A DNA stretch of 64,000 bases from Sneathiella aquimaris. Its GTDB lineage: Bacteria; Pseudomonadota; Alphaproteobacteria; Sneathiellales; Sneathiellaceae. Under the pieces are notes generated by a model. The model worked only from the letters and a program-made list of their open reading frames with translations. It was not told the DNA's origin and ran no database searches. The stretch lies in assembly GCF_026409565.1 (NCBI RefSeq), contig NZ_CP112881.1, positions 2,735,501-2,799,500 of the forward strand, written 5' to 3'. Position 1 is the stretch's first letter; every line of letters starts with the position of its first letter. Positions 1-64,000 of the stretch are shown in pieces. The position numbers were made by a program, and so were the translations under genes.

Positions 1-460
1 TACACAACAGCACATATGGATCCAAGCCACGGAACATAAAGGGCGTAACGCCCGCCTTTTCATATGTTCTACGGGTTAGAGGAAGCGTTTGTAACGCTTT
101 CTTGTAGAGCGCGGCAACCTGCTCCTGATTTTCAAACAACAGGGACATTCCAAACGCTTCATATGCCGGGAACTGTGAGGCGTAGTGGTTCGTTGGGAAC
201 GAAGCAATGCCAACAACATTATTTGCAACGAAGTCCAGCATCTCTTTCTGACCGCCAAGAGATCCTCCGAAATGCAGTTTGATTTTATATTCGCCGCCTG
301 TCCCTTGCTCCAAGGCTTCTGCAAAAGCAAGTTCAGCTTTGTTCGGTGGAAATTTCTCTGGCAGAAAATGCGCAAAATCCAATTCTTTTGCATATACGGA
401 TTGCGCGGCAAGCAACGCGGCAGACAAACCAGCTAAAGCAACACCAACTTTACGAAACAT
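1..460 (-). CDS. TRAP transporter solute-binding protein, DctP family (N-terminal 153 residues, runs off the window)
   Basis: Periplasmic binding protein of a tripartite ATP-independent (TRAP) carboxylate transporter; it would hand its ligand to the membrane subunits. Reading leftward from an ATG at 458-460, the frame stays open to the window edge. It starts with a Sec signal peptide (MFRKVGVALAGLSAALLAAQ, cleavage near SVYA-KE). The DctP pattern follows: a FAHFLPE strand, an amphipathic helix with AELAFAEALEQ, then KIKLHFGGSLGGQKEMLDFV and a segment rich in aromatics. The C-terminal part, including the usual ligand-binding Arg region, lies outside. It diverges from the CoA-ligase operon across a shared promoter with two inverted repeats, so the ligand is probably the acid that the CoA ligase activates. 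The family call is firm; the ligand is not known. Confidence 0.85.
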   Translation of the reverse strand, partial: MFRKVGVALAGLSAALLAAQSVYAKELDFAHFLPEKFPPNKAELAFAEALEQGTGGEYKIKLHFGGSLGGQKEMLDFVANNVVGIASFPTNHYASQFPAYEAFGMSLLFENQEQVAALYKKALQTLPLTRRTYEKAGVTPFMFRGLDPYVLLC

Positions 461-533
461 TACTTATCTTCTCCACAAATAGAAGGAACTCCCGAGATGA
501 GCCTGACTTGTTATCAACTTTTCAGATTGACTA

Positions 534-562
534 TTGACTTCATTCTGTCAGCTCAGCATCAT
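534..562 (+). promoter_or_regulatory. Candidate sigma-70 promoter for the CoA-ligase operon
   Basis: TTGACT at 534-539, a 17-base spacer, and CATCAT at 557-562, which matches the -10 consensus at four of six positions. The first operator-like palindrome begins at the next base, so a bound repressor would cover the start of transcription. This is read from consensus alone. Confidence 0.4.
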
Positions 563-582
563 ACATGACACGAATGTCATGT
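563..582. promoter_or_regulatory. Operator-like palindrome 1 (ACATGACA-CGAA-TGTCATGT)
   Basis: Perfect 8-base arms around a 4-base centre, in the divergent promoter region between the TRAP gene and the CoA-ligase operon. It shares the core ATGAC-N6-GTCAT with the palindrome at 599-614. The likely binder is the TetR protein encoded as the last gene of the operon (2838-3533); that assignment is inferred from position. Confidence 0.65.
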
Positions 583-598
583 CTGGTCAATTAAAAAC

Positions 599-614
599 AT
601 GACGCCAGTGTCAT
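599..614. promoter_or_regulatory. Operator-like palindrome 2 (ATGACG-CCAG-TGTCAT)
   Basis: Second copy of the ATGAC-N6-GTCAT core. Its centre is 34 bases from the centre of palindrome 1, about three helical turns. A further half-site, ATGACA, lies at 625-630. Two sites on one DNA face suggest cooperative binding or two dimers covering both divergent promoters. Confidence 0.6.
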
Positions 615-666
615 TTTCGTGTAAATGACACTGTAAACCGCCGAACAGGAGAGTTGAAAAATTCTA

Positions 667-2031
667 ATGAATGCAAATATTTACCATATGGAACAGGGCT
701 TTACAGACAGAAGGGCCCTGGAAGAATTAAAGCTTGGAAAACTAAAAAAACAAATCCAGAGAGTGTATGACAACTCTCCATTCCATAAGGAAAGATTTGA
801 TCTCGTTGGTTTTCGCCCTGAAATGTTGAAGCGCCCTGAAGATCTGAAAGATGTTCCATTTTTTGACAAAAATCAGGAACGTGCTAGTCAGGCGGAAAGC
901 CAGAAAAAGGGGCTGACTGCCCTTGGAATGCATATCGCATGTGACCCAAGAGATGTTCAGCGGATCAGCTCTACATCAGGCACCACAGGCAACCCGACTT
1001 TTACCGGCTACACACAAAACGACAGTGAGGTCACAGCAGAAATTATGCGCCGGGCGATGCCGATCATGAACGCCAAACCCGGTGATATCGTGATGCATGC
1101 CTTTGTACTTTCCATGTGGATCGCAGGAGTGCCAGTTGTAGACATAATGCAAATGGCAGGTCTTTGTGTCGTCCCGATTGGCGGCACGAGCGGGGCGGAG
1201 CGGTTCGCGATTACTGCAAAATCAGTGATGCCAAAACAATTGAATTGCACTCCTTCATATGCAGTTTGGATGGCCAAAGAGCTTCAAAATAAATATGGTA
1301 TCGATCCAGCTGAATTTGGTTTTGAAAGGGTTCTACTTGCTGGTGAGCCCGGAGGTTCTATTCAGGAAGTCCGTGAAGAAATCTCAAGACTATGGGGTGG
1401 TGTGAAAATTTATGATGGTATTGGCGCCATGCATTCCAGTTTCTTCTCCTCTTTCAATTGCGACCATAACACCGGCCTGCATTTTCTGGCTGAAGACTTT
1501 GTCCATCTGGAGCTTATCGACCCGACAACCGGGGAGTTACTCCCTCTCGAAGACGGTGTGAGTGGTGAAGCCGTTTATACTGCTCTTGATAAGGAATGCG
1601 CACCAGCCATCCGTTTTCGCTCTGGCGATCGCTTTGCACTTCACCGGGGCCCATGCGCCTGCGGCCGCGACACCCTCAGATACCATGTGGAAGGTCGGAC
1701 AGACGATATGCTGCTGGTGCGCGGGGTGAATGTTTTTCCCGCCGCTATTAAAGCAATTGTCAGCCGCTTTGGTGATCGTGGCGTCACCAATAACATGCGG
1801 GTCGTCCTAACGTCAAAACCACCGGTGCAAGAGCCTCCGCTTGAGATTCGAGTTGAGCTCGGCACAGGCTTGCCTGACGAAACTTCAAAAAACCTAGCCG
1901 CCGAAATGTCAGCAGTAATTTCAAAAGAATTACGGTTCAAATGCCAGATTACCTTACAGGCGAGCGGCACACTTGACGCTTTTCAGCAAGACAAGAACCA
2001 GAAACAACAAGTTTTCATCAAGGAATATTGA
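667..2031 (+). CDS. Phenylacetate-CoA ligase family adenylate-forming enzyme
   Basis: Activates a carboxylic acid to its acyl-CoA through an acyl-adenylate. The 454-residue length is near that of PaaK (about 430-440). Visible are the Ser/Thr/Gly-rich nucleotide loop SSTSGTTGNPT (residues about 98-108), the middle adenylation region with YDGIGAMHSS, a CACGR segment, and the PaaK-type hinge GRTDDMLLVRGVNVFP, followed by a small C-terminal AMP-binding_C_2-like lid. It opens a three-gene operon with a crotonase and a TetR regulator and diverges from a TRAP solute-binding gene. This suggests import and CoA activation of an aromatic or other organic acid. No phenylacetyl-CoA epoxidase genes are nearby, so phenylacetate itself is not implied. 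Confidence 0.85.
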   Translation: MNANIYHMEQGFTDRRALEELKLGKLKKQIQRVYDNSPFHKERFDLVGFRPEMLKRPEDLKDVPFFDKNQERASQAESQKKGLTALGMHIACDPRDVQRISSTSGTTGNPTFTGYTQNDSEVTAEIMRRAMPIMNAKPGDIVMHAFVLSMWIAGVPVVDIMQMAGLCVVPIGGTSGAERFAITAKSVMPKQLNCTPSYAVWMAKELQNKYGIDPAEFGFERVLLAGEPGGSIQEVREEISRLWGGVKIYDGIGAMHSSFFSSFNCDHNTGLHFLAEDFVHLELIDPTTGELLPLEDGVSGEAVYTALDKECAPAIRFRSGDRFALHRGPCACGRDTLRYHVEGRTDDMLLVRGVNVFPAAIKAIVSRFGDRGVTNNMRVVLTSKPPVQEPPLEIRVELGTGLPDETSKNLAAEMSAVISKELRFKCQITLQASGTLDAFQQDKNQKQQVFIKEY

Positions 2032-2039
2032 GGCACCCA

Positions 2040-2828
2040 ATGTCAGAAACACAATCAGCAGAAGTTCTGTATGAGGTGCAGGATGGAGTAGCCATTATCA
2101 CCCTCAATCGTCCTGAAAGGATGAACACATTTAGCAAAATTGTCTTCGCCAGTTTTAACGAAATGATCGCGCGTTTTAAAAAGGATGAAGATGCCGCGGT
2201 TTGCGTCATTACGGCAAATGGTGCGGAAGCCTTCAGCGCCGGTTTTGATATCGAGGCTGGCGGCGATCTCCTATCCACGGGCAATTATCAGGATAGCAAT
2301 CAGTTTGAACTCAACTTTATGCTCGATGATCTTGGCGGAAAACCAGTCATCTGGGCAGGGTTTGGATACTGTGTGGGCCAGGGAATGGCACTGGCTGCAT
2401 GGGCAGATATTCGCATCGCGACCGCAGATACCCTCTTTTCTCTGCCAGAGGCCAAAATCGGGATTTCCGCTGTCACCCTCCCTATCCTCTTGATGGATCA
2501 GATGGGTTTGTCCCAAGCGACTTACTCTCTGCTTTACGGCGGCCATCTGGACGCGGATTGGGGGCTTCGCAGTGGGTTCTTGCATGAAGTGGTTGACCGC
2601 GTTGAACTCCTGCCACGGGCCTTGAAAATAGCCAGGGCGATGACACAACAAGCCCCTCTTGCATTACAGGCTCATAAAAAATTACTCTGGGCACAAAGAA
2701 CAGAGGAACGCCAGGCTGTTTTGGAAAAAGGCTTGGAGTTCAGAAATAAAACCATGTATTCAAAAGACTTCGTTGAGGGCATCAACGCATTTCTTGAGAA
2801 ACGTCGCCCCACTTTCACTGGAAGCTGA
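2040..2828 (+). CDS. Enoyl-CoA hydratase/isomerase (crotonase) family protein
   Basis: A crotonase-fold enzyme, probably acting on the CoA ester made by the upstream ligase. The ATG at 2040 (MSETQSAEVLYEV) is preferred over an in-frame TTG at 2028, because a GAGG stretch lies six bases before it and the TTG overlaps the upstream stop. Crotonase landmarks are AIITLNRPERMN near the N-terminus and the two oxyanion-hole segments, FSAGFDIEAGGD and GFGYCVGQGMALA. The usual catalytic glutamates are not obvious, so hydratase, isomerase or another crotonase reaction is possible. It lies 8 bases after the ligase stop and 9 before the regulator, consistent with one transcript. Confidence 0.85.
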   Translation: MSETQSAEVLYEVQDGVAIITLNRPERMNTFSKIVFASFNEMIARFKKDEDAAVCVITANGAEAFSAGFDIEAGGDLLSTGNYQDSNQFELNFMLDDLGGKPVIWAGFGYCVGQGMALAAWADIRIATADTLFSLPEAKIGISAVTLPILLMDQMGLSQATYSLLYGGHLDADWGLRSGFLHEVVDRVELLPRALKIARAMTQQAPLALQAHKKLLWAQRTEERQAVLEKGLEFRNKTMYSKDFVEGINAFLEKRRPTFTGS

Positions 2829-2837
2829 TCAAAAACG

Positions 2838-3533
2838 ATGAATGAAAAAGTATCGCTTACCGAATTCTCTGCTCGTAGCTATATCGACATCCTGAAAGAA
2901 CGGATCGAAGATGACACCGATGCAGGTCGTGGTGAAAAGCGAAAACATATGTTGATGCTGGCGGCAGCGGAAATTCTTCAGGGTGAAGGTTTTCATAACC
3001 TGAGCATTGCTAAAATTGTCAAACAGGTGGGGGCGGCACGCGGTACGTTTTACATTTATTTTGAAAACAAAATCGATATTGCGCTGCAAGTATTAAGTGA
3101 TTTTCGAAATACCCTCCTTGAACTGTATCGCCCACAGTTTTCAGTCGGTGGCCCAAAATGGAATGAGCGCATTTTCTTTGCTGAGTTTTATTATGCGGAC
3201 CTGCATGAGAAAAACAGTGGCCTGCTCAGGAGTTTTTATCAACTGCATGATGTAGAGCCAGATTTTAGAAAACTTCGATTTGAACGAGAAAAAAACTGGC
3301 ACGAAAAACAGTATAAGAGCCTGATCCGCCATTTGGGCGAGCCAAAAAGCACAGAAGAGGAAACAGAACTCCGCCAAAAACTGCATGGCCTGCGCGCCAT
3401 GTCAGAAGAGCTGTGCAAACAAATCTATATTGAACAAATGCCCAATCTTATAGAACTCTTTCCGACGCCTCATCATATTGCCAGGACAACCAGTGCTTTG
3501 TGGGAAAGCGCATTTGTCAAATACCAAAAGTAG
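2838..3533 (+). CDS. TetR/AcrR family transcriptional regulator
   Basis: The N-terminal DNA-binding domain (residues about 33-85) shows the TetR helix-turn-helix pattern: an AAAEILQGEGFHNLSIAKIVKQVGAARG core then TFYIYFENKIDI. The remaining ~145 residues are a helical ligand domain without a recognised subfamily. As the last gene of the CoA-ligase operon it is the obvious candidate to bind the ATGAC-N6-GTCAT palindromes at 563-616 and to sense either the imported acid or its CoA ester. There is an unusual 30-residue hydrophilic extension before the HTH. The family call is firm; effector and operator assignment are inferred. Confidence 0.9.
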   Translation: MNEKVSLTEFSARSYIDILKERIEDDTDAGRGEKRKHMLMLAAAEILQGEGFHNLSIAKIVKQVGAARGTFYIYFENKIDIALQVLSDFRNTLLELYRPQFSVGGPKWNERIFFAEFYYADLHEKNSGLLRSFYQLHDVEPDFRKLRFEREKNWHEKQYKSLIRHLGEPKSTEEETELRQKLHGLRAMSEELCKQIYIEQMPNLIELFPTPHHIARTTSALWESAFVKYQK

Positions 3534-4119
3534 AACGCAAAAGTCGGACCATTTGACGTATATTAGACAATACCTTCATTCCAATAATGTACTAAGTGAA
3601 TGAGGAATATCTCCAGGCAAGCGGATATGCGCACAAGCTCATATCAAATCTATGGGGTAGCACGAACTTGGGGATGTATTGTACATACTGCTTAAAAACG
3701 TCATCTGTGAGGTGTAACAAATGACTGAAAACCACAAAAAACTATCAAATCAATTGACCACAACGTTAGCATTCCCCCCTGTTAAACCGGGCGGATTGTT
3801 AACGTAAATAATTGATTTAATTGATATTTATTCTTCTTGATACACATTTGGTCACACTAGAAAGGACGCCTAGGTTTTTGTTACCAATATTCTCTTGAGC
3901 AATAACAAAAGCCGTCCGAATAAATCAACTGATTTTTGTATAACTGACCTCTCAGCGTTGGCTCCATATCTGCAAAGTGGTTTCAGGGGTATGTATGATG
4001 ATTGGAGCAACAAGTTTTTCATCATGATGTGCGTATTCAGTTTTTTCGATACTTCAAATAATCAAACATCCTGAGAAAGATTGATATTATTTACACCTGT
4101 CTTGCAACCATTTAGAAAC
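3534..4119. other. Gene-free stretch between the CoA-ligase operon and the unknown three-gene cluster
   Basis: AT-rich DNA with no convincing coding frame and no clear intrinsic terminator. An imperfect inverted repeat (GGACG...TTTTGTTA against TAACAAAAG..CGTCC, 3862-3917) is the only visible structure, and I could not tie it to a function. Confidence 0.5.
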
Positions 4120-5430
4120 CTAGTTAACTGGTTGATAGTCAACTCCGTTGAATATCAATTCTTTCAGGCTATACGCTTCCGTCTCTTCGGCATTACATTC
4201 CGCTTTTTCATTTACCTGGCTTTTAATTTTTACAATACGGTTCTTTATTTTTAGATTGGACAGGCCGTTTGATTTTTTATCTGCCATATACAAAATACTT
4301 TCGGTATCTGTAAACTCACCTTCACAATCCCCATTCCATTCACCAACGGATTTCTTCATGGGATATGCGTTAAGCACTTTATTTAACCTGTCACCCGATT
4401 TGATGAAAAGCGAGAGGGTCTCGCTTTCATACGGGTTCACCCGCGACATACCGGAATAGCGCACACGTACACCGAAAGCGCGCAATTCATCGGCCATACG
4501 GTAAGGTGCCGTATCAATCCTGATTTCTTTGAGTTCTATAGCATCTGAAACCCATTGGTTTGTTTGGCCGCTTTCAAAATATTTATGGGTTATTACGCCG
4601 GAACGATTGTTAACAAGAACAATATGGCTATCGAGTTTAAAATACTGCTCTCCCTCTTCTACGATCTCGGGTATGGCAACAATCACTTCATTAGGATTTT
4701 GTGAGTTAAATTTGGATGCAATCAGTTCTGTTTTAACTGCTAGCGGGTCAATCTTGAGCTCATTTAAAACGGGTAATATCAACGTATAATCCGCGATGCT
4801 ATCGCTCAGCTTTCGTGAGTCTGTTTTATCAATAGTACCGTCGATGTTAATAACAAACTTTTGCTCTTCTATTTCTTTGACCAATTCCGAGGAAATACGA
4901 TGGGTCGTTATCGCGTTTTCACGCAGTCTGGATTTTATTTGGATCAGGCCTTCCGCAATCTCATCATATGCAATCAGTTGATAGTCAAGAATATTGCCGC
5001 CCGAATCATAGTTGATCAGGCTAGTTTCCATCTTGTGCTCGCCTGATTTATAGGTAACCACTACCGAATGGAAGTCAGGTGAAAAGACCACCCTGTAGGA
5101 AGCCAGTGCCCGATACCTGTCTTCTTCTTCGTAGAAATCAGGATACAAGGTTTCAATTTTCAAGAGGCGGTCGTCGATGGGGTTTACGTCATCTGCGTCA
5201 ATGAAACTGTCGAAGGATGCCGTCTCGATTATCGGCAAGTCTCTCTCCTCCATTGCGGTAATCGCTTTTTGAAAATCAGATAAACTCGCCCCACTCTCCC
5301 CCTCTATTCTGATAGTGTCAGTTGCATGTTCAACTGCCGCCTGTGCTTCCTCGATTGAGCTTTGCTGATTTTGAACAAAAGCCACAAGAGCCAAAATGAC
5401 CATCAAAGTTCGTATGTATTTCAAGGTCAT
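4120..5430 (-). CDS. Uncharacterised exported protein
   Basis: I do not recognise this 436-residue protein. It begins with a hydrophobic segment (TLMVILALVAFV) that reads as a signal peptide or anchor, so the rest should be periplasmic. The body is acidic and strand-rich. Residues about 100-190 alternate strands and turns (RVVFSPDFHSVVVTYKSG, INYDSGGNILDYQLIAYDEIAEG). The C-terminal third carries SLFIKSGDRLNKVL and GEWNGDCEGEF, with one of two Cys pairs possibly forming a disulfide. Its ATG overlaps the stop of the upstream small membrane protein (ATGA at 5427-5430), so it is translationally coupled. Codon use is AT-richer than in the flanking housekeeping genes. It is the last gene of a three-gene unit. 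Confidence 0.75.
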   Translation of the reverse strand: MTLKYIRTLMVILALVAFVQNQQSSIEEAQAAVEHATDTIRIEGESGASLSDFQKAITAMEERDLPIIETASFDSFIDADDVNPIDDRLLKIETLYPDFYEEEDRYRALASYRVVFSPDFHSVVVTYKSGEHKMETSLINYDSGGNILDYQLIAYDEIAEGLIQIKSRLRENAITTHRISSELVKEIEEQKFVINIDGTIDKTDSRKLSDSIADYTLILPVLNELKIDPLAVKTELIASKFNSQNPNEVIVAIPEIVEEGEQYFKLDSHIVLVNNRSGVITHKYFESGQTNQWVSDAIELKEIRIDTAPYRMADELRAFGVRVRYSGMSRVNPYESETLSLFIKSGDRLNKVLNAYPMKKSVGEWNGDCEGEFTDTESILYMADKKSNGLSNLKIKNRIVKIKSQVNEKAECNAEETEAYSLKELIFNGVDYQPVN

Positions 5431-5816
5431 ATCACATCAAAAGTTTTTTCGAGAAGGTAGTGCAATGCGCTTAAAACAACCAAAATAATTAACATTGAAA
5501 GCGCGCGTATTTTAAAAAATTGACGAGAAGACTGCCATCTCCTTTTAAGATAAAACATATCGAAAAGTATAAACACAACGGCTAGTATTGCCCCTATGGT
5601 GCCACCTACCTGAAACAGGCCAATAAAATATATTTTGGAGACAATAAATGTAAGAAGGCTTGTGTCTTCTGGCGCCGAACCTAGAACCAGGTACATATAC
5701 CCGATACCAAGAAGCTGAGCGACCAAGGCCCAGAGAACGTATTCAAGGACCCTCTTCAAAATATCGTGCTTTCCGCCATTGCTCTTTGCTCCGTTTTCAT
5801 TGGACAACGGCTTCAA
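5427..5816 (-). CDS. Uncharacterised small membrane protein (three predicted membrane helices)
   Basis: A 129-residue protein with a hydrophilic 18-residue N-terminus, then hydrophobic segments at about 25-46 (YVLWALVAQLLGIGYMYLVL), 60-86 (IYFIGLFQVGGTIGAILAVV) and 106-120 (LSMLIILVVLSALHYLL). The second and third are separated by a basic loop (YLKRRWQSSRQFFK). The topology is compatible with an inner-membrane scaffold for the exported protein encoded next. Its start overlaps the upstream gene by 20 bases and its stop overlaps the downstream start by 4 bases, so the three genes form a tight unit. No family recognised. Confidence 0.75.
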   Translation of the reverse strand: MKPLSNENGAKSNGGKHDILKRVLEYVLWALVAQLLGIGYMYLVLGSAPEDTSLLTFIVSKIYFIGLFQVGGTIGAILAVVFILFDMFYLKRRWQSSRQFFKIRALSMLIILVVLSALHYLLEKTFDVI

Positions 5817-6405
5817 TTAAAGTCGTGATATTGGAAATGCCAACGGATTTAACGACACCATTTTCATTGAAAAACCTCAACTCACCACAGTATAGAGTCA
5901 CCTCATCTTTACAGCGCACATATGCAAATTCTGCCAGCTTGTACTGTGTGTACATACCTATTTCTTCAGTAACGAGGCCGCCCAGATCCTCTTCGTTGTC
6001 CAGAAAATAGGCTGTCCCTTCATCCTGGAATACACTCAAGGGAAACGCTTTATAATATTCATAAAAGAAAATGGCATTTTCGTTTTCATAAGCCAGTTTT
6101 TTACCAGCCGCCCCCCTCTTGCTAAAGTGATGCTTTACGGTGTCTTGGATCGCTTGATGGAGGACAGATTGATCATTTTCAGGATATTTAATCAAATAAA
6201 GGTCAGGATAAACTTCTGATTGTATGAACAGCATATTCTTTAAAAAAAAGTGGTGGCCCCCTACCCCAACGAAACCAATTACCAGTAACACGCAAAATAA
6301 CTGCGATCTCATTTTATCTCGCAAAATCCACTTAAGGAGCCGCAGAGCAAGTAATAAAACACTGATCAGCAAAAAGATCAGAAAGATAACGATGAGTACT
6401 TCCAT
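5797..6405 (-). CDS. Uncharacterised protein with two N-terminal membrane helices and a soluble domain
   Basis: First gene of the three-gene unit, 202 residues. Two hydrophobic segments (residues about 3-25 and 37-55) form a hairpin with a basic connecting loop (LLKWILRDKMR). They are followed by a ~145-residue soluble domain, probably periplasmic. That domain has one CKDEVTLYC cysteine pair near the C-terminus, which could form a disulfide, and an EYYKAFPLSVFQDEGTAYF segment. I recognise no family. Upstream (6406-6500) is very AT-rich and would suit a promoter, but no element is clear enough to assign. Confidence 0.7.
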   Translation of the reverse strand: MEVLIVIFLIFLLISVLLLALRLLKWILRDKMRSQLFCVLLVIGFVGVGGHHFFLKNMLFIQSEVYPDLYLIKYPENDQSVLHQAIQDTVKHHFSKRGAAGKKLAYENENAIFFYEYYKAFPLSVFQDEGTAYFLDNEEDLGGLVTEEIGMYTQYKLAEFAYVRCKDEVTLYCGELRFFNENGVVKSVGISNITTLIEAVVQ

Positions 6406-6964
6406 CAGGCGTTAGCGTTCAGTAAGAGTAATTTATTCATTCACAATCAAGGGTATCAAAAAATATCTAAAATACAACGAATACATGCGCATTATCGCGA
6501 AAAGTATACGTATAAAAAATTGTTCTAGTTATTATTTATTTGCAACACGCATACGTTTCCGACACAGAATCCAGAATTTACCATATACACTAAAAGAATA
6601 ATTATGCGATTGCAGTTACAACCTCAGCTTTAATTCACGGGCTCTCGATTGCATGACCCCTTTCATATCAAAATCCCCCTGCCCGAACGCACCCCGCGGA
6701 CCAATGTACCCGCCACAAATTGCGCATGTTGGTAACGATTGTGGTTTCCGTTTCACAGAAACGCAGCCAGAAATGGTGAATAGGGTATTTGTATTCTGCT
6801 TACAGCTTTTTGCCGAAAAATGAGTCTTAAACCTTCGAACCCGCTCTTTTATCTCAAGAACATGTAACAAGTCGAATTATGGACGAGATACGCAACTCAG
6901 TTTTTACTTTTCTGTTTGTGTAAATTCATTATATCTGTGGCAGTAAGCTTCTGAGGTATTCTGT
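6406..6964. other. Mostly non-coding stretch upstream of dusA
   Basis: It holds the presumed promoter of the leftward three-gene unit and the leader of dusA. One 84-codon leftward frame (6616-6870) is listed separately as doubtful. No tRNA, repeat pair or integrase is visible, although the 5' end of dusA is a known integration target in other proteobacteria. Confidence 0.5.
6616..6870 (-). CDS. Doubtful small ORF with a CAIC motif
   Basis: An 84-codon frame whose C-terminal half (PTCAICGGYIGPRG, then a charged tail ending in RARELKLRL) looks more protein-like than its N-terminus. There is no ribosome-binding site before the ATG. It could be a small protein, a remnant of a lost gene, or chance. 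I lean toward remnant or chance. Confidence 0.2.
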   Translation of the reverse strand: MLHVLEIKERVRRFKTHFSAKSCKQNTNTLFTISGCVSVKRKPQSLPTCAICGGYIGPRGAFGQGDFDMKGVMQSRARELKLRL

Positions 6965-7933
6965 ATGACCAAACTTGATCGCACCATAAGTATTGCTCCC
7001 ATGCTGGACTGGACGGACCGGCATGATCGTTATTTCCTTCGGTTGATCTCCAGCAAGGCTCTTCTTTATACCGAGATGGTCACAACAGGCGCCATTTTAT
7101 TTGGTGATGAAGCCCGGCATCTAAGCTTTGATCCTGCGGAGCAGCCCGTTGCCCTGCAACTGGGGGGCAGCAATGCTGCAGATTTAGCAAAATGTGCCGC
7201 GATCGGCGATCGATATGGCTATCAGGAAATTAACCTGAACGTTGGCTGCCCTTCGGATCGGGTTCAAAATGGGCGCTTCGGTGCCTGCCTCATGGCAGAG
7301 CCCAACACCGTTGCAGACTGCGTCAAAGCAATGAAAGATACGACGACCCTTCCTGTGACTGTCAAAAACCGGATCGGCATTGATGATCTGGACAGCTATC
7401 AACATCTTGTCGATTTTATCGGAACTGTTACAGCAGCAGGCTGTAAAACCTTTATCATTCACGCACGTAAAGCCTGGCTGACCGGATTGAGCCCAAAAGA
7501 GAACAGAACTATTCCGCCACTCGATTATCCTCGGGTTTACCAGTTAAAGAAAGATTTTCCAGATCTCGAAATCATCATCAATGGTGGCATTACAACTTTG
7601 GAAGAAATCGATGTGCATCTAGACCATGTAGACGGCGTCATGATTGGTCGGGAAGCGTATCAGAATCCGTATTTTCTAGCCGCCATCGACAATCGGTATT
7701 ATGGACTATCCGATGAAAGTCCTGAACGGCAGGATATTATCCAGAACATGCTGCCTTATATTGATCGTGAGATGAAAAAAGGGGTTCCGCTCAAATCTAT
7801 AACCCGGCATATGCTAGGTTTATTTCAGGGCCGCCCCGGGGCCAAAGCCTGGCGCAGGCACATTTCTGAGAACGCGCATCTAAAAGACGCGACACCGTCC
7901 GTCCTAAAAGAAGCGGCTGCAAAAATCCGCTAA
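6965..7933 (+). CDS. dusA: tRNA-dihydrouridine(20/20a) synthase DusA
   Basis: Flavoenzyme that reduces uridine 20/20a in the tRNA D-loop with NADPH. The 322-residue length is normal. Signatures are the FMN-binding start SIAPMLDWTDRHDRYFLR, the catalytic-cysteine loop NLNVGCPSDRVQNGRFGACLM (Cys at about 95), the tRNA-facing HARKAWLTGLSPKENR segment that separates DusA from DusB/C, and INGGI for FMN phosphate. It reads away from the unknown AT-rich cluster and is monocistronic here; the next gene is convergent. Confidence 0.95.
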   Translation: MTKLDRTISIAPMLDWTDRHDRYFLRLISSKALLYTEMVTTGAILFGDEARHLSFDPAEQPVALQLGGSNAADLAKCAAIGDRYGYQEINLNVGCPSDRVQNGRFGACLMAEPNTVADCVKAMKDTTTLPVTVKNRIGIDDLDSYQHLVDFIGTVTAAGCKTFIIHARKAWLTGLSPKENRTIPPLDYPRVYQLKKDFPDLEIIINGGITTLEEIDVHLDHVDGVMIGREAYQNPYFLAAIDNRYYGLSDESPERQDIIQNMLPYIDREMKKGVPLKSITRHMLGLFQGRPGAKAWRRHISENAHLKDATPSVLKEAAAKIR

Positions 7934-8004
7934 CAACGGCGAGGGTCTCAAGATCCCGAATACGCGAATGCTCCCATTCCACCTCGGGACCCTGAACGAG
8001 GAAC

Positions 8005-8775
8005 CTAAAAAATTGAATTAAACCGGTTAAATCCGTTAAATACGGATTTCAACTGATGTCGAAAACTATGTTCTTCCTGCCGGGAAAAAGCCTCTACGCG
8101 TTTCTGATTGTCTTTTAAGAAATCAAGGATTTGCTTCGCTTCTTCCGCTTTCTTGTGATCAAAGCCTGGAAGTTCCCGCACCGCATCAGCTTCACGGCGG
8201 AAGACCCCTCGTTTATGACCTTCAATCATCTGCATGGAAGAGAACTCGACTTTGCTTCCCTCCATATTAATCACTGCGGACCGATCAGGATCAAAATCAA
8301 CCGTGGTCGTAGCAACACTCACTTCCAAGGCAAATCCGCTGAAAATTCCAGCAGAAGACGCACCATATCCACCTTGGCTATAGGTTTCTTCCACTCTGGC
8401 AAATCGGATGTCAACGGAAAGGGCCGCTGCATCAACGGCCGTATCCGAAACTAGATCCGATAGACTTTCCATTGCTTTTCCAAGGATTTCTGCGAGCTCC
8501 TCACCTTTTTTACCGAACGGTTCCAAAAACCCTTCAAGCTTTTTCGCCAGCATTTCCATCATATCGTCAGAAGATTTATCGCCTTCGCCAAAAGGGAGTG
8601 AGACGACTGGTGCCCGGGCATCCTCTGCAACGAACGCATCAAAACTGAACGACGCTTCCTGCGCCAATGATGTGGAGGTTTGTGAGAGACCACGATAAGG
8701 ACTGGAATAGCGCGATGCTTCAGCAAACGAGCTATAAGAGGACGAGGCCGCAAACCCCGCTATTAAATCAGACAT
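8005..8775 (-). CDS. Uncharacterised protein with Ser/Ala-rich N-terminus
   Basis: I do not recognise this 256-residue protein. There is no signal peptide. Residues 1-45 are low-complexity (Ser, Ala, Tyr, Phe). A helical stretch follows (EMLAKKLEGFLEPFGKKGEELAEILGKAMESLSDLVSD), then a central strand-rich region (DAAALSVDIRFARVEETY, GFALEVSVATTTVDFDPD) and a charged helical C-terminus ending in FNGFNRFNSIF. A flagellar or cell-surface-associated role would fit such composition, but nothing here proves it. It follows aroC on the same strand after 118 bases, so it may have its own promoter. Confidence 0.7.
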   Translation of the reverse strand: MSDLIAGFAASSSYSSFAEASRYSSPYRGLSQTSTSLAQEASFSFDAFVAEDARAPVVSLPFGEGDKSSDDMMEMLAKKLEGFLEPFGKKGEELAEILGKAMESLSDLVSDTAVDAAALSVDIRFARVEETYSQGGYGASSAGIFSGFALEVSVATTTVDFDPDRSAVINMEGSKVEFSSMQMIEGHKRGVFRREADAVRELPGFDHKKAEEAKQILDFLKDNQKRVEAFSRQEEHSFRHQLKSVFNGFNRFNSIF

Positions 8776-8892
8776 AAAAACAACCTTTCTCTTTTCAAGA
8801 GCCCGTATGCTTCATTCTAAAGCTGGTACTGGTTCCGTTAAATTAGAGAAAGATGCTTAATAACACGTTAAGCATTGGTCAAATTGTCAAAT

Positions 8893-9966
8893 TTATCCCT
8901 GCTGCCCCCGATGACGGAGCAAGTGGTCCGCCAGCACACAGGCCATCATGGCCTCCCCAACGGGAACAGCCCGAATGCCAACACAAGGGTCATGACGTCC
9001 TTTGGTAACGATTTCAGTGTCTTCGCCAGCAATAGTAACCGTATCCCGTGCCTTCAGAATTGACGAAGTCGGCTTCACAGCGAAACGTACCACGATATCC
9101 TGGCCGGTTGAAATGCCCCCTAGAATACCGCCCGCATGATTGCTCATAAAACGGGGTGAGCTTGCATTTCCCTGACGCATTTCATCTGCATTGCCTTCAC
9201 CGGTAAGGGCCGCCGCAGAAAATCCCTCTCCGATTTCAACCCCTTTTACGGCGTTAATGGTCATCATTGCACCTGCCAGATCACTGTCCAGTTTTCCATA
9301 GATCGGTGCCCCTAGCCCGGCAGGAATACCGGATGCGACAACTTCGATCACTGCGCCAACTGACGAGCCTGCTTTTCGGATACTGTCCAGATAAACTTCC
9401 CATTCTTTTGCCGCCGTGGAATCCGGGCACCAAAAGGGGTTATTTTCAATTTCGGCAGCATCAAAGCGCGTCCGATCAATAACTTTATCGCCAATTTGGG
9501 TCAAATATCCCTGGATCTTAACCTGATCTCCAAGAACCTTACGTGCGAGGGCTCCTGCCGCAACACGGGCTGCGGTCTCCCGTGCGCTGGAACGCCCACC
9601 GCCCCGATAGTCACGAATGCCATATTTGGTTTGATAGGCAAAATCAGCGTGCCCGGGGCGATATTTTTCTTTGATATCCCCATAATCTTTGGATCGCTGA
9701 TCGACATTCTCAATCATCAGGCTAACCGGGGTTCCAGTTGTCTTGCCTTCAAAAACACCGGATAAAATCTTTACCGCATCTGGCTCGCGTCGCTGAGTTG
9801 TGAAACGGTTTTGCCCTGGACGGCGCCTATCCAGCCAGAACTGAATCTCGTTTTCCGAAATATCGATCAGGGACGGGCAGCCATCAACAACGCAACCTAA
9901 CGCTGGGCCGTGACTTTCGCCCCAAGTTGTTACCCGGAACAAATGACCAAAACTATTATGTGACAT
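8893..9966 (-). CDS. aroC: Chorismate synthase
   Basis: Last step of the shikimate pathway: 5-enolpyruvylshikimate-3-phosphate to chorismate, needing reduced FMN. The 357 residues include the family signatures [15 protein letters not shown] near the N-terminus, [17 protein letters not shown], the [19 protein letters not shown] loop, and [16 protein letters not shown] with the AVKPTSS segment. It sits 29 bases after fabI on the same strand. The dnaJ-like - fabI - aroC order, with pdxH divergent upstream, is a recurring alphaproteobacterial arrangement. Confidence 0.97.
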
Positions 9967-9995
9967 GGTGGCAACCGCCCCGAGTTAGAATAAGA

Positions 9996-10820
9996 TCAGG
10001 AATTATTTTGAGGAGGGGTCAAATCAGGGGCATCTTCAGCCTTCATGCCGACAACATGATATCCCGCATCCACATGATGGGTCTCCCCGGAGACACCGGA
10101 ACCAAGATCGCTCAGCAGGTAAAGAGCCGATCCCCCAACATCTTCAATGGTAACATTGCGCTTCAACGGCGCGTTATATTCGTTCCATTTCAGAATGTAG
10201 CGGAAATCACCAATACCAGAGGCCGCCAAAGTTTTAATGGGTCCCGCAGAGATCGCGTTTACCCGAATTTTATTGCGGCCCATTTCCATGGCAAGATACC
10301 GTACAGATGCTTCAAGTGCTGCCTTCGCAACGCCCATGACGTTATAATGCGGCACAACCCGTTCTGCGCCGTAATAGGTCAGCGTCACCATGCTGCCCCC
10401 TTCGGTCATAAGTCGGGCAGCGCGCTTGGCAACAGCCGTAAACGAGAAACACGAGATATCCATCGTCATCAAGAAGTTGTCGCGAGTGGTATCAGAATAA
10501 TTTCCGCGCAGCTGGGTTTTATCGGAATAGCCAATGGCATGGACCAGAAAATCAATCTTGCCCCATCTATCCTCAATTGCCTGAAACACACCATCCATCG
10601 AGGCGTCATCCGTCACATCACATTCAAGAACAAGGTCGGAACCGACACTTTCAGCCAACGGCTTCACTCTTTTTCCCAAAGCTTCGCCCTGATAGGTAAA
10701 AGCGATTTCCGCCCCATGATCACTCAGTGCTTTCGCAATTCCCCAGGCAAGAGATTTATCGTTTGCGACCCCCATGATCACACCCCGCTTTCCTGCCATT
10801 AGCCCCAATTGCTCAGTCAT
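9996..10820 (-). CDS. fabI: Enoyl-[acyl-carrier-protein] reductase (NADH) FabI
   Basis: Completes each round of fatty-acid elongation by reducing trans-2-enoyl-ACP. The frame is open further upstream, but the ATG at 10818-10820 gives MTEQLGLMAGKRGVIMGVA, the normal FabI N-terminus, and 274 residues, which is standard. Signatures are the atypical SDR nucleotide loop GVANDKSLAWGIA and the FabI Tyr-x6-Lys pattern in the TYYGAERVVPHYNVMGVAK region. It ends 29 bases before aroC. FabI is the triclosan/isoniazid-type target; no FabV or FabK alternative is present in the window. Confidence 0.95.
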   Translation of the reverse strand: MTEQLGLMAGKRGVIMGVANDKSLAWGIAKALSDHGAEIAFTYQGEALGKRVKPLAESVGSDLVLECDVTDDASMDGVFQAIEDRWGKIDFLVHAIGYSDKTQLRGNYSDTTRDNFLMTMDISCFSFTAVAKRAARLMTEGGSMVTLTYYGAERVVPHYNVMGVAKAALEASVRYLAMEMGRNKIRVNAISAGPIKTLAASGIGDFRYILKWNEYNAPLKRNVTIEDVGGSALYLLSDLGSGVSGETHHVDAGYHVVGMKAEDAPDLTPPQNNS

Positions 10821-10935
10821 CCACCAATCCACTTTTCTTTTTGAAAAAGAACCTATTGCTTGTCTATTTTTATAGCGCGGACCAAAAACAGTCAAAAGCA
10901 AATGGTATTATTTTGCGATAATAGTCAGTTATCAA

Positions 10936-11841
10936 TTATTTTGCGAACTTTGATCGGGCATCATAATCATGATCTTCCGACCATTTCGCCACCCAGTCCT
11001 GAAGCTCTTTATCCTGTTTTTCAGGAAGTACAACTTTTAATCTTACCAGTTGATCACCCCGGGTTTTGCCATCAATCCCTTTCCCTTTCAATCGTAGGGT
11101 GGATCCAGTATTTGACCCCGCCGGGATTTTTAGGTTCACAGCCCCGTCCACAGTTGGAACAGCAACTTTTGCACCCAAGACGGCTTCCGGCAAACTGATC
11201 GGCAGTTCAACAATAACGTTCGTCCCGTCTCGTTTAAAAACCGGGTGTTCCTTGACCGAGACATTGATCAGGATGTCGCCATTTCCGCCGCCATACGCAC
11301 CGGGCTCGCCTTGCCCCTTCAGGCGGATCTGCTTTCCATCGGTTATGCCGGCAGGAACCTTGACGTCAAGCGTCTTGCCCCCCTCGCCCAAAGTAAGGCG
11401 GCGTTTTCCGCCGATCGCAGCCTCGACAAACGAGACATCAATGGCAAAGATCTTATCGCGCCCTTTTTGCGGAACATTCTGTCGGCGGCCGCCCTGTCTG
11501 AAATTGCCAAAAATGTCAGAGAAAATATCCTCTGCACCGCCACCAAAGAAATCTGAACCGGCCTGACGGGTGCGCCCGCCACCACCTCCACCGCCGCCAA
11601 ATCCAAACGGCGCTTGTTGCTGGCCATTCGCGTCAATTTCGCCACGATCAAATTTTCCACGCGATGTTTCGTCGCCGACAATATTATAGGCCGCAGAAAC
11701 AGACTTGAATTTGTCCGCAATTTTTTCATCCCCTGGATTTGCATCCGGGTGATATTTTTTTGCAAGCTTTCGATAAGCCGACTTTATTTCCTGCTGGCTG
11801 GCGCTTTTCGATACGCCAAGAACACTATAAGGGTCTTGCAT
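10936..11841 (-). CDS. DnaJ-like co-chaperone of the CbpA type
   Basis: Stimulates DnaK ATPase through its J-domain (residues 1-68, HPD in KKYHPDANPGDEK). A Gly/Phe-rich linker with runs of glycine (residues about 75-110) and two beta-barrel substrate domains follow; the C-terminal part includes LPISLPEAVLGAKV and GSTLRLKGKG. The CxxCxGxG zinc repeats of true DnaJ are absent, so this is the class II (CbpA/DjlA-like) form, 301 residues. It starts the leftward group with fabI and aroC; the 115-base gap to fabI could hold a separate promoter. Confidence 0.92.
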   Translation of the reverse strand: MQDPYSVLGVSKSASQQEIKSAYRKLAKKYHPDANPGDEKIADKFKSVSAAYNIVGDETSRGKFDRGEIDANGQQQAPFGFGGGGGGGGRTRQAGSDFFGGGAEDIFSDIFGNFRQGGRRQNVPQKGRDKIFAIDVSFVEAAIGGKRRLTLGEGGKTLDVKVPAGITDGKQIRLKGQGEPGAYGGGNGDILINVSVKEHPVFKRDGTNVIVELPISLPEAVLGAKVAVPTVDGAVNLKIPAGSNTGSTLRLKGKGIDGKTRGDQLVRLKVVLPEKQDKELQDWVAKWSEDHDYDARSKFAK

Positions 11842-11928
11842 GAGTTGTCTTTACCGTCCGATTTCTTGAATATTCTGTTTATCAAACCAAAAACTGTTGT
11901 GGAAAAATTCCACGATTTTCTGAATAAA

Positions 11929-13542
11929 CTAGTTCACACGCTGAAGTTGCCGTTTCTCAAGAAATGTAAGTGTTTTTTCAAGGTTCGCAAGAGATTGAGC
12001 TGCATTTTGATTACCGCTCTGCTTTGCTTTTTCCCACCAGTAATATGCCCGAACACGATCCACAGGAACAGCCAGGCCGCGATTGAACATAACCCCTAAC
12101 CTATATTGGGCAACATCGTTGCCTTTTTGGGCCAATGGGGCCCAGACACTCAATGCCTGTTGATATTCTTCGAGCGTAAATGCCAGTTCCGCAAGTTCCA
12201 ATTGCTCCGATAACGATAAGGCACTCGGGGCAACCGTAACGGCAGGTGCCGCCGTCTTTGGCTGGACGACCGGCTGCTGCGGTGACACCGCGGCAACGGT
12301 TTGCACCGTTTCAGTTTTTGGTTGAACCGTCTCAGAAACCTGGGTTGCTGCAGGAGCAGTCGTCTGAACAGAAGAAGCTTCCGTCGTTGCCGCAGGTTGG
12401 CTGTTCGTCACAGTCCGATCTGGACTTTCTGTTTTCACCTCAGAAGTATCAACAGCTTTTTCCTGTTCACTATCGCCGGAGACCAAGGATTTAAGCGCTG
12501 CAAAAAACCCTTTTTCCTCTTTTGGTTTATCAGCGACCGGGACTGCGACCACCTTTGGGCTCTCACTTGGGGCTGCCTTCGAGAAAACTGTTGCTTCACC
12601 AGAGGTTTGAACTTTGTTTTCACTTCCCGCAAACGGGTTAAACTTCTTCTCGGCTTTCACGGTCGGAACTGGATTTTCGGGGGCCGTTGTTGAAGGGGCC
12701 GTCGCGGTTTTCGTGACCGAGGCGACACTGTCCTGTTTTGAAACAGGCGCAACCGGCGCAGTTTTCGATGCCGTCACTGGTTTCGAGACCTTATTCAAGA
12801 CCGGCTTCGAGGCCGGCTTTGGTGTCGACGGCACCACCGTTTTTACCACACTGTCTTTTGACGGTTTGGGTAATGGGGCAACAACGGGCGCCTCTGGCGG
12901 TGAAGGTGATTTAACCACAGCGACGCTTTTCGGTTTTTTTTGTACCGTCTCGACGGGGATAGATTTCTTGGCGGGGGCCTCTTCCTCAGTCGCAGAAATA
13001 TCAGGATCGCCCGCCACAAGGATCGACAACTTGTTTAAAGCCTGTTTATGCCCAGCTTTTGACGCAAGATTATACCAAGCCAAGGCTTTAGCTTTATTCT
13101 TCTCGACGCCTTTTCCGTATTCATACATCAGGCCCAGATTATATTGCGCAATTGTATGGCCATTTCTGGCGGCCTTTGTAAACCAGGAGGCCGCTTCGGT
13201 GAAATTTTGATCCACCCCTTCACCGTTCAGGTACATGGTTCCAACATTTGCCTGCGCCCGATCAAATCCCATATTGGCGGCGCGCTTATACCATTTAAGC
13301 GCGAGCGAGAAATCTTTCTCGACACCTAGGCCTCGCCGAAACAGATGTCCGATGTTTCGCATAGCAGCGGGATCGTCATCCTCAGCAAGAGGCAGCCAGT
13401 TTTCATAGGCTGTTTTATAGTCCCCTTGCTCATAGGCAGTGACAGCTTCATCGAAACCAGCTGTAACAACCGGGGCAATAGACAAAGACAGGACGACTGC
13501 AACAGCCGTACCTGTCAGAATTTTTTCAAGTTTCCGCATCAA
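11929..13542 (-). CDS. Exported Sel1-repeat (SLR) protein with long Pro/Ala/Ser/Thr linker
   Basis: A 537-residue protein with a signal peptide (AVAVVLSLSIAPVVTA, cleavage near residue 29), so periplasmic or envelope-bound. Four Sel1-like helical repeats occupy residues about 55-165 (each with a core such as AMRNIGHLFRRGLGVEKD or AQYNLGLMYEYGKGVEKN). A low-complexity linker of about 260 residues rich in Pro, Ala, Val, Thr and Lys follows, then one or two more repeats near the C-terminus (AQYRLGVMFNRGLAVPVD). SLR proteins act as protein-interaction scaffolds; a partner is not evident. The repeat-linker-repeat layout suggests the two ends reach different partners across the periplasm. Confidence 0.85.
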   Translation of the reverse strand: MMRKLEKILTGTAVAVVLSLSIAPVVTAGFDEAVTAYEQGDYKTAYENWLPLAEDDDPAAMRNIGHLFRRGLGVEKDFSLALKWYKRAANMGFDRAQANVGTMYLNGEGVDQNFTEAASWFTKAARNGHTIAQYNLGLMYEYGKGVEKNKAKALAWYNLASKAGHKQALNKLSILVAGDPDISATEEEAPAKKSIPVETVQKKPKSVAVVKSPSPPEAPVVAPLPKPSKDSVVKTVVPSTPKPASKPVLNKVSKPVTASKTAPVAPVSKQDSVASVTKTATAPSTTAPENPVPTVKAEKKFNPFAGSENKVQTSGEATVFSKAAPSESPKVVAVPVADKPKEEKGFFAALKSLVSGDSEQEKAVDTSEVKTESPDRTVTNSQPAATTEASSVQTTAPAATQVSETVQPKTETVQTVAAVSPQQPVVQPKTAAPAVTVAPSALSLSEQLELAELAFTLEEYQQALSVWAPLAQKGNDVAQYRLGVMFNRGLAVPVDRVRAYYWWEKAKQSGNQNAAQSLANLEKTLTFLEKRQLQRVN

Positions 13543-13633
13543 CTCAATCTACACTTTTGTGTTCTGTATGTCCCTTTTATTGGACTATACAGTAAAAAGA
13601 CAGACCTATTGAAGTGAAATTCACCTTTGCAAA

Positions 13634-14113
13634 TCAGGTCATGATCTGCCAGCTACCATCTGGCTGCCGACAGGCCGTTCCATAACCTTCTTCCAGCTTA
13701 CCTCCGACTTCGATGGTTTGACGAAATTCTCTGCAATAACGACCCTTTGTATCCTGTCCATCCCGGACTGGCGTAATGGTGCCGCGATTACCACTTTCCG
13801 GATTATTCCAGGTGATCGTTTTATTCAATGGCGCTGCGGTTGCTCTTTGTTCCGCGCGGTCAATGGCAGCCCGATCCGCAGCATCCAGCGACTTACCAAA
13901 TTCCTGCCCGATCATCGCACCGACCAGTGTCCCGACGGCCACCGCCGCCAACCGGCCAGAGCCACCACCGAATAACGATCCAAGTAATGCCCCGCCAACG
14001 CCGCCAATAATTGCGCCGCCGGTTTGTTTGGGATTTTCCCTTTGCGCAGCGCAGCCTGTCAGGGCTAGCATACTTGCCAACGCAAGAACGGATAGTGTTT
14101 TGCCTATTGCCAT
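13634..14113 (-). CDS. Outer-membrane lipoprotein with glycine-zipper domain (17 kDa surface antigen-like)
   Basis: Lipoprotein signal with lipobox LTGC (Cys at residue 21), then a glycine-zipper double helix (GGAIIGGVGGALLGSLFGGGSG and AAVAVGTLVGAMIGQEFG, residues about 32-73). The C-terminal domain carries CREFRQTIEVGGK and TACRQPDGSW. This matches the RT0821/Lpp0805 surface-protein family known from Rickettsia and common in alphaproteobacteria. It is probably an envelope-stabilising lipoprotein. It is divergent from pdxH and 91 bases downstream of the Sel1-repeat gene. Confidence 0.88.
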   Translation of the reverse strand: MAIGKTLSVLALASMLALTGCAAQRENPKQTGGAIIGGVGGALLGSLFGGGSGRLAAVAVGTLVGAMIGQEFGKSLDAADRAAIDRAEQRATAAPLNKTITWNNPESGNRGTITPVRDGQDTKGRYCREFRQTIEVGGKLEEGYGTACRQPDGSWQIMT

Positions 14114-14344
14114 ATTAAATCCTTCCTATCTTCATCAATACCGACTGCCTAACGCACTTTAAAAAATTATATGGTGCGCATTCAAACGGAATCACTGATT
14201 TTCATATCTTCCTCCCATATATTTATGGCGCGAATAAGACAACAGGTCGACAGATTGCCTCCGCTTGACTAAATTACCGGGCAACGAGATAACGTTCCTG
14301 CCCAAAACCGGAACTGACAAATTTTCTTAACCGCGAGTAAAACC

Positions 14345-14935
14345 ATGAGCGTCACTAACCTGTCTGATTTAATTGCAGAATTTAATGACTGGCTGAAAAA
14401 AGCCGAAGCAAGCGAGCCAAATGATGCAAATGCGATGTCTCTTGCTACCGTCGGCACAGACGGCTTTCCTTCGGTTCGAATGGTTTTACTGAAAGATGTC
14501 ACTGAACAGGGGTTTGTGTTTTACACAAACTTCGAAAGCCGCAAGGGAGAAGAACTGCTGGCAACCCCGAAGGCTGCCCTTTGCTTTCATTGGAAAAGCC
14601 TCCGACGCGCTGTTCGGGTCACAGGCACCGTCGAGGCAGTATCAGACGCAGAGGCTGACGCATATTTTGCCAGCCGTGCAAGGGACAGTCGCATTGGCGC
14701 CTGGGCCAGTCAACAATCCAGGCCCATGGATGGGCGTTTCTCGCTGGAGGCAGCGGTTGCCAAATATGCTGCGAAATATGCTGTTGGCGAAGTCCCCCGT
14801 CCGTCTTATTGGTCGGGTTTTCGCGTCCTACCGCAAGAAATCGAATTTTGGCGGGATAAACCCTTCCGCCTTCATGAACGTCGCCAATATTCCAAAGGTC
14901 CGGATGGCTGGGAAAAAGCCGTCTTATACCCTTGA
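14345..14935 (+). CDS. pdxH: Pyridoxamine 5'-phosphate oxidase
   Basis: FMN oxidase that makes pyridoxal 5'-phosphate from the pyridoxine or pyridoxamine phosphates. The 196 residues show [11 protein letters not shown] and [20 protein letters not shown] (FMN and dimer contacts), [20 protein letters not shown], and the C-terminal substrate-site segment [17 protein letters not shown]. It heads a rightward operon with a CDF transporter (27 bases later) and the kinase fusion. PLP made here would serve hemA (18550), a PLP enzyme encoded 4 kb downstream. Confidence 0.95.
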
Positions 14936-14962
14936 TCATACCCCGCAACGAAAAGTGTTCCC

Positions 14963-15853
14963 ATGACCAGTCAGGCTGAAAAAAACAGCTCTTTAATGCG
15001 CTTTGCTACCTATGCAGCAGTATTCGTCGCGATCAGTCTGATTGCGATCAAATCCTGGGCGTATGTTGCAACAGATTCTGTATCGATCCTGTCGACCTTG
15101 GTTGACTCTGTTCTTGATCTGGGCGCGTCGATCGTCAACCTTCTTGCCGTTCGCCATGCCCTGACGCCTGCGGATGATGAACACCGATTTGGTCACGGAA
15201 AAGCAGAAGCCCTCGCCGGACTATTCCAGTCTGCCTTTATCGTGGGGTCGGCGATCTTCCTGTTATTGCAGGCTGCGGAACGGCTCGTTCACCCGCAACC
15301 CATTCAGGCAGGTTGGGTCGGTATCGGCGTCATGATTGCATCAATCGTGCTCACACTGTTTTTGGTTGTTTTCCAGCGCTTTGTTATCCGTCAGACCAAA
15401 TCAGTCGCGATTTCAGCCGACTATCTTCATTATGCCGGTGACCTACTGGTCAATGCCAGTGTGATTTTAGCCATCATCTTAAGCGCGCAGTTAGGGTGGA
15501 TCATGGCAGATGGTGTTTTCGCTATCGGCATTGCGATATACATAAGTTACAATGCCTGGAGCATTATTCGTATGTCCTTCGCAGATCTAATGGATGAGGA
15601 ACTTCCCGAAGAAGATCGTCAACAAATCATTGATCTTGTGCTCACACAAAAAAGCGTCATGGGCGTTCACGAACTCAGAACACGCCGTTCAGGCCAAAAA
15701 GTCTTTATTCAAATGCATATTGACCTGCCGGCCTCTCTCAACCTGCAAGAAGCCCATGAAATCTCTGAAACGGTTGAAATGGAAGTTTTGAAACTGTATC
15801 CGGATGCAGAAGCGATCATTCATCAGGATCCCTACCCAGCTGCGACCCCATAA
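14963..15853 (+). CDS. Cation diffusion facilitator metal exporter (FieF-like)
   Basis: Proton-coupled efflux of Zn2+, Fe2+, Cd2+ or a similar divalent metal from the cytoplasm. The 296 residues form six membrane helices. Metal-site residues are visible as SILSTLVDSVLDLGAS (first D of the transmembrane site), DDEHRFGHGKAEALAGL, and the second site HYAGDLLVN. The C-terminal cytoplasmic domain (residues about 205-290) carries GVHELRTRRSGQ and HIDLPASLNLQEAHEISETVE with dimer-site histidines. It lies between pdxH and the kinase fusion with almost no gap, so it is cotranscribed. Confidence 0.92.
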   Translation: MTSQAEKNSSLMRFATYAAVFVAISLIAIKSWAYVATDSVSILSTLVDSVLDLGASIVNLLAVRHALTPADDEHRFGHGKAEALAGLFQSAFIVGSAIFLLLQAAERLVHPQPIQAGWVGIGVMIASIVLTLFLVVFQRFVIRQTKSVAISADYLHYAGDLLVNASVILAIILSAQLGWIMADGVFAIGIAIYISYNAWSIIRMSFADLMDEELPEEDRQQIIDLVLTQKSVMGVHELRTRRSGQKVFIQMHIDLPASLNLQEAHEISETVEMEVLKLYPDAEAIIHQDPYPAATP

Positions 15854-15855
15854 TC

Positions 15856-17436
15856 ATGGAGCTTTCAGAGCAGCTAGAAGTTCAACAGAAGCTGATTGCT
15901 TTCTTGATGGCGCACCCCAAGAACTGGGACCCGAGAGCCACTGCCACTGATCCGGTGGAGGTGATCGAAACTCACGGCGCCACCGTGTTGCTTGGTCCGA
16001 CGGTTGCATTAAAGATCAAAAAAGCGGTCCATTTTGATCATATGAATTACAGTACATTGTCTCAGAGAAAGTATTTTTGTGACAAGGAAGTGGCCATAAA
16101 TCAGAACAGCGCTCGGGGGCTTTATCACGGCGTAATTGCTCTGTACGGATCGAACGAAGAGTTTTCACTGACCCCGGGCCAGGAAATCGTCGAATATGCC
16201 GTAAAGATGCAGCGTTTCCCAAAAGGCTCCCGACTGGATGAGCGGGTTCAGACAGGTGATTTTCCTATGGAGATACAGGACAAGCTCTCCGATGCGCTTG
16301 CCAGCTATCATTTAAAAGCGGAAATCATTGATGATCCCGCCAAAATACCGACTTTCGCGACTGTCATTGAACAGAATTTTCACCAACTGGATCACTTTTG
16401 CCCTGAACTTCTCTCACAAGATGCCGTTAATGTTTTCCGCGAAAATCTTGCAAATGACGCTGACAGGCTTTCTCCTCTGTTTCAAAAACGCCAACAAGAC
16501 GGGTGGATACGGGCAGGACATGGCGACTTACACCTTCAGAATATCTGTGTGCTAAATGATCAGCCATTGCTCTTTGATGCTATTGAATATCAAGACGACT
16601 TTGTCATAAGTGACATCCTTTATGATGTTGCGTTTCTGATTATGGATCTTTGGTATCGCGACCAGAAAATGCCTGCCAATCGAATTTTCAACCGTTATTT
16701 GGGCAAAATCGGATGGACGACCAGCGTGACACCCCTTGAAGGTCTCCAAGCCCTTCCCTTTTTTATGTCCATGCGGGCAGGCATTCGAACACATGTCGCG
16801 GGCAACCGTTACCGACAGGCAACGAAACCTGACCAAAAAGCCGTGCTATCAGAGCAAACGAGAAGCCTGTTTGATGCGGCCTGCGCCTATCGGCGATCGG
16901 GTCGCCCGAGCCTGATTGCCATTGGCGGATATTCTGGTAGCGGAAAATCAACCCTCGCCGAACGGCTTGCCCCGGAAGTCGGAGCCGCTGTCCCTGGCGC
17001 CATTCGATTGCGAAGTGATGTTCTAAGGCGACAGTTAATTGATTGGGATGATTACTCACCGATGCCTCAATGGGCCTACACGCCGCAAATGTCCGAAAAA
17101 ACCTATTCTCTTATGGCACGGAATGCTCGTGCAATTTTACAGGCAGGCCATAGCGTGATTGTGGACGCTGTTTTGGACCGCCCAACCGATCAGCAGCAAT
17201 TCAAAGAGCTTGCAGCCTCCCTAAACATCCCTTTTAACGGGTTATGGCTCAGTGTAAATAAAGACAATATGACAGACCGCATCAACAAACGAACACGGGA
17301 CGCCTCGGATGCGACAGTTGATATTCTGGATAAACAATTGGCCGCCCAACATGAAATCCCGAATAGCTGGTCGATTATTGACGGAAACGGTAGTATAGAA
17401 GAAACTATCGTTCTCGCCAAAGAGGCATTACAATAA
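15856..17436 (+). CDS. Two-domain protein: aminoglycoside-phosphotransferase-like domain fused to a P-loop kinase
   Basis: The N-terminal half (residues about 35-335) is an APH/choline-kinase-like domain. It has a putative ATP-binding Lys in VALKIKK, the catalytic loop HGDLHLQN at 222-229 and the metal-binding FDAIEYQD. The C-terminal half (353-526) is an AAA/zeta-toxin-like P-loop kinase with Walker A GGYSGSGKST at about 357-366 and RLRSDVLRR downstream. Both domains look catalytically complete. Proteins with this architecture are widespread in proteobacteria but their substrates are unknown; a role in antibiotic resistance should not be assumed. The ATG lies three bases after the transporter stop. 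Confidence 0.88.
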   Translation: MELSEQLEVQQKLIAFLMAHPKNWDPRATATDPVEVIETHGATVLLGPTVALKIKKAVHFDHMNYSTLSQRKYFCDKEVAINQNSARGLYHGVIALYGSNEEFSLTPGQEIVEYAVKMQRFPKGSRLDERVQTGDFPMEIQDKLSDALASYHLKAEIIDDPAKIPTFATVIEQNFHQLDHFCPELLSQDAVNVFRENLANDADRLSPLFQKRQQDGWIRAGHGDLHLQNICVLNDQPLLFDAIEYQDDFVISDILYDVAFLIMDLWYRDQKMPANRIFNRYLGKIGWTTSVTPLEGLQALPFFMSMRAGIRTHVAGNRYRQATKPDQKAVLSEQTRSLFDAACAYRRSGRPSLIAIGGYSGSGKSTLAERLAPEVGAAVPGAIRLRSDVLRRQLIDWDDYSPMPQWAYTPQMSEKTYSLMARNARAILQAGHSVIVDAVLDRPTDQQQFKELAASLNIPFNGLWLSVNKDNMTDRINKRTRDASDATVDILDKQLAAQHEIPNSWSIIDGNGSIEETIVLAKEALQ

Positions 17437-17544
17437 AAACAGCGTTTTAATCCGTATGATGAAAACCTCTTCAGCCAAATAACTTGGTTCTAACCCCTTA
17501 CTTACGCTATATTATTTAAGCAGGATAACAAAGTGAGGTAGACA

Positions 17545-18396
17545 ATGTCCGTGAAAACAGTTTTGGTTCCGCTCGTTGGTTCTGACCATACCTGCGACAC
17601 TACGGCGCTCGACAGTGCCCTAACTGTTGCAAGTCGATTGAAGGCATATGTTGACGCCCTTCACGTTCGACTTGACCCTCGCTCCGCCGCGGCCTTTGTC
17701 GGAGAGGGCATGACTTCAGCGATGATCGAAAGTGTCATCGATATGGCTGAAAAAGACAGCCGGGCACGACGTCAAACTGCCCTCAACCTGTTCAACAAAA
17801 CAACTGAAAAACTGGATAAGGCGCTAGATGGAAAGGTCAATTTCGTAGAACGTCAAGGCAACCGTGAAGATGTCCTGCTGAATTACGGCAGACTGTGTGA
17901 CCTGATTGTTGTCTGCAAAAATGCTAACGAAGAAAATACCAGCAATGAGATGGTCATTAATGCCGCATTACTGGAAACCGGCCGGCCCGTGTTGGTCGTT
18001 GATTCTCCTATTACCAAAGAGTTTGGCAAAAATGTTGCTGTTATCTGGAATGGTTCCGCCGAATCAAGCCGGGCAATTACCCATGCATTACCGATCCTGA
18101 AAGATGCCGATAAAGTTACCCTGATTTGTGCCGTGGATGATCTGGATGATGAATTGCATTCCGAAGAAGCCATCCGGTATCTGGAACGCCACGGGATAGC
18201 CGCCAGTGCCTGTGAAATCCGGGGAAGCAGCGGGCGAACAACAGCGGATCTTCTGATGTCGCAGGCAGAGAAGTGCGGCGCTGACTTTCTTGTGATGGGC
18301 GCATATACGCGCAGTCGGTTACGGCGCCTGTTTTTTGGTGCCGTAACAGGTGAAATTCTAGAGAAATGTAAACTCCCTGTTCTTATGGCGCATTAG
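17545..18396 (+). CDS. Universal stress protein with two UspA domains
   Basis: 283 residues made of two tandem Usp folds, the first from KTVLVPLVGSD and the second from GKNVAVIWNGSAESSRAI. The second domain ends with a nucleotide-binding-like loop, GAYTRSRLRRLFFGAVTGEIL, that keeps the G-x9-G-(S/T) pattern expected of ATP-binding Usp proteins. The first domain lacks a clear copy. It stands alone, 108 bases after the kinase gene, with SD GTGAGGTAG before the ATG. Confidence 0.92.
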   Translation: MSVKTVLVPLVGSDHTCDTTALDSALTVASRLKAYVDALHVRLDPRSAAAFVGEGMTSAMIESVIDMAEKDSRARRQTALNLFNKTTEKLDKALDGKVNFVERQGNREDVLLNYGRLCDLIVVCKNANEENTSNEMVINAALLETGRPVLVVDSPITKEFGKNVAVIWNGSAESSRAITHALPILKDADKVTLICAVDDLDDELHSEEAIRYLERHGIAASACEIRGSSGRTTADLLMSQAEKCGADFLVMGAYTRSRLRRLFFGAVTGEILEKCKLPVLMAH

Positions 18397-18549
18397 GAAG
18401 GTTAAGCCTGATTAGCCGCCGTTTACGAATAGAATGCGACCATTTGTCTCTTGCCAAGGAAGCTTTATATTCGTATTCAACTTTTATAAAACATTTATGA
18501 TTAAACACTAATAAGAATATAACCTGTAGCTAAAGAGGAAGTTGAAGGC

Positions 18550-19767
18550 ATGACCGTGAACTATGACAAAGTGTTCGAGCAAGCCATTCAAAACCTAAAG
18601 GATGAAAACCGCTATAGGGTTTTTACCGAACTCGGACGCCACGCCGGTGATTTTCCACGGGCGACACGTCATACAGAAACAGGTGAGCAAGAAGTTACAA
18701 TCTGGTGTTCAAATGATTATCTGGGCATGGGCCAAAACCCAAAAGTGATTGCTGCAATGAAAGAGGCTGTCGAGAAATACGGCGCAGGCGCAGGCGGCAC
18801 ACGCAACATTTCAGGTAATACACACATGGTCTGTGAGCTGGAAAAAGAACTTGCGGACCTTCACAACAAAGAAGCCGCGCTGGTGTTCACATCTGGCTTT
18901 GTCTCCAACGATGCGACCATCAGCACACTGGGCAAACTAATGCCGGGTGCAATCATTTTGTCTGATGAGCTTAATCATGCGTCGATGATTGACGGCGTTC
19001 GCCATTCCGGATGCGAAAAAATGATCTTTAAACATAATGATGTTGCAGATCTGGAAGAAAAACTCAAAAGTATCGATCCAAATCGCCCGAAGATTATCGC
19101 ATTTGAATCTGTTTATTCGATGGATGGTGATATCTCTCCCATGGCAAAAATTTGTGACCTTGCCGACAAATATAATGCCATGACCTACTTGGACGAAGTA
19201 CATGCCGTGGGCCTGTACGGACAACGCGGCGGCGGAATTGCGGAACGCGAAGGGCTTATGGATCGTATCGATATTATGGAAGGCACAATGGGCAAGGCCT
19301 TTGGTGTTGTTGGCGGATTTATTACCGGGTCAGCCAATATTGTTGATGCCATTCGCTCATATGCTGCTGGCTTTATATTTACGACAACGCTGCCGCCCGT
19401 GATCGCCGCTGGCGCCTTGGCCAGCATTCGCCACCTAAAAGAAAGCGAAGCGGAACGGACAGCGCATCAGGAACGCGCAGCAACCCTTAAACGTTTGCTT
19501 GCGGAAGCCGGACTGCCTGTCATGAACACACAAACCCATATCGTTCCCGTGATGGTGTATGATGCAGCTCTTTGTAAAGAAGCCAGTGATATCTTGTTGG
19601 AAGATTACGGTATTTATATTCAACCAATTAATTTTCCAACCGTTCCGCGCGGTGAAGAGCGGCTGAGAATTACCCCCTCCCCGCTTCACGATGATACCAT
19701 GATGAGTGCCCTCGTGAATGCACTGACAGAAGTCTGGGGTCGACTGGGCCTGAAACAGGCAGCGTAA
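18550..19767 (+). CDS. hemA: 5-aminolevulinate synthase (C4 pathway)
   Basis: PLP enzyme condensing glycine with succinyl-CoA, the first step of heme synthesis in alphaproteobacteria. The 405 residues match R. capsulatus HemA in length. Visible are [12 protein letters not shown], the glycine-rich [13 protein letters not shown], the [12 protein letters not shown] histidine, [12 protein letters not shown], and the PLP lysine in [12 protein letters not shown] (Lys249). The SD AAAGAGGAAG precedes the ATG by 7-8 bases. It is followed after four bases by a cysteine hydrolase gene. It is a strong taxonomic marker for Alphaproteobacteria. Confidence 0.97.
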
Positions 19768-19771
19768 AAAG

Positions 19772-20308
19772 ATGTCGCTTATCGATCCCACACGATCGCT
19801 ATTGCTTATCATTGATTTTCAAGAGCGCCTTTTACCGGCTCTTCAGGACGGATCTGAAGCTGTGTCCATAGCCACGCTCTTGCTCAACGCTGCCGGGCAG
19901 TTATCGATACCAGTTGTCATGACTGAACAGAACCCGGATAAGCTCGGAGGTACAACAAGCGCCCTTTCTCCGGGACCATCAAGCCTGCTCGTTCCCAAAA
20001 TGACGTTTAACAGTTGCCAGGCCGATGGCTTTCAAACGGCTCTTGGAAATAAAAATCATCTGATTGTTGTCGGCGCAGAAGCTCATGTTTGTGTTCTCCA
20101 GACTGTTTTGGGACTGTGTGAGTTGGGAAAAAGCGTCTTTGTTGTGTCTGATGGGATTGCATCGCGCACATACCAAAACAAAGACGCCGCCCTTACCAGA
20201 ATGGCGAAGAGCGGCGCAGAAATCGTTACCGGAGAAATGGTGATCTTTGAATGGCTTCAAACAGCTGAACATCCATCATTCAAAGATATTCACCCGTTGA
20301 TCAAATAA
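19772..20308 (+). CDS. Isochorismatase-like cysteine hydrolase
   Basis: 178-residue alpha/beta hydrolase with the complete Asp-Lys-Cys triad of the isochorismatase/nicotinamidase superfamily: Asp15 in LLIIDFQERLL, Lys76 in LLVPKMTF and Cys107 in VVGAEAHVCVLQT, followed by the cis-peptide-type GAEAHV turn. The substrate cannot be told; the short length resembles YcaC-type members rather than nicotinamidase. It begins four bases after the hemA stop, so it is cotranscribed with hemA. The 3' end overlaps the convergent SDR gene by eight bases. Confidence 0.88.
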   Translation: MSLIDPTRSLLLIIDFQERLLPALQDGSEAVSIATLLLNAAGQLSIPVVMTEQNPDKLGGTTSALSPGPSSLLVPKMTFNSCQADGFQTALGNKNHLIVVGAEAHVCVLQTVLGLCELGKSVFVVSDGIASRTYQNKDAALTRMAKSGAEIVTGEMVIFEWLQTAEHPSFKDIHPLIK

Positions 20309-21125
20309 AGAAATCGGGCAACAGTTCTTCTTCTGTCACACCATCGTATCGATATTTCGAAAGATCAGCCACGCCAACACTTGCCAGAACTTCGTCATCA
20401 ACATAGAAATTCCCGGTGAATTCTTTCGAGTCTCTCGTCAGAACAATATGTGCTGCATCAGACATAATTTCGGGTTTCCGGCAGTTACGGCTAATCTGAC
20501 CACCACCGATCATATCCATTGCAGCAGTGTCGATCGCGGTGCGGGGCCAAAGTCCATTAAACGCAATTCCGGCTTTCCTAAACTCTTCCGCCATACCAAG
20601 AACACACAGGCTCATTCCATATTTTGCCATACTATAGGCGACATGCGGCTTGAACCAGCGCGCCTCAAAATTTAGCGGAGGCGACAAATTCAATACTTGT
20701 GGATTGTCCGCATCTTTCAAGTATGGAATTGCTTTTTGCGAACACAAAAACGTTCCGCGCACATTGATCTGATGCATCAGATCGTAGCGTTTCATCGGTG
20801 TCTGAAGGGTGCCGGTCAAACTAATAGCCGACGCGTTATTCACAAGAATATCGATACCGCCAAATGTCAGCGCCGCTTTTTCCATTGCCTTCTCAACAAC
20901 GTCTTCTTCTCGGACATCAACAATCAGTGGTAATGCGGTTCCACCAGCAGCTTCGATTTCTTCCGCTGCTGTGTAGATAGTCCCCTTTAATTTCGGATGT
21001 GGCTCAGCTGTTTTCGCAGCAACAACAATATTTGCCCCATCAGCCGCAGCACGCTTTGCAATCGCCAATCCGATCCCCCGGCTCGCTCCTGTGATGAATA
21101 GTGTTTTCCCTTTTAATGTGCTCAT
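20301..21125 (-). CDS. Short-chain dehydrogenase/reductase, HSDL2-like
   Basis: NAD(P)-dependent oxidoreductase of the extended HSDL2/citronellol-dehydrogenase type. The start at 21125 (MSTLKGKTLFITGASRGIGL) has a good SD (AAAGGGGTG) and is preferred over a longer open frame. The 274 residues contain TGASRGIG for cofactor, VNNASAISL, and the active-site Tyr-x3-Lys in YSMAKYGM. The conserved LWPRTAIDTAAM segment is typical of HSDL2. It is the last gene of a leftward acyl-CoA metabolism cluster with a crotonase, an MBL hydrolase and an acyl-CoA dehydrogenase. Confidence 0.9.
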   Translation of the reverse strand: MSTLKGKTLFITGASRGIGLAIAKRAAADGANIVVAAKTAEPHPKLKGTIYTAAEEIEAAGGTALPLIVDVREEDVVEKAMEKAALTFGGIDILVNNASAISLTGTLQTPMKRYDLMHQINVRGTFLCSQKAIPYLKDADNPQVLNLSPPLNFEARWFKPHVAYSMAKYGMSLCVLGMAEEFRKAGIAFNGLWPRTAIDTAAMDMIGGGQISRNCRKPEIMSDAAHIVLTRDSKEFTGNFYVDDEVLASVGVADLSKYRYDGVTEEELLPDFFI

Positions 21126-21162
21126 ACCGCACCCCTTTCTGGTTTCCTGCTCCAGATACTGA

Positions 21163-21960
21163 TCATCTGCCCTTAAACTCAGGTTTGCGTTTTTCACCGA
21201 AGGCAGTCACTCCTTCAACCCAATCCTCGGTCGCACTACAAGCCGCAAAATTCTCAGCTTCTGAATTCAACTGTTCTTCAAGGCTGTTATTTAATGACGC
21301 GTGTAACATCTGTTTGGTTCGGCCAATTGCGACAGTCGGACCATTCGCAAGGCGCCGCGCCAGTTGATTGATTTCCATTTCCATATCGGCAACAGGTACG
21401 ACTTTGTTCACCAGTCCGAGCCTAAAGGCTTCTTCTGCGTCAAATCGATCACCGAGCATTGCTATTTCCATTGCCTTCTTCAAACCGACCATTCTCGGTA
21501 AAGAATAGGTTCCAGAACCATCTGGCGTAGTCGCAATATTTATATAGGCCAAGGTAAAAAAGGCATTATCGGCTGCAATTACAAGATCACACGCCATGGC
21601 CAACGACAGACCAAAACCAGCGGCAGCGCCCTGCACACTACCAATGATAGGTTTGCGCATCCGGCGCATTGTCACCATTGTTGGGTGAAGACCGTGAATA
21701 CGGGCCTCAAATTCCTTGCGCCGGGCATCTGCTTCTTTTTTGGCAATCTCTCCAAAGGAAATGACATCCCCGCCAGCCATGAAATGATCGCCAGCCCCCT
21801 TGATAATTACACACCGAATGTCATCGTCCGTTTCAATATCCACGACAGCTTCATACAGCTTACGACGCATTTCAATGGACAACGCGTTCCGGCTTTCCGG
21901 ACGGTTCATTGTTAGAGTTGCAATCCCATCTTCTTTTTCAAACAGCAAATGATCTGACAT
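21163..21960 (-). CDS. Enoyl-CoA hydratase/isomerase family protein
   Basis: 265-residue crotonase. Visible are ATLTMNRPESRNALS, oxyanion-hole segments DHFMAGGDVISFG and GSVQGAAAGFGLSLAMACD, and the trimer-forming C-terminus GVTAFGEKRKPEFKGR. In ordinary hydratases two Glu residues follow the second oxyanion segment; here the equivalent region reads INIATTPDGSGTYSLPRMVG, so one is not evident and an isomerase-type reaction is possible. It sits between the SDR (37 bases) and the MBL gene (55 bases). Confidence 0.88.
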   Translation of the reverse strand: MSDHLLFEKEDGIATLTMNRPESRNALSIEMRRKLYEAVVDIETDDDIRCVIIKGAGDHFMAGGDVISFGEIAKKEADARRKEFEARIHGLHPTMVTMRRMRKPIIGSVQGAAAGFGLSLAMACDLVIAADNAFFTLAYINIATTPDGSGTYSLPRMVGLKKAMEIAMLGDRFDAEEAFRLGLVNKVVPVADMEMEINQLARRLANGPTVAIGRTKQMLHASLNNSLEEQLNSEAENFAACSATEDWVEGVTAFGEKRKPEFKGR

Positions 21961-22015
21961 AATTCTTCTTTCTTATTGTTCGTTGTGATCAGTTTCTTGT
22001 CTTTTAACGTCGGTC

Positions 22016-23077
22016 TCAGGCGACTTTATCCCGAGCCGATTTACGCACACCATATCGCCAGACACCGTCCTGTCCGACAGTTCGAGCGAATTCGTTTGTA
22101 CCAACCAGATAATGACAATGTGCGAGGCCTTCCGCAATCCCAAGACCAATATCATTTTCCCCTAATTCACGGTCGAACAGGTCTGGCAAAATCTCAATGG
22201 CCGTTTTCGGCGATTGACATGCCGCTCTTAGGCGATCAAGTCTTTCCTGGTGATGGCTTTCATAAAAATCCAATTGATTATGCAACCCGACGAACACATC
22301 GTTATGGGCCGGCAACACAAGAAGGTCATCCGGCAGATGACGGAATTTATTAATTGAATCCAGGAATTTTTTAAGCGGGTTGGCAAAAGGTTCCGCCGGA
22401 TAGACGCCAATATGCGGCGTAATACGCGGAAGAACCTGATCGCCGGAAATCAAAATATTCTTATCTTTATTGTGCAGGCAAACATGTTCAGGTGCGTGAC
22501 CTGTCCCAACGATTACCTGCCACTCCGACCCCCCGATGGACAGAACATCCCCTTCATCCAAACGAACAAAACCCATCGGCATGGAATGAAAGGCCTTATT
22601 AAACATATTAAATCCGCGGTCTTTTACGCGCTTCATCATTGGCTCTGTGAAACCAATCTTCTGATAGAATTCAACAACATAATCCGGAGTTTTTTCCTCT
22701 CCCTCCAGATACAGCATGCGCCCGAAAGTCCATTCACCAAAGCTCATGGTCAATGGGATATTCCATTTTTCGGTAATCCAGCCAGCAAGCCCCATATGAT
22801 CGGGATGGAAATGAGTACAAATCAGTCTGGTTACAGGTTTTCCATCAAGGAAGTTGTCAAAAATTTCTTCCCATAAAGACTTTATTTTACTGGAGTTAAA
22901 ACCGGAATCGACAATCGTCCAGCCGTCGTCATCCTCCAATAAATAGAGATTGATATAGTCCAGACCTTTAAACGGTATCGGCATACGGACCCAGAAGACA
23001 CCTTCAGTGATTTTCAAGACTTCCCCATCATCTGGGCGGGTACCTAGCGGGTATGTGATTTCTTGTTGTTTTTTCAT
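22016..23077 (-). CDS. MBL-fold metallo-hydrolase
   Basis: 353 residues with the zinc-binding motif THFHPDHMG (residues about 86-94) and later conserved His/Asp positions in VGTGHAPEHVCLHN and SGDQVLPRI. The substrate is not evident. MBL genes of this size often accompany fatty-acid and acyl-CoA oxidation clusters, where a thioesterase role is one possibility. It is separated from the upstream acyl-CoA dehydrogenase by a strong terminator, so it may have its own promoter or rely on read-through. Confidence 0.88.
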   Translation of the reverse strand: MKKQQEITYPLGTRPDDGEVLKITEGVFWVRMPIPFKGLDYINLYLLEDDDGWTIVDSGFNSSKIKSLWEEIFDNFLDGKPVTRLICTHFHPDHMGLAGWITEKWNIPLTMSFGEWTFGRMLYLEGEEKTPDYVVEFYQKIGFTEPMMKRVKDRGFNMFNKAFHSMPMGFVRLDEGDVLSIGGSEWQVIVGTGHAPEHVCLHNKDKNILISGDQVLPRITPHIGVYPAEPFANPLKKFLDSINKFRHLPDDLLVLPAHNDVFVGLHNQLDFYESHHQERLDRLRAACQSPKTAIEILPDLFDRELGENDIGLGIAEGLAHCHYLVGTNEFARTVGQDGVWRYGVRKSARDKVA

Positions 23078-23113
23078 TCATTCTTCCCGGTAGCGAATTT
23101 TCACGCAAAAACA

Positions 23114-23139
23114 ATTGTGGCGGCCGAAGCCGCCACAAT
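23114..23139 (-). terminator. Intrinsic terminator with UUCG tetraloop, after the acyl-CoA dehydrogenase gene
   Basis: Perfect 11-base stem (ATTGTGGCGGC / GCCGCCACAAT). On the leftward transcript the loop reads C(UUCG)G, an especially stable tetraloop, followed by TGTTTTTG. It lies between the acyl-CoA dehydrogenase stop and the MBL gene start. Confidence 0.85.
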
Positions 23140-23182
23140 CAACAGTTAAATATGATGAACTTTCCCCAAAGGTCAAACCCAA

Positions 23183-24982
23183 TCAGGCAACCAGGTTTTC
23201 CTCATCAATTGCAAAAAGCAACTCTGGTCCCTCTGTAACCGGGCCCAAAAGGGCCGCAGCCTGCGGTAGTATTTGCGCAGCAAAGAAACGGGCAGTCGCA
23301 ACTTTCGCTTTCAGGAATTTCTGATCAGCGTCGCCTGCCTCCAACAACTCTTTTGCTTTCACAGCTGACTGAGCCATCAGATACCCACCCACTGTTGTTG
23401 CAAACATCCGCAAGTAAGGTGTCGCCCCTGCAGGCGCCGCATTTGGATCATTCGAAGCATTGCTATACATCCATTCAGTCGCTTCCCTTAAGGCCGTCAC
23501 AGCAACACCGAGATGACGAGAGATTTCAGCCAGTTCAGAGTCCTCTCCGTTCATATCATGGGCGAGACGATCCATATCAGACAATAGGTTCCGAACGGGG
23601 GCACCGCCCTGAAGACCCAATTTACGGCCAACCAGATCAAGTGCCTGAATACCATTTGTTCCTTCATAGATCGGCAGAATACGAGCATCCCGATAATGTT
23701 GACCAGCCCCCGTTTCCTCAATGAAGCCCATGCCGCCGTGAATTTGCACACCAATAGACGCAAGTTCCACACCTAAATCAGTGCACCATCCTTTTGATAA
23801 GGGGATCAGCAATTCGGCAAGCCCCAGCTGACGTTCCCGCTCTGCCTCATCCGGATGATTATGGGCTTTATCAAGACTGGCACCGTTCAGGTAAATCAGG
23901 CACCGCATAGCTTCAATCTGCGACTTCATCGTCATTAACATCCGGCGTACATCCGCATGCTTTACAATTGGGGCGCTTTCTCCCTTGGCTGTTCCCGGTG
24001 CTTTGCCCTGCTTGCGATCCAGCGCATATTCAACAGCCTGTTGATACGCCCGCTCAGCGATAGCGAGCCCTTGCGTTCCCACGCCAAGACGCGCGCTGTT
24101 CATCATTGTGAACATACATGCCATGCCTTTATTTTCGCCGCCGATCAGGTATCCAACACAGTCACCATTATCGCCGTAAGACATAACCGCAGTCGGGCTT
24201 GCATGGATGCCGATTTTTTCTTCCAGCGAAACACATTTCAAATCGTTCCGCTTACCCAGAGAACCATCGTCGTTCACTAGAAATTTCGGAACAATGAATA
24301 GTGAGATGCCGCGGGTTCCAGCGGGAGAGCCCGGCGTTCTTGCCAGAACAAGATGAATGATATTGTCAGTCATCTCATGCTCGCCATAGGTAATGAAGAT
24401 TTTTTGCCCGGAAATCCGCCAGCTTCCATCCTCAGCGGGTTCCGCTTTTGCCCGCAAAGCGCCGACATCTGAACCTGCATGACTTTCTGTCAGGTTCATG
24501 GTTGCGGTCCATTCTCCCGTAACAAGTTTATTCAGGTATTTTTCCTTTTGCTCATCTGAACCATGGGCAATCAGGCTTTCGATTGCCCCTTGCGTCAACA
24601 GCGGACAAAGAGCGAAAGACAGGTTAGCGGCGTTCCACATTTCAACCGTTGCAAGCGTCACAGCCTGAGGCATTGCGCCGCCTTCAAATTCCTCAGGGCT
24701 GGAAATTCCGTTCCATCCTCCTTCTGCAAACATCTTGTAGGCTTCTGCCCATCCTTCAGGCGATGTTACAACACCATCCTTCACAGAAGTTCCTGCCAGG
24801 TCTCCCGCCTTGTTCAAAGGAGAGAGTACATTTGTCGCCAGTTTGGATGCTTCTTCAAGAACAGCATCTACAACATCACTCTCAGCATGAGAAAATGTTT
24901 CAATCTCACTAAGCTCATCAAGCCCGATAACATTGTTTAGAACAAAGCGCATGTCTTTGATCGGTGCTTTATATTCGCCCAT
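23183..24982 (-). CDS. Acyl-CoA dehydrogenase, long form (DmdC-like family)
   Basis: FAD enzyme oxidising an acyl-CoA to the 2-enoyl-CoA, passing electrons to ETF. At 599 residues it is about 200 longer than classic acyl-CoA dehydrogenases and carries the extra C-terminal domain. It has MNLTESHAGSDVGALRAKAE and GQKIFITYGEHEMTDNIIHLVLAR for FAD and substrate, QIHGGMGFIEE, and the catalytic-base region IYEGTNGIQALDLVGRKL. This length and start (a GEYKAPIKDMRFVL-type N-terminus) are shared with 3-methylmercaptopropionyl-CoA dehydrogenase DmdC and with other long-form enzymes; the substrate cannot be decided from sequence. First gene of the leftward acyl-CoA cluster, divergent from sua5. Confidence 0.9.
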   Translation of the reverse strand: MGEYKAPIKDMRFVLNNVIGLDELSEIETFSHAESDVVDAVLEEASKLATNVLSPLNKAGDLAGTSVKDGVVTSPEGWAEAYKMFAEGGWNGISSPEEFEGGAMPQAVTLATVEMWNAANLSFALCPLLTQGAIESLIAHGSDEQKEKYLNKLVTGEWTATMNLTESHAGSDVGALRAKAEPAEDGSWRISGQKIFITYGEHEMTDNIIHLVLARTPGSPAGTRGISLFIVPKFLVNDDGSLGKRNDLKCVSLEEKIGIHASPTAVMSYGDNGDCVGYLIGGENKGMACMFTMMNSARLGVGTQGLAIAERAYQQAVEYALDRKQGKAPGTAKGESAPIVKHADVRRMLMTMKSQIEAMRCLIYLNGASLDKAHNHPDEAERERQLGLAELLIPLSKGWCTDLGVELASIGVQIHGGMGFIEETGAGQHYRDARILPIYEGTNGIQALDLVGRKLGLQGGAPVRNLLSDMDRLAHDMNGEDSELAEISRHLGVAVTALREATEWMYSNASNDPNAAPAGATPYLRMFATTVGGYLMAQSAVKAKELLEAGDADQKFLKAKVATARFFAAQILPQAAALLGPVTEGPELLFAIDEENLVA

Positions 24983-25112
24983 GGGATAATCCTTCCAAAT
25001 TACTGCTTATGTGTTTGCAGCAGTTATGCCATAGTCACGGCACTAAAAAAAAGTATTTTAGTAGCAATGATCCTGTTGGATCTGAGTTTTTTCAATACGG
25101 TACCTAATATCT

Positions 25113-26069
25113 ATGTCTGCCTCAAAATCCATTATCCCCCCATCGAGCACCGCGTTAGAACGGGCATCCGATCTCCTTCATAACGGAGAACTCGTTGCCT
25201 TCCCTACGGAAACTGTCTATGGGCTGGGCGCGGATGCGACGCATGACAAAGCCGTCGCCAAGATTTTTGAAGCAAAAGGCAGGCCCAGCTTCAATCCGCT
25301 CATTATCCATGTCCCGGACATGGAAACAGCAAAACAGTATGTTATCTTTGAAGAACGCGCAGAGATTCTCGGGCGTGTTTTCTGGCCCGGCGCCCTTACC
25401 ATGGTCCTGCCTAGAAGGAAAGACTGCCCCATATCGAAACTGGCCAGTGCAGGTCTTGAAACATTGGCTATTCGGGTTCCTGCCAATCCACTAGCGCGGC
25501 AACTGTTGCAAGTCTGCCGCCTACCGCTGGCGGCGCCGAGTGCAAATCCATCAGGTCAGATCAGCCCAACGCAGGCGTCCCATGTTGCAACTGGTTTAGG
25601 CCATCGTGTTTCCATGATTTTGGACGGGGGCACCTGCACAATTGGCGTTGAAAGCACAGTCGTGGGGTTTGATGAGGAGAACGTGGTCTTGCTGCGATCA
25701 GGCGGTATTACCAAAGAACAGTTAGAAGCACATTTTCCAAACGTGCAAGAAGCCAATGAAGAGAGCGAAATCTCAAGTCCCGGCATGCTGTTAAGCCATT
25801 ATGCTCCATCCTGCCCGGTGCGTTTAAATGCGACCGATAAACACGAAAATGAAGCGTTTCTCGGTTTTGGGCGAGAGTATGATAAAATATCAACGATCAA
25901 TTTAAGTATCTCTGGCGACCTGAGCGAAGCTACAGCCAACCTGTTTTCAGCATTCCACTTGCTGGACGAACAAGGCGCAAAGCAGATCGCAGTCGCGCCA
26001 ATCCCAAATATTGGGTTGGGCGTCGCAATCAATGATCGGCTAAAGAGAGCCGCCGCGCCCCGGCCATAA
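25113..26069 (+). CDS. L-threonylcarbamoyladenylate synthase (Sua5 type)
   Basis: Makes threonylcarbamoyl-AMP for the t6A37 tRNA modification. The 318 residues comprise the YrdC domain (residues about 10-200: ALERASDLLHNGELVAFPTETVYGLGADA, IFEAKGRPSFNPLI, LAIRVPANPLARQLLQ, APSANPSGQISPT) and the additional C-terminal Sua5 domain (SPGMLLSHYAPSCPVRL to LNDRLKRAAAPRP). The extra domain makes it Sua5 rather than the short TsaC. It is followed 11 bases later by the FAD oxidoreductase gene, so the two are cotranscribed. Confidence 0.93.
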   Translation: MSASKSIIPPSSTALERASDLLHNGELVAFPTETVYGLGADATHDKAVAKIFEAKGRPSFNPLIIHVPDMETAKQYVIFEERAEILGRVFWPGALTMVLPRRKDCPISKLASAGLETLAIRVPANPLARQLLQVCRLPLAAPSANPSGQISPTQASHVATGLGHRVSMILDGGTCTIGVESTVVGFDEENVVLLRSGGITKEQLEAHFPNVQEANEESEISSPGMLLSHYAPSCPVRLNATDKHENEAFLGFGREYDKISTINLSISGDLSEATANLFSAFHLLDEQGAKQIAVAPIPNIGLGVAINDRLKRAAAPRP

Positions 26070-26080
26070 GGAAAAATCAC

Positions 26081-27493
26081 ATGACTTTCGAACAACAGAT
26101 CAAAGAGATTGTCGGCGACAAAGGCCTTATTACCGATCCTCAGGACATGCAGGGTTATTTAAGCGAATGGCGGGATAAATACACAGGAAAAGCCCGGCTT
26201 GTTGCCCTTCCCAAAACCACCGACGAAGTCAGTGCAATTGTTCGCCTTTGCGCGCAAACCGAAACACCGATCGTCCCGCAGGGAGGGAACACCAGTCTGG
26301 TGGGTGGGTCTATCCCGTTTGACAGTGGTAACGAGGTTATTCTCTCTCTTCGCCGAATGAACGCCGTGAGGGATGTAGACGTCAAAGGGGGCACCCTGAC
26401 CATTGATGCAGGTTGTATTCTTGCAGATCTTCAAACCCTTGCCGACGACCATGGCTTCATGTTCCCCCTTCGTATCGGCTCAGAAGGAAGTTGTCAGATT
26501 GGCGGAAATATCTCAACGAATGCCGGGGGTGTTCAGGTTTTACATTACGGTAATACGCGCGATCAGGTACTTGGCCTGGAAGTGGTTTTACCTGATGGTG
26601 AAATCTGGGATGGATTGACCAACTTGCGGAAAAACAATACCGGATATGACCTCAAGCAGCTTTTTATTGGCGGCGAGGGAACACTAGGGGTTATCACGGC
26701 CGCTGTCGTCAAGATATATCCCAAACCAAAATATCAACAGGTGGCCCTTGTCGCTATTCCAGACGTTGAAGCCGCGATCAATTTTTTAGGATTGGCGCGC
26801 CAATTAAGTGGCGATCAAGTAACTGCGATCGAACTTATTCCCCGTATCGCTATCGATCTGGTGGTCAAGAATGTACCCAATTTTTCAGATCCAATGCCAC
26901 AAAAATATGACTGGCATATTCTTGTCGAATTGAGCTCGAGCGTTACTGAAAATTTATCAACCTTGCTTGAAGAAATTCTTGAACAGGGATTTGAAAAGGA
27001 AATCGTGCTGGATGCGATCATCCCGGCCAGTGACGCACAGCAGCAAAAACTATGGTCTCTGCGCGAGGAAATCTCAGGCGCACAAAAACCCGAAGGCGGC
27101 AGCATCAAACATGATATTTCAGTACCCATCGCCCGAATTGCCGATTTTATTCAGCAGGCAGACGCCGCGTTGCAGAAAATTATTCCAGGTTTCCGTCCTG
27201 TAACTTTTGGACATATTGGGGACGGCAATCTTCATTATAATCCGCTGCAACCGGAAGGGATGGACAAACAAGCATTTCTCAATAATTGGGAGACTGTCAG
27301 CCGCACTGTCCATGATATTGCCCATTCAATGCGCGGAAGTATGAGTGCTGAGCACGGCATCGGGCGTATGAAAAAAAATGATCTCCCTCTTTATAAATCA
27401 GAGATAGAGATCGATCTGATGCACCGTATTAAAGATGCGCTGGACCCGCAGAATATTATGAACCCCGGAAAATTATTGCCTGACAGAAAATAG
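26081..27493 (+). CDS. FAD-binding oxidoreductase, D-2-hydroxyglutarate/D-lactate dehydrogenase family
   Basis: 470-residue flavoprotein of the VAO/GlcD family. The N-terminal FAD domain has VPQGGNTSLVGGSIP, GSCQIGGNISTNAGGVQVLHYGNTRDQVLGLEVVLPDG and NNTGYDLKQLFIGGEGTLGVIT. The C-terminal metal-site motifs are FGHIGDGNLHYN and SAEHGIGRMKK, typical of D-2-hydroxyglutarate dehydrogenases and their relatives. Electrons probably go to ETF or quinone. The exact 2-hydroxyacid is undetermined. Cotranscribed with sua5. Confidence 0.9.
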   Translation: MTFEQQIKEIVGDKGLITDPQDMQGYLSEWRDKYTGKARLVALPKTTDEVSAIVRLCAQTETPIVPQGGNTSLVGGSIPFDSGNEVILSLRRMNAVRDVDVKGGTLTIDAGCILADLQTLADDHGFMFPLRIGSEGSCQIGGNISTNAGGVQVLHYGNTRDQVLGLEVVLPDGEIWDGLTNLRKNNTGYDLKQLFIGGEGTLGVITAAVVKIYPKPKYQQVALVAIPDVEAAINFLGLARQLSGDQVTAIELIPRIAIDLVVKNVPNFSDPMPQKYDWHILVELSSSVTENLSTLLEEILEQGFEKEIVLDAIIPASDAQQQKLWSLREEISGAQKPEGGSIKHDISVPIARIADFIQQADAALQKIIPGFRPVTFGHIGDGNLHYNPLQPEGMDKQAFLNNWETVSRTVHDIAHSMRGSMSAEHGIGRMKKNDLPLYKSEIEIDLMHRIKDALDPQNIMNPGKLLPDRK

Positions 27494-27504
27494 ACGCTGG
27501 TGTT

Positions 27505-29283
27505 TCAGAATATTTTCTCGGCCAATTCAACGATCTGTTCTGCAGAGACGGGCCGAGAAAACACATAACCTTGTGCTTGATGGCAGCCAGCCTGCTTCAA
27601 AAACTCAACCTGCTCAATATTTTCAACACCCTCGGCCAGAACCTCCATCCCCAGATTCTTACCCAAAGAAATGATGGTATTGGCAATGGCGGCATCTTTT
27701 GAATTTACAACCACCCCATCCACAAAACATTTGTCAATTTTCAAAACGGATGCAGGTAAATGTGTAAGATAACTGAGCGAAGAATATCCTGTTCCAAAAT
27801 CATCGATCGATAGCCGAACACCGATCCCCTTTAGACGGATCATATTGCGTTTCGTCTGGCCGCGATCCCGCATGATTACACTTTCCGTCAGCTCAATGTC
27901 CAAAAGGGCTGCCGGTATTCCCGTTTCGAACAGGACCTGTTTCACCAGGGGAACAAATTCATCACTTTGAAATTCAGCAAGCGAAATATTCACGGCTACA
28001 GGAAATTCAGGCACCCCTTGCTCGGACCATCTCTGTCGTTGTTCACAAGCTTCTCTTAAAACCCATTCACTGATTGGACCCAACAAGCCTGATGCTTCTG
28101 CAATGGGAATAAATGTATTCGCCGGAACAAACTTTCCTTTTTCCCGCTCCCACCGCAAAAGGGCCTCAACGCCGGTCATGCCCCCTGTCTCTAAATCGAT
28201 TTGAGGCTGGTAGCTAAGCGACAATTGGCCGCTCGTCATTCCCTCCCGCAGCGCATTATTCAACGTTACGCGCCCCAGAATTTCAGTTTCAATATGATTG
28301 TCATAATAACAGAAATTCGGACTACCCGGCTTTTTGGTATTGGCCAAAGCAATATTTGTATTTCGCCAAAGCTGATCTGACGTTCCACCATCCATCGGAT
28401 AAAGCGAAATCCCGATGCGTGGAACAAGATGCGGCAAATTCAGTTCTTCCGGCAGATAAACGTCAAAAAGATCGTTCACCAGATCGGGCAATAAAGCGAT
28501 TTGGTCATTGGTGGTAATGGGCGTGCAGACCCCAAAACCATCTCCTGATGTCCGGGCAAGCGCGATTGCGTCGGGGAAAAGCCTGTCCAGTTGTTCCGCT
28601 GCACTACGCAATAATTCGTCGCCGGATGAATGCCCCAGCGCAATATTCAGCTCAGGCAAGTCATCCAGGACAAACTGAACGACAGCAAACCTTTCAGTTT
28701 CACCATGCTGCAACAAGGCAATTTCCGCCTGAATTTCTTTTTTAAAACTCAGGCGATTTCCCAAAGACGTCAGGACATCATGATACGCTAGTAATCGCGC
28801 TTCCTGAAGCAACGCCGTTGTTTCCAGCCCGCGAGCCCCATTTTCCGAGAACTGCTTGAAAAGCTTTCGCTGTGCGCTTGACCACACGAAGCCGTCAGCA
28901 CACTGAATAACGATGACAGCCGGTATATCCGGCCCCCGCACAAACGGTATGGCAAGTCTGTTCTGATGAACAACAATGTCTGATGTTTCCAGAGACTCTG
29001 ATATGACAGTAGAAAAATCAGCCAGTATTTCCTCAGCAGAGAGACTTTGACGTCCCTCAACAGCACTCACTTCAATTTCGTAATTGCGGCCGGGTATCTG
29101 TAGAAAAGCAGCGTGGGAAATATCCGGAAAAACCCGACATAGTTCCTGAAGCGTCACCCGGCAAAACTGCCGCGTGTCTTCACATTCCTGCATTCTGGAT
29201 AGGGAAATAAGCAAGGCTTCAGACGGGGACTGATGATTGCCCGCGACGTCCCTGCCTTTAGTCTGGTTGTCAATTGTAGACAT
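27505..29283 (-). CDS. GAF-like/GGDEF(degenerate)/EAL protein, probable cyclic-di-GMP phosphodiesterase
   Basis: 592 residues. An N-terminal sensor-like region (about 25-160, GAF-like) precedes a GGDEF domain whose signature is SGDGF (246-250), so diguanylate cyclase activity is unlikely; GTP-binding regulation is possible. The EAL domain (about 340-590) keeps EALLRW at 373-378, the metal loop DDFGTGYSS at 494-502, the ELTES glutamate and EGVE at 551-554, so phosphodiesterase activity is expected. No membrane segments. It stands alone, convergent with the FAD oxidoreductase. Together with the diguanylate cyclase at 42637 it implies c-di-GMP signalling. Confidence 0.93.
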   Translation of the reverse strand: MSTIDNQTKGRDVAGNHQSPSEALLISLSRMQECEDTRQFCRVTLQELCRVFPDISHAAFLQIPGRNYEIEVSAVEGRQSLSAEEILADFSTVISESLETSDIVVHQNRLAIPFVRGPDIPAVIVIQCADGFVWSSAQRKLFKQFSENGARGLETTALLQEARLLAYHDVLTSLGNRLSFKKEIQAEIALLQHGETERFAVVQFVLDDLPELNIALGHSSGDELLRSAAEQLDRLFPDAIALARTSGDGFGVCTPITTNDQIALLPDLVNDLFDVYLPEELNLPHLVPRIGISLYPMDGGTSDQLWRNTNIALANTKKPGSPNFCYYDNHIETEILGRVTLNNALREGMTSGQLSLSYQPQIDLETGGMTGVEALLRWEREKGKFVPANTFIPIAEASGLLGPISEWVLREACEQRQRWSEQGVPEFPVAVNISLAEFQSDEFVPLVKQVLFETGIPAALLDIELTESVIMRDRGQTKRNMIRLKGIGVRLSIDDFGTGYSSLSYLTHLPASVLKIDKCFVDGVVVNSKDAAIANTIISLGKNLGMEVLAEGVENIEQVEFLKQAGCHQAQGYVFSRPVSAEQIVELAEKIF

Positions 29284-29307
29284 ATTACCTAACCATACAC
29301 ACTGAAC

Positions 29308-29324
29308 ACCGGTTTTTAACCGGT
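29308..29324. repeat. Inverted repeat upstream of the EAL gene (ACCGGTT-TTT-AACCGGT)
   Basis: Perfect 7-base arms with a 3-base centre, 25 bases upstream of the phosphodiesterase start codon. It could be a regulator site or a 5' UTR hairpin. No second copy seen nearby. Confidence 0.4.
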
Positions 29325-29382
29325 AAAGTTACGAACACCCTCTCAATGATCCTACTATCAATCCGGCAGATATTGGAAGGGA

Positions 29383-30087
29383 TTATTTTTTCTGACCCGG
29401 CAATTGGGCTTGCGCCATCAAGTGTTTTCGTGCCTCGTCGTCCCACTTACCTGTCGGTTTCCCCAGCTCAGCACCAACCTTATACCCGGCTCGCAACCCC
29501 GGTCTTTCCTTAAGTCGATCATACCATTTCCGTAAATTTGGAAACTGATCGATATCAAGTTCCTGACGCTTATAGGTAATAATCCAAGGCCAACACGCCA
29601 TGTCTGCGATCGAAAAATCATCACAAATATAGTTCCGCCCTTCCAATCGCCGATCAAGAACACCAAACAACCTAAGCGCTTCATTCCTGTAGCGTTCCTG
29701 TGCATACGGAATAGTTTCCGGTGCATAGAACTTAAAGTGACCATTTTGTCCCAGCATGGGGCCCAGGCCGCCCATTTGCCACATTACCCATTCAATAACC
29801 TGTATTCGCCCGCGCAAATCTGATGGGAGGAACTTGCCGCATTTTTCAGCAAGATAAATGAGAATAGCACCCGTCTCAAAAACCGAAACGGGGTCCCCGC
29901 CACCAATAGGATCGTGATCCACAATTGCTGGCATTCTATTGTTGGGGCTGATCGAAAGAAACGCTTCCTTAAATTGGTCCCCACGCCCGATATTCACTGG
30001 AATCACCTTATATTCCAGCCCCATTTCTTCGAGCGCGATGGAGATTTTCCATCCATTAGGGGTTGGCCAATAATAAAGATCAATCAT
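29383..30087 (-). CDS. Glutathione S-transferase (YfcG/Nu-class-like)
   Basis: 234 residues. The N-terminal thioredoxin-like domain has DLYYWPTPNGWKISIALEEMGLEYKVIPVNIGRGDQF, where the T-P-N-G sequence is typical of YfcG/Nu-type enzymes that can act as disulfide reductases using glutathione. NNRMPAIVD carries the cis-Pro, and VFETGAILIYLAEK carries glutathione gamma-glutamyl contacts. The helical domain has the conserved DDFSIADMACWPWI. It begins 9 bases after a 2-hydroxychromene-2-carboxylate-isomerase-like gene, itself a kappa-type GST fold, so the pair forms a thiol-dependent unit. Confidence 0.9.
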   Translation of the reverse strand: MIDLYYWPTPNGWKISIALEEMGLEYKVIPVNIGRGDQFKEAFLSISPNNRMPAIVDHDPIGGGDPVSVFETGAILIYLAEKCGKFLPSDLRGRIQVIEWVMWQMGGLGPMLGQNGHFKFYAPETIPYAQERYRNEALRLFGVLDRRLEGRNYICDDFSIADMACWPWIITYKRQELDIDQFPNLRKWYDRLKERPGLRAGYKVGAELGKPTGKWDDEARKHLMAQAQLPGQKK

Positions 30088-30096
30088 TTGCCGCCC

Positions 30097-30693
30097 CTAC
30101 AATTTCGCTTCAATCAACGTCATTCGATCGTTGCCAAAATACATATCGTCCGTATTTAAAAACAAGGTCGGGGAGCCAAAACCACCGCGTTCAATCAGTT
30201 CTTCCGTATTCTGTCGCAGCATGTCCTTGTAGGCTTGTTGTGAAATGCGCTCGAAAAATTCTGTTTCGTCCAGCCCCACTTCGTTGACGATCTCCCGCAA
30301 AACGGTTTCTTGTGAAATATCATCAAGATCTGTCCAGTAACGCTTAAACACCGCGCGCGCATAGGGAACAATACACTCATTCTCCAAAGCAACAAATGCG
30401 CCGCGCATTGCTTTCACACTATTCACAGGAAAAACCGGAGGTTGTCCAATCCGGATACCCACATAGGTGCACCAGTCCTGCAGGTCTTTTTTTGAATAGG
30501 CCTGCTTGGCCGGGACCGGATTATCGCGATTTGCATAAACAGAAGGATTAATTGCGTTAAAAACACCCCCCACGAGGAACGGCTTGTACAGCACCTTCAG
30601 ATCCGGGTGGCGGCCTCTCATTTGTTCCAGGCTTTCAAACCCCAAATAGGTCCAGGGGCTTGAGCAATCAAAGAAGAATTCTAGTTTTGACAC
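30097..30693 (-). CDS. 2-hydroxychromene-2-carboxylate isomerase family protein (DsbA fold, GST kappa-like)
   Basis: 198 residues starting with LEFFFDCSSPWTYLGFESL, where a Ser replaces the CxxC cysteine of DsbA, as in HCCA isomerases and kappa GSTs. Further marks are KPFLVGGVFNAINP, NSVKAMRGAFVALE, and the C-terminal glutathione-site GGFGSPTLFLNTDDMYFGNDRM. The family serves naphthalene-type aromatic degradation (NahD) but most homologues have unknown substrates. It precedes a GST gene by 9 bases in the same operon. Confidence 0.9.
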   Translation of the reverse strand: MSKLEFFFDCSSPWTYLGFESLEQMRGRHPDLKVLYKPFLVGGVFNAINPSVYANRDNPVPAKQAYSKKDLQDWCTYVGIRIGQPPVFPVNSVKAMRGAFVALENECIVPYARAVFKRYWTDLDDISQETVLREIVNEVGLDETEFFERISQQAYKDMLRQNTEELIERGGFGSPTLFLNTDDMYFGNDRMTLIEAKL

Positions 30694-30821
30694 GGGGGTC
30701 CTCCATCTGTTGTTTGCGGCCAGTGTTTTTTATTACTTCTTGAATTGCCGCCCGGAAAGCCTAGAAGAACAGCTTGCAGGCGTCAATCGATAGAAACAAA
30801 CATCAGTGCTCAATCCCCGTC

Positions 30822-31955
30822 TCACACGCAGCGATGCTGCCAATTCAGAACATCATTCTTTACAGCGCGCTGTGTTTGTCCGATGGATGTCTTTCCATCG
30901 CGGACCAAGATTAATCGAAATCTGAATTCATGGTCCACAGCCTTTTTATTGCGCTTTTCAAACACAGACTGACCGAACGGATAGGAAAAAAGATGGCGTC
31001 CCTTTCCTTCTTTGAATTCAATTCCGTCGCTCACATAAACTGTTTTATTTTTTTCGGTAACCCGCAGATAGATCAAGCCCCGGCCTTTCCCTAGAAATCG
31101 AAGATCAAACTCCGCGGTAGAGGGGCACTCCCCTTCGACAAGTCCGATATCCTGCGTAAACACAATTTCATCGACAGTAGCCGCTTGCGTCCGTACAGTC
31201 TTATTTGGTGAGACAGGTTTCTGTACGGAAGAAAGTGGCAGTTTTTTGCGATAGCGAAGTTCCGGATCGCCTTCATATCGCAAAACAATGGGCACCTTCG
31301 TCGTTGCGATCGACAGAATGTCCTCTCCGTAAACTTCTTTTCCGGTCAACGCATCCTTTGTGACCGCCTCGCAGGTAACCCGCATGTAGATGGGAAAGGT
31401 TAGCGTAAACTGGTGAGGTCGCCGGAAATACGCCCATCTTTTTTGGGGATCCGTTCCTGTTTTACGGGCATCTTTTAAGACGATTTCAACGGGATCGACA
31501 ATTCGTGATTGCTGGTTCGCCGATCGAACAGGAACTGAAAACGTCTTATTGATCAAATAACGCACCTGTTTTTGTGCGGCCAAATTTTCTGGCTCTATAT
31601 CTTCTTCCCACAACGATTTGTCTTCGTTGCCGATGCCAATGGTTACTTTCTTGAGGTAATAAAAAGTGTCCTTCAAAAGGCTCCGCTTGGTTTCTCTACC
31701 GCACTTGGCCTCTGCCCTGATTGGTATGCCAAAATCAGATTCCTGCAGCATCAACGACAGGTCAGACAGATATTTTGATTTACCACCGTTGGATACGCGA
31801 ACCGCACTGCCGCCGTTACCGGGCATAATGAAAGATCCATTTTCAGATTCCGGTTCAATTTCTTTTGCCGCCACCCATGATTGAGCCAAAAGAAACAAGA
31901 GGATGAGCGGCCCGAAATTCCAGAAAAATCGGGCAATGAAAGGATTTCTTTTCAT
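30822..31955 (-). CDS. Uncharacterised exported protein
   Basis: I do not recognise this 377-residue protein. The ATG at 31953-31955 is preferred over a TTG five codons earlier because a GGTTGGAT stretch precedes it. A signal peptide (residues about 10-30, FGPLILLFLLAQSWVAA) sends it out. The body is basic and strand-rich. Paired cysteines (EAKCGRETKR, RVTCEAVTK, GECPSTAEFD, WQHRC at the very end) could form disulfides. A Thr/Pro-containing linker (about residues 225-265) separates two domains; the second, with FDLRFLGKGRGLIYLRVTEK, looks Ig-like or jelly-roll-like. It stands alone. Confidence 0.7.
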   Translation of the reverse strand: MKRNPFIARFFWNFGPLILLFLLAQSWVAAKEIEPESENGSFIMPGNGGSAVRVSNGGKSKYLSDLSLMLQESDFGIPIRAEAKCGRETKRSLLKDTFYYLKKVTIGIGNEDKSLWEEDIEPENLAAQKQVRYLINKTFSVPVRSANQQSRIVDPVEIVLKDARKTGTDPQKRWAYFRRPHQFTLTFPIYMRVTCEAVTKDALTGKEVYGEDILSIATTKVPIVLRYEGDPELRYRKKLPLSSVQKPVSPNKTVRTQAATVDEIVFTQDIGLVEGECPSTAEFDLRFLGKGRGLIYLRVTEKNKTVYVSDGIEFKEGKGRHLFSYPFGQSVFEKRNKKAVDHEFRFRLILVRDGKTSIGQTQRAVKNDVLNWQHRCV

Positions 31956-32291
31956 TTGCAATCCAACCAATAAAAAAATTCATACTCCATATCACACTGA
32001 TTCGTCTCGTTTCAGAAAATTAACCATAACGATCCAAAAATTAACCTTTCACAACCGGAGGCTTTTAAAATCATACTTTAATTGCCAACATCAATAACCC
32101 TCTAATTTCATTTATAGAAATTGTTATGAATGAACGAGTTTTCGGAAAATATTGGTTAATTTTCCGTAAAATTTTCTTTTCAATTTCAGAATAAAACAAC
32201 CCATCATTGAAAAACCCCATTGTAAGTTCAGGACAGTCATCCCTATGTTCTCTCAACTTTGACGAAAGATTCTTGATTTGCGAGGGGCAAA
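31956..32291. other. AT-rich divergent intergenic region
   Basis: Holds the promoters of the leftward exported protein and the rightward VPLPA-CTERM gene. A GAGG ribosome-binding site sits just before the ATG at 32292. No clear operator or RNA gene seen. Confidence 0.5.
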
Positions 32292-32945
32292 ATGAAGAAA
32301 ATACTGGTAGCGAGCGCGTTTTTATTATGTACCTCCGTGGCAGCACAGGCGGCGACATTTGATTTCTCTGGAAATGGTGGTCTGGCTTCTTCTTACTCTT
32401 TCACAAATGATGGTGTGACCGTTACAACAACGCCCGGCGTTTTTTCTGACGCCGGCACGGTTTATTCTCAGGGCCGCATCGGTCAATATTCAACGGGGCT
32501 TGGCATTAGCAGTTACCGCGGAGATAGCCATCAGGTTGACGGGAATTATAGAAACGATTTCGTCAATTTTTCGTTTGACCAGAACGTGACAATCAAAAGT
32601 GTTTCCTTCAGCTATGTAGACCGCGACGACGAATTTACGTTTCTCTTTGATTTGGGTGCAAACGGTATTTTGGATGCCATTAATTACAATGTCGATATCC
32701 CATCCTCTGGCACCTACATATTTCAGGGGATTTGGACAGGAAGCCTTTTTGGTATTGGCGCATTTGATGACGATACAAGCCGTTGGTGGCAAAGCAGCAA
32801 TATGGATGACTTCAAAATCTCCGGCATGGTTGTCGACAAAGTAATTTCGACGGTTCCCCTCCCCGCCGCGCTGCCGCTCTATGGCGCTGGAATGGCGATC
32901 CTGGGCTTCTTTGGTTGGCGCCGCAAAAAACGCTTCGCCCGCTAA
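32292..32945 (+). CDS. VPLPA-CTERM sorting-domain secreted protein
   Basis: 217-residue extracellular or surface protein. A signal peptide (LVASAFLLCTSVAAQA, cleavage near residue 20) precedes a strand-rich body of about 165 residues with no recognised catalytic motif. The C-terminus is a complete VPLPA-CTERM sorting tail: VPLPAALPLYGAGMAILGFF and then GWRRKKRFAR (residues 188-217). Such tails are cut by a dedicated exosortase (XrtD type), typically in bacteria that export polysaccharide. No exosortase gene is present in this window. A strong terminator follows. Confidence 0.92.
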   Translation: MKKILVASAFLLCTSVAAQAATFDFSGNGGLASSYSFTNDGVTVTTTPGVFSDAGTVYSQGRIGQYSTGLGISSYRGDSHQVDGNYRNDFVNFSFDQNVTIKSVSFSYVDRDDEFTFLFDLGANGILDAINYNVDIPSSGTYIFQGIWTGSLFGIGAFDDDTSRWWQSSNMDDFKISGMVVDKVISTVPLPAALPLYGAGMAILGFFGWRRKKRFAR

Positions 32946-32996
32946 ACACCCAAAATGGTGAGAATATTCCAACATTGACACATTTCTCTACCCTTT

Positions 32997-33025
32997 AAAA
33001 ACTGCCTTTTCAGGCAGTTTTTTTT
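32997..33025 (+). terminator. Intrinsic terminator after the VPLPA-CTERM gene
   Basis: Perfect 10-base stem (AAAAACTGCC / GGCAGTTTTT), 6-base loop, followed by a T run to 33025. Because A residues precede the stem it can also act on leftward transcripts, where the cupin gene ends at 33039 a few bases away. Confidence 0.9.
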
Positions 33026-33038
33026 GGTTATGGAATAT

Positions 33039-33713
33039 CTATTCAGGGACAGTTATTTTGGTCAAGTGCCCAGTTTTCGTCCAGACTCTGACGGGTTTCT
33101 CGCCGGTTTGAATATCAACTTTTTTACCCGGTGGCAGGCGAAGCCAGGAATACGGGGAAAATGTCTGTCCCTCATAGTCAAACTGATTGTTTAAAACAAA
33201 AACTTCTGCCCCCCCATCATCGCCAACACGGATCGACGATGCCTCTGTCCAATATTCAAGCCTCACCGTCTCAAACGCGTCTTGAAACAACGGTTTTATG
33301 CGAACATTTTCCCTCAAGGGGTCCCCAAAAAGTTCCATTTTTTCGGTATCCACAACCGTAAACGCTCTGTCATCTGCCTGAAACTGCCATAACTTGACCA
33401 AAATCACGCAGCCCTCATCAGAACGAGGAGTGTGCCGAGAGGTTGGTGGGTTTCGAATATAGGTTCCGACAGGATAATCTCCATGCTCGTCCTGAAATAC
33501 GCCCTCCAGAACAAGGAATTCCTCACCTCCGCCATGAGTATGGGCATCGAACTGACTATTGGCGTCAAAGTGGACAATTGTCGTTGCCCGCGCGACCTCC
33601 CCTCCCACACGGTCAAGCATCCTCCTGTGAACGCCTTTTATCGGCGAAGGAACCCAATCAAGGGCTCCTCCATGTTCTATGGCAACAGTATTAAAATCAG
33701 CATTAACCTGCAT
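33039..33713 (-). CDS. ChrR-like double cupin protein
   Basis: 224 residues from the ATG at 33711-33713, with AGGAAA nine bases upstream; the frame is open further up but that part lies inside the GST gene. Two cupin barrels are seen. The first has metal ligands in FDAHTHGGGEEFLVLEG and a later His in NPPTSRHTPRS; the second (VEYWTE to VTVPE) lacks an obvious metal site. This resembles the cupin domain of ChrR, the anti-sigma factor responding to singlet oxygen, but no sigma-binding zinc domain is attached. Cotranscribed with the GST upstream (13-base gap). Confidence 0.82.
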   Translation of the reverse strand: MQVNADFNTVAIEHGGALDWVPSPIKGVHRRMLDRVGGEVARATTIVHFDANSQFDAHTHGGGEEFLVLEGVFQDEHGDYPVGTYIRNPPTSRHTPRSDEGCVILVKLWQFQADDRAFTVVDTEKMELFGDPLRENVRIKPLFQDAFETVRLEYWTEASSIRVGDDGGAEVFVLNNQFDYEGQTFSPYSWLRLPPGKKVDIQTGEKPVRVWTKTGHLTKITVPE

Positions 33714-33726
33714 GTCATTCACTTTC

Positions 33727-34353
33727 CTATGCCGCTTGTTTGACACTCTCCCGATTGGCAAGGCGTTCAGCATAAGCCTTAACCGCAGGGCAGTCTTCCG
33801 GTATTTCCATATTACTAAATCCTGCAAACATGAAACCCGCTTGTGCCGTAATATCGGCCACTGTAAACCTGTCGCCAGCCAGGAATTCCTGACCAACAAG
33901 CTGTTCTTCCATCCAATACAAGGTTTTGATGGCAACATTCTTGCGGTGCTCACCCCATTCGGTATTTTGATACCCTTCCACATCCGGGCCCAGCCCCTCT
34001 GTGGCATGGTGAAAGAAGTCTGCGACGGCGTCCAGAAATCCAGCTTCGACCTTACGCTGGTACATCGCAATACGGGCCCGTTCTTCGGCCCCAGTGCCTG
34101 TTAGGACCGAGTTTTCGTCAACCTGATCAATATATTCAGTGATTGCCGTGCATTCGGAGATAAAAACGCCGTCATCCAGCTCCAACACAGGGACAGCACC
34201 AGAGGGGTTTTTCTTTAAAAAAGCGTCCTTTCTGTGTTCCGCGGAAGGTACATCCACATGAACAAAATCCACCCGATCAAGCATACCTTTTTCAGCTAAC
34301 GCAATTCTTATTCTGGCTGGATTTGGAAACCCCTTGAATTCATATACTTTCAT
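33727..34353 (-). CDS. Glutathione S-transferase
   Basis: 208 residues. Thioredoxin-like N-terminus VYEFKGFPNPARIRIALAEKG, cis-Pro in PSGAVPVLELDDG, glutathione contacts in FISECTAITEYIDQ. The helical domain includes LVGQEFLAGDRFTVADITAQ. The F-P-N-P sequence near the N-terminus marks a serine/cysteine-independent class common in bacteria. It is divergent from a TetR regulator, and two palindromes lie between them. Together with the downstream cupin it forms a regulated small-molecule detoxification unit. Confidence 0.9.
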   Translation of the reverse strand: MKVYEFKGFPNPARIRIALAEKGMLDRVDFVHVDVPSAEHRKDAFLKKNPSGAVPVLELDDGVFISECTAITEYIDQVDENSVLTGTGAEERARIAMYQRKVEAGFLDAVADFFHHATEGLGPDVEGYQNTEWGEHRKNVAIKTLYWMEEQLVGQEFLAGDRFTVADITAQAGFMFAGFSNMEIPEDCPAVKAYAERLANRESVKQAA

Positions 34354-34409
34354 CTCGCATTCCTTTTATCAAGTTTATCGGCCATAGACGTAAAATCGTG
34401 AACATGATA

Positions 34410-34431
34410 ATCTATCTATCGATAGGTAGAT
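34410..34431. promoter_or_regulatory. Operator-like palindrome A between GST and TetR
   Basis: TTCTATC-type inverted repeat centred at 34420/34421: 11-base half-sites with one mismatch (TCTATCTATC / GATAGGTAGA). It shares the CTATC / GATAG core with the palindrome at 34463-34476. Likely bound by the adjacent TetR protein; inferred from position. Confidence 0.6.
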
Positions 34432-34462
34432 AAATAACGCAAATTTTCATCTTGTCAACGGC

Positions 34463-34476
34463 CTATCACCTGATAG
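34463..34476. promoter_or_regulatory. Operator-like palindrome B (CTATCA-CC-TGATAG)
   Basis: Perfect 6-base arms with a 2-base centre, 11 bases before the TetR start codon. A repressor here would block the tetR transcript, giving autoregulation, while palindrome A covers the GST side. Confidence 0.55.
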
Positions 34477-34486
34477 ATAAAAGAAC

Positions 34487-35044
34487 ATGACTCAAACAAA
34501 TTCCTCAGATCGTGTAGAAACCATTTTGGAAACGGCGGAAAAAAGAATTCGCCAGGGTGGTTTTAATCAAATCAGCTTTCGGGACATTGCCGCCGAAGTG
34601 GGCATAAAAAGCTCCAGTGTCCATTATCACTTCCCAAAGAAAGAGGATTTGGGGCGGGCTGTCATTGAACGGTATGGTCGTGCCCTTCTTGACAGTTTGG
34701 GGCCTGCCGACAGGCCTGACGAAAAGCCCGCGCACCGTATACAACGCCTTGGGGAGGCGTATCTTCACGCGCTTCAATCGCAAAATACAATCTGTCTGGG
34801 ATGTGTACTCGGAGCGGAAAGTGCTGGCCTGCCCACCGAGGTACAAAAAGCTGTTGAAATCTTCTTTCAGAAGATGCTGAACTGGACGGAAACGGCCGTT
34901 ACCGGTGCAAAAAGTACCGCAGCTGATGCAGACTACATCATCAGCGCATTACAAGGAGCGATGGTATTGTCAATTGCATTAAAAAAGCCGGATCCGCTCG
35001 AAAAAACGGCCCGGCTTCTTGTTCAGATGATTGATGACGCTTAG
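34487..35044 (+). CDS. TetR/AcrR family regulator with a conserved cysteine pair
   Basis: 185 residues. HTH at about 14-58 (TAEKRIRQGGFNQISFRDIAAEVGIKSSSVHYHF in pieces: SFRDIAAEVGIKSSSVHYHF). The ligand domain has NTICLGCVLGAESAGLP, with cysteines three residues apart near residues 103-106. This is where NemR-like regulators carry redox- or electrophile-sensing cysteines. It diverges from a GST-cupin operon, so a thiol- or electrophile-responsive repressor is a reasonable inference. Its stop overlaps the convergent nrdB stop by four bases (35041-35044). Confidence 0.88.
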   Translation: MTQTNSSDRVETILETAEKRIRQGGFNQISFRDIAAEVGIKSSSVHYHFPKKEDLGRAVIERYGRALLDSLGPADRPDEKPAHRIQRLGEAYLHALQSQNTICLGCVLGAESAGLPTEVQKAVEIFFQKMLNWTETAVTGAKSTAADADYIISALQGAMVLSIALKKPDPLEKTARLLVQMIDDA

Positions 35045-36000
35045 GAAAAAGCGTCTTCCCACGATCCTTGAGTGGCCGCTTTTGAATATTCAGTTGCCCG
35101 ATTTTCAAAGAAATTGGTGTGCTCAACAGCGTTCAGAATTGCATCGAGCCAAGGCAACGGGTTTTTATCAATATTATAGATGGGATCCAACCCGAGCTGC
35201 CCCATACGCCGGTCTGCGATATAGCGAATATAGGCTTTGATTTCTTCGGCGGTCAGTCCTTCAATATTTCCAGCGCCAAATGCAAGATCAATAAAGGCGT
35301 CCTCATGGGAAACAATATCCTGACAGGTTTGATAAAGCTCTTCAACGAACGCATCGTTCCAAATTTCAGGGTTTTCACTGATAAATGTTTTGAACAGCTT
35401 GATGATCGAATTGCAATGCAATGTCTCATCCCGAACAGACCAGGTAACGATCTGTCCCATTCCCTTCATTTTACCATGGCGAGGAAAATTAAGCAGAATG
35501 GCGAAACTTGCAAATAGTTGTAATCCTTCTGTGAACGCGCCAAACACTGCCAATGTTTTGGCTATTTCCGACTTACTTTCCACGTTGAACTGCTGCATGT
35601 AGTCATATTTATCCTTCATCTCCTTATACCGGAGGAAGGCGGAATACTCGGTTTCAGGCATACCAATGGTATCCAGCAGGTGCGAGTAAGCCGCAATATG
35701 AACTGTTTCCATATTGGAGAAGGCCGCTAACATCATCTGCACTTCAGTGGGCTGAAAAACACGCGTATAATGGCGCATATAACAGTTATTCACCTCAATA
35801 TCAGATTGCGTAAAGAAGCGAAAAATCTGCGTCAAAAGATGCTGTTCGTCTTCCGTCAAATTTTGATGCCAGTCCTTCACGTCATCAGCGAGCGGAACTT
35901 CTTCCGGCAACCAGTGAATTTGCTGCTGCATCAACCAGGCGTCATAACACCATGGATAGGAAAAAGGTTTATAAACCGGTTTTGCATCAAGCAGGGACAT
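35041..36000 (-). CDS. nrdB: Ribonucleoside-diphosphate reductase subunit beta (class I)
   Basis: Diiron/tyrosyl radical subunit. 319 residues, shorter than E. coli NrdB (about 376). Iron ligands are seen as Asp in TQSDIEVNNCYMRHY, Glu and His in SNMETVHIAAYSHLL, Glu in AFTEGLQL, and Glu/His in RDETLHCNS. The radical Tyr is at the expected distance, four residues after the first ligand His (VHIAAYSHL). The C-terminus, ending WEDAFS, lacks an obvious extension. It follows nrdA after 56 bases on the same strand. Confidence 0.94.
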   Translation of the reverse strand: MSLLDAKPVYKPFSYPWCYDAWLMQQQIHWLPEEVPLADDVKDWHQNLTEDEQHLLTQIFRFFTQSDIEVNNCYMRHYTRVFQPTEVQMMLAAFSNMETVHIAAYSHLLDTIGMPETEYSAFLRYKEMKDKYDYMQQFNVESKSEIAKTLAVFGAFTEGLQLFASFAILLNFPRHGKMKGMGQIVTWSVRDETLHCNSIIKLFKTFISENPEIWNDAFVEELYQTCQDIVSHEDAFIDLAFGAGNIEGLTAEEIKAYIRYIADRRMGQLGLDPIYNIDKNPLPWLDAILNAVEHTNFFENRATEYSKAATQGSWEDAFS

Positions 36001-36056
36001 CTGACTCTCTAAACTCTCGTAACGGAAATTCTAAAAATAAGGGATTTTCGCTTACC

Positions 36057-37937
36057 TTACTGGCAAGCGAGGCATTCTTCATAGTCAGTTGTTTCGGACG
36101 CGACAACCTCCAATTTAGGACGGGACGTCTTGGCCACTCCAGCAACAAGCTCTTTTAGGCTGTCAGGCATGTCTTCCTTTGTGGCAATCACTTCTGCACG
36201 CTGGATCGATTTTGACCGGCAGTAATACAAACTTTTCACTCCCTGCTTCCAAGCCTGGAAGTGAATCTGGTGCAAATCGCGTTTGTGTACATCAGCAGGA
36301 AGGAAAATATTTACGGATTGAGACTGGTCAATCATTGGTGTGCGATCTGCCGCAAGTTCGATAATCCATCGTTGATCCAGTTCAAACGCCGTTTTAAAGA
36401 CATCTTTTTCCAAATCAGTCAGGAAATCCAATTTCTGGACAGATCCCTCATTTACCGTAATGAAGCTCCAGGTTTCCTCGTTATCATGGCCTTTTTCTGC
36501 CAGCAATGCTTTCAAGTGCGGATTACGCACATTGTAGGAGCCTGAAAGCGTTTTGTGGGTGTAGCTATTGGCCGCAGTCGGTTCAATACCCGGGCTTGCG
36601 CCGCCGCAAATAATTGAAATTGATGCTGTCGGTGCAATCGCTGTTTTATTGGAAAACCGCTCTTCAAAGCCGTAATCAGCCGCATCCGGGCAGGCGCCCC
36701 GTGTCTTAGCCAATGACTTGGAAGCCGCATCCACATGTTTTTGTATATGGCTAAAGATCTGATTGTTCCAGACTTTGGCCATAACAGACTCCATTGGAAC
36801 CCGTTTTGCCTGCAACAATGAATGGAAACCCATTACACCCAAGCCAACGCTTCTTTCACGCATCGCAGCATATTTGGCCCGCTCCATCTTTTCGGGGGCC
36901 CGATCAATAAAGTCCTGCAAAACGTTGTCCAGGAACAACATGACATCTTCGATAAAGACCTCATCATCCTTCCATTCTTCATACTTTTCCAAATTTAAAG
37001 AAGAAAGACAACAAACCGCTGTTCGATCATTCCCCAAATGGTCGCGGCCGGTCGGCAACGTGATTTCGGCACAAAGATTAGATGTTTTTACAGAAAGTCC
37101 GGCAAGCTTATGATGCTCAGGCACCAGGCTATTCACCCGATCATTGAAAATAATATAAGGCTCACCGGTTTCGACCCGCGCTGTCAGAATTCTAATCCAC
37201 AGACTGCGTGCGCTGATTTTCCGGACAACGGAACCATCTTTGGGACTGGTTAATCCCCAATCCGTATCATTTTCCACGGCCCTCATAAAATCGTCAGACA
37301 ACAAAATACCATGGTGCAAATTCGGTGTTTTGCGGTTTGGATCGCCCCCTGTCGGACGGCGAATTTCAACAAATTCTTCGATTTCAGGGTGAGAAACAGG
37401 CAAATAAACAGCAGCAGAGCCACGGCGCAACGAACCCTGGCTAATCGCCAGGGTAAGGCTATCCATGACACGAATGAAGGGCACAACACCAGACGTTTTA
37501 CCAACAGCACCAACACCCTCGCCAATAGAACGCAGATTGCCCCAGTAACTACCGATACCGCCGCCTTTTGACGCCAGCCAGACATTTTCTGTCCAAAGAT
37601 CCACAATACCGTTAAGGCTATCATCAGACTCATTTAGAAAGCAGGAAATCGGCAGACCCCGATTACTACCGCCATTACTGAGAACGGGCGTGGACGGCAT
37701 GAACCAAAGCTTGGAAATATAGTTATAGATCCGCTGAGCATGATCATCATTGTCACCATAGGCGCTTGCAACCCGACCGAACAGGTCTTGAAAACTTTCA
37801 CCTGGCAGAAGATAGCGATCGACCAAAACCGCCTTACCAAATTCTGTCAGATACTCATCGCGACTATGGTCGATATGTACACGCGCACCATCTTTTACCT
37901 GTACGACATCCGTCAACATATCGACTGTATCCAGCAT
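36057..37937 (-). CDS. nrdA: Ribonucleoside-diphosphate reductase subunit alpha (class I, no ATP-cone)
   Basis: Catalytic subunit reducing ribonucleoside diphosphates. The ATG at 37935-37937 (MLDTVDMLTDVVQVKDGARV) has GGGGAT six bases before it and gives 626 residues. Active-site marks are PISCFLNESDDS, SNLCAEITLP, AVCCLSSLNL, the PTASISIICGGASPGIEP loop and the two radical-transfer Tyr of SLYYCRSK. The C-terminus is a CxxC tail, YEECLACQ, for thioredoxin/glutaredoxin. The N-terminal ATP-cone of E. coli NrdA is missing, so there is no classic overall activity switch; the NrdR-like sites upstream may be the main control. It overlaps nothing; nrdB follows. Confidence 0.93.
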   Translation of the reverse strand: MLDTVDMLTDVVQVKDGARVHIDHSRDEYLTEFGKAVLVDRYLLPGESFQDLFGRVASAYGDNDDHAQRIYNYISKLWFMPSTPVLSNGGSNRGLPISCFLNESDDSLNGIVDLWTENVWLASKGGGIGSYWGNLRSIGEGVGAVGKTSGVVPFIRVMDSLTLAISQGSLRRGSAAVYLPVSHPEIEEFVEIRRPTGGDPNRKTPNLHHGILLSDDFMRAVENDTDWGLTSPKDGSVVRKISARSLWIRILTARVETGEPYIIFNDRVNSLVPEHHKLAGLSVKTSNLCAEITLPTGRDHLGNDRTAVCCLSSLNLEKYEEWKDDEVFIEDVMLFLDNVLQDFIDRAPEKMERAKYAAMRERSVGLGVMGFHSLLQAKRVPMESVMAKVWNNQIFSHIQKHVDAASKSLAKTRGACPDAADYGFEERFSNKTAIAPTASISIICGGASPGIEPTAANSYTHKTLSGSYNVRNPHLKALLAEKGHDNEETWSFITVNEGSVQKLDFLTDLEKDVFKTAFELDQRWIIELAADRTPMIDQSQSVNIFLPADVHKRDLHQIHFQAWKQGVKSLYYCRSKSIQRAEVIATKEDMPDSLKELVAGVAKTSRPKLEVVASETTDYEECLACQ

Positions 37938-38155
37938 CCGTTTATCCCCAATATTTCCAATTTTCCAGCAAGCCAACATTGGCCTGTACAATTTTTTGTT
38001 CCTCAAGAGACCAGACAATGCCTGTCATAAAATCGCCTGTCATAAACATGTAACGACAATCGAATATTTTGAATAACATCCAAAAAACCGAACGCCGCCT
38101 TTAGTCCTATGAATCACCGAGCTTTTTTAAGCTCGCCGCCCCTTCTTGAGAACCA

Positions 38156-38196
38156 CTACATATTGTAGAATACCCCTCACCCCGTCAACAAATTGT
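38156..38196 (-). promoter_or_regulatory. Tandem NrdR-box-like sites overlapping the nrdAB promoter
   Basis: Two related palindromes, centres 30 bases apart (38162 and 38192): CTACA-TAT-TGTAG (38156-38168) and ACAAATTGT (38188-38196), sharing ACA-A-TTGTA. The first matches the NrdR consensus ACACTATATATAGTGT at 11 of 16 positions when aligned from 38153. On the leftward strand a TACAAT -10 lies inside the first site, and TTGTTG, 18 bases upstream, lies in the second. A repressor bound to both would occlude the promoter. Known NrdR targets carry two boxes at such spacing. Confidence 0.6.
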
Positions 38197-38530
38197 AATG
38201 CATTTTTTTTAAAAAATTTACTTGACGAATCCGGGATGCTTTATTTCTGCCGTTCTTACAGAAACTTCCCTGAAAATCCTCATATTTTTGAAGGAAAGTC
38301 CGGCTGTGGCACAAAAGTGACAATTCTCACCTTCGCTGCCCTTTTCACCTGTTTCAGGTCATGCATGTTGTTTATTTCGAGTTTTTAATAGCCTATCGCC
38401 TGACCGTATCTGAAAGAACGTCCAATCAACATATAGTATGCCTATATTTTAACCAACAATCCTGTTTTGGGCTCCTCCTAACTGAAAAAACACAACAAAT
38501 CAGAGGAGTTAGAAGTCTGAGTTACAACAA
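38197..38530. other. Gene-free stretch upstream of the nrdAB promoter
   Basis: Contains a run of T/A (38201-38220) and an inverted repeat ATATAG-N5-CTATAT (38431-38447) of unknown use. I see no credible coding frame or RNA gene here. Confidence 0.4.
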
Positions 38531-38539
38531 AATATAAAA

Positions 38540-38563
38540 GCCCCTCTCCGGTCTGAGAGGGGC
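38540..38563 (-). terminator. Intrinsic terminator after the 5'-nucleotidase gene
   Basis: Perfect 9-base stem GCCCCTCTC / GAGAGGGGC with a 6-base loop; the leftward transcript continues into TTTTATATTTTG. Confidence 0.88.
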
Positions 38564-38596
38564 CTGACGTCAATGGCATCGGAAAAATGGTTCCTG

Positions 38597-40534
38597 TTAG
38601 CTCCTGGGGGCGGAAGAAACGGTGACGCGACCGTCATAGGCCGCGCCGGTTTCGGGCCCCACGATCCCCCCTGCCTCGTTGCGGATATAATCCATGATCT
38701 GACCGCGATAGAGAAGATAGGTATTAAACGCCTTCGTCTGCCGTAGTTTTTTAAGATCATACCCCTTGATCTGCGCGGGCAGTCCCTTGATCGCGCCTCC
38801 TGAATAACCTTCCCGACCATTTGCAACGTAAGAGTTAAACGCGATCCGGAAGTTCCGATCCAAAAGCTGGTCAATTGGTGTGCCGTTCAAGGTAATATTC
38901 TTGGCGACTGTTTCCATGGCATTATTTCCAAGGAAAATTTCGTATCGGATACCTGATGAATAATGCTGGAACCCCCGCGGAATGAATTTTTCAGGATCCA
39001 ATGATCCGCCATTATGCTGCAGCTCTTCTGGACGAACGATGCGCCGCGCATTATCCTGAATGATGGCTTTCAGTTCCGCGCCTGTCACCGAGTAGACATA
39101 AATCTCGTCGGCATAGGGCATAACCTTGTACCATTCGTCATAGGTCAGGTCGCCGTTCATGTCCACACCGCGCATCCCTGTTGCGTTAAAGGCTGCAAAA
39201 TCTACAGGGTCCGTTGCCCAGTATTTACTTCTGGCAACAACCGCATCATTCATAAAATTGGCAATTGCCGTTTCGCCGGTATAACGATCCAAAATAACCT
39301 GATCATCCCGCATACTCTTCTGAGATAAAACAACACCAATGGATTCCTGCAAACGCTTGTCCAGTTCCGTTTTAATCGGATCCAACACGTCTTTGTTCAT
39401 CTTTAAATCCAGGTCGGTCACCGTTTCGTTGGCCCGGCCCTTCGTTGCAATCAATCGTTCAGAAAACTCAGCGCTCACCTCCCCGGACTTGGATTTGGAA
39501 AGGGTAATTTTCAAATCACCAACAAATTTCCCGTATTCACCCGCCTGAACTATCGGAACACCAGCCACAACCGAACGGTTGTCCAGCGCATTTTCGTTAA
39601 GGACTGTATGGGTATGCCCGCCCAGAAGGGCAACAGGTTTTGTTGCGACTTCCGATACGGCCTCAGCAATCTGCTTATCACCGATCGCCAGATCGTATTT
39701 AAGCTCCATTCCTTTTGGCAATGCGCCATTATAACCGACATGGCTTAACAGCAGGATCACATCGACATGCGGATCAAGAGCCCTGACCATATTTTTTGCA
39801 ACCTTCACTGGATCATAGCCCTTAAGCCCGGGGTCGGCTTCTGTCTGCAAATAGGTGTCAATTATGGATGTTAATCCGATAAATCCGATTCGAACATTAT
39901 TTACCTCACCAATGGCTGCCGGCGCCCACGGCATCTTGAATTTTGAGCCTGCCAAATTCGCTGTCAAAACAGGAAAATCCGCATCCTGCTCAATCGCGCG
40001 CGCCAAAAGTTCGGAGCCTTTATCCAATTCATGATTTCCGACTACCGACATATCCAGACCCGCAGCAGACAAAGCCCGATAGGACGCACTCATTTTAAAA
40101 TCGTCGGCGGAAGAGCCAAGCAATTCATCCCAAACGGTTCCAATATGCTCATCCCCCATACTCAAAAACAGGACGGCTTCGTTATTGGTGCTCGCTTTCC
40201 GGCGCGCGTCTTTTACGATCTTTGAAATCTGTGAAAACCGATGCGTATTGCCTTTGCGATGGAAATCAATCAGATGAGAATGCAGGTCATTTATATGCAG
40301 AACCCTAAGCGTTTTTATTTGCCCTGGGGAAAAGTCATTTTTTGCAGCATGGAAATCCAGGACAAGCGCATCTTCAGCCACACTATTCCCGTTCAGAACA
40401 TATAGTTTGCTTAAAGCGCCCGCGCTGTTGGGCGTGATCGCCCTTGCCGACAATGTTTGTTCAGCAAAAGACATCGATGATGTCGATGCCAGCAAACCAA
40501 CGGTCAGCGCCGCGGAAATTAGTGTCTTTTTCAT
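38597..40534 (-). CDS. Periplasmic 5'-nucleotidase / UDP-sugar hydrolase family (UshA/CpdB-like)
   Basis: 645-residue exported metallophosphoesterase that releases phosphate from extracellular nucleotides, feeding nucleoside salvage. Signal peptide at residues about 1-24 (ALTVGLLASTSSMSFA). The N-terminal metallophosphatase domain has HINDLHSHLIDF, LSMGDEHIGTVW, DMSVVGNHELDKG and ALLGGHTHTVL. The C-terminal domain (about 360-600) has GMRGVDMNGDLTYDEWYKVMPYADEIY for nucleotide stacking and NSYVANGREGYSG. It has its own promoter region and terminator; the neighbouring nrd operon on the same strand is independent. Confidence 0.92.
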   Translation of the reverse strand: MKKTLISAALTVGLLASTSSMSFAEQTLSARAITPNSAGALSKLYVLNGNSVAEDALVLDFHAAKNDFSPGQIKTLRVLHINDLHSHLIDFHRKGNTHRFSQISKIVKDARRKASTNNEAVLFLSMGDEHIGTVWDELLGSSADDFKMSASYRALSAAGLDMSVVGNHELDKGSELLARAIEQDADFPVLTANLAGSKFKMPWAPAAIGEVNNVRIGFIGLTSIIDTYLQTEADPGLKGYDPVKVAKNMVRALDPHVDVILLLSHVGYNGALPKGMELKYDLAIGDKQIAEAVSEVATKPVALLGGHTHTVLNENALDNRSVVAGVPIVQAGEYGKFVGDLKITLSKSKSGEVSAEFSERLIATKGRANETVTDLDLKMNKDVLDPIKTELDKRLQESIGVVLSQKSMRDDQVILDRYTGETAIANFMNDAVVARSKYWATDPVDFAAFNATGMRGVDMNGDLTYDEWYKVMPYADEIYVYSVTGAELKAIIQDNARRIVRPEELQHNGGSLDPEKFIPRGFQHYSSGIRYEIFLGNNAMETVAKNITLNGTPIDQLLDRNFRIAFNSYVANGREGYSGGAIKGLPAQIKGYDLKKLRQTKAFNTYLLYRGQIMDYIRNEAGGIVGPETGAAYDGRVTVSSAPRS

Positions 40535-40655
40535 AAGGCAACCCCTGTATACTTAAGTCGATTGAGTAAAATCGTTTTGTCAGACGACAAACTGTTAGGG
40601 TTGCGTTGCAGTGATGTGTCGAAACATTGACAGTTTCGTGATAGGGCCAATAAAA

Positions 40656-40681
40656 AATGCGCCAGAAAAATCCAGCGCATT
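40656..40681 (-). terminator. Intrinsic terminator after the YdcH gene
   Basis: AATGCGC / GCGCATT stem with a 12-base loop, followed on the leftward strand by a run of six T residues (40652-40657). Confidence 0.8.
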
Positions 40682-40709
40682 ATTAAAAGTTATAAAGCAA
40701 TCAGCGGGA

Positions 40710-40889
40710 TTAGTTTTTCACCTGCTGCGCTGATACTTCTGCTATTCGTTCTTTTAATCGGAGTTTTTCTCGTTTGAGCTCGGTAATATGGGTATGGTCG
40801 GCCGACGGATGTAACATTTCTGAATGAATTTCTTCTTCAATCTGATGATGTTTTTCTGTCAGCTGTGCAACATACTCTGTTGTGCTCAT
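40710..40889 (-). CDS. YdcH/DUF465 family small protein (59 residues)
   Basis: A short helical protein of unknown role, missed by length cut-offs: it starts MSTTEYVAQLTEKHHQIEEEI and ends KLRLKERIAEVSAQQVKN. The pattern L-x-x-K-H-x-x-L/I-E-x-x-I then L-K-x-x-K-L-x-L-K-x-x-I is the DUF465 signature. DUF465 proteins form helical hairpins. An SD (GAGGAGATAAAAT) precedes the ATG, and a terminator follows the stop. It is divergent from ubiX. A second family member is at 42409. Confidence 0.85.
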   Translation of the reverse strand: MSTTEYVAQLTEKHHQIEEEIHSEMLHPSADHTHITELKREKLRLKERIAEVSAQQVKN

Positions 40890-41018
40890 ATTTTATCTCC
40901 TCTACTAAAAGGTAGGCAGTTGGGATTCCAACTTTGGACATTAATATATTACAAAATTGTTAAAGAAAATGATATCAATCATTGCCCTGAAACCCAAAAT
41001 AATGAGTGAACCGAATTA

Positions 41019-41597
41019 ATGTCCGAAAAACAGAAACTTATAATCGGAATGACTGGCGCATCGGGGGCGATTTATGGAATTCGTCTGTTAGAGGCCTGTA
41101 AATTACTAAATATTGAGACCCATTTAGTCATAAGCAAGGCAGCGGAAATTACCCTCGTTCACGAAACCAAACGATCCGTTTCAGAGGTCCGGGCCTTGGC
41201 TGATGTCAGTTATAAATATGCAGATATCGGAGCCGCCATTGCGTCAGGATCTTTTCGGAATGCGGGTATGGTTATAGCCCCCTGTTCTGTACGGTCCATG
41301 TCAGAGATTGCCGCGGGAACAACCAGCAACTTGCTGACAAGAGCTGCTGATGTAATTCTGAAAGAACGCCGGCGTCTTATTCTAATGATACGAGAATCGC
41401 CCCTTCATTCAGGTCACCTGCGTCATCTGGCTGAATTGTCTGATCTGGGGGCAATTATTGCGCCGCCTGTTCCGGCCTTTTACACACACCCGAAAAATCT
41501 GGATGATTTGGTCAATCATACAATTGGAAGAACACTTGACCTGATGAATATTGACAATGATCTTGCTACCCGGTGGAACGGTCTCAAAAACGGTTAG
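41019..41597 (+). CDS. ubiX: Flavin prenyltransferase UbiX
   Basis: Makes prenylated FMN, the cofactor of UbiD-type decarboxylases in ubiquinone synthesis. The 192 residues show the start IIGMTGASGAIYGIRLLEAC, the FMN-binding GSFRNAGMVIAPCSVRSMSEIA, the prenyl-site ILKERRRLILMIRESPLHSGHLRHLAEL, and the C-terminal PPVPAFYTHPKNLDDLV. The partner ubiD is not in this window. COQ9 (45908) also points to ubiquinone synthesis. The stop overlaps the convergent TIGR02444 gene by four bases. Confidence 0.95.
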   Translation: MSEKQKLIIGMTGASGAIYGIRLLEACKLLNIETHLVISKAAEITLVHETKRSVSEVRALADVSYKYADIGAAIASGSFRNAGMVIAPCSVRSMSEIAAGTTSNLLTRAADVILKERRRLILMIRESPLHSGHLRHLAELSDLGAIIAPPVPAFYTHPKNLDDLVNHTIGRTLDLMNIDNDLATRWNGLKNG

Positions 41598-42157
41598 GCG
41601 ATTTCATCAAACAACTCGTCTTCTTCCGAAAAAACCGCCAGCCATATGGCCTTTATATCTGCGCGATCCTGATCATCCGGCTCAGCGTCCAGTTCTTTTG
41701 CCAGATATTTAAATAAATTTTGAACGGCGGCGCGGGCGCAAATCGACCCACTGAAGGACGCCGTTGCTGGCCTGTCGATCAGCCGGTCCAACGCCAGTAA
41801 TTGAAGTTTTTCAGCGTAAATTTCACTTTCGCTGACCACACGTTTCAACTCGTTGGTCAGTCGATTATCGACATATTTTAAAGGTGGCTTTAAAAAATTT
41901 CGGATATTCCGCATGGGCCGGACAGTTGCCTCTTGCCAATAATGACTTATCGCCATGCCTTCCTCAAGCTCGACTTCCCGTAATTCCTCTCGTCCACTAG
42001 CCGCAACCCAGACGCAGAACAGCAACAAATTAACATCAACTCCTTTTCTGTTTTGTAGTGAAAGGCACGCCTGCTCAACGGTCGGGTTGCTGTAAAGCTT
42101 CAAGGCAAAATCCCATAGAGCACAAGGCGGGAAACCGGCATTTGGAAAAACGGACAA
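41594..42157 (-). CDS. TIGR02444 family protein (DUF2390)
   Basis: 187-residue helical protein of unknown function. Family features are the start ALWDFALKLYSNPTVEQACLSLQNRKGVDVNLLLFCVWVA and YWQEATVRPMRNIRNFLK. It is found widely in proteobacteria, often near metabolic genes. It is convergent with ubiX with a four-base overlap. No enzyme motif seen. Confidence 0.85.
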   Translation of the reverse strand: MSVFPNAGFPPCALWDFALKLYSNPTVEQACLSLQNRKGVDVNLLLFCVWVAASGREELREVELEEGMAISHYWQEATVRPMRNIRNFLKPPLKYVDNRLTNELKRVVSESEIYAEKLQLLALDRLIDRPATASFSGSICARAAVQNLFKYLAKELDAEPDDQDRADIKAIWLAVFSEEDELFDEIA

Positions 42158-42408
42158 CTCAACACTCCTTGACTCTGGTCTTGTTACAATTCATAAACAC
42201 CCACCATTTCTGACTGGCAAAACAAGGTCTTGCCGTTTTTAAAGCCCGGCAAATTTGACCATTCCGACCTAGTTTAAATTGCAAAAAAATGGTACATTCA
42301 AAGATGAGGTTACCGCATATCACTGATTTTACAAAATTTGTGTGATGACGGTTTCACAAAATGATCGCTTACGCGAAGGCTTGGTATTGTTGGGGTTTAA
42401 ACGTCGCC

Positions 42409-42618
42409 ATGACAGAAATTGATGAGCAGGAAATTCTTAAGCAACGCTTGGCGGAACTAAAGACGGAACACAGGGATATGGATTTGGCCATTGATGCTCT
42501 GATAAATTCTGGAAATTATAATAGCCTTCAACTTCAACGCCTGAAAAAGCGAAAGCTTATTTTGAAAGATCAGATATTCCGGACTGAAAGTGCGTTACTG
42601 CCGGATATTATTGCGTAA
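42409..42618 (+). CDS. YdcH/DUF465 family small protein (69 residues)
   Basis: From the ATG at 42409: a MTEIDEQEILKQRLAELKTE start, then HRDMDLAIDALI, LQRLKKRKLILKDQI and the family ending LLPDIIA. An upstream in-frame ATG at 42361 would add 16 residues not expected in the family; the ribosome-binding site is weak for both. Helical, unknown role. It is convergent with the diguanylate cyclase gene. It is the second DUF465 protein in 1.7 kb. Confidence 0.82.
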   Translation: MTEIDEQEILKQRLAELKTEHRDMDLAIDALINSGNYNSLQLQRLKKRKLILKDQIFRTESALLPDIIA

Positions 42619-42636
42619 CTCCAGCCGCAGGACGGA

Positions 42637-43368
42637 TCAGCTGTCCTTCTTGAATTCCTGTTTATGCTCGTACATTTTGCTGTCGGCTTTATCAAGCGCC
42701 TGTTCAGCATTAACACCGCTTTCAACAGGAACAATCCCATAAGACATCCCAACATCCAATCGATGGCCTTCCCAGGATATCGGATTTCCGGACAGCTCAC
42801 TGGTCAGACGCAATGTAAGCGCCGTTGCTGCTTCTTGATTGGTTCTGGACAGGATCAAACCAAATTCATCCCCGCCCAGGCGACCAACGATATCCGTTTC
42901 ACGAACGGTTACCAATAACCTCTTTGAGAACTCAGACAGTACATAGTCTCCAGCCTGATGGCCGTATTCGTCATTTATGCCCTTGAAACCGTTCAGGTCG
43001 ATATAAATCAAGCTGGCTGCACTGTCGTAACGCTCGACCGAAGCTTGCACACGGGTCAATTCCCGAACGAAGGCCCGACGATTATAAATTGGAAGCAAGG
43101 GATCCTGATCCGCCAGTTTTTCGGCTTCTTCCAATCGTTGATTGATCCCTTCAACAGATTTTCGAAGCCGATCCACTTCACCCATAAGCGTCATAATGGC
43201 GTCCCGCACCTTAGGTGTCAGTTCCGCTTCGGGAATCCCCATGACAGAGGTTGTATCTGTGATTGTACGCGGACTCGAAACACTGGAATAGGCATCTGTC
43301 GCAGCTTTAGACCTTGTCTTTCCAACTGCTCCGGTTGTGCTGGCACGGCCCGTGGATCCTATTTTCAT
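42637..43368 (-). CDS. Diguanylate cyclase (GGDEF)
   Basis: Makes cyclic di-GMP. 243 residues with an intact GGDEF at 165-169 and an RxxD product-inhibition site (RETD, 156-159) exactly five residues before it. The start has a low-complexity 40-residue segment, then a coiled-coil-like helix (EVDRLRKSVEGINQRLEEAEKLADQD, residues about 64-89) that leads into the cyclase domain, in place of a sensory domain. No signal peptide or membrane span, so it is cytoplasmic. It may balance the phosphodiesterase at 27505. Confidence 0.94.
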   Translation of the reverse strand: MKIGSTGRASTTGAVGKTRSKAATDAYSSVSSPRTITDTTSVMGIPEAELTPKVRDAIMTLMGEVDRLRKSVEGINQRLEEAEKLADQDPLLPIYNRRAFVRELTRVQASVERYDSAASLIYIDLNGFKGINDEYGHQAGDYVLSEFSKRLLVTVRETDIVGRLGGDEFGLILSRTNQEAATALTLRLTSELSGNPISWEGHRLDVGMSYGIVPVESGVNAEQALDKADSKMYEHKQEFKKDS

Positions 43369-43533
43369 TTATAAACCTGACTGGTCACAATAATTCTACA
43401 CACTGATAACTACATACTCTATTTGACTTTAAATTTCAAAGCTTCAAGCGATACTTGCTTCTGAAAAAACCGGGCCTATAATCCGGAAAATTCACTCATC
43501 CATTAGGAAACTCCGATAACAGGACACCAAAAC

Positions 43534-44037
43534 ATGGGTCAAGACGGCGCACCACTCGTCGGTATCATCATGGGCAGCCAGTCAGACTGGCCAATTATGA
43601 AACATGCCGCAGATACATTATCCACCCTTGGCATTCCCTATGAAGCCAAGATTGTCTCAGCGCATCGCACACCGGACCGGCTGGTGGATTATGCACAGTC
43701 AGCCAAATCCAAAGGACTTAAAGTTCTGATCGCGGGCGCAGGCGGCGCGGCGCACCTTCCCGGAATGGCTGCGTCAATGACCCCCTTGCCAGTACTCGGG
43801 GTTCCAGTTGAAAGCAAAGCCTTGAAAGGTATGGATAGCCTGCTCTCTATCGTTCAAATGCCAGGCGGCGTTCCTGTTGGAACCCTTGCGATTGGAAAAG
43901 CTGGTGCGATCAATGCCGCCCTGCTTGCCGGGCAAATTCTCGCGCTCGGCAATGAGGATATTGCACGCTCAATCGATATCTGGCGGTCCAAACAAACAGA
44001 TGCCGTCGCGTTAGAACCAACTGACATCCCTAAATAG
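43534..44037 (+). CDS. purE: N5-carboxyaminoimidazole ribonucleotide mutase
   Basis: Purine synthesis: converts N5-CAIR to CAIR. 167 residues, normal for the class I enzyme. Visible are [20 protein letters not shown], the catalytic His in [28 protein letters not shown] and [36 protein letters not shown]. purK follows after 9 bases; the two act in sequence. Confidence 0.97.
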
Positions 44038-44046
44038 GATATATTC

Positions 44047-45135
44047 ATGACCACTCTTGCTCCTGGACAAACGATCGGCATCCTCGGTGATGGACAATTA
44101 GGTCGGATGATGGCAATTGCTGCGGCCGAATTGGGGTTTAAAACCCACATTTTTGGGCAGGAAAAAAATAGTCCCGCGGCTCAGGTTGCCAATGCGAACA
44201 CAATTGCAGACTATACAGACAAAGTGGCTTTACGGAAATTTGCCTCCTCAGTCGATGTTGTAACGTTGGAGTTTGAAAATATTCCAACAGACACTCTGAA
44301 CTTTCTATCTCCTCTTATCCCAGTGCGGCCCGGCAGAAAGGTTCTTGAAATCACACAGGACCGTCATCTGGAAAAAAGTTTCGTTAATAGTCTGGGGGTA
44401 CCGACAGCCCCTTTCGCCAATGTTGAAAGCCTGGAAGAATTGCGTCAGGCAGTCGAGCGGATTGGAACGCCCGCAATTTTAAAAACGCGGCGGGATGGCT
44501 ATGACGGTAAAGGTCAGGTCAAAATAAATTCGGCAACCGAAATCGACAAAGCTTGGGAAACTCTGGGGGGAAAAGCATCCATTTTGGAAGGATTTGTTCC
44601 GTTCGAGCTTGAAATCTCAATTGTCGCTGCACGTGATATTCATGGAAATGTGGCAACCTACTGCCCCGTTGAAAACCGGCACAAAAACCACATTCTCGAT
44701 GTTACAATTGCACCTGCTAACATTTTATCCACTGTTTCAGAACACGCGACAGAGCTTGCCACCAAAATTGTGCAAAATCTGGATCTTGTCGGTTTGGTTG
44801 CCGTGGAAATGTTTGTCGCCAGAGATGGAGATGTTCTCGTAAACGAACTTGCTCCGCGCCCCCACAATTCGGGCCACTGGACGATAGAAGCCTGCACCAC
44901 ATCCCAGTTCCGCCAAAGTATTCGTGCAGCCGCGGGTCTGTCTCTGGGCGATCCCACGGCCCACTCCAATGCCTTGATGCGTAACCTGATCGGCGACGAT
45001 GCCGATCATTGGAACGACATTTTACAGCATCCCGAGATGAGCCTCCATCTTTATGGAAAAACGGAAAGCCGCCCCGGCCGAAAAATGGGCCATGTTACCC
45101 GGCTGTTCCCCTTAAATGTACCGCCAAAGGTTTAA
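44047..45135 (+). CDS. purK: 5-(carboxyamino)imidazole ribonucleotide synthase
   Basis: ATP-grasp enzyme that carboxylates AIR to N5-CAIR. The 362 residues begin with the pre-ATP-grasp fold TIGILGDGQLGRMMAIAAAELGFKTHIFG, continue with the ATP-grasp core KTRRDGYDGKGQ, EGFVPFELEISIVAARD, ALVAVEMFV-type segment and ELAPRPHNSGHWTIEAC. It is cotranscribed with purE. Its 3' end is 10 bases from the stop of the convergent halohydrin-dehalogenase-like gene. Confidence 0.97.
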   Translation: MTTLAPGQTIGILGDGQLGRMMAIAAAELGFKTHIFGQEKNSPAAQVANANTIADYTDKVALRKFASSVDVVTLEFENIPTDTLNFLSPLIPVRPGRKVLEITQDRHLEKSFVNSLGVPTAPFANVESLEELRQAVERIGTPAILKTRRDGYDGKGQVKINSATEIDKAWETLGGKASILEGFVPFELEISIVAARDIHGNVATYCPVENRHKNHILDVTIAPANILSTVSEHATELATKIVQNLDLVGLVAVEMFVARDGDVLVNELAPRPHNSGHWTIEACTTSQFRQSIRAAAGLSLGDPTAHSNALMRNLIGDDADHWNDILQHPEMSLHLYGKTESRPGRKMGHVTRLFPLNVPPKV

Positions 45136-45145
45136 ATCCTGGCGG

Positions 45146-45877
45146 CTATGCCCAGCCGCCGGCGAAATACAGAATCTGACCGGTAATAAAATCTGATTTG
45201 TCGGAGACAAGAAAAGCGAGATATTCACCCGCTTCTTCGGGCTTACCCAATCGGCCAATAGGGATGGGTTTAGTTATTTTCATTAATGTTTCAGGATTAC
45301 TCAGCAGTTCCTCAGGGAAGTAGGTCGGGCTTTCTACGAAATTCGGGGCCAGCGCGTTCACCTGAATACCAAATTTTCCCAACTCCTTGGCCAATGACAC
45401 CGCCAGACTATTGGCTCCGCCGCGCGCCGCGGTATACATTGAATAATTTGGCAAGCCATGTTTTGGCACTGCCGATGAAACAAAAACAATTTTACCTTTT
45501 CCTGCGGCCTTCATAACTTTTGACGCGTATTTGGCATAGGCAAAGCCGCGCACCAGCAAGGCATCCAGTGTTCTTCGAAAATCGTCAATATCTGCGTCAT
45601 CAATGGTTGCCTTGATCGCCGGATAGGCATCATTGTTGATCAAAGCATCCAAGCGTCCCTCGGCTTGAATAACAGCCGCGACAACGTCCTCGGGCTCCTG
45701 TTCGGCCAGCGCCTTCACACCCGGGATTAAGGCCTCGAACGCCTTGCGGGCGGTCGCATCCACAAAAGAAGCGTCCTGTGCGTAAAGTATCGCATGCTCA
45801 CGCATCAAAACCCGGCTCCCCGGAGTTCCTACAAAATGAGTCGCGTCTGTAATCAGGATAATTTTATTGCTTAGCAT
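45146..45877 (-). CDS. Halohydrin dehalogenase-like SDR-fold protein
   Basis: 243 residues. By fold this looks like a short-chain dehydrogenase, but the SDR motifs are altered in the way that defines halohydrin dehalogenases. The dinucleotide loop TGxxxGxG is replaced by TDATHFVG, fitting T-x4-F-x-G (Thr10, Phe15, Gly17), which holds the halide. The catalytic set is Ser135-x12-Tyr148-x3-Arg152 with Arg instead of the SDR Lys. The body also resembles HheC where I can recall it (AEQEPEDVV, YTAARGGANSLAVSLAKELG, GRLGKPEEAGEYLAFL, ITGQILYFAGGW). Such enzymes turn vicinal haloalcohols into epoxides and open epoxides with small anions. Convergent with purEK; COQ9 lies just upstream. Confidence 0.82.
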   Translation of the reverse strand: MLSNKIILITDATHFVGTPGSRVLMREHAILYAQDASFVDATARKAFEALIPGVKALAEQEPEDVVAAVIQAEGRLDALINNDAYPAIKATIDDADIDDFRRTLDALLVRGFAYAKYASKVMKAAGKGKIVFVSSAVPKHGLPNYSMYTAARGGANSLAVSLAKELGKFGIQVNALAPNFVESPTYFPEELLSNPETLMKITKPIPIGRLGKPEEAGEYLAFLVSDKSDFITGQILYFAGGWA

Positions 45878-45907
45878 TTTTTTGGTCCCGAGTTTAAGTC
45901 GGCCTTT

Positions 45908-46567
45908 TTATTTGGCTGTTAAATTTCGAAAGAAACGCCCCGGCCTTGGTATAAAAGAAAAATCAGGTTTGTTGGCGAGTTTTTGTTTGGTTTTGAATTT
46001 AAAAGTCTCAAACTGCATGACATTTTCGATACGGCGATCCAAAAATTCCCACGTCTTGTCATGCCCTTCAGACACATCATCCAACCAGTAAAGCAACGTA
46101 GCACTATAAACAGCAGAGAGGGTCAGTCGCTTTGTGTAATAACTGAAATCCGTTGATCGATCCCCCGTCGCGTACCACATCCGGCTGACGGTTTCGTTGG
46201 TCAGCGTCAACGCCAAAGCAGCATTTCGCGGCATGGCAAGCCACGTCAATGTTTTACGAACGCAGTCTTTTTCCTGCTCCACCAATTCCAATCGGGTTCT
46301 GACCGCCAGCGTAATCCTGTCGCGGATCTTCATTGAAAGAACATCCTTTGCCTGAAGCACCGCCTCCATCCGATCATCGGCACGGGTCACATAAAAGGTG
46401 ACAAGGTCTTTCAGGCCGCCCGGAAAAAGAAGATTAAAATCCAGATCATCCATCCCCAGATCAGCAGCGCCGCGCCGAACCGCCTTTTCTGACCAACCGT
46501 CAAACATCACATGATCTAAAACCGCATTCAGACATTTATCTTTTGTGATCTTTTGATCTGTCATCAC
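45908..46567 (-). CDS. COQ9 family protein
   Basis: Ubiquinone-synthesis accessory factor, a TetR-like fold that binds lipids. 219 residues with the family core LFPGGLKDLVTFYVTRADDRM and a C-terminal amphipathic region. In alphaproteobacteria the family was first noted as an rpsU-divergent gene; here rpsU lies 740 bases away, with def between. Its ATG overlaps the def stop region by 32 bases, so translation is coupled. Confidence 0.92.
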   Translation of the reverse strand: MMTDQKITKDKCLNAVLDHVMFDGWSEKAVRRGAADLGMDDLDFNLLFPGGLKDLVTFYVTRADDRMEAVLQAKDVLSMKIRDRITLAVRTRLELVEQEKDCVRKTLTWLAMPRNAALALTLTNETVSRMWYATGDRSTDFSYYTKRLTLSAVYSATLLYWLDDVSEGHDKTWEFLDRRIENVMQFETFKFKTKQKLANKPDFSFIPRPGRFFRNLTAK

Positions 46568-47147
46568 CTACTCCTTGGAATGATTGATCTTTTCCTTCGG
46601 TTAAGGAAAAGTGCTTGATAAATTCACCCATCTCATCTTCATACACCAGATTGCGGAGATCTGTCATGCGTTGAACATATAAAATACCATCCAGATGATC
46701 GCATTCATGTTGGACAACACGCGCATGAAACCCTTCAGCAAGGATGTCCTGCCTCTGCCCTTGAAGGTCAAATGCCCGATATCTCAATCTTGTATACCGG
46801 GGCACAAGACCCCGTAAACCCGGCACGGAAAGGCATCCTTCCCAGCCCAAGGATGTATCCACTCCCAAAGGCTCCAACTCTGGATTAATCAACACTCTTT
46901 GCGCAAACCCGTCACTGTCCGGACTACCATCCTCATTTTGAAGACGCGCCGCGGATATCCCAAAAATAACAAGGCGCAATGGAACACCGATCTGCGGGGC
47001 CGCCAAACCTATACCGCCGGCTTCTTTCAGACTTTCCTGCATCTGTTTAACGAGTTTACGAATCTCTGGCGCTGTTGGATCATCGATCTCCTCTGCGCGC
47101 TGTAATAAAACTGGATTTCCCATTTTCACGATTGGTTTTGCTGGCAT
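46536..47147 (-). CDS. def: Peptide deformylase
   Basis: Removes the formyl group from nascent chains. 203 residues with all three motifs: GGIGLAAPQIGVP (motif 1), WEGCLSVPGLRG (motif 2, metal Cys) and QHECDHLDGILY (motif 3, HExxH). Fe2+/Zn2+-dependent type with typical spacing. It is divergent from rpsU across 162 bases and cotranscribed with COQ9, which overlaps its 3' end. Confidence 0.96.
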   Translation of the reverse strand: MPAKPIVKMGNPVLLQRAEEIDDPTAPEIRKLVKQMQESLKEAGGIGLAAPQIGVPLRLVIFGISAARLQNEDGSPDSDGFAQRVLINPELEPLGVDTSLGWEGCLSVPGLRGLVPRYTRLRYRAFDLQGQRQDILAEGFHARVVQHECDHLDGILYVQRMTDLRNLVYEDEMGEFIKHFSLTEGKDQSFQGVGDDRSKDHKR

Positions 47148-47309
47148 TTTCAGTTGTTTACTCGCTTAAAACTGTGTTAAAAGACTTTTCTTTATAAATA
47201 TTCCCTATTTCGGGTGTTTAACGCTTCACATCGGTTAGGCGGCATGTTACTAGACACGCCACTTTGTGAACTGACTTAACCACATTATAGCATAGGAGCA
47301 CTAAAGGCT

Positions 47310-47510
47310 GTGCAGGTACATGTTCGCGACAACAATGTCGATCAAGCGCTACGCGCTTTAAAAAAGAAAATGCAACGAGAAGGTATCTTCCGCGAGTTGA
47401 AACTCCGGGGTGCTTACGAAAAGCCGTCTGAAAAACGCGCTCGCCAGAAAGCAGAGGCTATTCGCCGCGCTCGCAAGCTGGCTCGCAAACGCGCTCTCCG
47501 CGAAGGTTAA
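47310..47510 (+). CDS. rpsU: 30S ribosomal protein S21
   Basis: 66 residues, starting from GTG at 47310 with AGGAG 11 bases before it and AAAGG nearer: [20 protein letters not shown] then the basic tail [20 protein letters not shown]. Normal length and sequence for S21. It is followed by two hairpins (47523-47542 and 47557-47590), so it is a single-gene transcript. Confidence 0.97.
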
Positions 47511-47522
47511 GTTTTCCGCAAA

Positions 47523-47542
47523 CAGGAAGCTTCGGTTTCCTG
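47523..47542 (+). other. UUCG-tetraloop hairpin downstream of rpsU
   Basis: CAGGAAGC-(TTCG)-GTTTCCTG: 8-base stem with one G-U pair, closing C(UUCG)G. No T run follows, so it is more likely a 3'-end stabiliser of the rpsU mRNA than the terminator itself, which is the next hairpin. Confidence 0.6.
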
Positions 47543-47556
47543 ATCATGCGACAGTC

Positions 47557-47590
47557 AAAGCCGCACCGGTTTCACCGGTTAGCGGCTTTT
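47557..47590 (+). terminator. Intrinsic terminator of rpsU
   Basis: AAAGCCGC / GCGGCTTT outer stem (8 bases) with a nested ACCGGT / ACCGGT inner stem, ending in TTTT. It also falls at the 3' end of the leftward DUF962 gene (stop at 47607). Confidence 0.88.
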
Positions 47591-47606
47591 GGTGTTTGTG
47601 GGGAAT

Positions 47607-47930
47607 TCAGAAAAGCCGGACACGGCCGATCAGAATATCCTTGAACATAACCCAGTCCCCGAAAAGACTATAAAAGGGATACTTGAAGGTGGCCGGTCTA
47701 TTCTTCTCAAAGAAGAAATGCCCGACCCAGGCAAATCCATATCCAATAACGGGCAGCCACCATAAAAGAAACCACATCCCGGACCAAAACGCAGCCACAA
47801 GAGTGACAAGCACCAGAAAACTGCCCACAAAATGCAAGCGTCTGCATGTCACATTCGAATGTTCACTCAGGTAAAACGGGTAAAACTCTTTGAACGACGA
47901 AAATCTTTCGTCCGTTGATTGTTGGGTCAA
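47607..47930 (-). CDS. DUF962 / Mpo1-like membrane protein
   Basis: 107 residues from a TTG at 47928-47930, which has an excellent SD (GGGAGG, seven bases away); an upstream ATG would add 22 residues lacking an SD. The protein starts (M)TQQSTDERFSSFKEFYPFYL, then the family mark LHFVGSFLVLVTLVAAF. Two hydrophobic segments cover residues about 37-67, and FEKNRPATFKYPFYSLFGDWVMF completes the fold. Mpo1-type relatives are iron-dependent dioxygenases acting on 2-hydroxy fatty acids; His ligands are seen in SEHSN and LHF and VGHFFFEKN. The activity here is inferred. Confidence 0.85.
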   Translation of the reverse strand: MTQQSTDERFSSFKEFYPFYLSEHSNVTCRRLHFVGSFLVLVTLVAAFWSGMWFLLWWLPVIGYGFAWVGHFFFEKNRPATFKYPFYSLFGDWVMFKDILIGRVRLF

Positions 47931-48000
47931 TTGCACACCTCCCTTCTCTAACGCAGGCGCGTCATCCAGCAGCCCGGCCGCCTGACGGTCCATCACATCA

Positions 48001-48580
48001 CCACGCGCCTACTAACCAGATTGCGCCGGTCAACATAGTCCGTCAAGATTGATTTCATCGATCATCACGTACCAAGCCAAGACCGTCCAAGGAACCGGTG
48101 GACATCAAACGCCGTTCATGGCATTGCGGGGACTTCAAAGTGATTACGGCTCGTGAGGTATTGGCGCGGGCATATAAACGTTAGGGTAATCAGAATTACA
48201 TTGCCCGACCACTTAGTTCACCTGATACTCAAAGAACATCTACATGGGCTCTAACCAAGCCTGTTCTTTTTCCAGAAAAAACCTGTTCCACCATCACACA
48301 TTGCTGCGCGCTCTTTTTTACAGATACTCTTGGTGCATTTTGCGATTGCAATAGAAGCCGCGAGTGCGCTTTACAGTTCATTGAATGAGCAACAGGGAAA
48401 GCGGAGCTACAGTCAGCAAGTTAGAGATTCTCAGACAACGTCAAGACACTGAAATCGCAAATTACTGAAAAAGACTCACAGGATGGATATATTTTTGTGA
48501 TTTTTGGAAGTGCGGGAGGAGTATTCCCTGCTTCCTGAGCCTGTTACATTAAACTTATGCAACAAGCTAGGAAATTTGGG
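48001..48580. other. Gene-free 0.6-kb stretch upstream of the tRNA terminator
   Basis: No coding frame with a plausible start and composition was found on either strand. One stem-like pair, AAGAACA...TGTTCTT (about 48226-48271), is the only structure noticed. It might hold an unrecognised RNA gene. Confidence 0.4.
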
Positions 48581-48601
48581 CTCTCTGGGTTTTCCAGAGA
48601 G
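48581..48601 (-). terminator. Hairpin just downstream of tRNA-Leu
   Basis: Perfect 8-base stem CTCTCTGG / CCAGAGAG around GTTTT, one base after the tRNA CCA end on the leftward strand. Only a short T stretch follows. Likely the tRNA transcript end. Confidence 0.7.
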
Positions 48602-48602
48602 T

Positions 48603-48689
48603 TGGTGCGGCCGAGAAGACTCGAACTTCCACCCGTGTTACCGGACAGCGACCTCAACGCTGCGCGTCTACCAATTCCGCCACGGCCGC
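48603..48689 (-). tRNA. tRNA-Leu (anticodon GAG)
   Basis: 87-base class II tRNA with encoded CCA. Acceptor arms GCGGCCG / CGGCCGC, D arm GCGGAATTGGTAGACGC, anticodon stem CAGCG-(TTGAGGT)-CGCTG with anticodon GAG, a long variable arm, T arm GGAAGTTCGAGTCTTC-like, and CCA at the 3' end. The GAG anticodon reads CUC/CUU. Confidence 0.93.
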
Positions 48690-48800
48690 TTGAGGTAGAG
48701 GGGAAATATCAAATACCAGCGTCGCTGGCAAGGACAGATTTCAATATTTTTTATGATTTGTGAACTTTATTGAATTTTTACCAGTTACAAGCGCAAATCT

Positions 48801-49049
48801 TCACACATCTTGCTGATTGGGACTAATTTTATCTGTGATCGAGATCCCGATATTGTCATCCACAACAATAATTTCACCATAGGCAATCGGTTGATTATTC
48901 GCGAGCACAATAGCATCGTCATCTACGCTCGTATCCAGCTCAATAACGGCACCGCGACCCATTTTGAGAAGCTGATGGATGGGCATGATGGATTTTCCCA
49001 GAACAACTGAGATTTCAACATCGACCCCTTTAATCGCTTTATCGCGCAT
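48801..49049 (-). CDS. fliN: FliN-family flagellar motor switch protein (orphan)
   Basis: 82 residues covering the SpoA/FliN C-terminal domain: VDVEISVVLGKSIMPIHQLLKMGRG, then AVIELDTSVDDDAIVLANNQ, and PIAYGEIIVVDDNIGISITDKI. The usual N-terminal extension of FliN is missing, so it is a minimal SpoA domain. No other flagellar gene is in the window, so this is probably an extra FliN copy or a lone motor-switch gene. SD GGGAAT lies just before the ATG. The neighbouring tRNA-Leu is on the same strand. Confidence 0.88.
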   Translation of the reverse strand: MRDKAIKGVDVEISVVLGKSIMPIHQLLKMGRGAVIELDTSVDDDAIVLANNQPIAYGEIIVVDDNIGISITDKISPNQQDV

Positions 49050-49165
49050 TGCATTCCCTATTCAATAACTCACCGAGATCAGTATCCGTGATTAGGGTTA
49101 CCAAGAGATTAACATTCTGTAATTGAGGCAACTTGAACCACTTGGGATTAATGGTATAACGACCC

Positions 49166-49822
49166 ATGCATGAAATCGAATGGAAAATTTCAGACGGCCT
49201 TGTTTCCTATGAAACAGCCTTACAGGAAATGGAAACCAGAGTGGCCGCCATTCGCGCAGGAACAGCCCCCGAGCTGATTTGGCTACTGGAGCATCCTCCG
49301 CTTTATACAGCGGGCACCAGCGCGGATGAAGAGGATTTGGTCGCCCCCGATAAATTCCCTGTATATGATGCAGGCCGTGGCGGACAATACACCTATCATG
49401 GTCCGGGACAGCGGGTTGCCTATGTTATGCTCGATCTGAAGAAGCGAGAATCGGACATTCGCAAATTTGTCGAAGACATGGAAAATTGGGTAATTGATGT
49501 TCTTGCCCAGTATCAGATAAAGGGCGAAAAGCGGAATGGCCGGGTCGGCGTTTGGGTTGCCCGCGGGACGAAAGAAGATAAAATCGCCGCAATCGGCGTG
49601 CGCGTGCGCAAATGGGTCAGCTTTCACGGCATTTCCATCAATGTAGAGCCCGACCTCACTCATTATGACGGAATTGTCCCCTGCGGAATCTCGGAACACG
49701 GCGTCACGTCCCTTGTCGATCAGGGAATCCCCGTCACAATGGACGAATTTGATCAGGAATTACGCGCAAGTTTTGAAAAAATATTTCTAAAAGACGGCGC
49801 TAAAGGGTCGATTTTGAGCTGA
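49166..49822 (+). CDS. lipB: Octanoyltransferase LipB
   Basis: Transfers octanoate from ACP to lipoyl domains of pyruvate dehydrogenase and similar complexes, the first step of lipoate synthesis. 218 residues with the family signatures [35 protein letters not shown], the RVGVWV cap and [12 protein letters not shown], and the active-site Cys in [15 protein letters not shown]. The 3' end overlaps acyP by 23 bases, convergently. Confidence 0.96.
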
Positions 49823-50078
49823 ACCGCGCACAGGCCGGCTCTTCTTCAGTTTCACGGGTATGAACATCGACCACCCGCGCAAGAAAAGGGCCGTCAAAAC
49901 ACTTTTCGATCATTTTTTGAATCCGCCTCTCTTCACCCTGAAAAACGGCTTCTACCGAGCCGTCCTTTCTATTACGCACCCAGCCTTTCAAGCCGAGGCA
50001 CGTTGCGGTTTCAATTGTCCATGCCCGATAGCCAACACCTTGAACGCGGCCTTTAATTCGGGCATGGAGGCTTTTCAT
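49800..50078 (-). CDS. acyP: Acylphosphatase
   Basis: 92 residues. Hydrolyses acyl phosphates such as acetyl phosphate. Both signature sites are present: [15 protein letters not shown] (Arg for phosphate binding) and the [19 protein letters not shown] loop with its Asn. Normal size. It is convergent with lipB (23-base overlap) and lies 17 bases downstream of pccA, so it may be cotranscribed with pccBA. Confidence 0.93.
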
Positions 50079-50094
50079 AATTTAGGGTCTTCCC

Positions 50095-52062
50095 TTATTC
50101 AAACTCAAGAATAACGTCATCCACTGCCAGCGTGTCACCGGCGGCAGCATTCACGGCCGAGACGATGCCGTCCTGTTCCGCCCGGAGGATATTTTCCATC
50201 TTCATGGCTTCAACAACCGCAAGCGGCTGGCCAGCCTTGACTTCATCGCCCAGTCCGACATTCACCGATACAATCAGTCCCGGCATTGGACATAACAGAA
50301 ATTTTGACAGATCCGGCGCGACTTTCACAGGCATGAATTTGGCTAGCTCTGCAAGCCGTGGCCGCCGAAGGGCCAGCTCAACGACACCACCACCATGGGT
50401 AATTCGGATGCCATCCCCCGCTTTCTCAACAAGGCCTGCCACCAGTTTCCCGTTAATATCCGCAACAATTCGCCGGTGTCCGGGCAACCAGTCACATCGT
50501 ACCGCCAGCACGTGACCGTCAATCGTCACATCGATACCATGCTCGATATCTTCGACAGAGAGTGCCGTCTGGCGATCCAGCCCCTCACTCGCAACCCAAT
50601 TGGAACCCGCGGTCTCAGCCATTCCCATGATCTCACGGGTTGTCTGGCGCAAATGAACCAGCGTTGCAAGGGCAACGATATTGTTATAGGCACCGTCCGT
50701 CAAATCCACACCGGAGAACCCGTCTGGATACTCTTCGGCGATAAATCCGGTGGTCAGGCGCCCTTCTTTGAAACGTGGATGATTGCACACGGCATTGAGG
50801 AAATTGATGTTATGCGCAATTCCCTTCACCTCATAAGCATCCAAGGCCTGGCTCATCCGTTCAATTGCCGTGGCACGATCCGGCCCATACGTGCAGAGCT
50901 TGGCAATCATCGGATCATAGAACATGGTGATTTCAGAGCCTTCCGTCACCCCCGTATCGACCCGAACATTCTTTCCTTCGGGCGCATGATAGCGGCTTAG
51001 GCGACCAATGGATGGCAAGAAACCCCGGTATGGATCTTCGGCATACAGGCGGCTTTCTACAGCCCAACCGGTCAGCGTCACATCTTCCTGCTTCAACGAA
51101 AGCGCTTCGCCATTTGCAACGCGGATCATTTGCTCAACCAGATCGACCCCAGTGATCAATTCGGTCACAGGATGCTCGACCTGCAGACGGGTGTTCATTT
51201 CCAGAAAGTAGAAACTCCGATCAGCGCCAACGATAAATTCGACTGTTCCGGCAGAATGATAATCCACTTCCTTCGCCAGCGCGACAGCCTGCTCTCCCAT
51301 TGCTTTACGCAAGGCTTCATCGAGAAACGGGCTTGGCGCTTCCTCAATGACTTTTTGATGGCGTCGCTGGATAGAACATTCCCGTTCGCCCAGATAGATG
51401 CAGTTTCCCTGCTTATCCGCAAGCACCTGAATTTCAATATGGCGCGGATCGACAACAAATTTTTCGATAAAAATACGGTCATCGCCAAAGCTGCTGATGG
51501 CTTCATTTTTTGCAGACTGAAAACCTTCGCGCGCTTCGTCATCATTCCAGGCGACACGCATTCCTTTACCGCCGCCGCCAGCTGACGCCTTGATCATCAC
51601 AGGATAACCAATTTCACCGGAAATCTTAACGGCATGATCCGCATCTTCGATCAGATCCATGTGACCCGGCACGGTATTCACGCCCGCTTCCAGCGCCAGC
51701 TTCTTGGACTCGATTTTATCACCCATCGAGGCAATCGCTTTTTTGCCAGGGCCGATAAAGGTAATATTCTCTTTGGCAAGCGCGTCGGCAAAAGCCTGAT
51801 TTTCTGAAAGAAAACCATAGCCAGGATGGACGGCTTCCGCCCCCGTTTCCTTACAGGCGTTTATGATCTTTTCAATGATCAAATAGCTCTCCGCCGCCGG
51901 GGCTGGCCCAATATGAATAGCTTCGTCGGCCATCTGCATATGCATCGCGCCGTCATCGGCATCCGAATAAACAGCAACAGTTTTAATGCCCATTTCCCGT
52001 GCGGTTTTGATAACACGGCAGGCGATTTCGCCACGGTTGGCAATCAGGATTTTCTTAAACAT
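50095..52062 (-). CDS. pccA: Propionyl-CoA carboxylase alpha subunit (biotin carboxylase + biotin carrier)
   Basis: 655 residues from the ATG at 52060-52062, which has a full GAGGAGGAAC SD. Biotin carboxylase domain: IANRGEIACRVI, GPGKKAIASMGDKIESK, ATP-grasp GYPVMIKASAGGGGKGMR and EMNTRLQVEHPVTELITG. The C-terminal biotinyl domain carries the attachment Lys in VVEAMKMEN. With pccB (17 bases upstream in transcription) it forms the enzyme that carboxylates propionyl-CoA, or less likely another acyl-CoA. The route would serve odd-chain and branched acyl-CoA products such as those of the 20-25 kb cluster. Confidence 0.93.
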   Translation of the reverse strand: MFKKILIANRGEIACRVIKTAREMGIKTVAVYSDADDGAMHMQMADEAIHIGPAPAAESYLIIEKIINACKETGAEAVHPGYGFLSENQAFADALAKENITFIGPGKKAIASMGDKIESKKLALEAGVNTVPGHMDLIEDADHAVKISGEIGYPVMIKASAGGGGKGMRVAWNDDEAREGFQSAKNEAISSFGDDRIFIEKFVVDPRHIEIQVLADKQGNCIYLGERECSIQRRHQKVIEEAPSPFLDEALRKAMGEQAVALAKEVDYHSAGTVEFIVGADRSFYFLEMNTRLQVEHPVTELITGVDLVEQMIRVANGEALSLKQEDVTLTGWAVESRLYAEDPYRGFLPSIGRLSRYHAPEGKNVRVDTGVTEGSEITMFYDPMIAKLCTYGPDRATAIERMSQALDAYEVKGIAHNINFLNAVCNHPRFKEGRLTTGFIAEEYPDGFSGVDLTDGAYNNIVALATLVHLRQTTREIMGMAETAGSNWVASEGLDRQTALSVEDIEHGIDVTIDGHVLAVRCDWLPGHRRIVADINGKLVAGLVEKAGDGIRITHGGGVVELALRRPRLAELAKFMPVKVAPDLSKFLLCPMPGLIVSVNVGLGDEVKAGQPLAVVEAMKMENILRAEQDGIVSAVNAAAGDTLAVDDVILEFE

Positions 52063-52079
52063 TGTGCGTTCCTCCTCGC

Positions 52080-53612
52080 CTACAGCGGTATATTTCCGTG
52101 TTTTTTCCACGGATTTTCTAATTCTTTGTTTTTTAACATTCGAAGCGAACTTGCGATCCGGTGACGGGTGTTATTCGGCATGATCACGTCGTCGATAAAG
52201 CCTCGATGACCAGCGATAAACGGATTGGCAAAACGTTCTTTATATTCTTCTGTGCGCCGCTCGATTTTCGCATCGTCGCCGATTTCCGACCGGAAAATAA
52301 TCTCAACAGCGCCCTTGGCACCCATTACAGCAATTTCAGCGGACGGCCACGCATAATTCACGTCGCCGCGCAGATGTTTAGACGACATCACATCGTAGGC
52401 GCCGCCATAGGCTTTACGGGTAATAATGGTCACTTTTGGCACGGTTGCTTCTGCATATGCGTAGAGTAGTTTCGCGCCATGTTTAATGATACCGCCATAT
52501 TCCTGCGAAGTTCCCGGCAAAAAGCCCGGGACATCCACAAGGGTGACAATCGGAATATTAAAACAGTCACAGAAACGGACAAAACGGGCCGCTTTACGGG
52601 AACTATCAATATCCAGACACCCCGCCAAGACCATCGGCTGGTTGGCCACGATACCAACCGTCTGCCCTTCGATGCGAGCAAAACCAGTGATAATATTTTT
52701 GGCAAAATCAGGTTGGATTTCAAAGAAATCACCCTCATCGGACAATTTCTCAACCAGTTCCATCATATCGTATGGTTTATTCGGGTTATCCGGGATCAAC
52801 GTATCCAATGAAGGCTCTTTCCGATCAGGATCATCGAAAGTAGGCCGGACAGGAGACCGCTCACGATTGGACGCCGGCAGCATATCCACCAAGCGGCGAA
52901 CCTCTGAAAGGGCTTCCACATCGTTGTCATAGGCATTATCGGCAACGGACGACTTACTAGTATGGGTTCCCGCACCACCTAGCTCTTCTGCGGTCACACT
53001 CTCGTTTGTAACCGTTTTCACAACATCCGGTCCGGTTACAAACATGTAGGAGCTGTCGCGGACCATGAAAATGAAATCAGTCATGGCAGGCGAGTAAACA
53101 GCGCCGCCCGCGCACGGCCCCATAATAACGGAAATTTGAGGAATAACACCAGACGCCATGACATTCCGCTGGAATACTTCCGCGTAACCCGCAAGACTGT
53201 CGATGCCTTCCTGAATACGTGCGCCCCCTGAATCATTCAGACCAATAATCGGAGCTCCAACCTGAACGGCTTTGTCCATGACCTTGCAGATTTTTTTCGC
53301 GTGATACTCGGAAAGAGACCCGCCGAAAACAGTGAAGTCCTGCGAGAAGACAAAGACAAGCTTCCCGTTTATCGTCCCATGTCCGGTAATAACCCCATCA
53401 CCGGTTATTGCTTCATCTTCCATGCCGAATTCGGTACAGCGATGTTCAACGAACATATCCCATTCTTCGAAAGATCCTTCATCCAAGAGGAATTCAATTC
53501 GCTCCCGCGCGATGAGCTTTCCCTTGTTATGCTGCGAGTCAATTCGTTTTTGCCCGCCTCCCAAACGTGCTACGGCCCGTTTTTCTTCAAGCTTTTGGAT
53601 AATATCTTTCAT
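52080..53612 (-). CDS. pccB: Propionyl-CoA carboxylase beta subunit (carboxyltransferase)
   Basis: 510 residues. Two crotonase-like carboxyltransferase halves: [51 protein letters not shown] (first oxyanion, GGARI) and [56 protein letters not shown] (second, GGAYDVM) in pieces. The length is typical of PccB. It is translated first in the pccBA operon; the upstream ATP12 gene ends 43 bases before it, on the same strand. Confidence 0.94.
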
Positions 53613-53655
53613 ATCAACTCCCTAACGCCTTTACAGAACACGGCGGTGTTTTTCA

Positions 53656-54348
53656 TTAGTCACAAAGGGTTAAAAACCGGATCGCATTCAGCAGGCTTTG
53701 CTTATTATTCTTTCTGCGCAAAGCAGCTTCCGCGTCTTCCCCCCATTCTTCAATAACATGGGTTTCATCCAATTCACTTACTTCAAAGGCCATCTCGCCA
53801 TCCAGATGCCCGTCGGTAACAGCCAGCGTTACCACCATTGAGCCGGTCAGGCTGACAATGGTATGGATAGCTGCCAACTCAAAATCGTTTCTCGCCTGTA
53901 CCAGATCGCGAAATCTTTCAAGCGCCGCTTCATCCTGCTTAACGTGGGACAGGCCAGTTGTAGTTTTCAATGAAATATCGTGTTCATTTTTTATCCACTC
54001 CAGTAGTGGATCCCAAGCCTTTGATTGCTTTTTGACCAGAGGCGCCGGATAACTCGCCCGGTAACAGACCAGATCGGTGCCACCGTATCCGCAAATTTCG
54101 TCAATGACGGCGTCTCGCTGCGTTGTAACCCGGTCAATTGCCGTGGCCGCATATTGCATGCAGGGCATCGTTGACGGATCAACTTTTTCGTCTTGAGCAT
54201 CCCATTCATTGGCGATTGCAACGGCCATTTGTTCTGATGGTAACAGAAGTTTTTCTTTTGCAGGCGTTTTGATCGGACGCCCATCGAGCAGGACCGTCAT
54301 GCCAGATTCTAAAGAACCTGCTTCTGCTTTTTCATAAAAACGCTTCAT
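53656..54348 (-). CDS. ATP12 family chaperone
   Basis: Assembly factor that binds the alpha subunit of F1-ATPase. 230 residues with the N-terminal MKRFYEKAEAG and TVLLDGRPIKTPAKEKLLLP, the central helical segment with CMQYAATAIDRVT, and the late W-D-P-L-L-W segment AWDPLLEWIKNEHD. It is a feature of alphaproteobacteria and mitochondria. In other alphaproteobacteria it follows the HAD phosphatase and RluC genes; here HAD is adjacent upstream (98 bases). Confidence 0.93.
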   Translation of the reverse strand: MKRFYEKAEAGSLESGMTVLLDGRPIKTPAKEKLLLPSEQMAVAIANEWDAQDEKVDPSTMPCMQYAATAIDRVTTQRDAVIDEICGYGGTDLVCYRASYPAPLVKKQSKAWDPLLEWIKNEHDISLKTTTGLSHVKQDEAALERFRDLVQARNDFELAAIHTIVSLTGSMVVTLAVTDGHLDGEMAFEVSELDETHVIEEWGEDAEAALRRKNNKQSLLNAIRFLTLCD

Positions 54349-54445
54349 AAATGTTTCTTTGTCGCCAAATTTTGATTGGATAAAACAAACAGTCGTTTGG
54401 TTTATACTGTCTTCTCGAGAAAAATCAAGCTTTTCTGCATCTTTA

Positions 54446-55114
54446 TTAGGGATGTATCAAGGAATACAGATCTTTGTAATGATGGATTAGATGATCTGCT
54501 CCGCTCTGCCAGAGAGTTTCTTCATCGTGATAGCCCCAATTCACGCCGACTGCATGACAACCGGCGTTCTTCGCCATGGAAATATCATAGCTGGTATCAC
54601 CGATCATATAGGTGTTTTTGACGTCAGCGCCTACGGCAGTCATTGCTTTTTCCAGCATCTGTGGATGAGGTTTTCCCGGATTGGTATCCGGGGTCTGCAG
54701 TGACACGAAAAACCGCTCAAGATTGTGCTGCTCGATAATAGCCTTCAAACCCCGCATGGATTTCCCCGTCGCAACCGCCATGGGCGTTCCCGCTTTTTCC
54801 AGCGCAATCAGAATGTCCAGAGTTCCGTCATAAAGTGGCTCGTGGTGATCAGGTTGAAGCCGCCGGCTCATAAAGGCATTCTTATAGGCATCGACCAATG
54901 AAAGAAGCAGTGCGTCATCGTCTTTATCTGTCATCAAACTGTGAATTGCCTGATCCAGATTAAGCCCAATGATTGACCTGACAGAGGCATCATCCGGAAC
55001 TTCCTGCCCCTTGCAGGTAAAGGCTTCCCGCATACAATAGACAATATTGTGCTGACTATCGATCAGCGTTCCATCACAATCAAAAACCACCAACTTTAAC
55101 GGCACATCCGTCAT
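54446..55114 (-). CDS. HAD-superfamily phosphatase (phosphoglycolate phosphatase-like)
   Basis: 222 residues. Motif I FDCDGTLIDSQHN (nucleophile Asp), motif II VATGKSMRGLKA with a Thr, motif III/IV GKPHPQMLEKAM and MIGDTSYDISMAKNAG. The cap (residues about 20-85) is helical. HAD-IA subfamily with Gph-like or beta-phosphoglucomutase-like features; the substrate is not fixed. It lies just before ATP12 on the same strand, part of a block whose other half (rluC-crcB-rarA-degP) is 4 kb away. Confidence 0.88.
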   Translation of the reverse strand: MTDVPLKLVVFDCDGTLIDSQHNIVYCMREAFTCKGQEVPDDASVRSIIGLNLDQAIHSLMTDKDDDALLLSLVDAYKNAFMSRRLQPDHHEPLYDGTLDILIALEKAGTPMAVATGKSMRGLKAIIEQHNLERFFVSLQTPDTNPGKPHPQMLEKAMTAVGADVKNTYMIGDTSYDISMAKNAGCHAVGVNWGYHDEETLWQSGADHLIHHYKDLYSLIHP

Positions 55115-55349
55115 AATCCGATCCTTGTCTCAATAAGGGGTATTTCAGCTTTGTAGCAGCTGTGAAATTCAAACGAACTGTTACATCAACTGGCCTTGAA
55201 AGACAAACAGCCTGTCTGCAATGCCCTTCCTTTAAACGCAGTTTCTTCGACAACATTGTTTGTATAAAAAACTATTTGCGAACGATGAAAGGTCCGATAT
55301 GGTCTCTGGGACAGGAAATCATAAATTAAAATTGATAAGGAAATCAAAG

Positions 55350-55955
55350 ATGTACCTTTTGTATGATTTCTTGCCGTCCGGTAACGGCTATAAAGTCCGT
55401 TTGGCCCTGAAGCATCTACAGCTTCCCTACACCCTCGTTGAAAAAGATATTCTAAAAGGCGAAACCCGGACGAAAGATTTTCTCCGGTTGAACGCAAACG
55501 GGCGGATCCCTTTGTTACAGTTGGAAAATGGTGAATGCCTCGCAGAATCAAATGCAATCCTCATGTATTTGGCGGAGGGAACATCCTTGCTTCCGACAGA
55601 TCGGATTGAAAAGGCACGGGTGTTACAGTGGCTGTTTTTTGAACAATATAGTCATGAACCCAATATCGCTGTGCTCCGGTATTGGATGACCCATGGCGGG
55701 CCTACCGACCAACAACAACAGGAACTTCCTGCAAAACGAAAGGCAGGATATGAAGCTCTTGATGTCATGGAAAATCAACTGAAAGAACACCCTTTTCTCG
55801 TCGCCGATCGTTTTAGCATCGCGGATATCGCCTTATACGCTTATACGCATGTTGCCCATGAAGGAGGCTTTGATTTGCACGATTATCCAGGCATTCAAAC
55901 CTGGCTGAAGAAAATCGCAGATCTGGCTCACCATTCTCTCATCACAGATAAATAG
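55350..55955 (+). CDS. Glutathione S-transferase
   Basis: 201 residues from the ATG at 55350 (AAGGAAA SD nine bases upstream); an upstream frame extension lacks an SD. N-terminal domain LLYDFLPSGNGYKVRLALKHL, cis-Pro in GRIPLLQLENG, glutathione contacts ESNAILMYLAEG. The C-terminal helical domain carries ADRFSIADIALYAYTHV. Class unclear. It is divergent from the HAD gene and the third GST-like gene in this window; fourth if the kappa-like enzyme is counted. Confidence 0.88.
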   Translation: MYLLYDFLPSGNGYKVRLALKHLQLPYTLVEKDILKGETRTKDFLRLNANGRIPLLQLENGECLAESNAILMYLAEGTSLLPTDRIEKARVLQWLFFEQYSHEPNIAVLRYWMTHGGPTDQQQQELPAKRKAGYEALDVMENQLKEHPFLVADRFSIADIALYAYTHVAHEGGFDLHDYPGIQTWLKKIADLAHHSLITDK

Positions 55956-56037
55956 CCGCACGTATAGTCGTGATCCGGATAGTTTCTGGTCTCGAAAACG
56001 GTAAAGCTACCTCCAACAGAAATTGTAAGGTTTATTG

Positions 56038-56979
56038 ATGAGCAATTCTTCAGCGATTCCGCAAAACACCAGCCTTAATTTAATTAACTGGTTTATACTT
56101 ATAGTACTGTCGTTTTTATGGGGCGGTTCATTTTTCTTTAACGGCGTTGCGGTGAAGGAACTGCCGGTTCTGACGGTGGTTCTAGGCCGTGTAAGTTTGG
56201 CTGCATTTGCCCTTTTCTTTTATCTGCGACTTCGCGGACATCACTTTCCAACAGATCTGCCAACCCTGAAAGCCTTTGCGGTTATTGGCTTGGTCAACAA
56301 CCTGATCCCTTTTTCATTAATCGTTTTCGGTCAAACCCATATCAGCAGTGGACTTGCCTCCATTCTAAACGCGACAACACCTTTATTTGCGGCGCTTGTC
56401 GCCCATGTTATCGGCAATGAGGCCTCCGAAAAACTTACTATCCGGCGGATTGTCGGCATTTTACTGGGGATCGCCGGCGTTGCCATAATGCTGGGACCAG
56501 ATATTGGCACTTACGGTCTGTCCAGCATGGCGGTTCTGGGTCAACTTGCCGTTCTGGGAGCGACTTTCCTTTATGGTTTTGGCGTTGTCTATGTAAGACG
56601 CCTGTCGCAACAAGGGATAGAACCTGCAGTCAGCGCAACCGGCCAAGTTGCCGCGACAACGATAATGCTCTTACCAATTGTTCTGATTGTCGATCAACCC
56701 TGGACATTTATCGCATCCGTCAGCAACTCTGTTTTACTAGCGGTTGGCGGTCTGGCATTTTTCAGCACAGCTGTTGCTTATATTCTGTATTTCCATCTTA
56801 TCAAAACCGCAGGATCGACCAACGCATCGTTGGTTACCTTACTAATTCCGGCAAGTGCGATTATCATGGGATATCTGTTTTTAGGCGAAAGTATCAGCCT
56901 AATTGCTTTGACTGGTATGGGATGTATTGCGATGGGTCTACTGGTGATTGACGGTCGGTTGCTAAAGTATTTCAAATAA
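56038..56979 (+). CDS. EamA/DMT-superfamily transporter
   Basis: 313 residues with ten predicted membrane helices in two repeats (EamA domain 1: VLSFLWGGSFFFNGVAVKELPVL; domain 2: FLYGFGVVYVRRLSQQGIEP and on to LVIDGRLLKYFK). The ATG at 56038 is three bases after an alternative TTG, with AAGG eight bases upstream. Members move amino acids, metabolites or nucleotide sugars; the substrate is unknown. The stop codon lies inside a 15-base hairpin that ends transcription. It is convergent with leuA. Confidence 0.9.
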   Translation: MSNSSAIPQNTSLNLINWFILIVLSFLWGGSFFFNGVAVKELPVLTVVLGRVSLAAFALFFYLRLRGHHFPTDLPTLKAFAVIGLVNNLIPFSLIVFGQTHISSGLASILNATTPLFAALVAHVIGNEASEKLTIRRIVGILLGIAGVAIMLGPDIGTYGLSSMAVLGQLAVLGATFLYGFGVVYVRRLSQQGIEPAVSATGQVAATTIMLLPIVLIVDQPWTFIASVSNSVLLAVGGLAFFSTAVAYILYFHLIKTAGSTNASLVTLLIPASAIIMGYLFLGESISLIALTGMGCIAMGLLVIDGRLLKYFK

Positions 56980-57011
56980 GAACAGCCCGGCAATGACCGG
57001 GCTGTTCTTAT
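56976..57011. terminator. Bidirectional terminator between the EamA gene and leuA
   Basis: Perfect 15-base stem (ATAAGAACAGCCCGG / CCGGGCTGTTCTTAT) with a 6-base loop, CAATGA. The stem includes the EamA TAA stop and lies 17 bases before the leuA stop, so it serves both convergent genes. Confidence 0.85.
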
Positions 57012-57028
57012 CGTTCTTCAGAATGGCG

Positions 57029-58696
57029 TTAACTCGCGCGATTGACCGCACTGGTGATTGCCTTCAAAGACGCTGTCACGATATTCGCATGTTGACCGAC
57101 ACCAAAGACCGGCCGGCCTTCTGCATCCCGCATTTCCACGTAGGCAACAGCCACGGCATCAGCACCAAAGCCTGTCGTATGCTCACGATAGTCATTAACC
57201 GCAAGATCAACACCGAAATTTTCTTTCAGGGCGGACATATACGCATCGATCGGGCCTGTTCCAGCCCCTTCAATAACCTTCTCATTACCGCCTTCGCGAA
57301 TTGTCGCGCTCAGGATACGGCGCTCGGACGCGTGCGTATCAACTGTTGTCTGGTGATTAACGAATTCAATCTGTCCGCTTGCTTCCAAATATTCTTTTTT
57401 GAAAACATCATAAATAAACGCGGAGGACAGTTCCTTGCCTGTTTCGTCTGTAATCTGCTGAATGGTCTTACTGAACTCGACCTGAAGCATACGGGGTAAC
57501 TCGATTCCATAATCTTCTTGCAACAGATAGGCGACCCCGCCTTTCCCTGACTGGCTGTTTACCCGGATTACCGCATCATAGCTGCGCCCCAAATCCTGTG
57601 GGTCAATTGGCAAATAAGGAATTTCCCAAAGTTCGCTATTTGCCTGTTTCAAGGCCGCGAAACCTTTCTTGATCGCATCCTGATGAGATCCAGAAAACGC
57701 CGTAAAGACCAGTTCACCGCCGTAAGGATGACGCGGATGAACGGGCAACTGGTTACAATATTCTACAGTCCGCACGACTTCATTGATGTTGCTGAAATCC
57801 AAGTCTGGATTAACCCCTTGCGTGTACATATTCATGGCAATATTGACCACATCCACATTGCCTGTCCGTTCACCATTCCCAAACAACGTACCTTCCACGC
57901 GGTCCGCACCGGCCATGATGCCAAACTCAGCCGCAGCGACGCCGGTTCCCCGGTCGTTATGGGGATGCAATGACAGAATAATTTTTTCCCGCTCGGGCAG
58001 ATTGCGATGCATCCATTCAATTTGATCGGCATACACATTCGGTCCCGCAACTTCGACTGTCGCTGGCAGATTGAATATTATTTTATTGTCTTCCGTCGGC
58101 TTCCAGATTTCCATGACGGCTGTACACACTTCGCAGGCATATTCCAGCTCTGTTTGGGTGAAGCTCTCAGGCGAATATTCCATCTGAACCTTAGTTTGCG
58201 GCATTTCATCCGCCAACTGACGAACCAACTTTGCGCCTTCGGTGGCAATCTCTTTGATGCCCTTTTTGTCCATATCAAAGACAACACGGCGCTGCAGTGT
58301 TGATGTGGAGTTATACAGGTGAACGATCGCTTCTTTGGCACCTTCAATTGATTCAAACGTCCGGCGGATCAGCTCTTCACGCGCCTGTGTCAAAACCTGA
58401 ATTTTAACGCCATCCGGGATCTCGTTATTCTCAATAAGATGGCGGACAAAATCAAAATCGGTCTGAGAGGCAGAGGGGAACCCAACTTCTATTTCCTTAA
58501 AACCCAGATCAACCAAATGCCGGAACATCCGCAATTTGCGCTCATGTCCCATCGGTTCGATCAGGGCCTGATTGCCATCTCTCAAATCAACACTGCACCA
58601 AATCGGCGCTTTGTCGATTACTTTACTTGGCCATTGACGATCTTCCAGTTTGATCGGCTCGAAAGGTACATATTTATCACCAGGAGTGAATGTCAT
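57029..58696 (-). CDS. leuA: 2-isopropylmalate synthase
   Basis: First step committed to leucine: condenses acetyl-CoA with 2-oxoisovalerate. The ATG at 58694-58696 (MTFTPGDKYVPFEPIKLEDR) has AAGGAC nine bases upstream; a TTG 11 codons earlier is unlikely. 555 residues: TIM barrel with CSVDLRDGNQALIEPMG and SLHPHNDRGTGVAAAEFG (HxH metal ligands), then the C-terminal regulatory domain (about 430-555) for leucine feedback. The length matches the LeuA type 2 of actinobacteria and many proteobacteria. A leucine-rich leader peptide lies 285 bases upstream. Confidence 0.95.
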   Translation of the reverse strand: MTFTPGDKYVPFEPIKLEDRQWPSKVIDKAPIWCSVDLRDGNQALIEPMGHERKLRMFRHLVDLGFKEIEVGFPSASQTDFDFVRHLIENNEIPDGVKIQVLTQAREELIRRTFESIEGAKEAIVHLYNSTSTLQRRVVFDMDKKGIKEIATEGAKLVRQLADEMPQTKVQMEYSPESFTQTELEYACEVCTAVMEIWKPTEDNKIIFNLPATVEVAGPNVYADQIEWMHRNLPEREKIILSLHPHNDRGTGVAAAEFGIMAGADRVEGTLFGNGERTGNVDVVNIAMNMYTQGVNPDLDFSNINEVVRTVEYCNQLPVHPRHPYGGELVFTAFSGSHQDAIKKGFAALKQANSELWEIPYLPIDPQDLGRSYDAVIRVNSQSGKGGVAYLLQEDYGIELPRMLQVEFSKTIQQITDETGKELSSAFIYDVFKKEYLEASGQIEFVNHQTTVDTHASERRILSATIREGGNEKVIEGAGTGPIDAYMSALKENFGVDLAVNDYREHTTGFGADAVAVAYVEMRDAEGRPVFGVGQHANIVTASLKAITSAVNRAS

Positions 58697-58793
58697 TGTC
58701 TTGTCCTTAGAATATTCTTTGCAGCGCATTAATTGTCAGGCGCGCACGTGTTTTTAGTTTGAATTATGTGCAGCTTAATACGGTCACCGGTCG

Positions 58794-58931
58794 CTACTCA
58801 GAACGGCGACCGTGCATAAGTCGAGAGAGCCCCCCGGATGAAAGCGTCATATCATCCTGGCTAATAAATGGATCAGATTTGAAAACTTGAGTATTTTTAA
58901 CGTCAGACCAGTTGGTCGTATCTGCAAACAT
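58794..58931 (-). CDS. Possible small upstream ORF (45 residues) in the leuA leader
   Basis: Open frame starting MFADTTNWSDVKNTQVFKSD and ending GGLSRLMHGRRSE, between the leuA leader peptide and leuA. The SD is weak (GAGAAA, six bases from the ATG). Its composition is plausible for a real peptide, but I recognise no family. Translation of it could influence a hairpin at 58787-58813 (CGGTCGC / GCGACCG) that surrounds its last codons. Confidence 0.35.
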   Translation of the reverse strand: MFADTTNWSDVKNTQVFKSDPFISQDDMTLSSGGLSRLMHGRRSE

Positions 58932-58981
58932 TGATTTTCTCGACACAGAAGGGAAAAGGACTTCACACGCCCCGGCAGCTT

Positions 58982-59038
58982 TTATAGCGCCGGGCCAGTA
59001 AGTCGTAGTAGGCCGAGAAGTTCATTTGCGTAATTCAT
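58982..59038 (-). CDS. leuA leader peptide (18 residues, six Leu codons)
   Basis: Reads MNYANELLGLLRLTGPAL, with Leu at positions 7, 8, 10, 11, 13 and 18, including the tandem CTA CTA at 59006-59011. It ends in a TAA that sits in the loop of a strong hairpin (CCCGGC / GCCGGG, 58971-58994). It has no ribosome-binding site, but the promoter at 59046-59073 puts the transcript start within a few bases of the ATG, so it may be translated without a leader, as S. meliloti trpL is. A 20-residue peptide in a different frame (58963-59025) overlaps it but has only two Leu codons and is less likely. Confidence 0.65.
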   Translation of the reverse strand: MNYANELLGLLRLTGPAL

Positions 59039-59045
59039 GATGAAA

Positions 59046-59073
59046 AAATTATCCATTGCTTCAGATTAGTCAA
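59046..59073 (-). promoter_or_regulatory. Promoter for the leuA leader transcript
   Basis: On the leftward strand TTGACT (59068-59073), a 16-base spacer, then TAATTT (59046-59051), overlapped by GATAAT at 59048-59053. Expected start is near 59038-59040, next to the leader peptide ATG. It sits in the 53-base gap between rluC and the leader. Confidence 0.5.
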
Positions 59074-59091
59074 GCCAAAAACCTCAAATGA

Positions 59092-60087
59092 CTATAAAAG
59101 TTCGTCAAACGGGTCCTCATAATCATTTTCATGGAAACCAAGAAGTTTCCAGGTTGCCTCCATATGACTGGAGATTGGCGCTGCAACGGTTAGATCGCCA
59201 CCTGCCGGATGAGAAATCGTGATTTCTTTCGCATGCAAGTGCATTTTCTTGGATATGGCCCCCTCCAGAAAGGCTTCCGGTCCGCCATATTTTCCATCAC
59301 CAACAATAGGATGTTCTATGGCAGCACAATGAACCCGAAGCTGATGGGTTCGGCCTGTCAACGGCTTTAGAGCCAGCCATGCAGCTTTCGTTCCCGCTAC
59401 TGCGACCACGGAATAGTCACTGATCGCCTTTTGCCCAGACCGATCAACGACTACTTTCTCGCCAGCGGCCGTTACAATCTTGGTCAGATTGTAGGAGACC
59501 GTCGCTTGATGCGGGCGCGGAACACCCGCGACCAGAGCCCAATAAATTTTGCGGGTTGTACGTTGTTTAAATGCTTCCGTCAGATGTTTGGTTGCCAAAC
59601 GGGTCCGCCCAATGACAAGAACCCCTGAAGTGTCTTTATCCAGACGGTGAACCAAACGTGGACGTTCATCATAATCAAAGCGCAATCCATCGAGCAATCC
59701 ATCAATATGCCTGGTTTGCCCGCTGCCGCCCTGAACTGGCAGCCCCGCGGGTTTATTCAGGACAATCACATCGTCATCCATATGCAGGATCATTTGACGG
59801 ATATCTGTAATATCATGATCTGTCAGCACCATTTTATTGGTTTTAACGGCGCCTGATTTCTCGGATGCCTGGGTTGCCCATTCAGGCAAGGGCGGTATTC
59901 GTACGGATTGCCCTGGCTCTAATCGATCCTTGGCTTTAACCCGCTTCTTATCAACCCGCACTTCTCCTTTTCGGAGAAATTTTTCCAGCTGACCATGGGT
60001 TACACCGGGAAAGCGGTTTTTGAACCACTTATCCACTCTTTGATCGGCCTCAGCTTCTGTTACTTCGATAAACTGTACTCTGCTCAC
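59092..60087 (-). CDS. rluC: 23S rRNA pseudouridine synthase, RluC/RluD type
   Basis: 331 residues: an S4 RNA-binding domain (residues about 15-70, with LEKFLRKGEVRVDKKRVKAKDRLEPG) and a RluA-class catalytic domain with HRLDKDTSGVLVIGR (catalytic Asp), GRTHQLRVHCA and VGDGKYGG. RluC isomerises U955, U2504 and U2580 in E. coli; the exact site here is inferred. Translationally coupled with crcB (four-base overlap, 60084-60087). Confidence 0.9.
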   Translation of the reverse strand: MSRVQFIEVTEAEADQRVDKWFKNRFPGVTHGQLEKFLRKGEVRVDKKRVKAKDRLEPGQSVRIPPLPEWATQASEKSGAVKTNKMVLTDHDITDIRQMILHMDDDVIVLNKPAGLPVQGGSGQTRHIDGLLDGLRFDYDERPRLVHRLDKDTSGVLVIGRTRLATKHLTEAFKQRTTRKIYWALVAGVPRPHQATVSYNLTKIVTAAGEKVVVDRSGQKAISDYSVVAVAGTKAAWLALKPLTGRTHQLRVHCAAIEHPIVGDGKYGGPEAFLEGAISKKMHLHAKEITISHPAGGDLTVAAPISSHMEATWKLLGFHENDYEDPFDELL

Positions 60088-60464
60088 GCCATCACCATCC
60101 GCATGACATGCAACCCTGCAAACAGGCCTGCAATAGATAAAAGGACAGACAGCATTATGTAACTGCCTGCTGAAAAATAATCGCCTCGTTGAACCTGGAC
60201 GGCTACATCCAGAGAAAAAGTCGAAAATGTTGTAAAAGCCCCTAAAAATCCTGTCACCAGAAACACCCGCATTTCCGGGCTAGGGGACCATCTCAGCGCC
60301 ATATATTCAATTAGGGCTCCCATTAGGAAAGAACCAGCGATATTCACGAATAATGTAGCGAAAGGAAAACCAGAACCCACTACTTTGAAAAAAATCTGCC
60401 CCACACCATATCGGGCGCAAGCGCCAAGCGCGCCGCCAAGCGCAATTGATAAATACATCCCCAT
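60084..60464 (-). CDS. crcB: Fluoride ion channel CrcB
   Basis: 126 residues from the ATG at 60462-60464, which overlaps the rarA TGA. Four membrane helices; marks are GGALGACARYG, LFVNIAGSFLMGAL, LVTGFLGAFTTFSTFSLD and a C-terminal helix. Fluc channels work as dimers; the Asn and Phe positions of the pore are in VNIAGS and TFSTFS. It relieves fluoride toxicity. It lies between rarA and rluC with overlaps on both sides, so no separate promoter or fluoride riboswitch is present. Confidence 0.95.
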   Translation of the reverse strand: MGMYLSIALGGALGACARYGVGQIFFKVVGSGFPFATLFVNIAGSFLMGALIEYMALRWSPSPEMRVFLVTGFLGAFTTFSTFSLDVAVQVQRGDYFSAGSYIMLSVLLSIAGLFAGLHVMRMVMA

Positions 60465-61777
60465 CAGTCTTTTTCTTCCTGATTTTTCTTCAGTCGCAGT
60501 CCAGCCCAATAATCCAATCGCTTTTGAATATCTCTCTCAAAGCCACGAGAAACAGGATTATAATAGTCTTCCCGCTTCATCCCGTCCGGAAAATAATTCT
60601 GCCCGGAAAAACCATCACGCGTATCATGATCATACGCATAATCTTTTCCGTAGCCCATATCCTTCATCATTCCCGTTGGTGCGTTCAGAATATGCTTGGG
60701 CGGCATAAACGAGCCGTTTTTTCTGGCCGATTTTGCCGCATCCTTATAAGCCCGATACGCGGCATTGGATTTTGGTGCCGTCGCAAGATAAATAACCGAT
60801 TGCGCGATTGCCAACTCACCTTCGGGGCTTCCTAAAAACTGATACGCTTCTTTTGCTGAATTAGCCTGCACCAAAGCATTGGGGTCTGCCATGCCGATAT
60901 CTTCCACCGCAAAGCGCACAAGGCGGCGTAGGATATAAAGAGGATCCTCTCCTCCATCAAGCATCCGGGTAAACCAGTATAAAGCTGCATTAACGTCAGA
61001 TCCACGGAGTGATTTATGCAGGGCGCTAATCAGATTATAATGCCCCTCCCCATCCTTGTCGTAGGCCGGTGCTTTTTTTGAAATCGCGGCGGCCAGTTCC
61101 TCTGCATCAAGGGGTTTATCGCCCGTTCTGAACACCGTCTCAACCATATTCAGAAAAAATCGGCCATCGCCATCGGCTAACTGAAACAAAGCAGATCTTG
61201 CGGTTTCCTGCAGGGGGACTTTCCGCTCTTCCAACTGTTCCGCACGATCCAGCAGAACCTGTAAGGATTGATCTGTATGCCGTTCCAGAACCAGAACCTG
61301 ACATCGGGATAACAGTGCACCGTTCAATTCAAAAGACGGGTTTTCTGTTGTCGCACCGACAAGTGTAATGGTTCCATCCTCAACAAAAGGAAGGAACCCG
61401 TCCTGCTGTGATTTGTTGAACCGGTGAATTTCATCAACAAATAAAAGGGTACTCCTACCATTTGCTTTGCGTATTTTGGCCGCATCAAATACTTTTCTTA
61501 AATCTGCGACCCCTGAAAAAACCGCCGATATCTGTTCGAAATGCAGATCAACCTTTTCAGCCAATAATCGGGCCATTGTTGTTTTTCCGGTTCCAGGAGG
61601 TCCCCAAAAAATTAGCGATGCCAACCAACCGGCTTCAATCATTCGATATAACGAGCCGCCCTCTTTCAACAGATGATCCTGCCCGACCACATCTGTTAAG
61701 ACAGCGGGTCTCAACCGATCGGCAAGCGGTCGTCCTGCATGGTTTTCGGCGACCTGTTTTTGAAACAGATCACTCAA
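60464..61777 (-). CDS. rarA: Replication-associated recombination protein A (RarA/MgsA)
   Basis: AAA+ ATPase of the clamp-loader class that acts at stalled forks. 437 residues: start with SDLFQKQ and [15 protein letters not shown], Walker [10 protein letters not shown] at 59-67, Walker B LLFVDEIH at 111-118, sensor 1 [12 protein letters not shown], and the C-terminal tetramerisation domain [23 protein letters not shown] to [24 protein letters not shown] in pieces. It overlaps degP (four bases) and crcB (one base). Confidence 0.95.
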
Positions 61778-63237
61778 CTCGACACCTGAAATGTAAGCGT
61801 CCGCCCTTTACGAACCAAACTAATGATCCAACGCCCGTCAGCATCATTCAGTAACGTTTGCAACTGCCTGTTCGTGTTGACTTTTTGAGCATTCACCGAC
61901 GTAATGATGTCTCCAGGGCGAATATTATAGCGCGCGGCAATACTTCCCTTTTTAACCTTCGAAACAATAACGCCCTTCAAACTAACGGGGATTCCAATTT
62001 CAAGTGCATAGGCAGGCGAAAGGTTACCAACGACAGCGCCCGCCAATGGCTGCTGTCCCGTCAACTCAAAGATATCTCGTGCTGGCTTTTCCGGTGCTGT
62101 CATCAACGGGATTGCCAAATCAATTTCCTGACCGTTTCGGAAGACCGTGATAATGGCTTTCTCTCCTATTATTCCAGTGGAAATACGGTACAGCAATGCC
62201 TGGGGATCCAAAACTTCGTGTCCATCAACCGCCAAAATAACATCCCCGGTTTCAAGCTTCCCAACGTCAGCCGCACTATCTGCATAAACATTGTTGATCA
62301 GGACACCACCGGTCCGCTTCAGTCCCAGCCCCTCGGCGACATCCCGTGTGACAGTCTGCCCTTCGGCACCCAGCCATGGACGAATAACCTGCCCTGTTGC
62401 CAGGCCATTACTCAAAACGGACTGGACAAGATTAGCAGGAATAGCGAAGCCGATCCCCAAGGAGCCTCCCCCCTTACTGAAAATCGCAGAATTGATCCCG
62501 GCAATTTTTCCATCCATTGTTAAGAGCGCACCGCCTGAATTGCCCGGATTGATCGCCGCATCCGTTTGAATGAAAGACCGAATATCGTTGCGCACCCCGG
62601 TAGACCGCCCTAGCGCTGAAATTATGCCGGTTGTAACCGTCTGCCCCACTCCGAACGGATTACCGATTGCAAGCACGAGGTCGCCCACTTCAAGGTCATC
62701 TGAATCCCTGAACTCCAAAAACGGCAGTTGTTCACTTTCAGCATCGATTCGCAACACCGCCAAGTCTGTGCGTTCGTCCTCCAACACAAGCGTCGCGTCA
62801 AATTCACGCCGATCCTGAAGGGCCACCGTAATTTCATCCGCGCCGGCGATCACGTGATAGTTGGTCACAATCGTCCCATCCGGGTTCACGATGACTCCGG
62901 ACCCCAACGAACTTTGAGTGCGCTTTCTGCTTTTTTTATCCCGGATTCCAGGACCAAAAAACTGTTCAAAAAAGGGATCGCTAAACAAACTCGGGCGGGC
63001 GGCCTGCACGACGGTTTTCTTTGTAAAGATGTTCACAACAGCCGGCGATGCCCTCTTCACCAAAGGCGCAAAGGACAATGTAATTTCGCTTCGGCTTTGA
63101 GGGACCGTTTTCTGGGCCTGTGCTTGGGCCATATTCCCAAGCAAGACAGCAATCGCCAACCCGGTAATCAGGGAATTAACGAGTGCCGCCAATCGCTGCT
63201 GTGGGTATCTAATCTTATTTGATCGCCGTATCGTCAT
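61774..63237 (-). CDS. Periplasmic serine protease of the DegP/HtrA family
   Basis: Folding-quality protease. The start at 63235-63237 (MTIRRSNKIRYPQQRLAALV) is chosen because it leads into a signal peptide (SLITGLAIAVLLGNMAQAQA, cleavage near residue 42) and leaves a palindrome upstream; an earlier in-frame TTG/ATG set would cover it. The 487 residues have a trypsin-like triad at His128 (TNYHVIAG), Asp158 (RTDLAVLR) and Ser234 (GNSGGAL), then two PDZ domains (about 290-380 and 395-485). The ATGA overlap with rarA puts it first in a degP-rarA-crcB-rluC operon. Confidence 0.93.
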   Translation of the reverse strand: MTIRRSNKIRYPQQRLAALVNSLITGLAIAVLLGNMAQAQAQKTVPQSRSEITLSFAPLVKRASPAVVNIFTKKTVVQAARPSLFSDPFFEQFFGPGIRDKKSRKRTQSSLGSGVIVNPDGTIVTNYHVIAGADEITVALQDRREFDATLVLEDERTDLAVLRIDAESEQLPFLEFRDSDDLEVGDLVLAIGNPFGVGQTVTTGIISALGRSTGVRNDIRSFIQTDAAINPGNSGGALLTMDGKIAGINSAIFSKGGGSLGIGFAIPANLVQSVLSNGLATGQVIRPWLGAEGQTVTRDVAEGLGLKRTGGVLINNVYADSAADVGKLETGDVILAVDGHEVLDPQALLYRISTGIIGEKAIITVFRNGQEIDLAIPLMTAPEKPARDIFELTGQQPLAGAVVGNLSPAYALEIGIPVSLKGVIVSKVKKGSIAARYNIRPGDIITSVNAQKVNTNRQLQTLLNDADGRWIISLVRKGRTLTFQVSS

Positions 63238-63273
63238 AATTTCGTCAATTCTTTTTACCATGAATGAATATGT

Positions 63274-63290
63274 ATACTGTTGTACAGTAT
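63274..63290. promoter_or_regulatory. 17-base palindrome in the degP / CigR-like divergent region (ATACTGT-TGT-ACAGTAT)
   Basis: Perfect 7-base arms with a 3-base centre, 37 bases before the degP start and 68 before the TTG start of the rightward gene. It is positioned to regulate both. I cannot name the binder. Confidence 0.55.
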
Positions 63291-63357
63291 TTTGGTCCAG
63301 AATGTGTGCCTGAATAAACTGAATTAGTGCCTGCATTCCTTTGTTAAGGAGAAGATT

Positions 63358-63810
63358 TTGAAACGAAGAACAGCAACTTTCTTAACTCTGGCCACGATTT
63401 TTGCCTTCGGCGCCCAAGCGGTTCCTAATACTTATGCCGCAAGTGAATCCAATCTATCAGGAAAAGAAATCGCCCGTGTGGTCTTTAGTGAGATCGAAAA
63501 GCGGATCATCGACGACTATTTTAAAGACCGCGCGGAGTCTCCGAAAAACGATAAGAAGAAAGGCAAAAAGAAAGGTCTTCCACCGGGGCTTGCAAAAAAA
63601 GAACAACTTCCTCCCGGGTTGCAAAAACAACTGGAACGGAACGGTACTTTACCCCCTGGTCTCCAAAAACGCTCATTGCCGGACGATCTGCTAAGTCGCC
63701 TTCCAAAAAGGGGCAGCCGCTTTGATCGCGTTATTGTCGACAACGATATCGTCCTTCTTGAACGTGGTACGAACCTGATACTTGATATCCTGAAAGGCGC
63801 GGCCAAATAG
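63358..63810 (+). CDS. CigR-like exported protein with LPPGL repeats
   Basis: 150 residues from a TTG at 63358 with SD AAGGAG. Signal peptide (TATFLTLATIFAFGAQAVPNTYA), a charged helical segment, a basic KKGKKKG stretch, then three LPPGL-type repeats (KGLPPGLAKK, EQLPPGLQKQ, GTLPPGLQKR) and a C-terminal beta domain (FDRVIVDNDIVLLERGTNLILDIL). This layout matches the CigR (anti-virulence regulator) and RcnB-like families; a periplasmic or inner-membrane role is likely. Divergent from degP. Confidence 0.8.
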   Translation: MKRRTATFLTLATIFAFGAQAVPNTYAASESNLSGKEIARVVFSEIEKRIIDDYFKDRAESPKNDKKKGKKKGLPPGLAKKEQLPPGLQKQLERNGTLPPGLQKRSLPDDLLSRLPKRGSRFDRVIVDNDIVLLERGTNLILDILKGAAK

Positions 63811-63843
63811 ATCAGCCCTCCCTGGAACCAACCGCCAAACAAC

Positions 63844-63875
63844 AAAAAAGGCAGTCATCACTGACTGCCTTTTTT
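63844..63875. terminator. Bidirectional intrinsic terminator between the CigR-like gene and rplQ
   Basis: Perfect 14-base stem AAAAAAGGCAGTCA / TGACTGCCTTTTTT with a 4-base loop, TCAC. A and T runs at both ends let it end transcripts from both directions. Confidence 0.92.
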
Positions 63876-63895
63876 AATTGGTATCGAAGGGCACG

Positions 63896-64000
63896 TTACG
63901 CGACGGCTTCGGCTTCCAGAACTTCTTCTTCTGCGTTCTGGTCTGGTCCACTGTCCTGACCTTTGGCGTCAAGGTCACGATCGACAAGTTCGATCACGCC
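63896..64000 (-). CDS. rplQ: 50S ribosomal protein L17 (C-terminal 34 residues, cut by the window edge)
   Basis: Reads GVIELVDRDLDAKGQDSGPD and then an acidic tail ending EAEAVA. The IELVDRD-x-x-AKG-x-DSGP stretch is the usual L17 C-terminus in alphaproteobacteria. rplQ normally follows rpoA, so the ribosomal and RNA polymerase operon should continue beyond the window. Confidence 0.88.
   Translation of the reverse strand, partial: GVIELVDRDLDAKGQDSGPDQNAEEEVLEAEAVA

Follow-up and report, generated by a model that had tools for sequence, protein, structure and literature searches.

A candidate halohydrin dehalogenase conserved across the Sneathiella family, in whose genomes no EHN-domain epoxide hydrolase was found

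The window, the whole 64,000-nucleotide stretch of Sneathiella aquimaris DNA analysed here, carries a candidate halohydrin dehalogenase (HHDH) gene at 45146..45877. The open reading frame, picked out earlier from the sequence alone, is borne out: it lies on the minus strand, starts with the ATG at 45877 and encodes 243 amino acids, which general libraries label only as an SDR. On the plus strand, purE (43534..44037; PF00731) is followed by purK (44047..45135; PF02222, PF17769), which is convergent with the HHDH gene and ends 10 nt away from it. Upstream of the HHDH gene, 30 nt from its start, lies a COQ9-domain gene (45908..46567, minus strand; PF08511). With their shared strand and this short gap, the two form a possible operon. 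Upstream of COQ9 is a peptide deformylase gene (46536..47147, minus strand; PF01327), the listed ORFs of the two overlapping. Pfam agrees with the sequence-only reading on purE, purK and COQ9 and adds the deformylase. That reading had seen no substrate clue in the neighbours. This holds at the locus, where none of the 10 Pfam-named neighbours is a dehalogenation gene, but the genome-wide co-occurrence of HHDHs with an epoxide hydrolase domain, and the absence of that domain from the family, do bear on the role (see below).

Two further genes in the window deserve mention. A Flavoprotein-family gene (PF02441; UbiX-like by eye) lies at 41019-41597 on the plus strand, and a PF02441 gene recurs near purE and purK in all but one of the 17 family loci examined, the exception being a short contig. 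Together with COQ9, it possibly marks a ubiquinone-related neighbourhood. Elsewhere in the window the HHDH has a single match, at 9999-10820 on the minus strand (23% identity, E 2e-6), which looks by eye like FabI, an enoyl-ACP reductase.

HHDHs are defined by two motifs, T-x4-[F/Y]-x-G and S-x12-Y-x3-R (available parts of PMC4989007 and PMC11976700). The window protein has both, as had been claimed. Motif 1 reads TDATHFVG (codons 10-17; 45827..45850, minus strand), with T10, F15 and G17 in place, and replaces the TGxxxGxG dinucleotide loop of SDRs. The classical cofactor pattern T-[G/A]-x3-[G/A]-x-G is not matched. Motif 2 spans codons 135-152 (45422..45475, minus strand; SAVPKHGLPNYSMYTAAR) and supplies a putative catalytic set of Ser135, Tyr148 and Arg152. 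Here the arginine stands where SDRs have lysine, and the classical set S-x10-14-Y-x3-K is not matched. All 21 full-length orthologues from the Sneathiella family have both motifs; a truncated 22nd keeps motif 2, which is therefore present in 22/22 family genomes carrying the gene.

The SDR-like proteins of the same genome look different. A search at E <= 1e-5 gave 30 places including the HHDH gene itself, which scores 525 bits against itself and is followed by a next place at 75 bits. Among the 17 of the other 29 places that were examined, neither HHDH motif occurs; TGxxxGxG is present in 15 and S..YxxxK in 14. At least one of these proteins (L020) seems to have a misassigned start codon, and the region of its motif 1 probably falls outside the examined sequence. 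The expectation that automatic annotation would call the gene an SDR proved right. Pfam returns adh_short and adh_short_C2 only. NCBIfam gives 208 matches, of which the top 25 are models for SDRs in general and fall short of their cut-offs; the first, glucose 1-dehydrogenase, would need 215 bits and reaches 123.

Comparison with solved structures places the protein among the HHDHs. The top ten by sequence comprise 6a41 (219 bits) and entries for HheC and HheA (137-155 bits), and the best-scoring ordinary SDR, a FabG, has 104 bits. NAD(P)-binding SDRs, named beforehand as the best hits that would count against the assignment, do not take first place. Identity is 45.0% to 6a41, 36.6% to HheC and 37.0% to HheA. 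The entry 6a41 is titled 'Dehalogenation enzyme' and its chain 'dehalogenase', and its status as a dehalogenase is taken here from that title alone. A tree of 58 rows was built by a quick method with SH-aLRT support only; its typed HHDH references are HheA and HheC, types B, D, E, F and G being absent from it. In this tree 43 HHDH-like rows, among them HheA, HheC and 6a41, stand on one side of a branch with support 100 and 15 SDR rows on the other. Bit scores are higher for HheA, HheA2 and HheC (146-151) than for HheD2 (7b73, 99.5) and AbHheG (8hqp, 77), which favours a place on the A/C side. With the glycine-rich loop and the catalytic lysine both gone, these rankings support the identity proposed by the sequence-only reading. 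That reading also saw likeness to HheC beyond the motifs, and it was right in part: AEQEP aligns with SEQEP of HheC within a near full-length alignment. KELG, GRLGKPEE and GGW occur in ordinary SDRs too and therefore carry little weight on their own.

Structure prediction contributed less. A first AlphaFold model, built with six close relatives (73-79% identity), had a mean pLDDT of 63.6, fell below 50 over much of the active site, and was set aside. In the second, a monomer, four ordinary SDRs were added to the alignment (three from the related-loci search and the FabI-like protein of the window), and pLDDT rose to 90.7 with a pTM of 0.89. The six best Foldseek rows for this model are 6a41 and HheC chains, with FabG seventh, and its TM to 6a41 is 0.94/0.93. 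VIA-align gave Z 35.8 for 6a41 (rmsd 1.9, 243 aligned), 33.2 for HheC (1.9, 240), 32.6 for FabG 4nbu (1.9, 234) and 31.4 for HheA (2.2, 240). Judged by this predicted model, the fold comparison does not discriminate HHDHs from FabG, 6a41 apart. Since the model fits both, it is no argument for or against a cofactor pocket.

At the halide site, by alignment, F12 of HheC corresponds to F15, P175-N176-Y177 to P178-N179-F180, and Y187 to F187 of the window protein, the last four lying in PNFVESPTYFP (codons 178-188; 45314..45346, minus strand). The part of PMC11976700 available describes the role of F12 at the halide site of HheC. The positions F15, P178, N179, F180 and F187 thus match their HheC counterparts, as judged by alignment only, and are kept across the Sneathiella family. 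P175, N176, Y177 and Y187 of HheC are, we assume, also halide-site residues, and ordinary SDRs usually have P-G at the position of the PN[FY] loop. S135, Y148, R152, P178, N179, F180, Y186 and F187 are invariant in 23/23 distinct family proteins, one of them truncated at the N-terminus. Among 41 other proteins of the Alphaproteobacteria (identical proteins counted once; L115 of G160, under the cut-off, left out), Y186 is kept in all 41, N179, Y148 and R152 in 38 each, and P178 in only 29; 6a41 carries Ser at the position equivalent to P178. The substrate pocket should differ. F136, W139 and L142 of HheC, which we take to be substrate-pocket residues, align with K139, L142 and Y145, so both the pocket and the substrate preference would be expected to depart from those of HheC.

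Some relatives in other Alphaproteobacteria depart from the motifs themselves. Tandem HHDH-like pairs occur in family f97 (L110:7783 and 8527 in G317; L111:8746 and 9412 in G228; L112:7863 and 8612 in G120), in genomes that measure 1.6-2.3 Mb. In each pair S-Y-R is intact in one copy, and the other has Gln for the catalytic Arg and has lost the aromatic residue of motif 1. From these residues, an active/inactive heteromer is possible. Three f40 relatives (L088:8288, L095:4579, L119:8807) have Trp for Phe/Tyr in motif 1 (T-x4-W-x-G) with an otherwise intact catalytic set, a variant that a search with the published motif would overlook. In L094 and L101 the Thr of motif 1 is replaced by Ser. L114:8092, L116:8720 and L117:7962 keep motif 1 and the Arg and have Ala or Pro in place of the catalytic Tyr, which leaves motif 2 unmatched; L116 has a Tyr three residues before this position.

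Within the Sneathiella family 22 of 25 genomes carry one copy of the gene, and a search at the level of the order gave the same 25. At 16 of 17 loci from two genera (two of the loci, L023 and L085, belong to one genome) the HHDH gene sits next to purK in convergent orientation; in the 17th (L084) the two are 2.1 kb apart. COQ9 lies directly upstream in 11 of the 17. Three genomes are without the gene. In G013 (65% complete), purK is present with about 8 kb of contig beyond it and no HHDH gene, so the gene seems dispensable. In G024 the contig runs 290 nt beyond purK and shows no HHDH gene either. In G020 purK was not found, which makes the absence in that genome uninformative. Across 55 pairs of 11 genes pN/pS is 0.10-0.35, with dS near saturation and saturated in 26 pairs, and the family HHDH is under purifying selection. 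The GC content of the gene is 0.50, against 0.48 for the window. Given the single copy in 22/25 genomes and the adjacency to purK, the gene is probably native to the family. In the gene tree, groups match the family codes for f4, f10, f66, f97 and f121; three of the four f40 rows group together, and two f16 rows pair (support 84), with a second copy from G171 elsewhere. L076, from the second genus of the Sneathiella family, is unplaced in the tree, so the case for descent within the family is made by synteny more than by the gene tree.

We conclude that this gene very probably encodes a cofactor-independent HHDH, one probably of the A/C branch, and that it belongs to the near-core chromosomal genes of the Sneathiella family. 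Its sequence makes it a previously undescribed member of a known enzyme family; a literature search of partial coverage found no paper joining halohydrin dehalogenases with Sneathiella. The statement that HHDHs are rare stands in part. A relative at E <= 1e-30 was found in 42 of 385 Alphaproteobacteria genomes, a cut-off that stays close to this branch and was applied to the seven best candidates per genome, so that B, D and G types were probably missed. Within this family the enzyme is anything but rare. Outside it the neighbours are heterogeneous. RecJ-, sirtuin-, YceI-, glyoxalase- and amylase-like genes, named by eye, recur in a few families, and no neighbour common to most of these loci was seen with our home-made gene caller, a codon-position model that in several loci skipped the HHDH gene or let another frame shadow it.

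Beyond the class, no HHDH relative was found on viral contigs, and one of 72,556 plasmid records, from Microbacterium sp. J1-1 of activated sludge, carries a relative at E <= 1e-30. This HheA-type gene, annotated as a haloalcohol dehalogenase, adjoins an epoxide hydrolase gene and glpK and has transposase genes on either side of it inside a 12.7-kb stretch, and the hydrolase carries the EHN domain (PF06441). The HheC gene likewise shares an operon with an epoxide hydrolase gene, according to the available part of PMC11976700. Because of these two pairings, we tested the co-occurrence of HHDH and EHN across the class. EHN is present in 88 of 385 genomes: in 29/42 with an HHDH and 59/343 without (odds ratio 10.7, p 1e-11). 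Counted by genus, which handles phylogenetic dependence only crudely, the figures are 19/25 and 38/251 (odds ratio 17.8, p 4e-10). P450, used as a lifestyle control and present in 128/385 genomes, has an odds ratio of 3.4 with HHDH. This link is gone within EHN-positive (1.5) and EHN-negative (0.3) genomes, neither value being significant, and the HHDH-EHN association stratified by P450 has a Mantel-Haenszel odds ratio of 15.2. Haloacid dehalogenase type II, considered as another partner, was rejected: present in 161 genomes of the class, it is not associated with HHDH there (odds ratio 1.4, p 0.32). No paper on genomic co-occurrence of HHDHs and epoxide hydrolases was found in a literature search of partial coverage.

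The Sneathiella family does not follow this pattern. Neither EHN nor LEH (PF07858) was found in any of its 25 genomes. The five Sneathiella genomes in the class sample gave no P450 match at E <= 1e-25. Haloacid dehalogenase type II exceeds its curated cut-off in 21 of the 25 family genomes and likewise in 158 of the 385 class genomes, and so hints weakly, at best, at organohalogen use.

The mechanism would follow that of HheC, reviewed in section 4 of PMC4989007, a source available in part. Ser135 would hold and position the substrate hydroxyl, and Tyr148, its pKa lowered by Arg152, would take the hydroxyl proton. The resulting alkoxide would displace the neighbouring halide to give an epoxide. 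The halide would leave into a pocket formed by Phe15, the Pro178-Asn179-Phe180 loop and Phe187, at the site that holds nicotinamide in SDRs. By the same analogy, the reaction should also run in reverse with other small anions. HHDHs are in demand as biocatalysts. Their natural function is assumed, being presumably the detoxification and degradation of haloalcohols (PMC11536340, in the part available), and the compounds tested with HheC are probably not its natural substrates (PMC11976700, likewise in part). The natural role here is probably turnover of small natural haloalcohols, not pollutant degradation. As no EHN hydrolase was found in the family, the epoxide may be passed to another hydrolase or another acceptor, or the enzyme may run in reverse. 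We tentatively propose that HHDHs of this branch in Alphaproteobacteria are the native first step of a haloalcohol/epoxide pathway, with an EHN hydrolase encoded elsewhere in the genome as the second, and that Sneathiella has kept its HHDH near-core without EHN for a different endogenous role, with another epoxide acceptor or with epoxide opening by a physiological anion. This is a possibility rather than an expectation.

A related explanation holds that the protein is an HHDH whose natural reaction is the opening of an endogenous epoxide by a physiological anion, or involves another leaving group, with dehalogenation incidental. The near-core status (22/25) in a family where EHN and LEH occur in 0/25 genomes fits this, as does the lack of a dehalogenation gene among the 10 named neighbours. 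HHDHs also accept several anions in ring opening (PMC4989007, available part). However, the halide-pocket residues are conserved, and the hydrolase search covered the EHN and LEH domains only. Haloacid dehalogenase type II in 21/25 genomes would suit organohalogen turnover, yet it is common across the class and unassociated with HHDH. We consider this explanation conceivable but doubtful.

Far less probable is an ordinary NAD(P)-dependent SDR whose cofactor loop has drifted. Such a protein would share the fold, and FabG nearly ties in the structure comparison; general libraries, too, match SDR models only. Against it, both the dinucleotide loop and the catalytic lysine are replaced in HHDH fashion in 21/21 full-length family orthologues. 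The tree and the ranking of PDB entries place the protein with HHDHs, and 0/17 examined SDRs of its own genome look alike. We regard this explanation as very improbable. A recently acquired pollutant-degradation gene, as on catabolic plasmids and as the transposase-flanked Microbacterium gene beside its EHN hydrolase and glpK might suggest, is the least credible reading of all and largely contradicted by a chromosomal, single-copy gene that adjoins purK in two genera, has a GC content close to that of the window and has a relative in one plasmid record only.

The reading we prefer, a near-core HHDH probably native to the Sneathiella family, matters for two reasons. A near-universal, single-copy HHDH gene away from recognisable degradation genes makes Sneathiella a genetic system for the question of the natural substrate. 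The association of HHDH with EHN makes a specific claim about the pathway that can be checked, and the Sneathiella family, without EHN, is the exception to be explained. Membership in the HHDHs would be unsurprising alone; the near-core status and the association with its family exception are the main message.

Among known systems, the HheD2 and HheG types belong to the same enzyme family (PMC4989007, available part) but have far lower similarity to the window protein. HheA and HheA2, known from Corynebacterium and Arthrobacter, a type that also takes in the Microbacterium plasmid gene, share both motifs, the PNF loop and PTYFP at 37% identity. The plasmid copy stands beside an EHN epoxide hydrolase gene with transposases nearby, whereas the window gene is chromosomal and lies beside purK and COQ9. 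HheC of Agrobacterium radiobacter AD1 shares both motifs, the SEQEP/AEQEP region and the PN[FY] loop (36.6% identity). It differs by a C-terminal extension with Trp249 (PMC4989007, available part), which the window protein does not have, and by the epoxide hydrolase operon of its gene (PMC11976700, available part). The nearest solved structure is 6a41, with 45% identity over 242 residues, both motifs and the C-terminal GGWA; it groups with the alphaproteobacterial family f66 in the tree and has S-N-Y where the window protein has P-N-F at 178-180.
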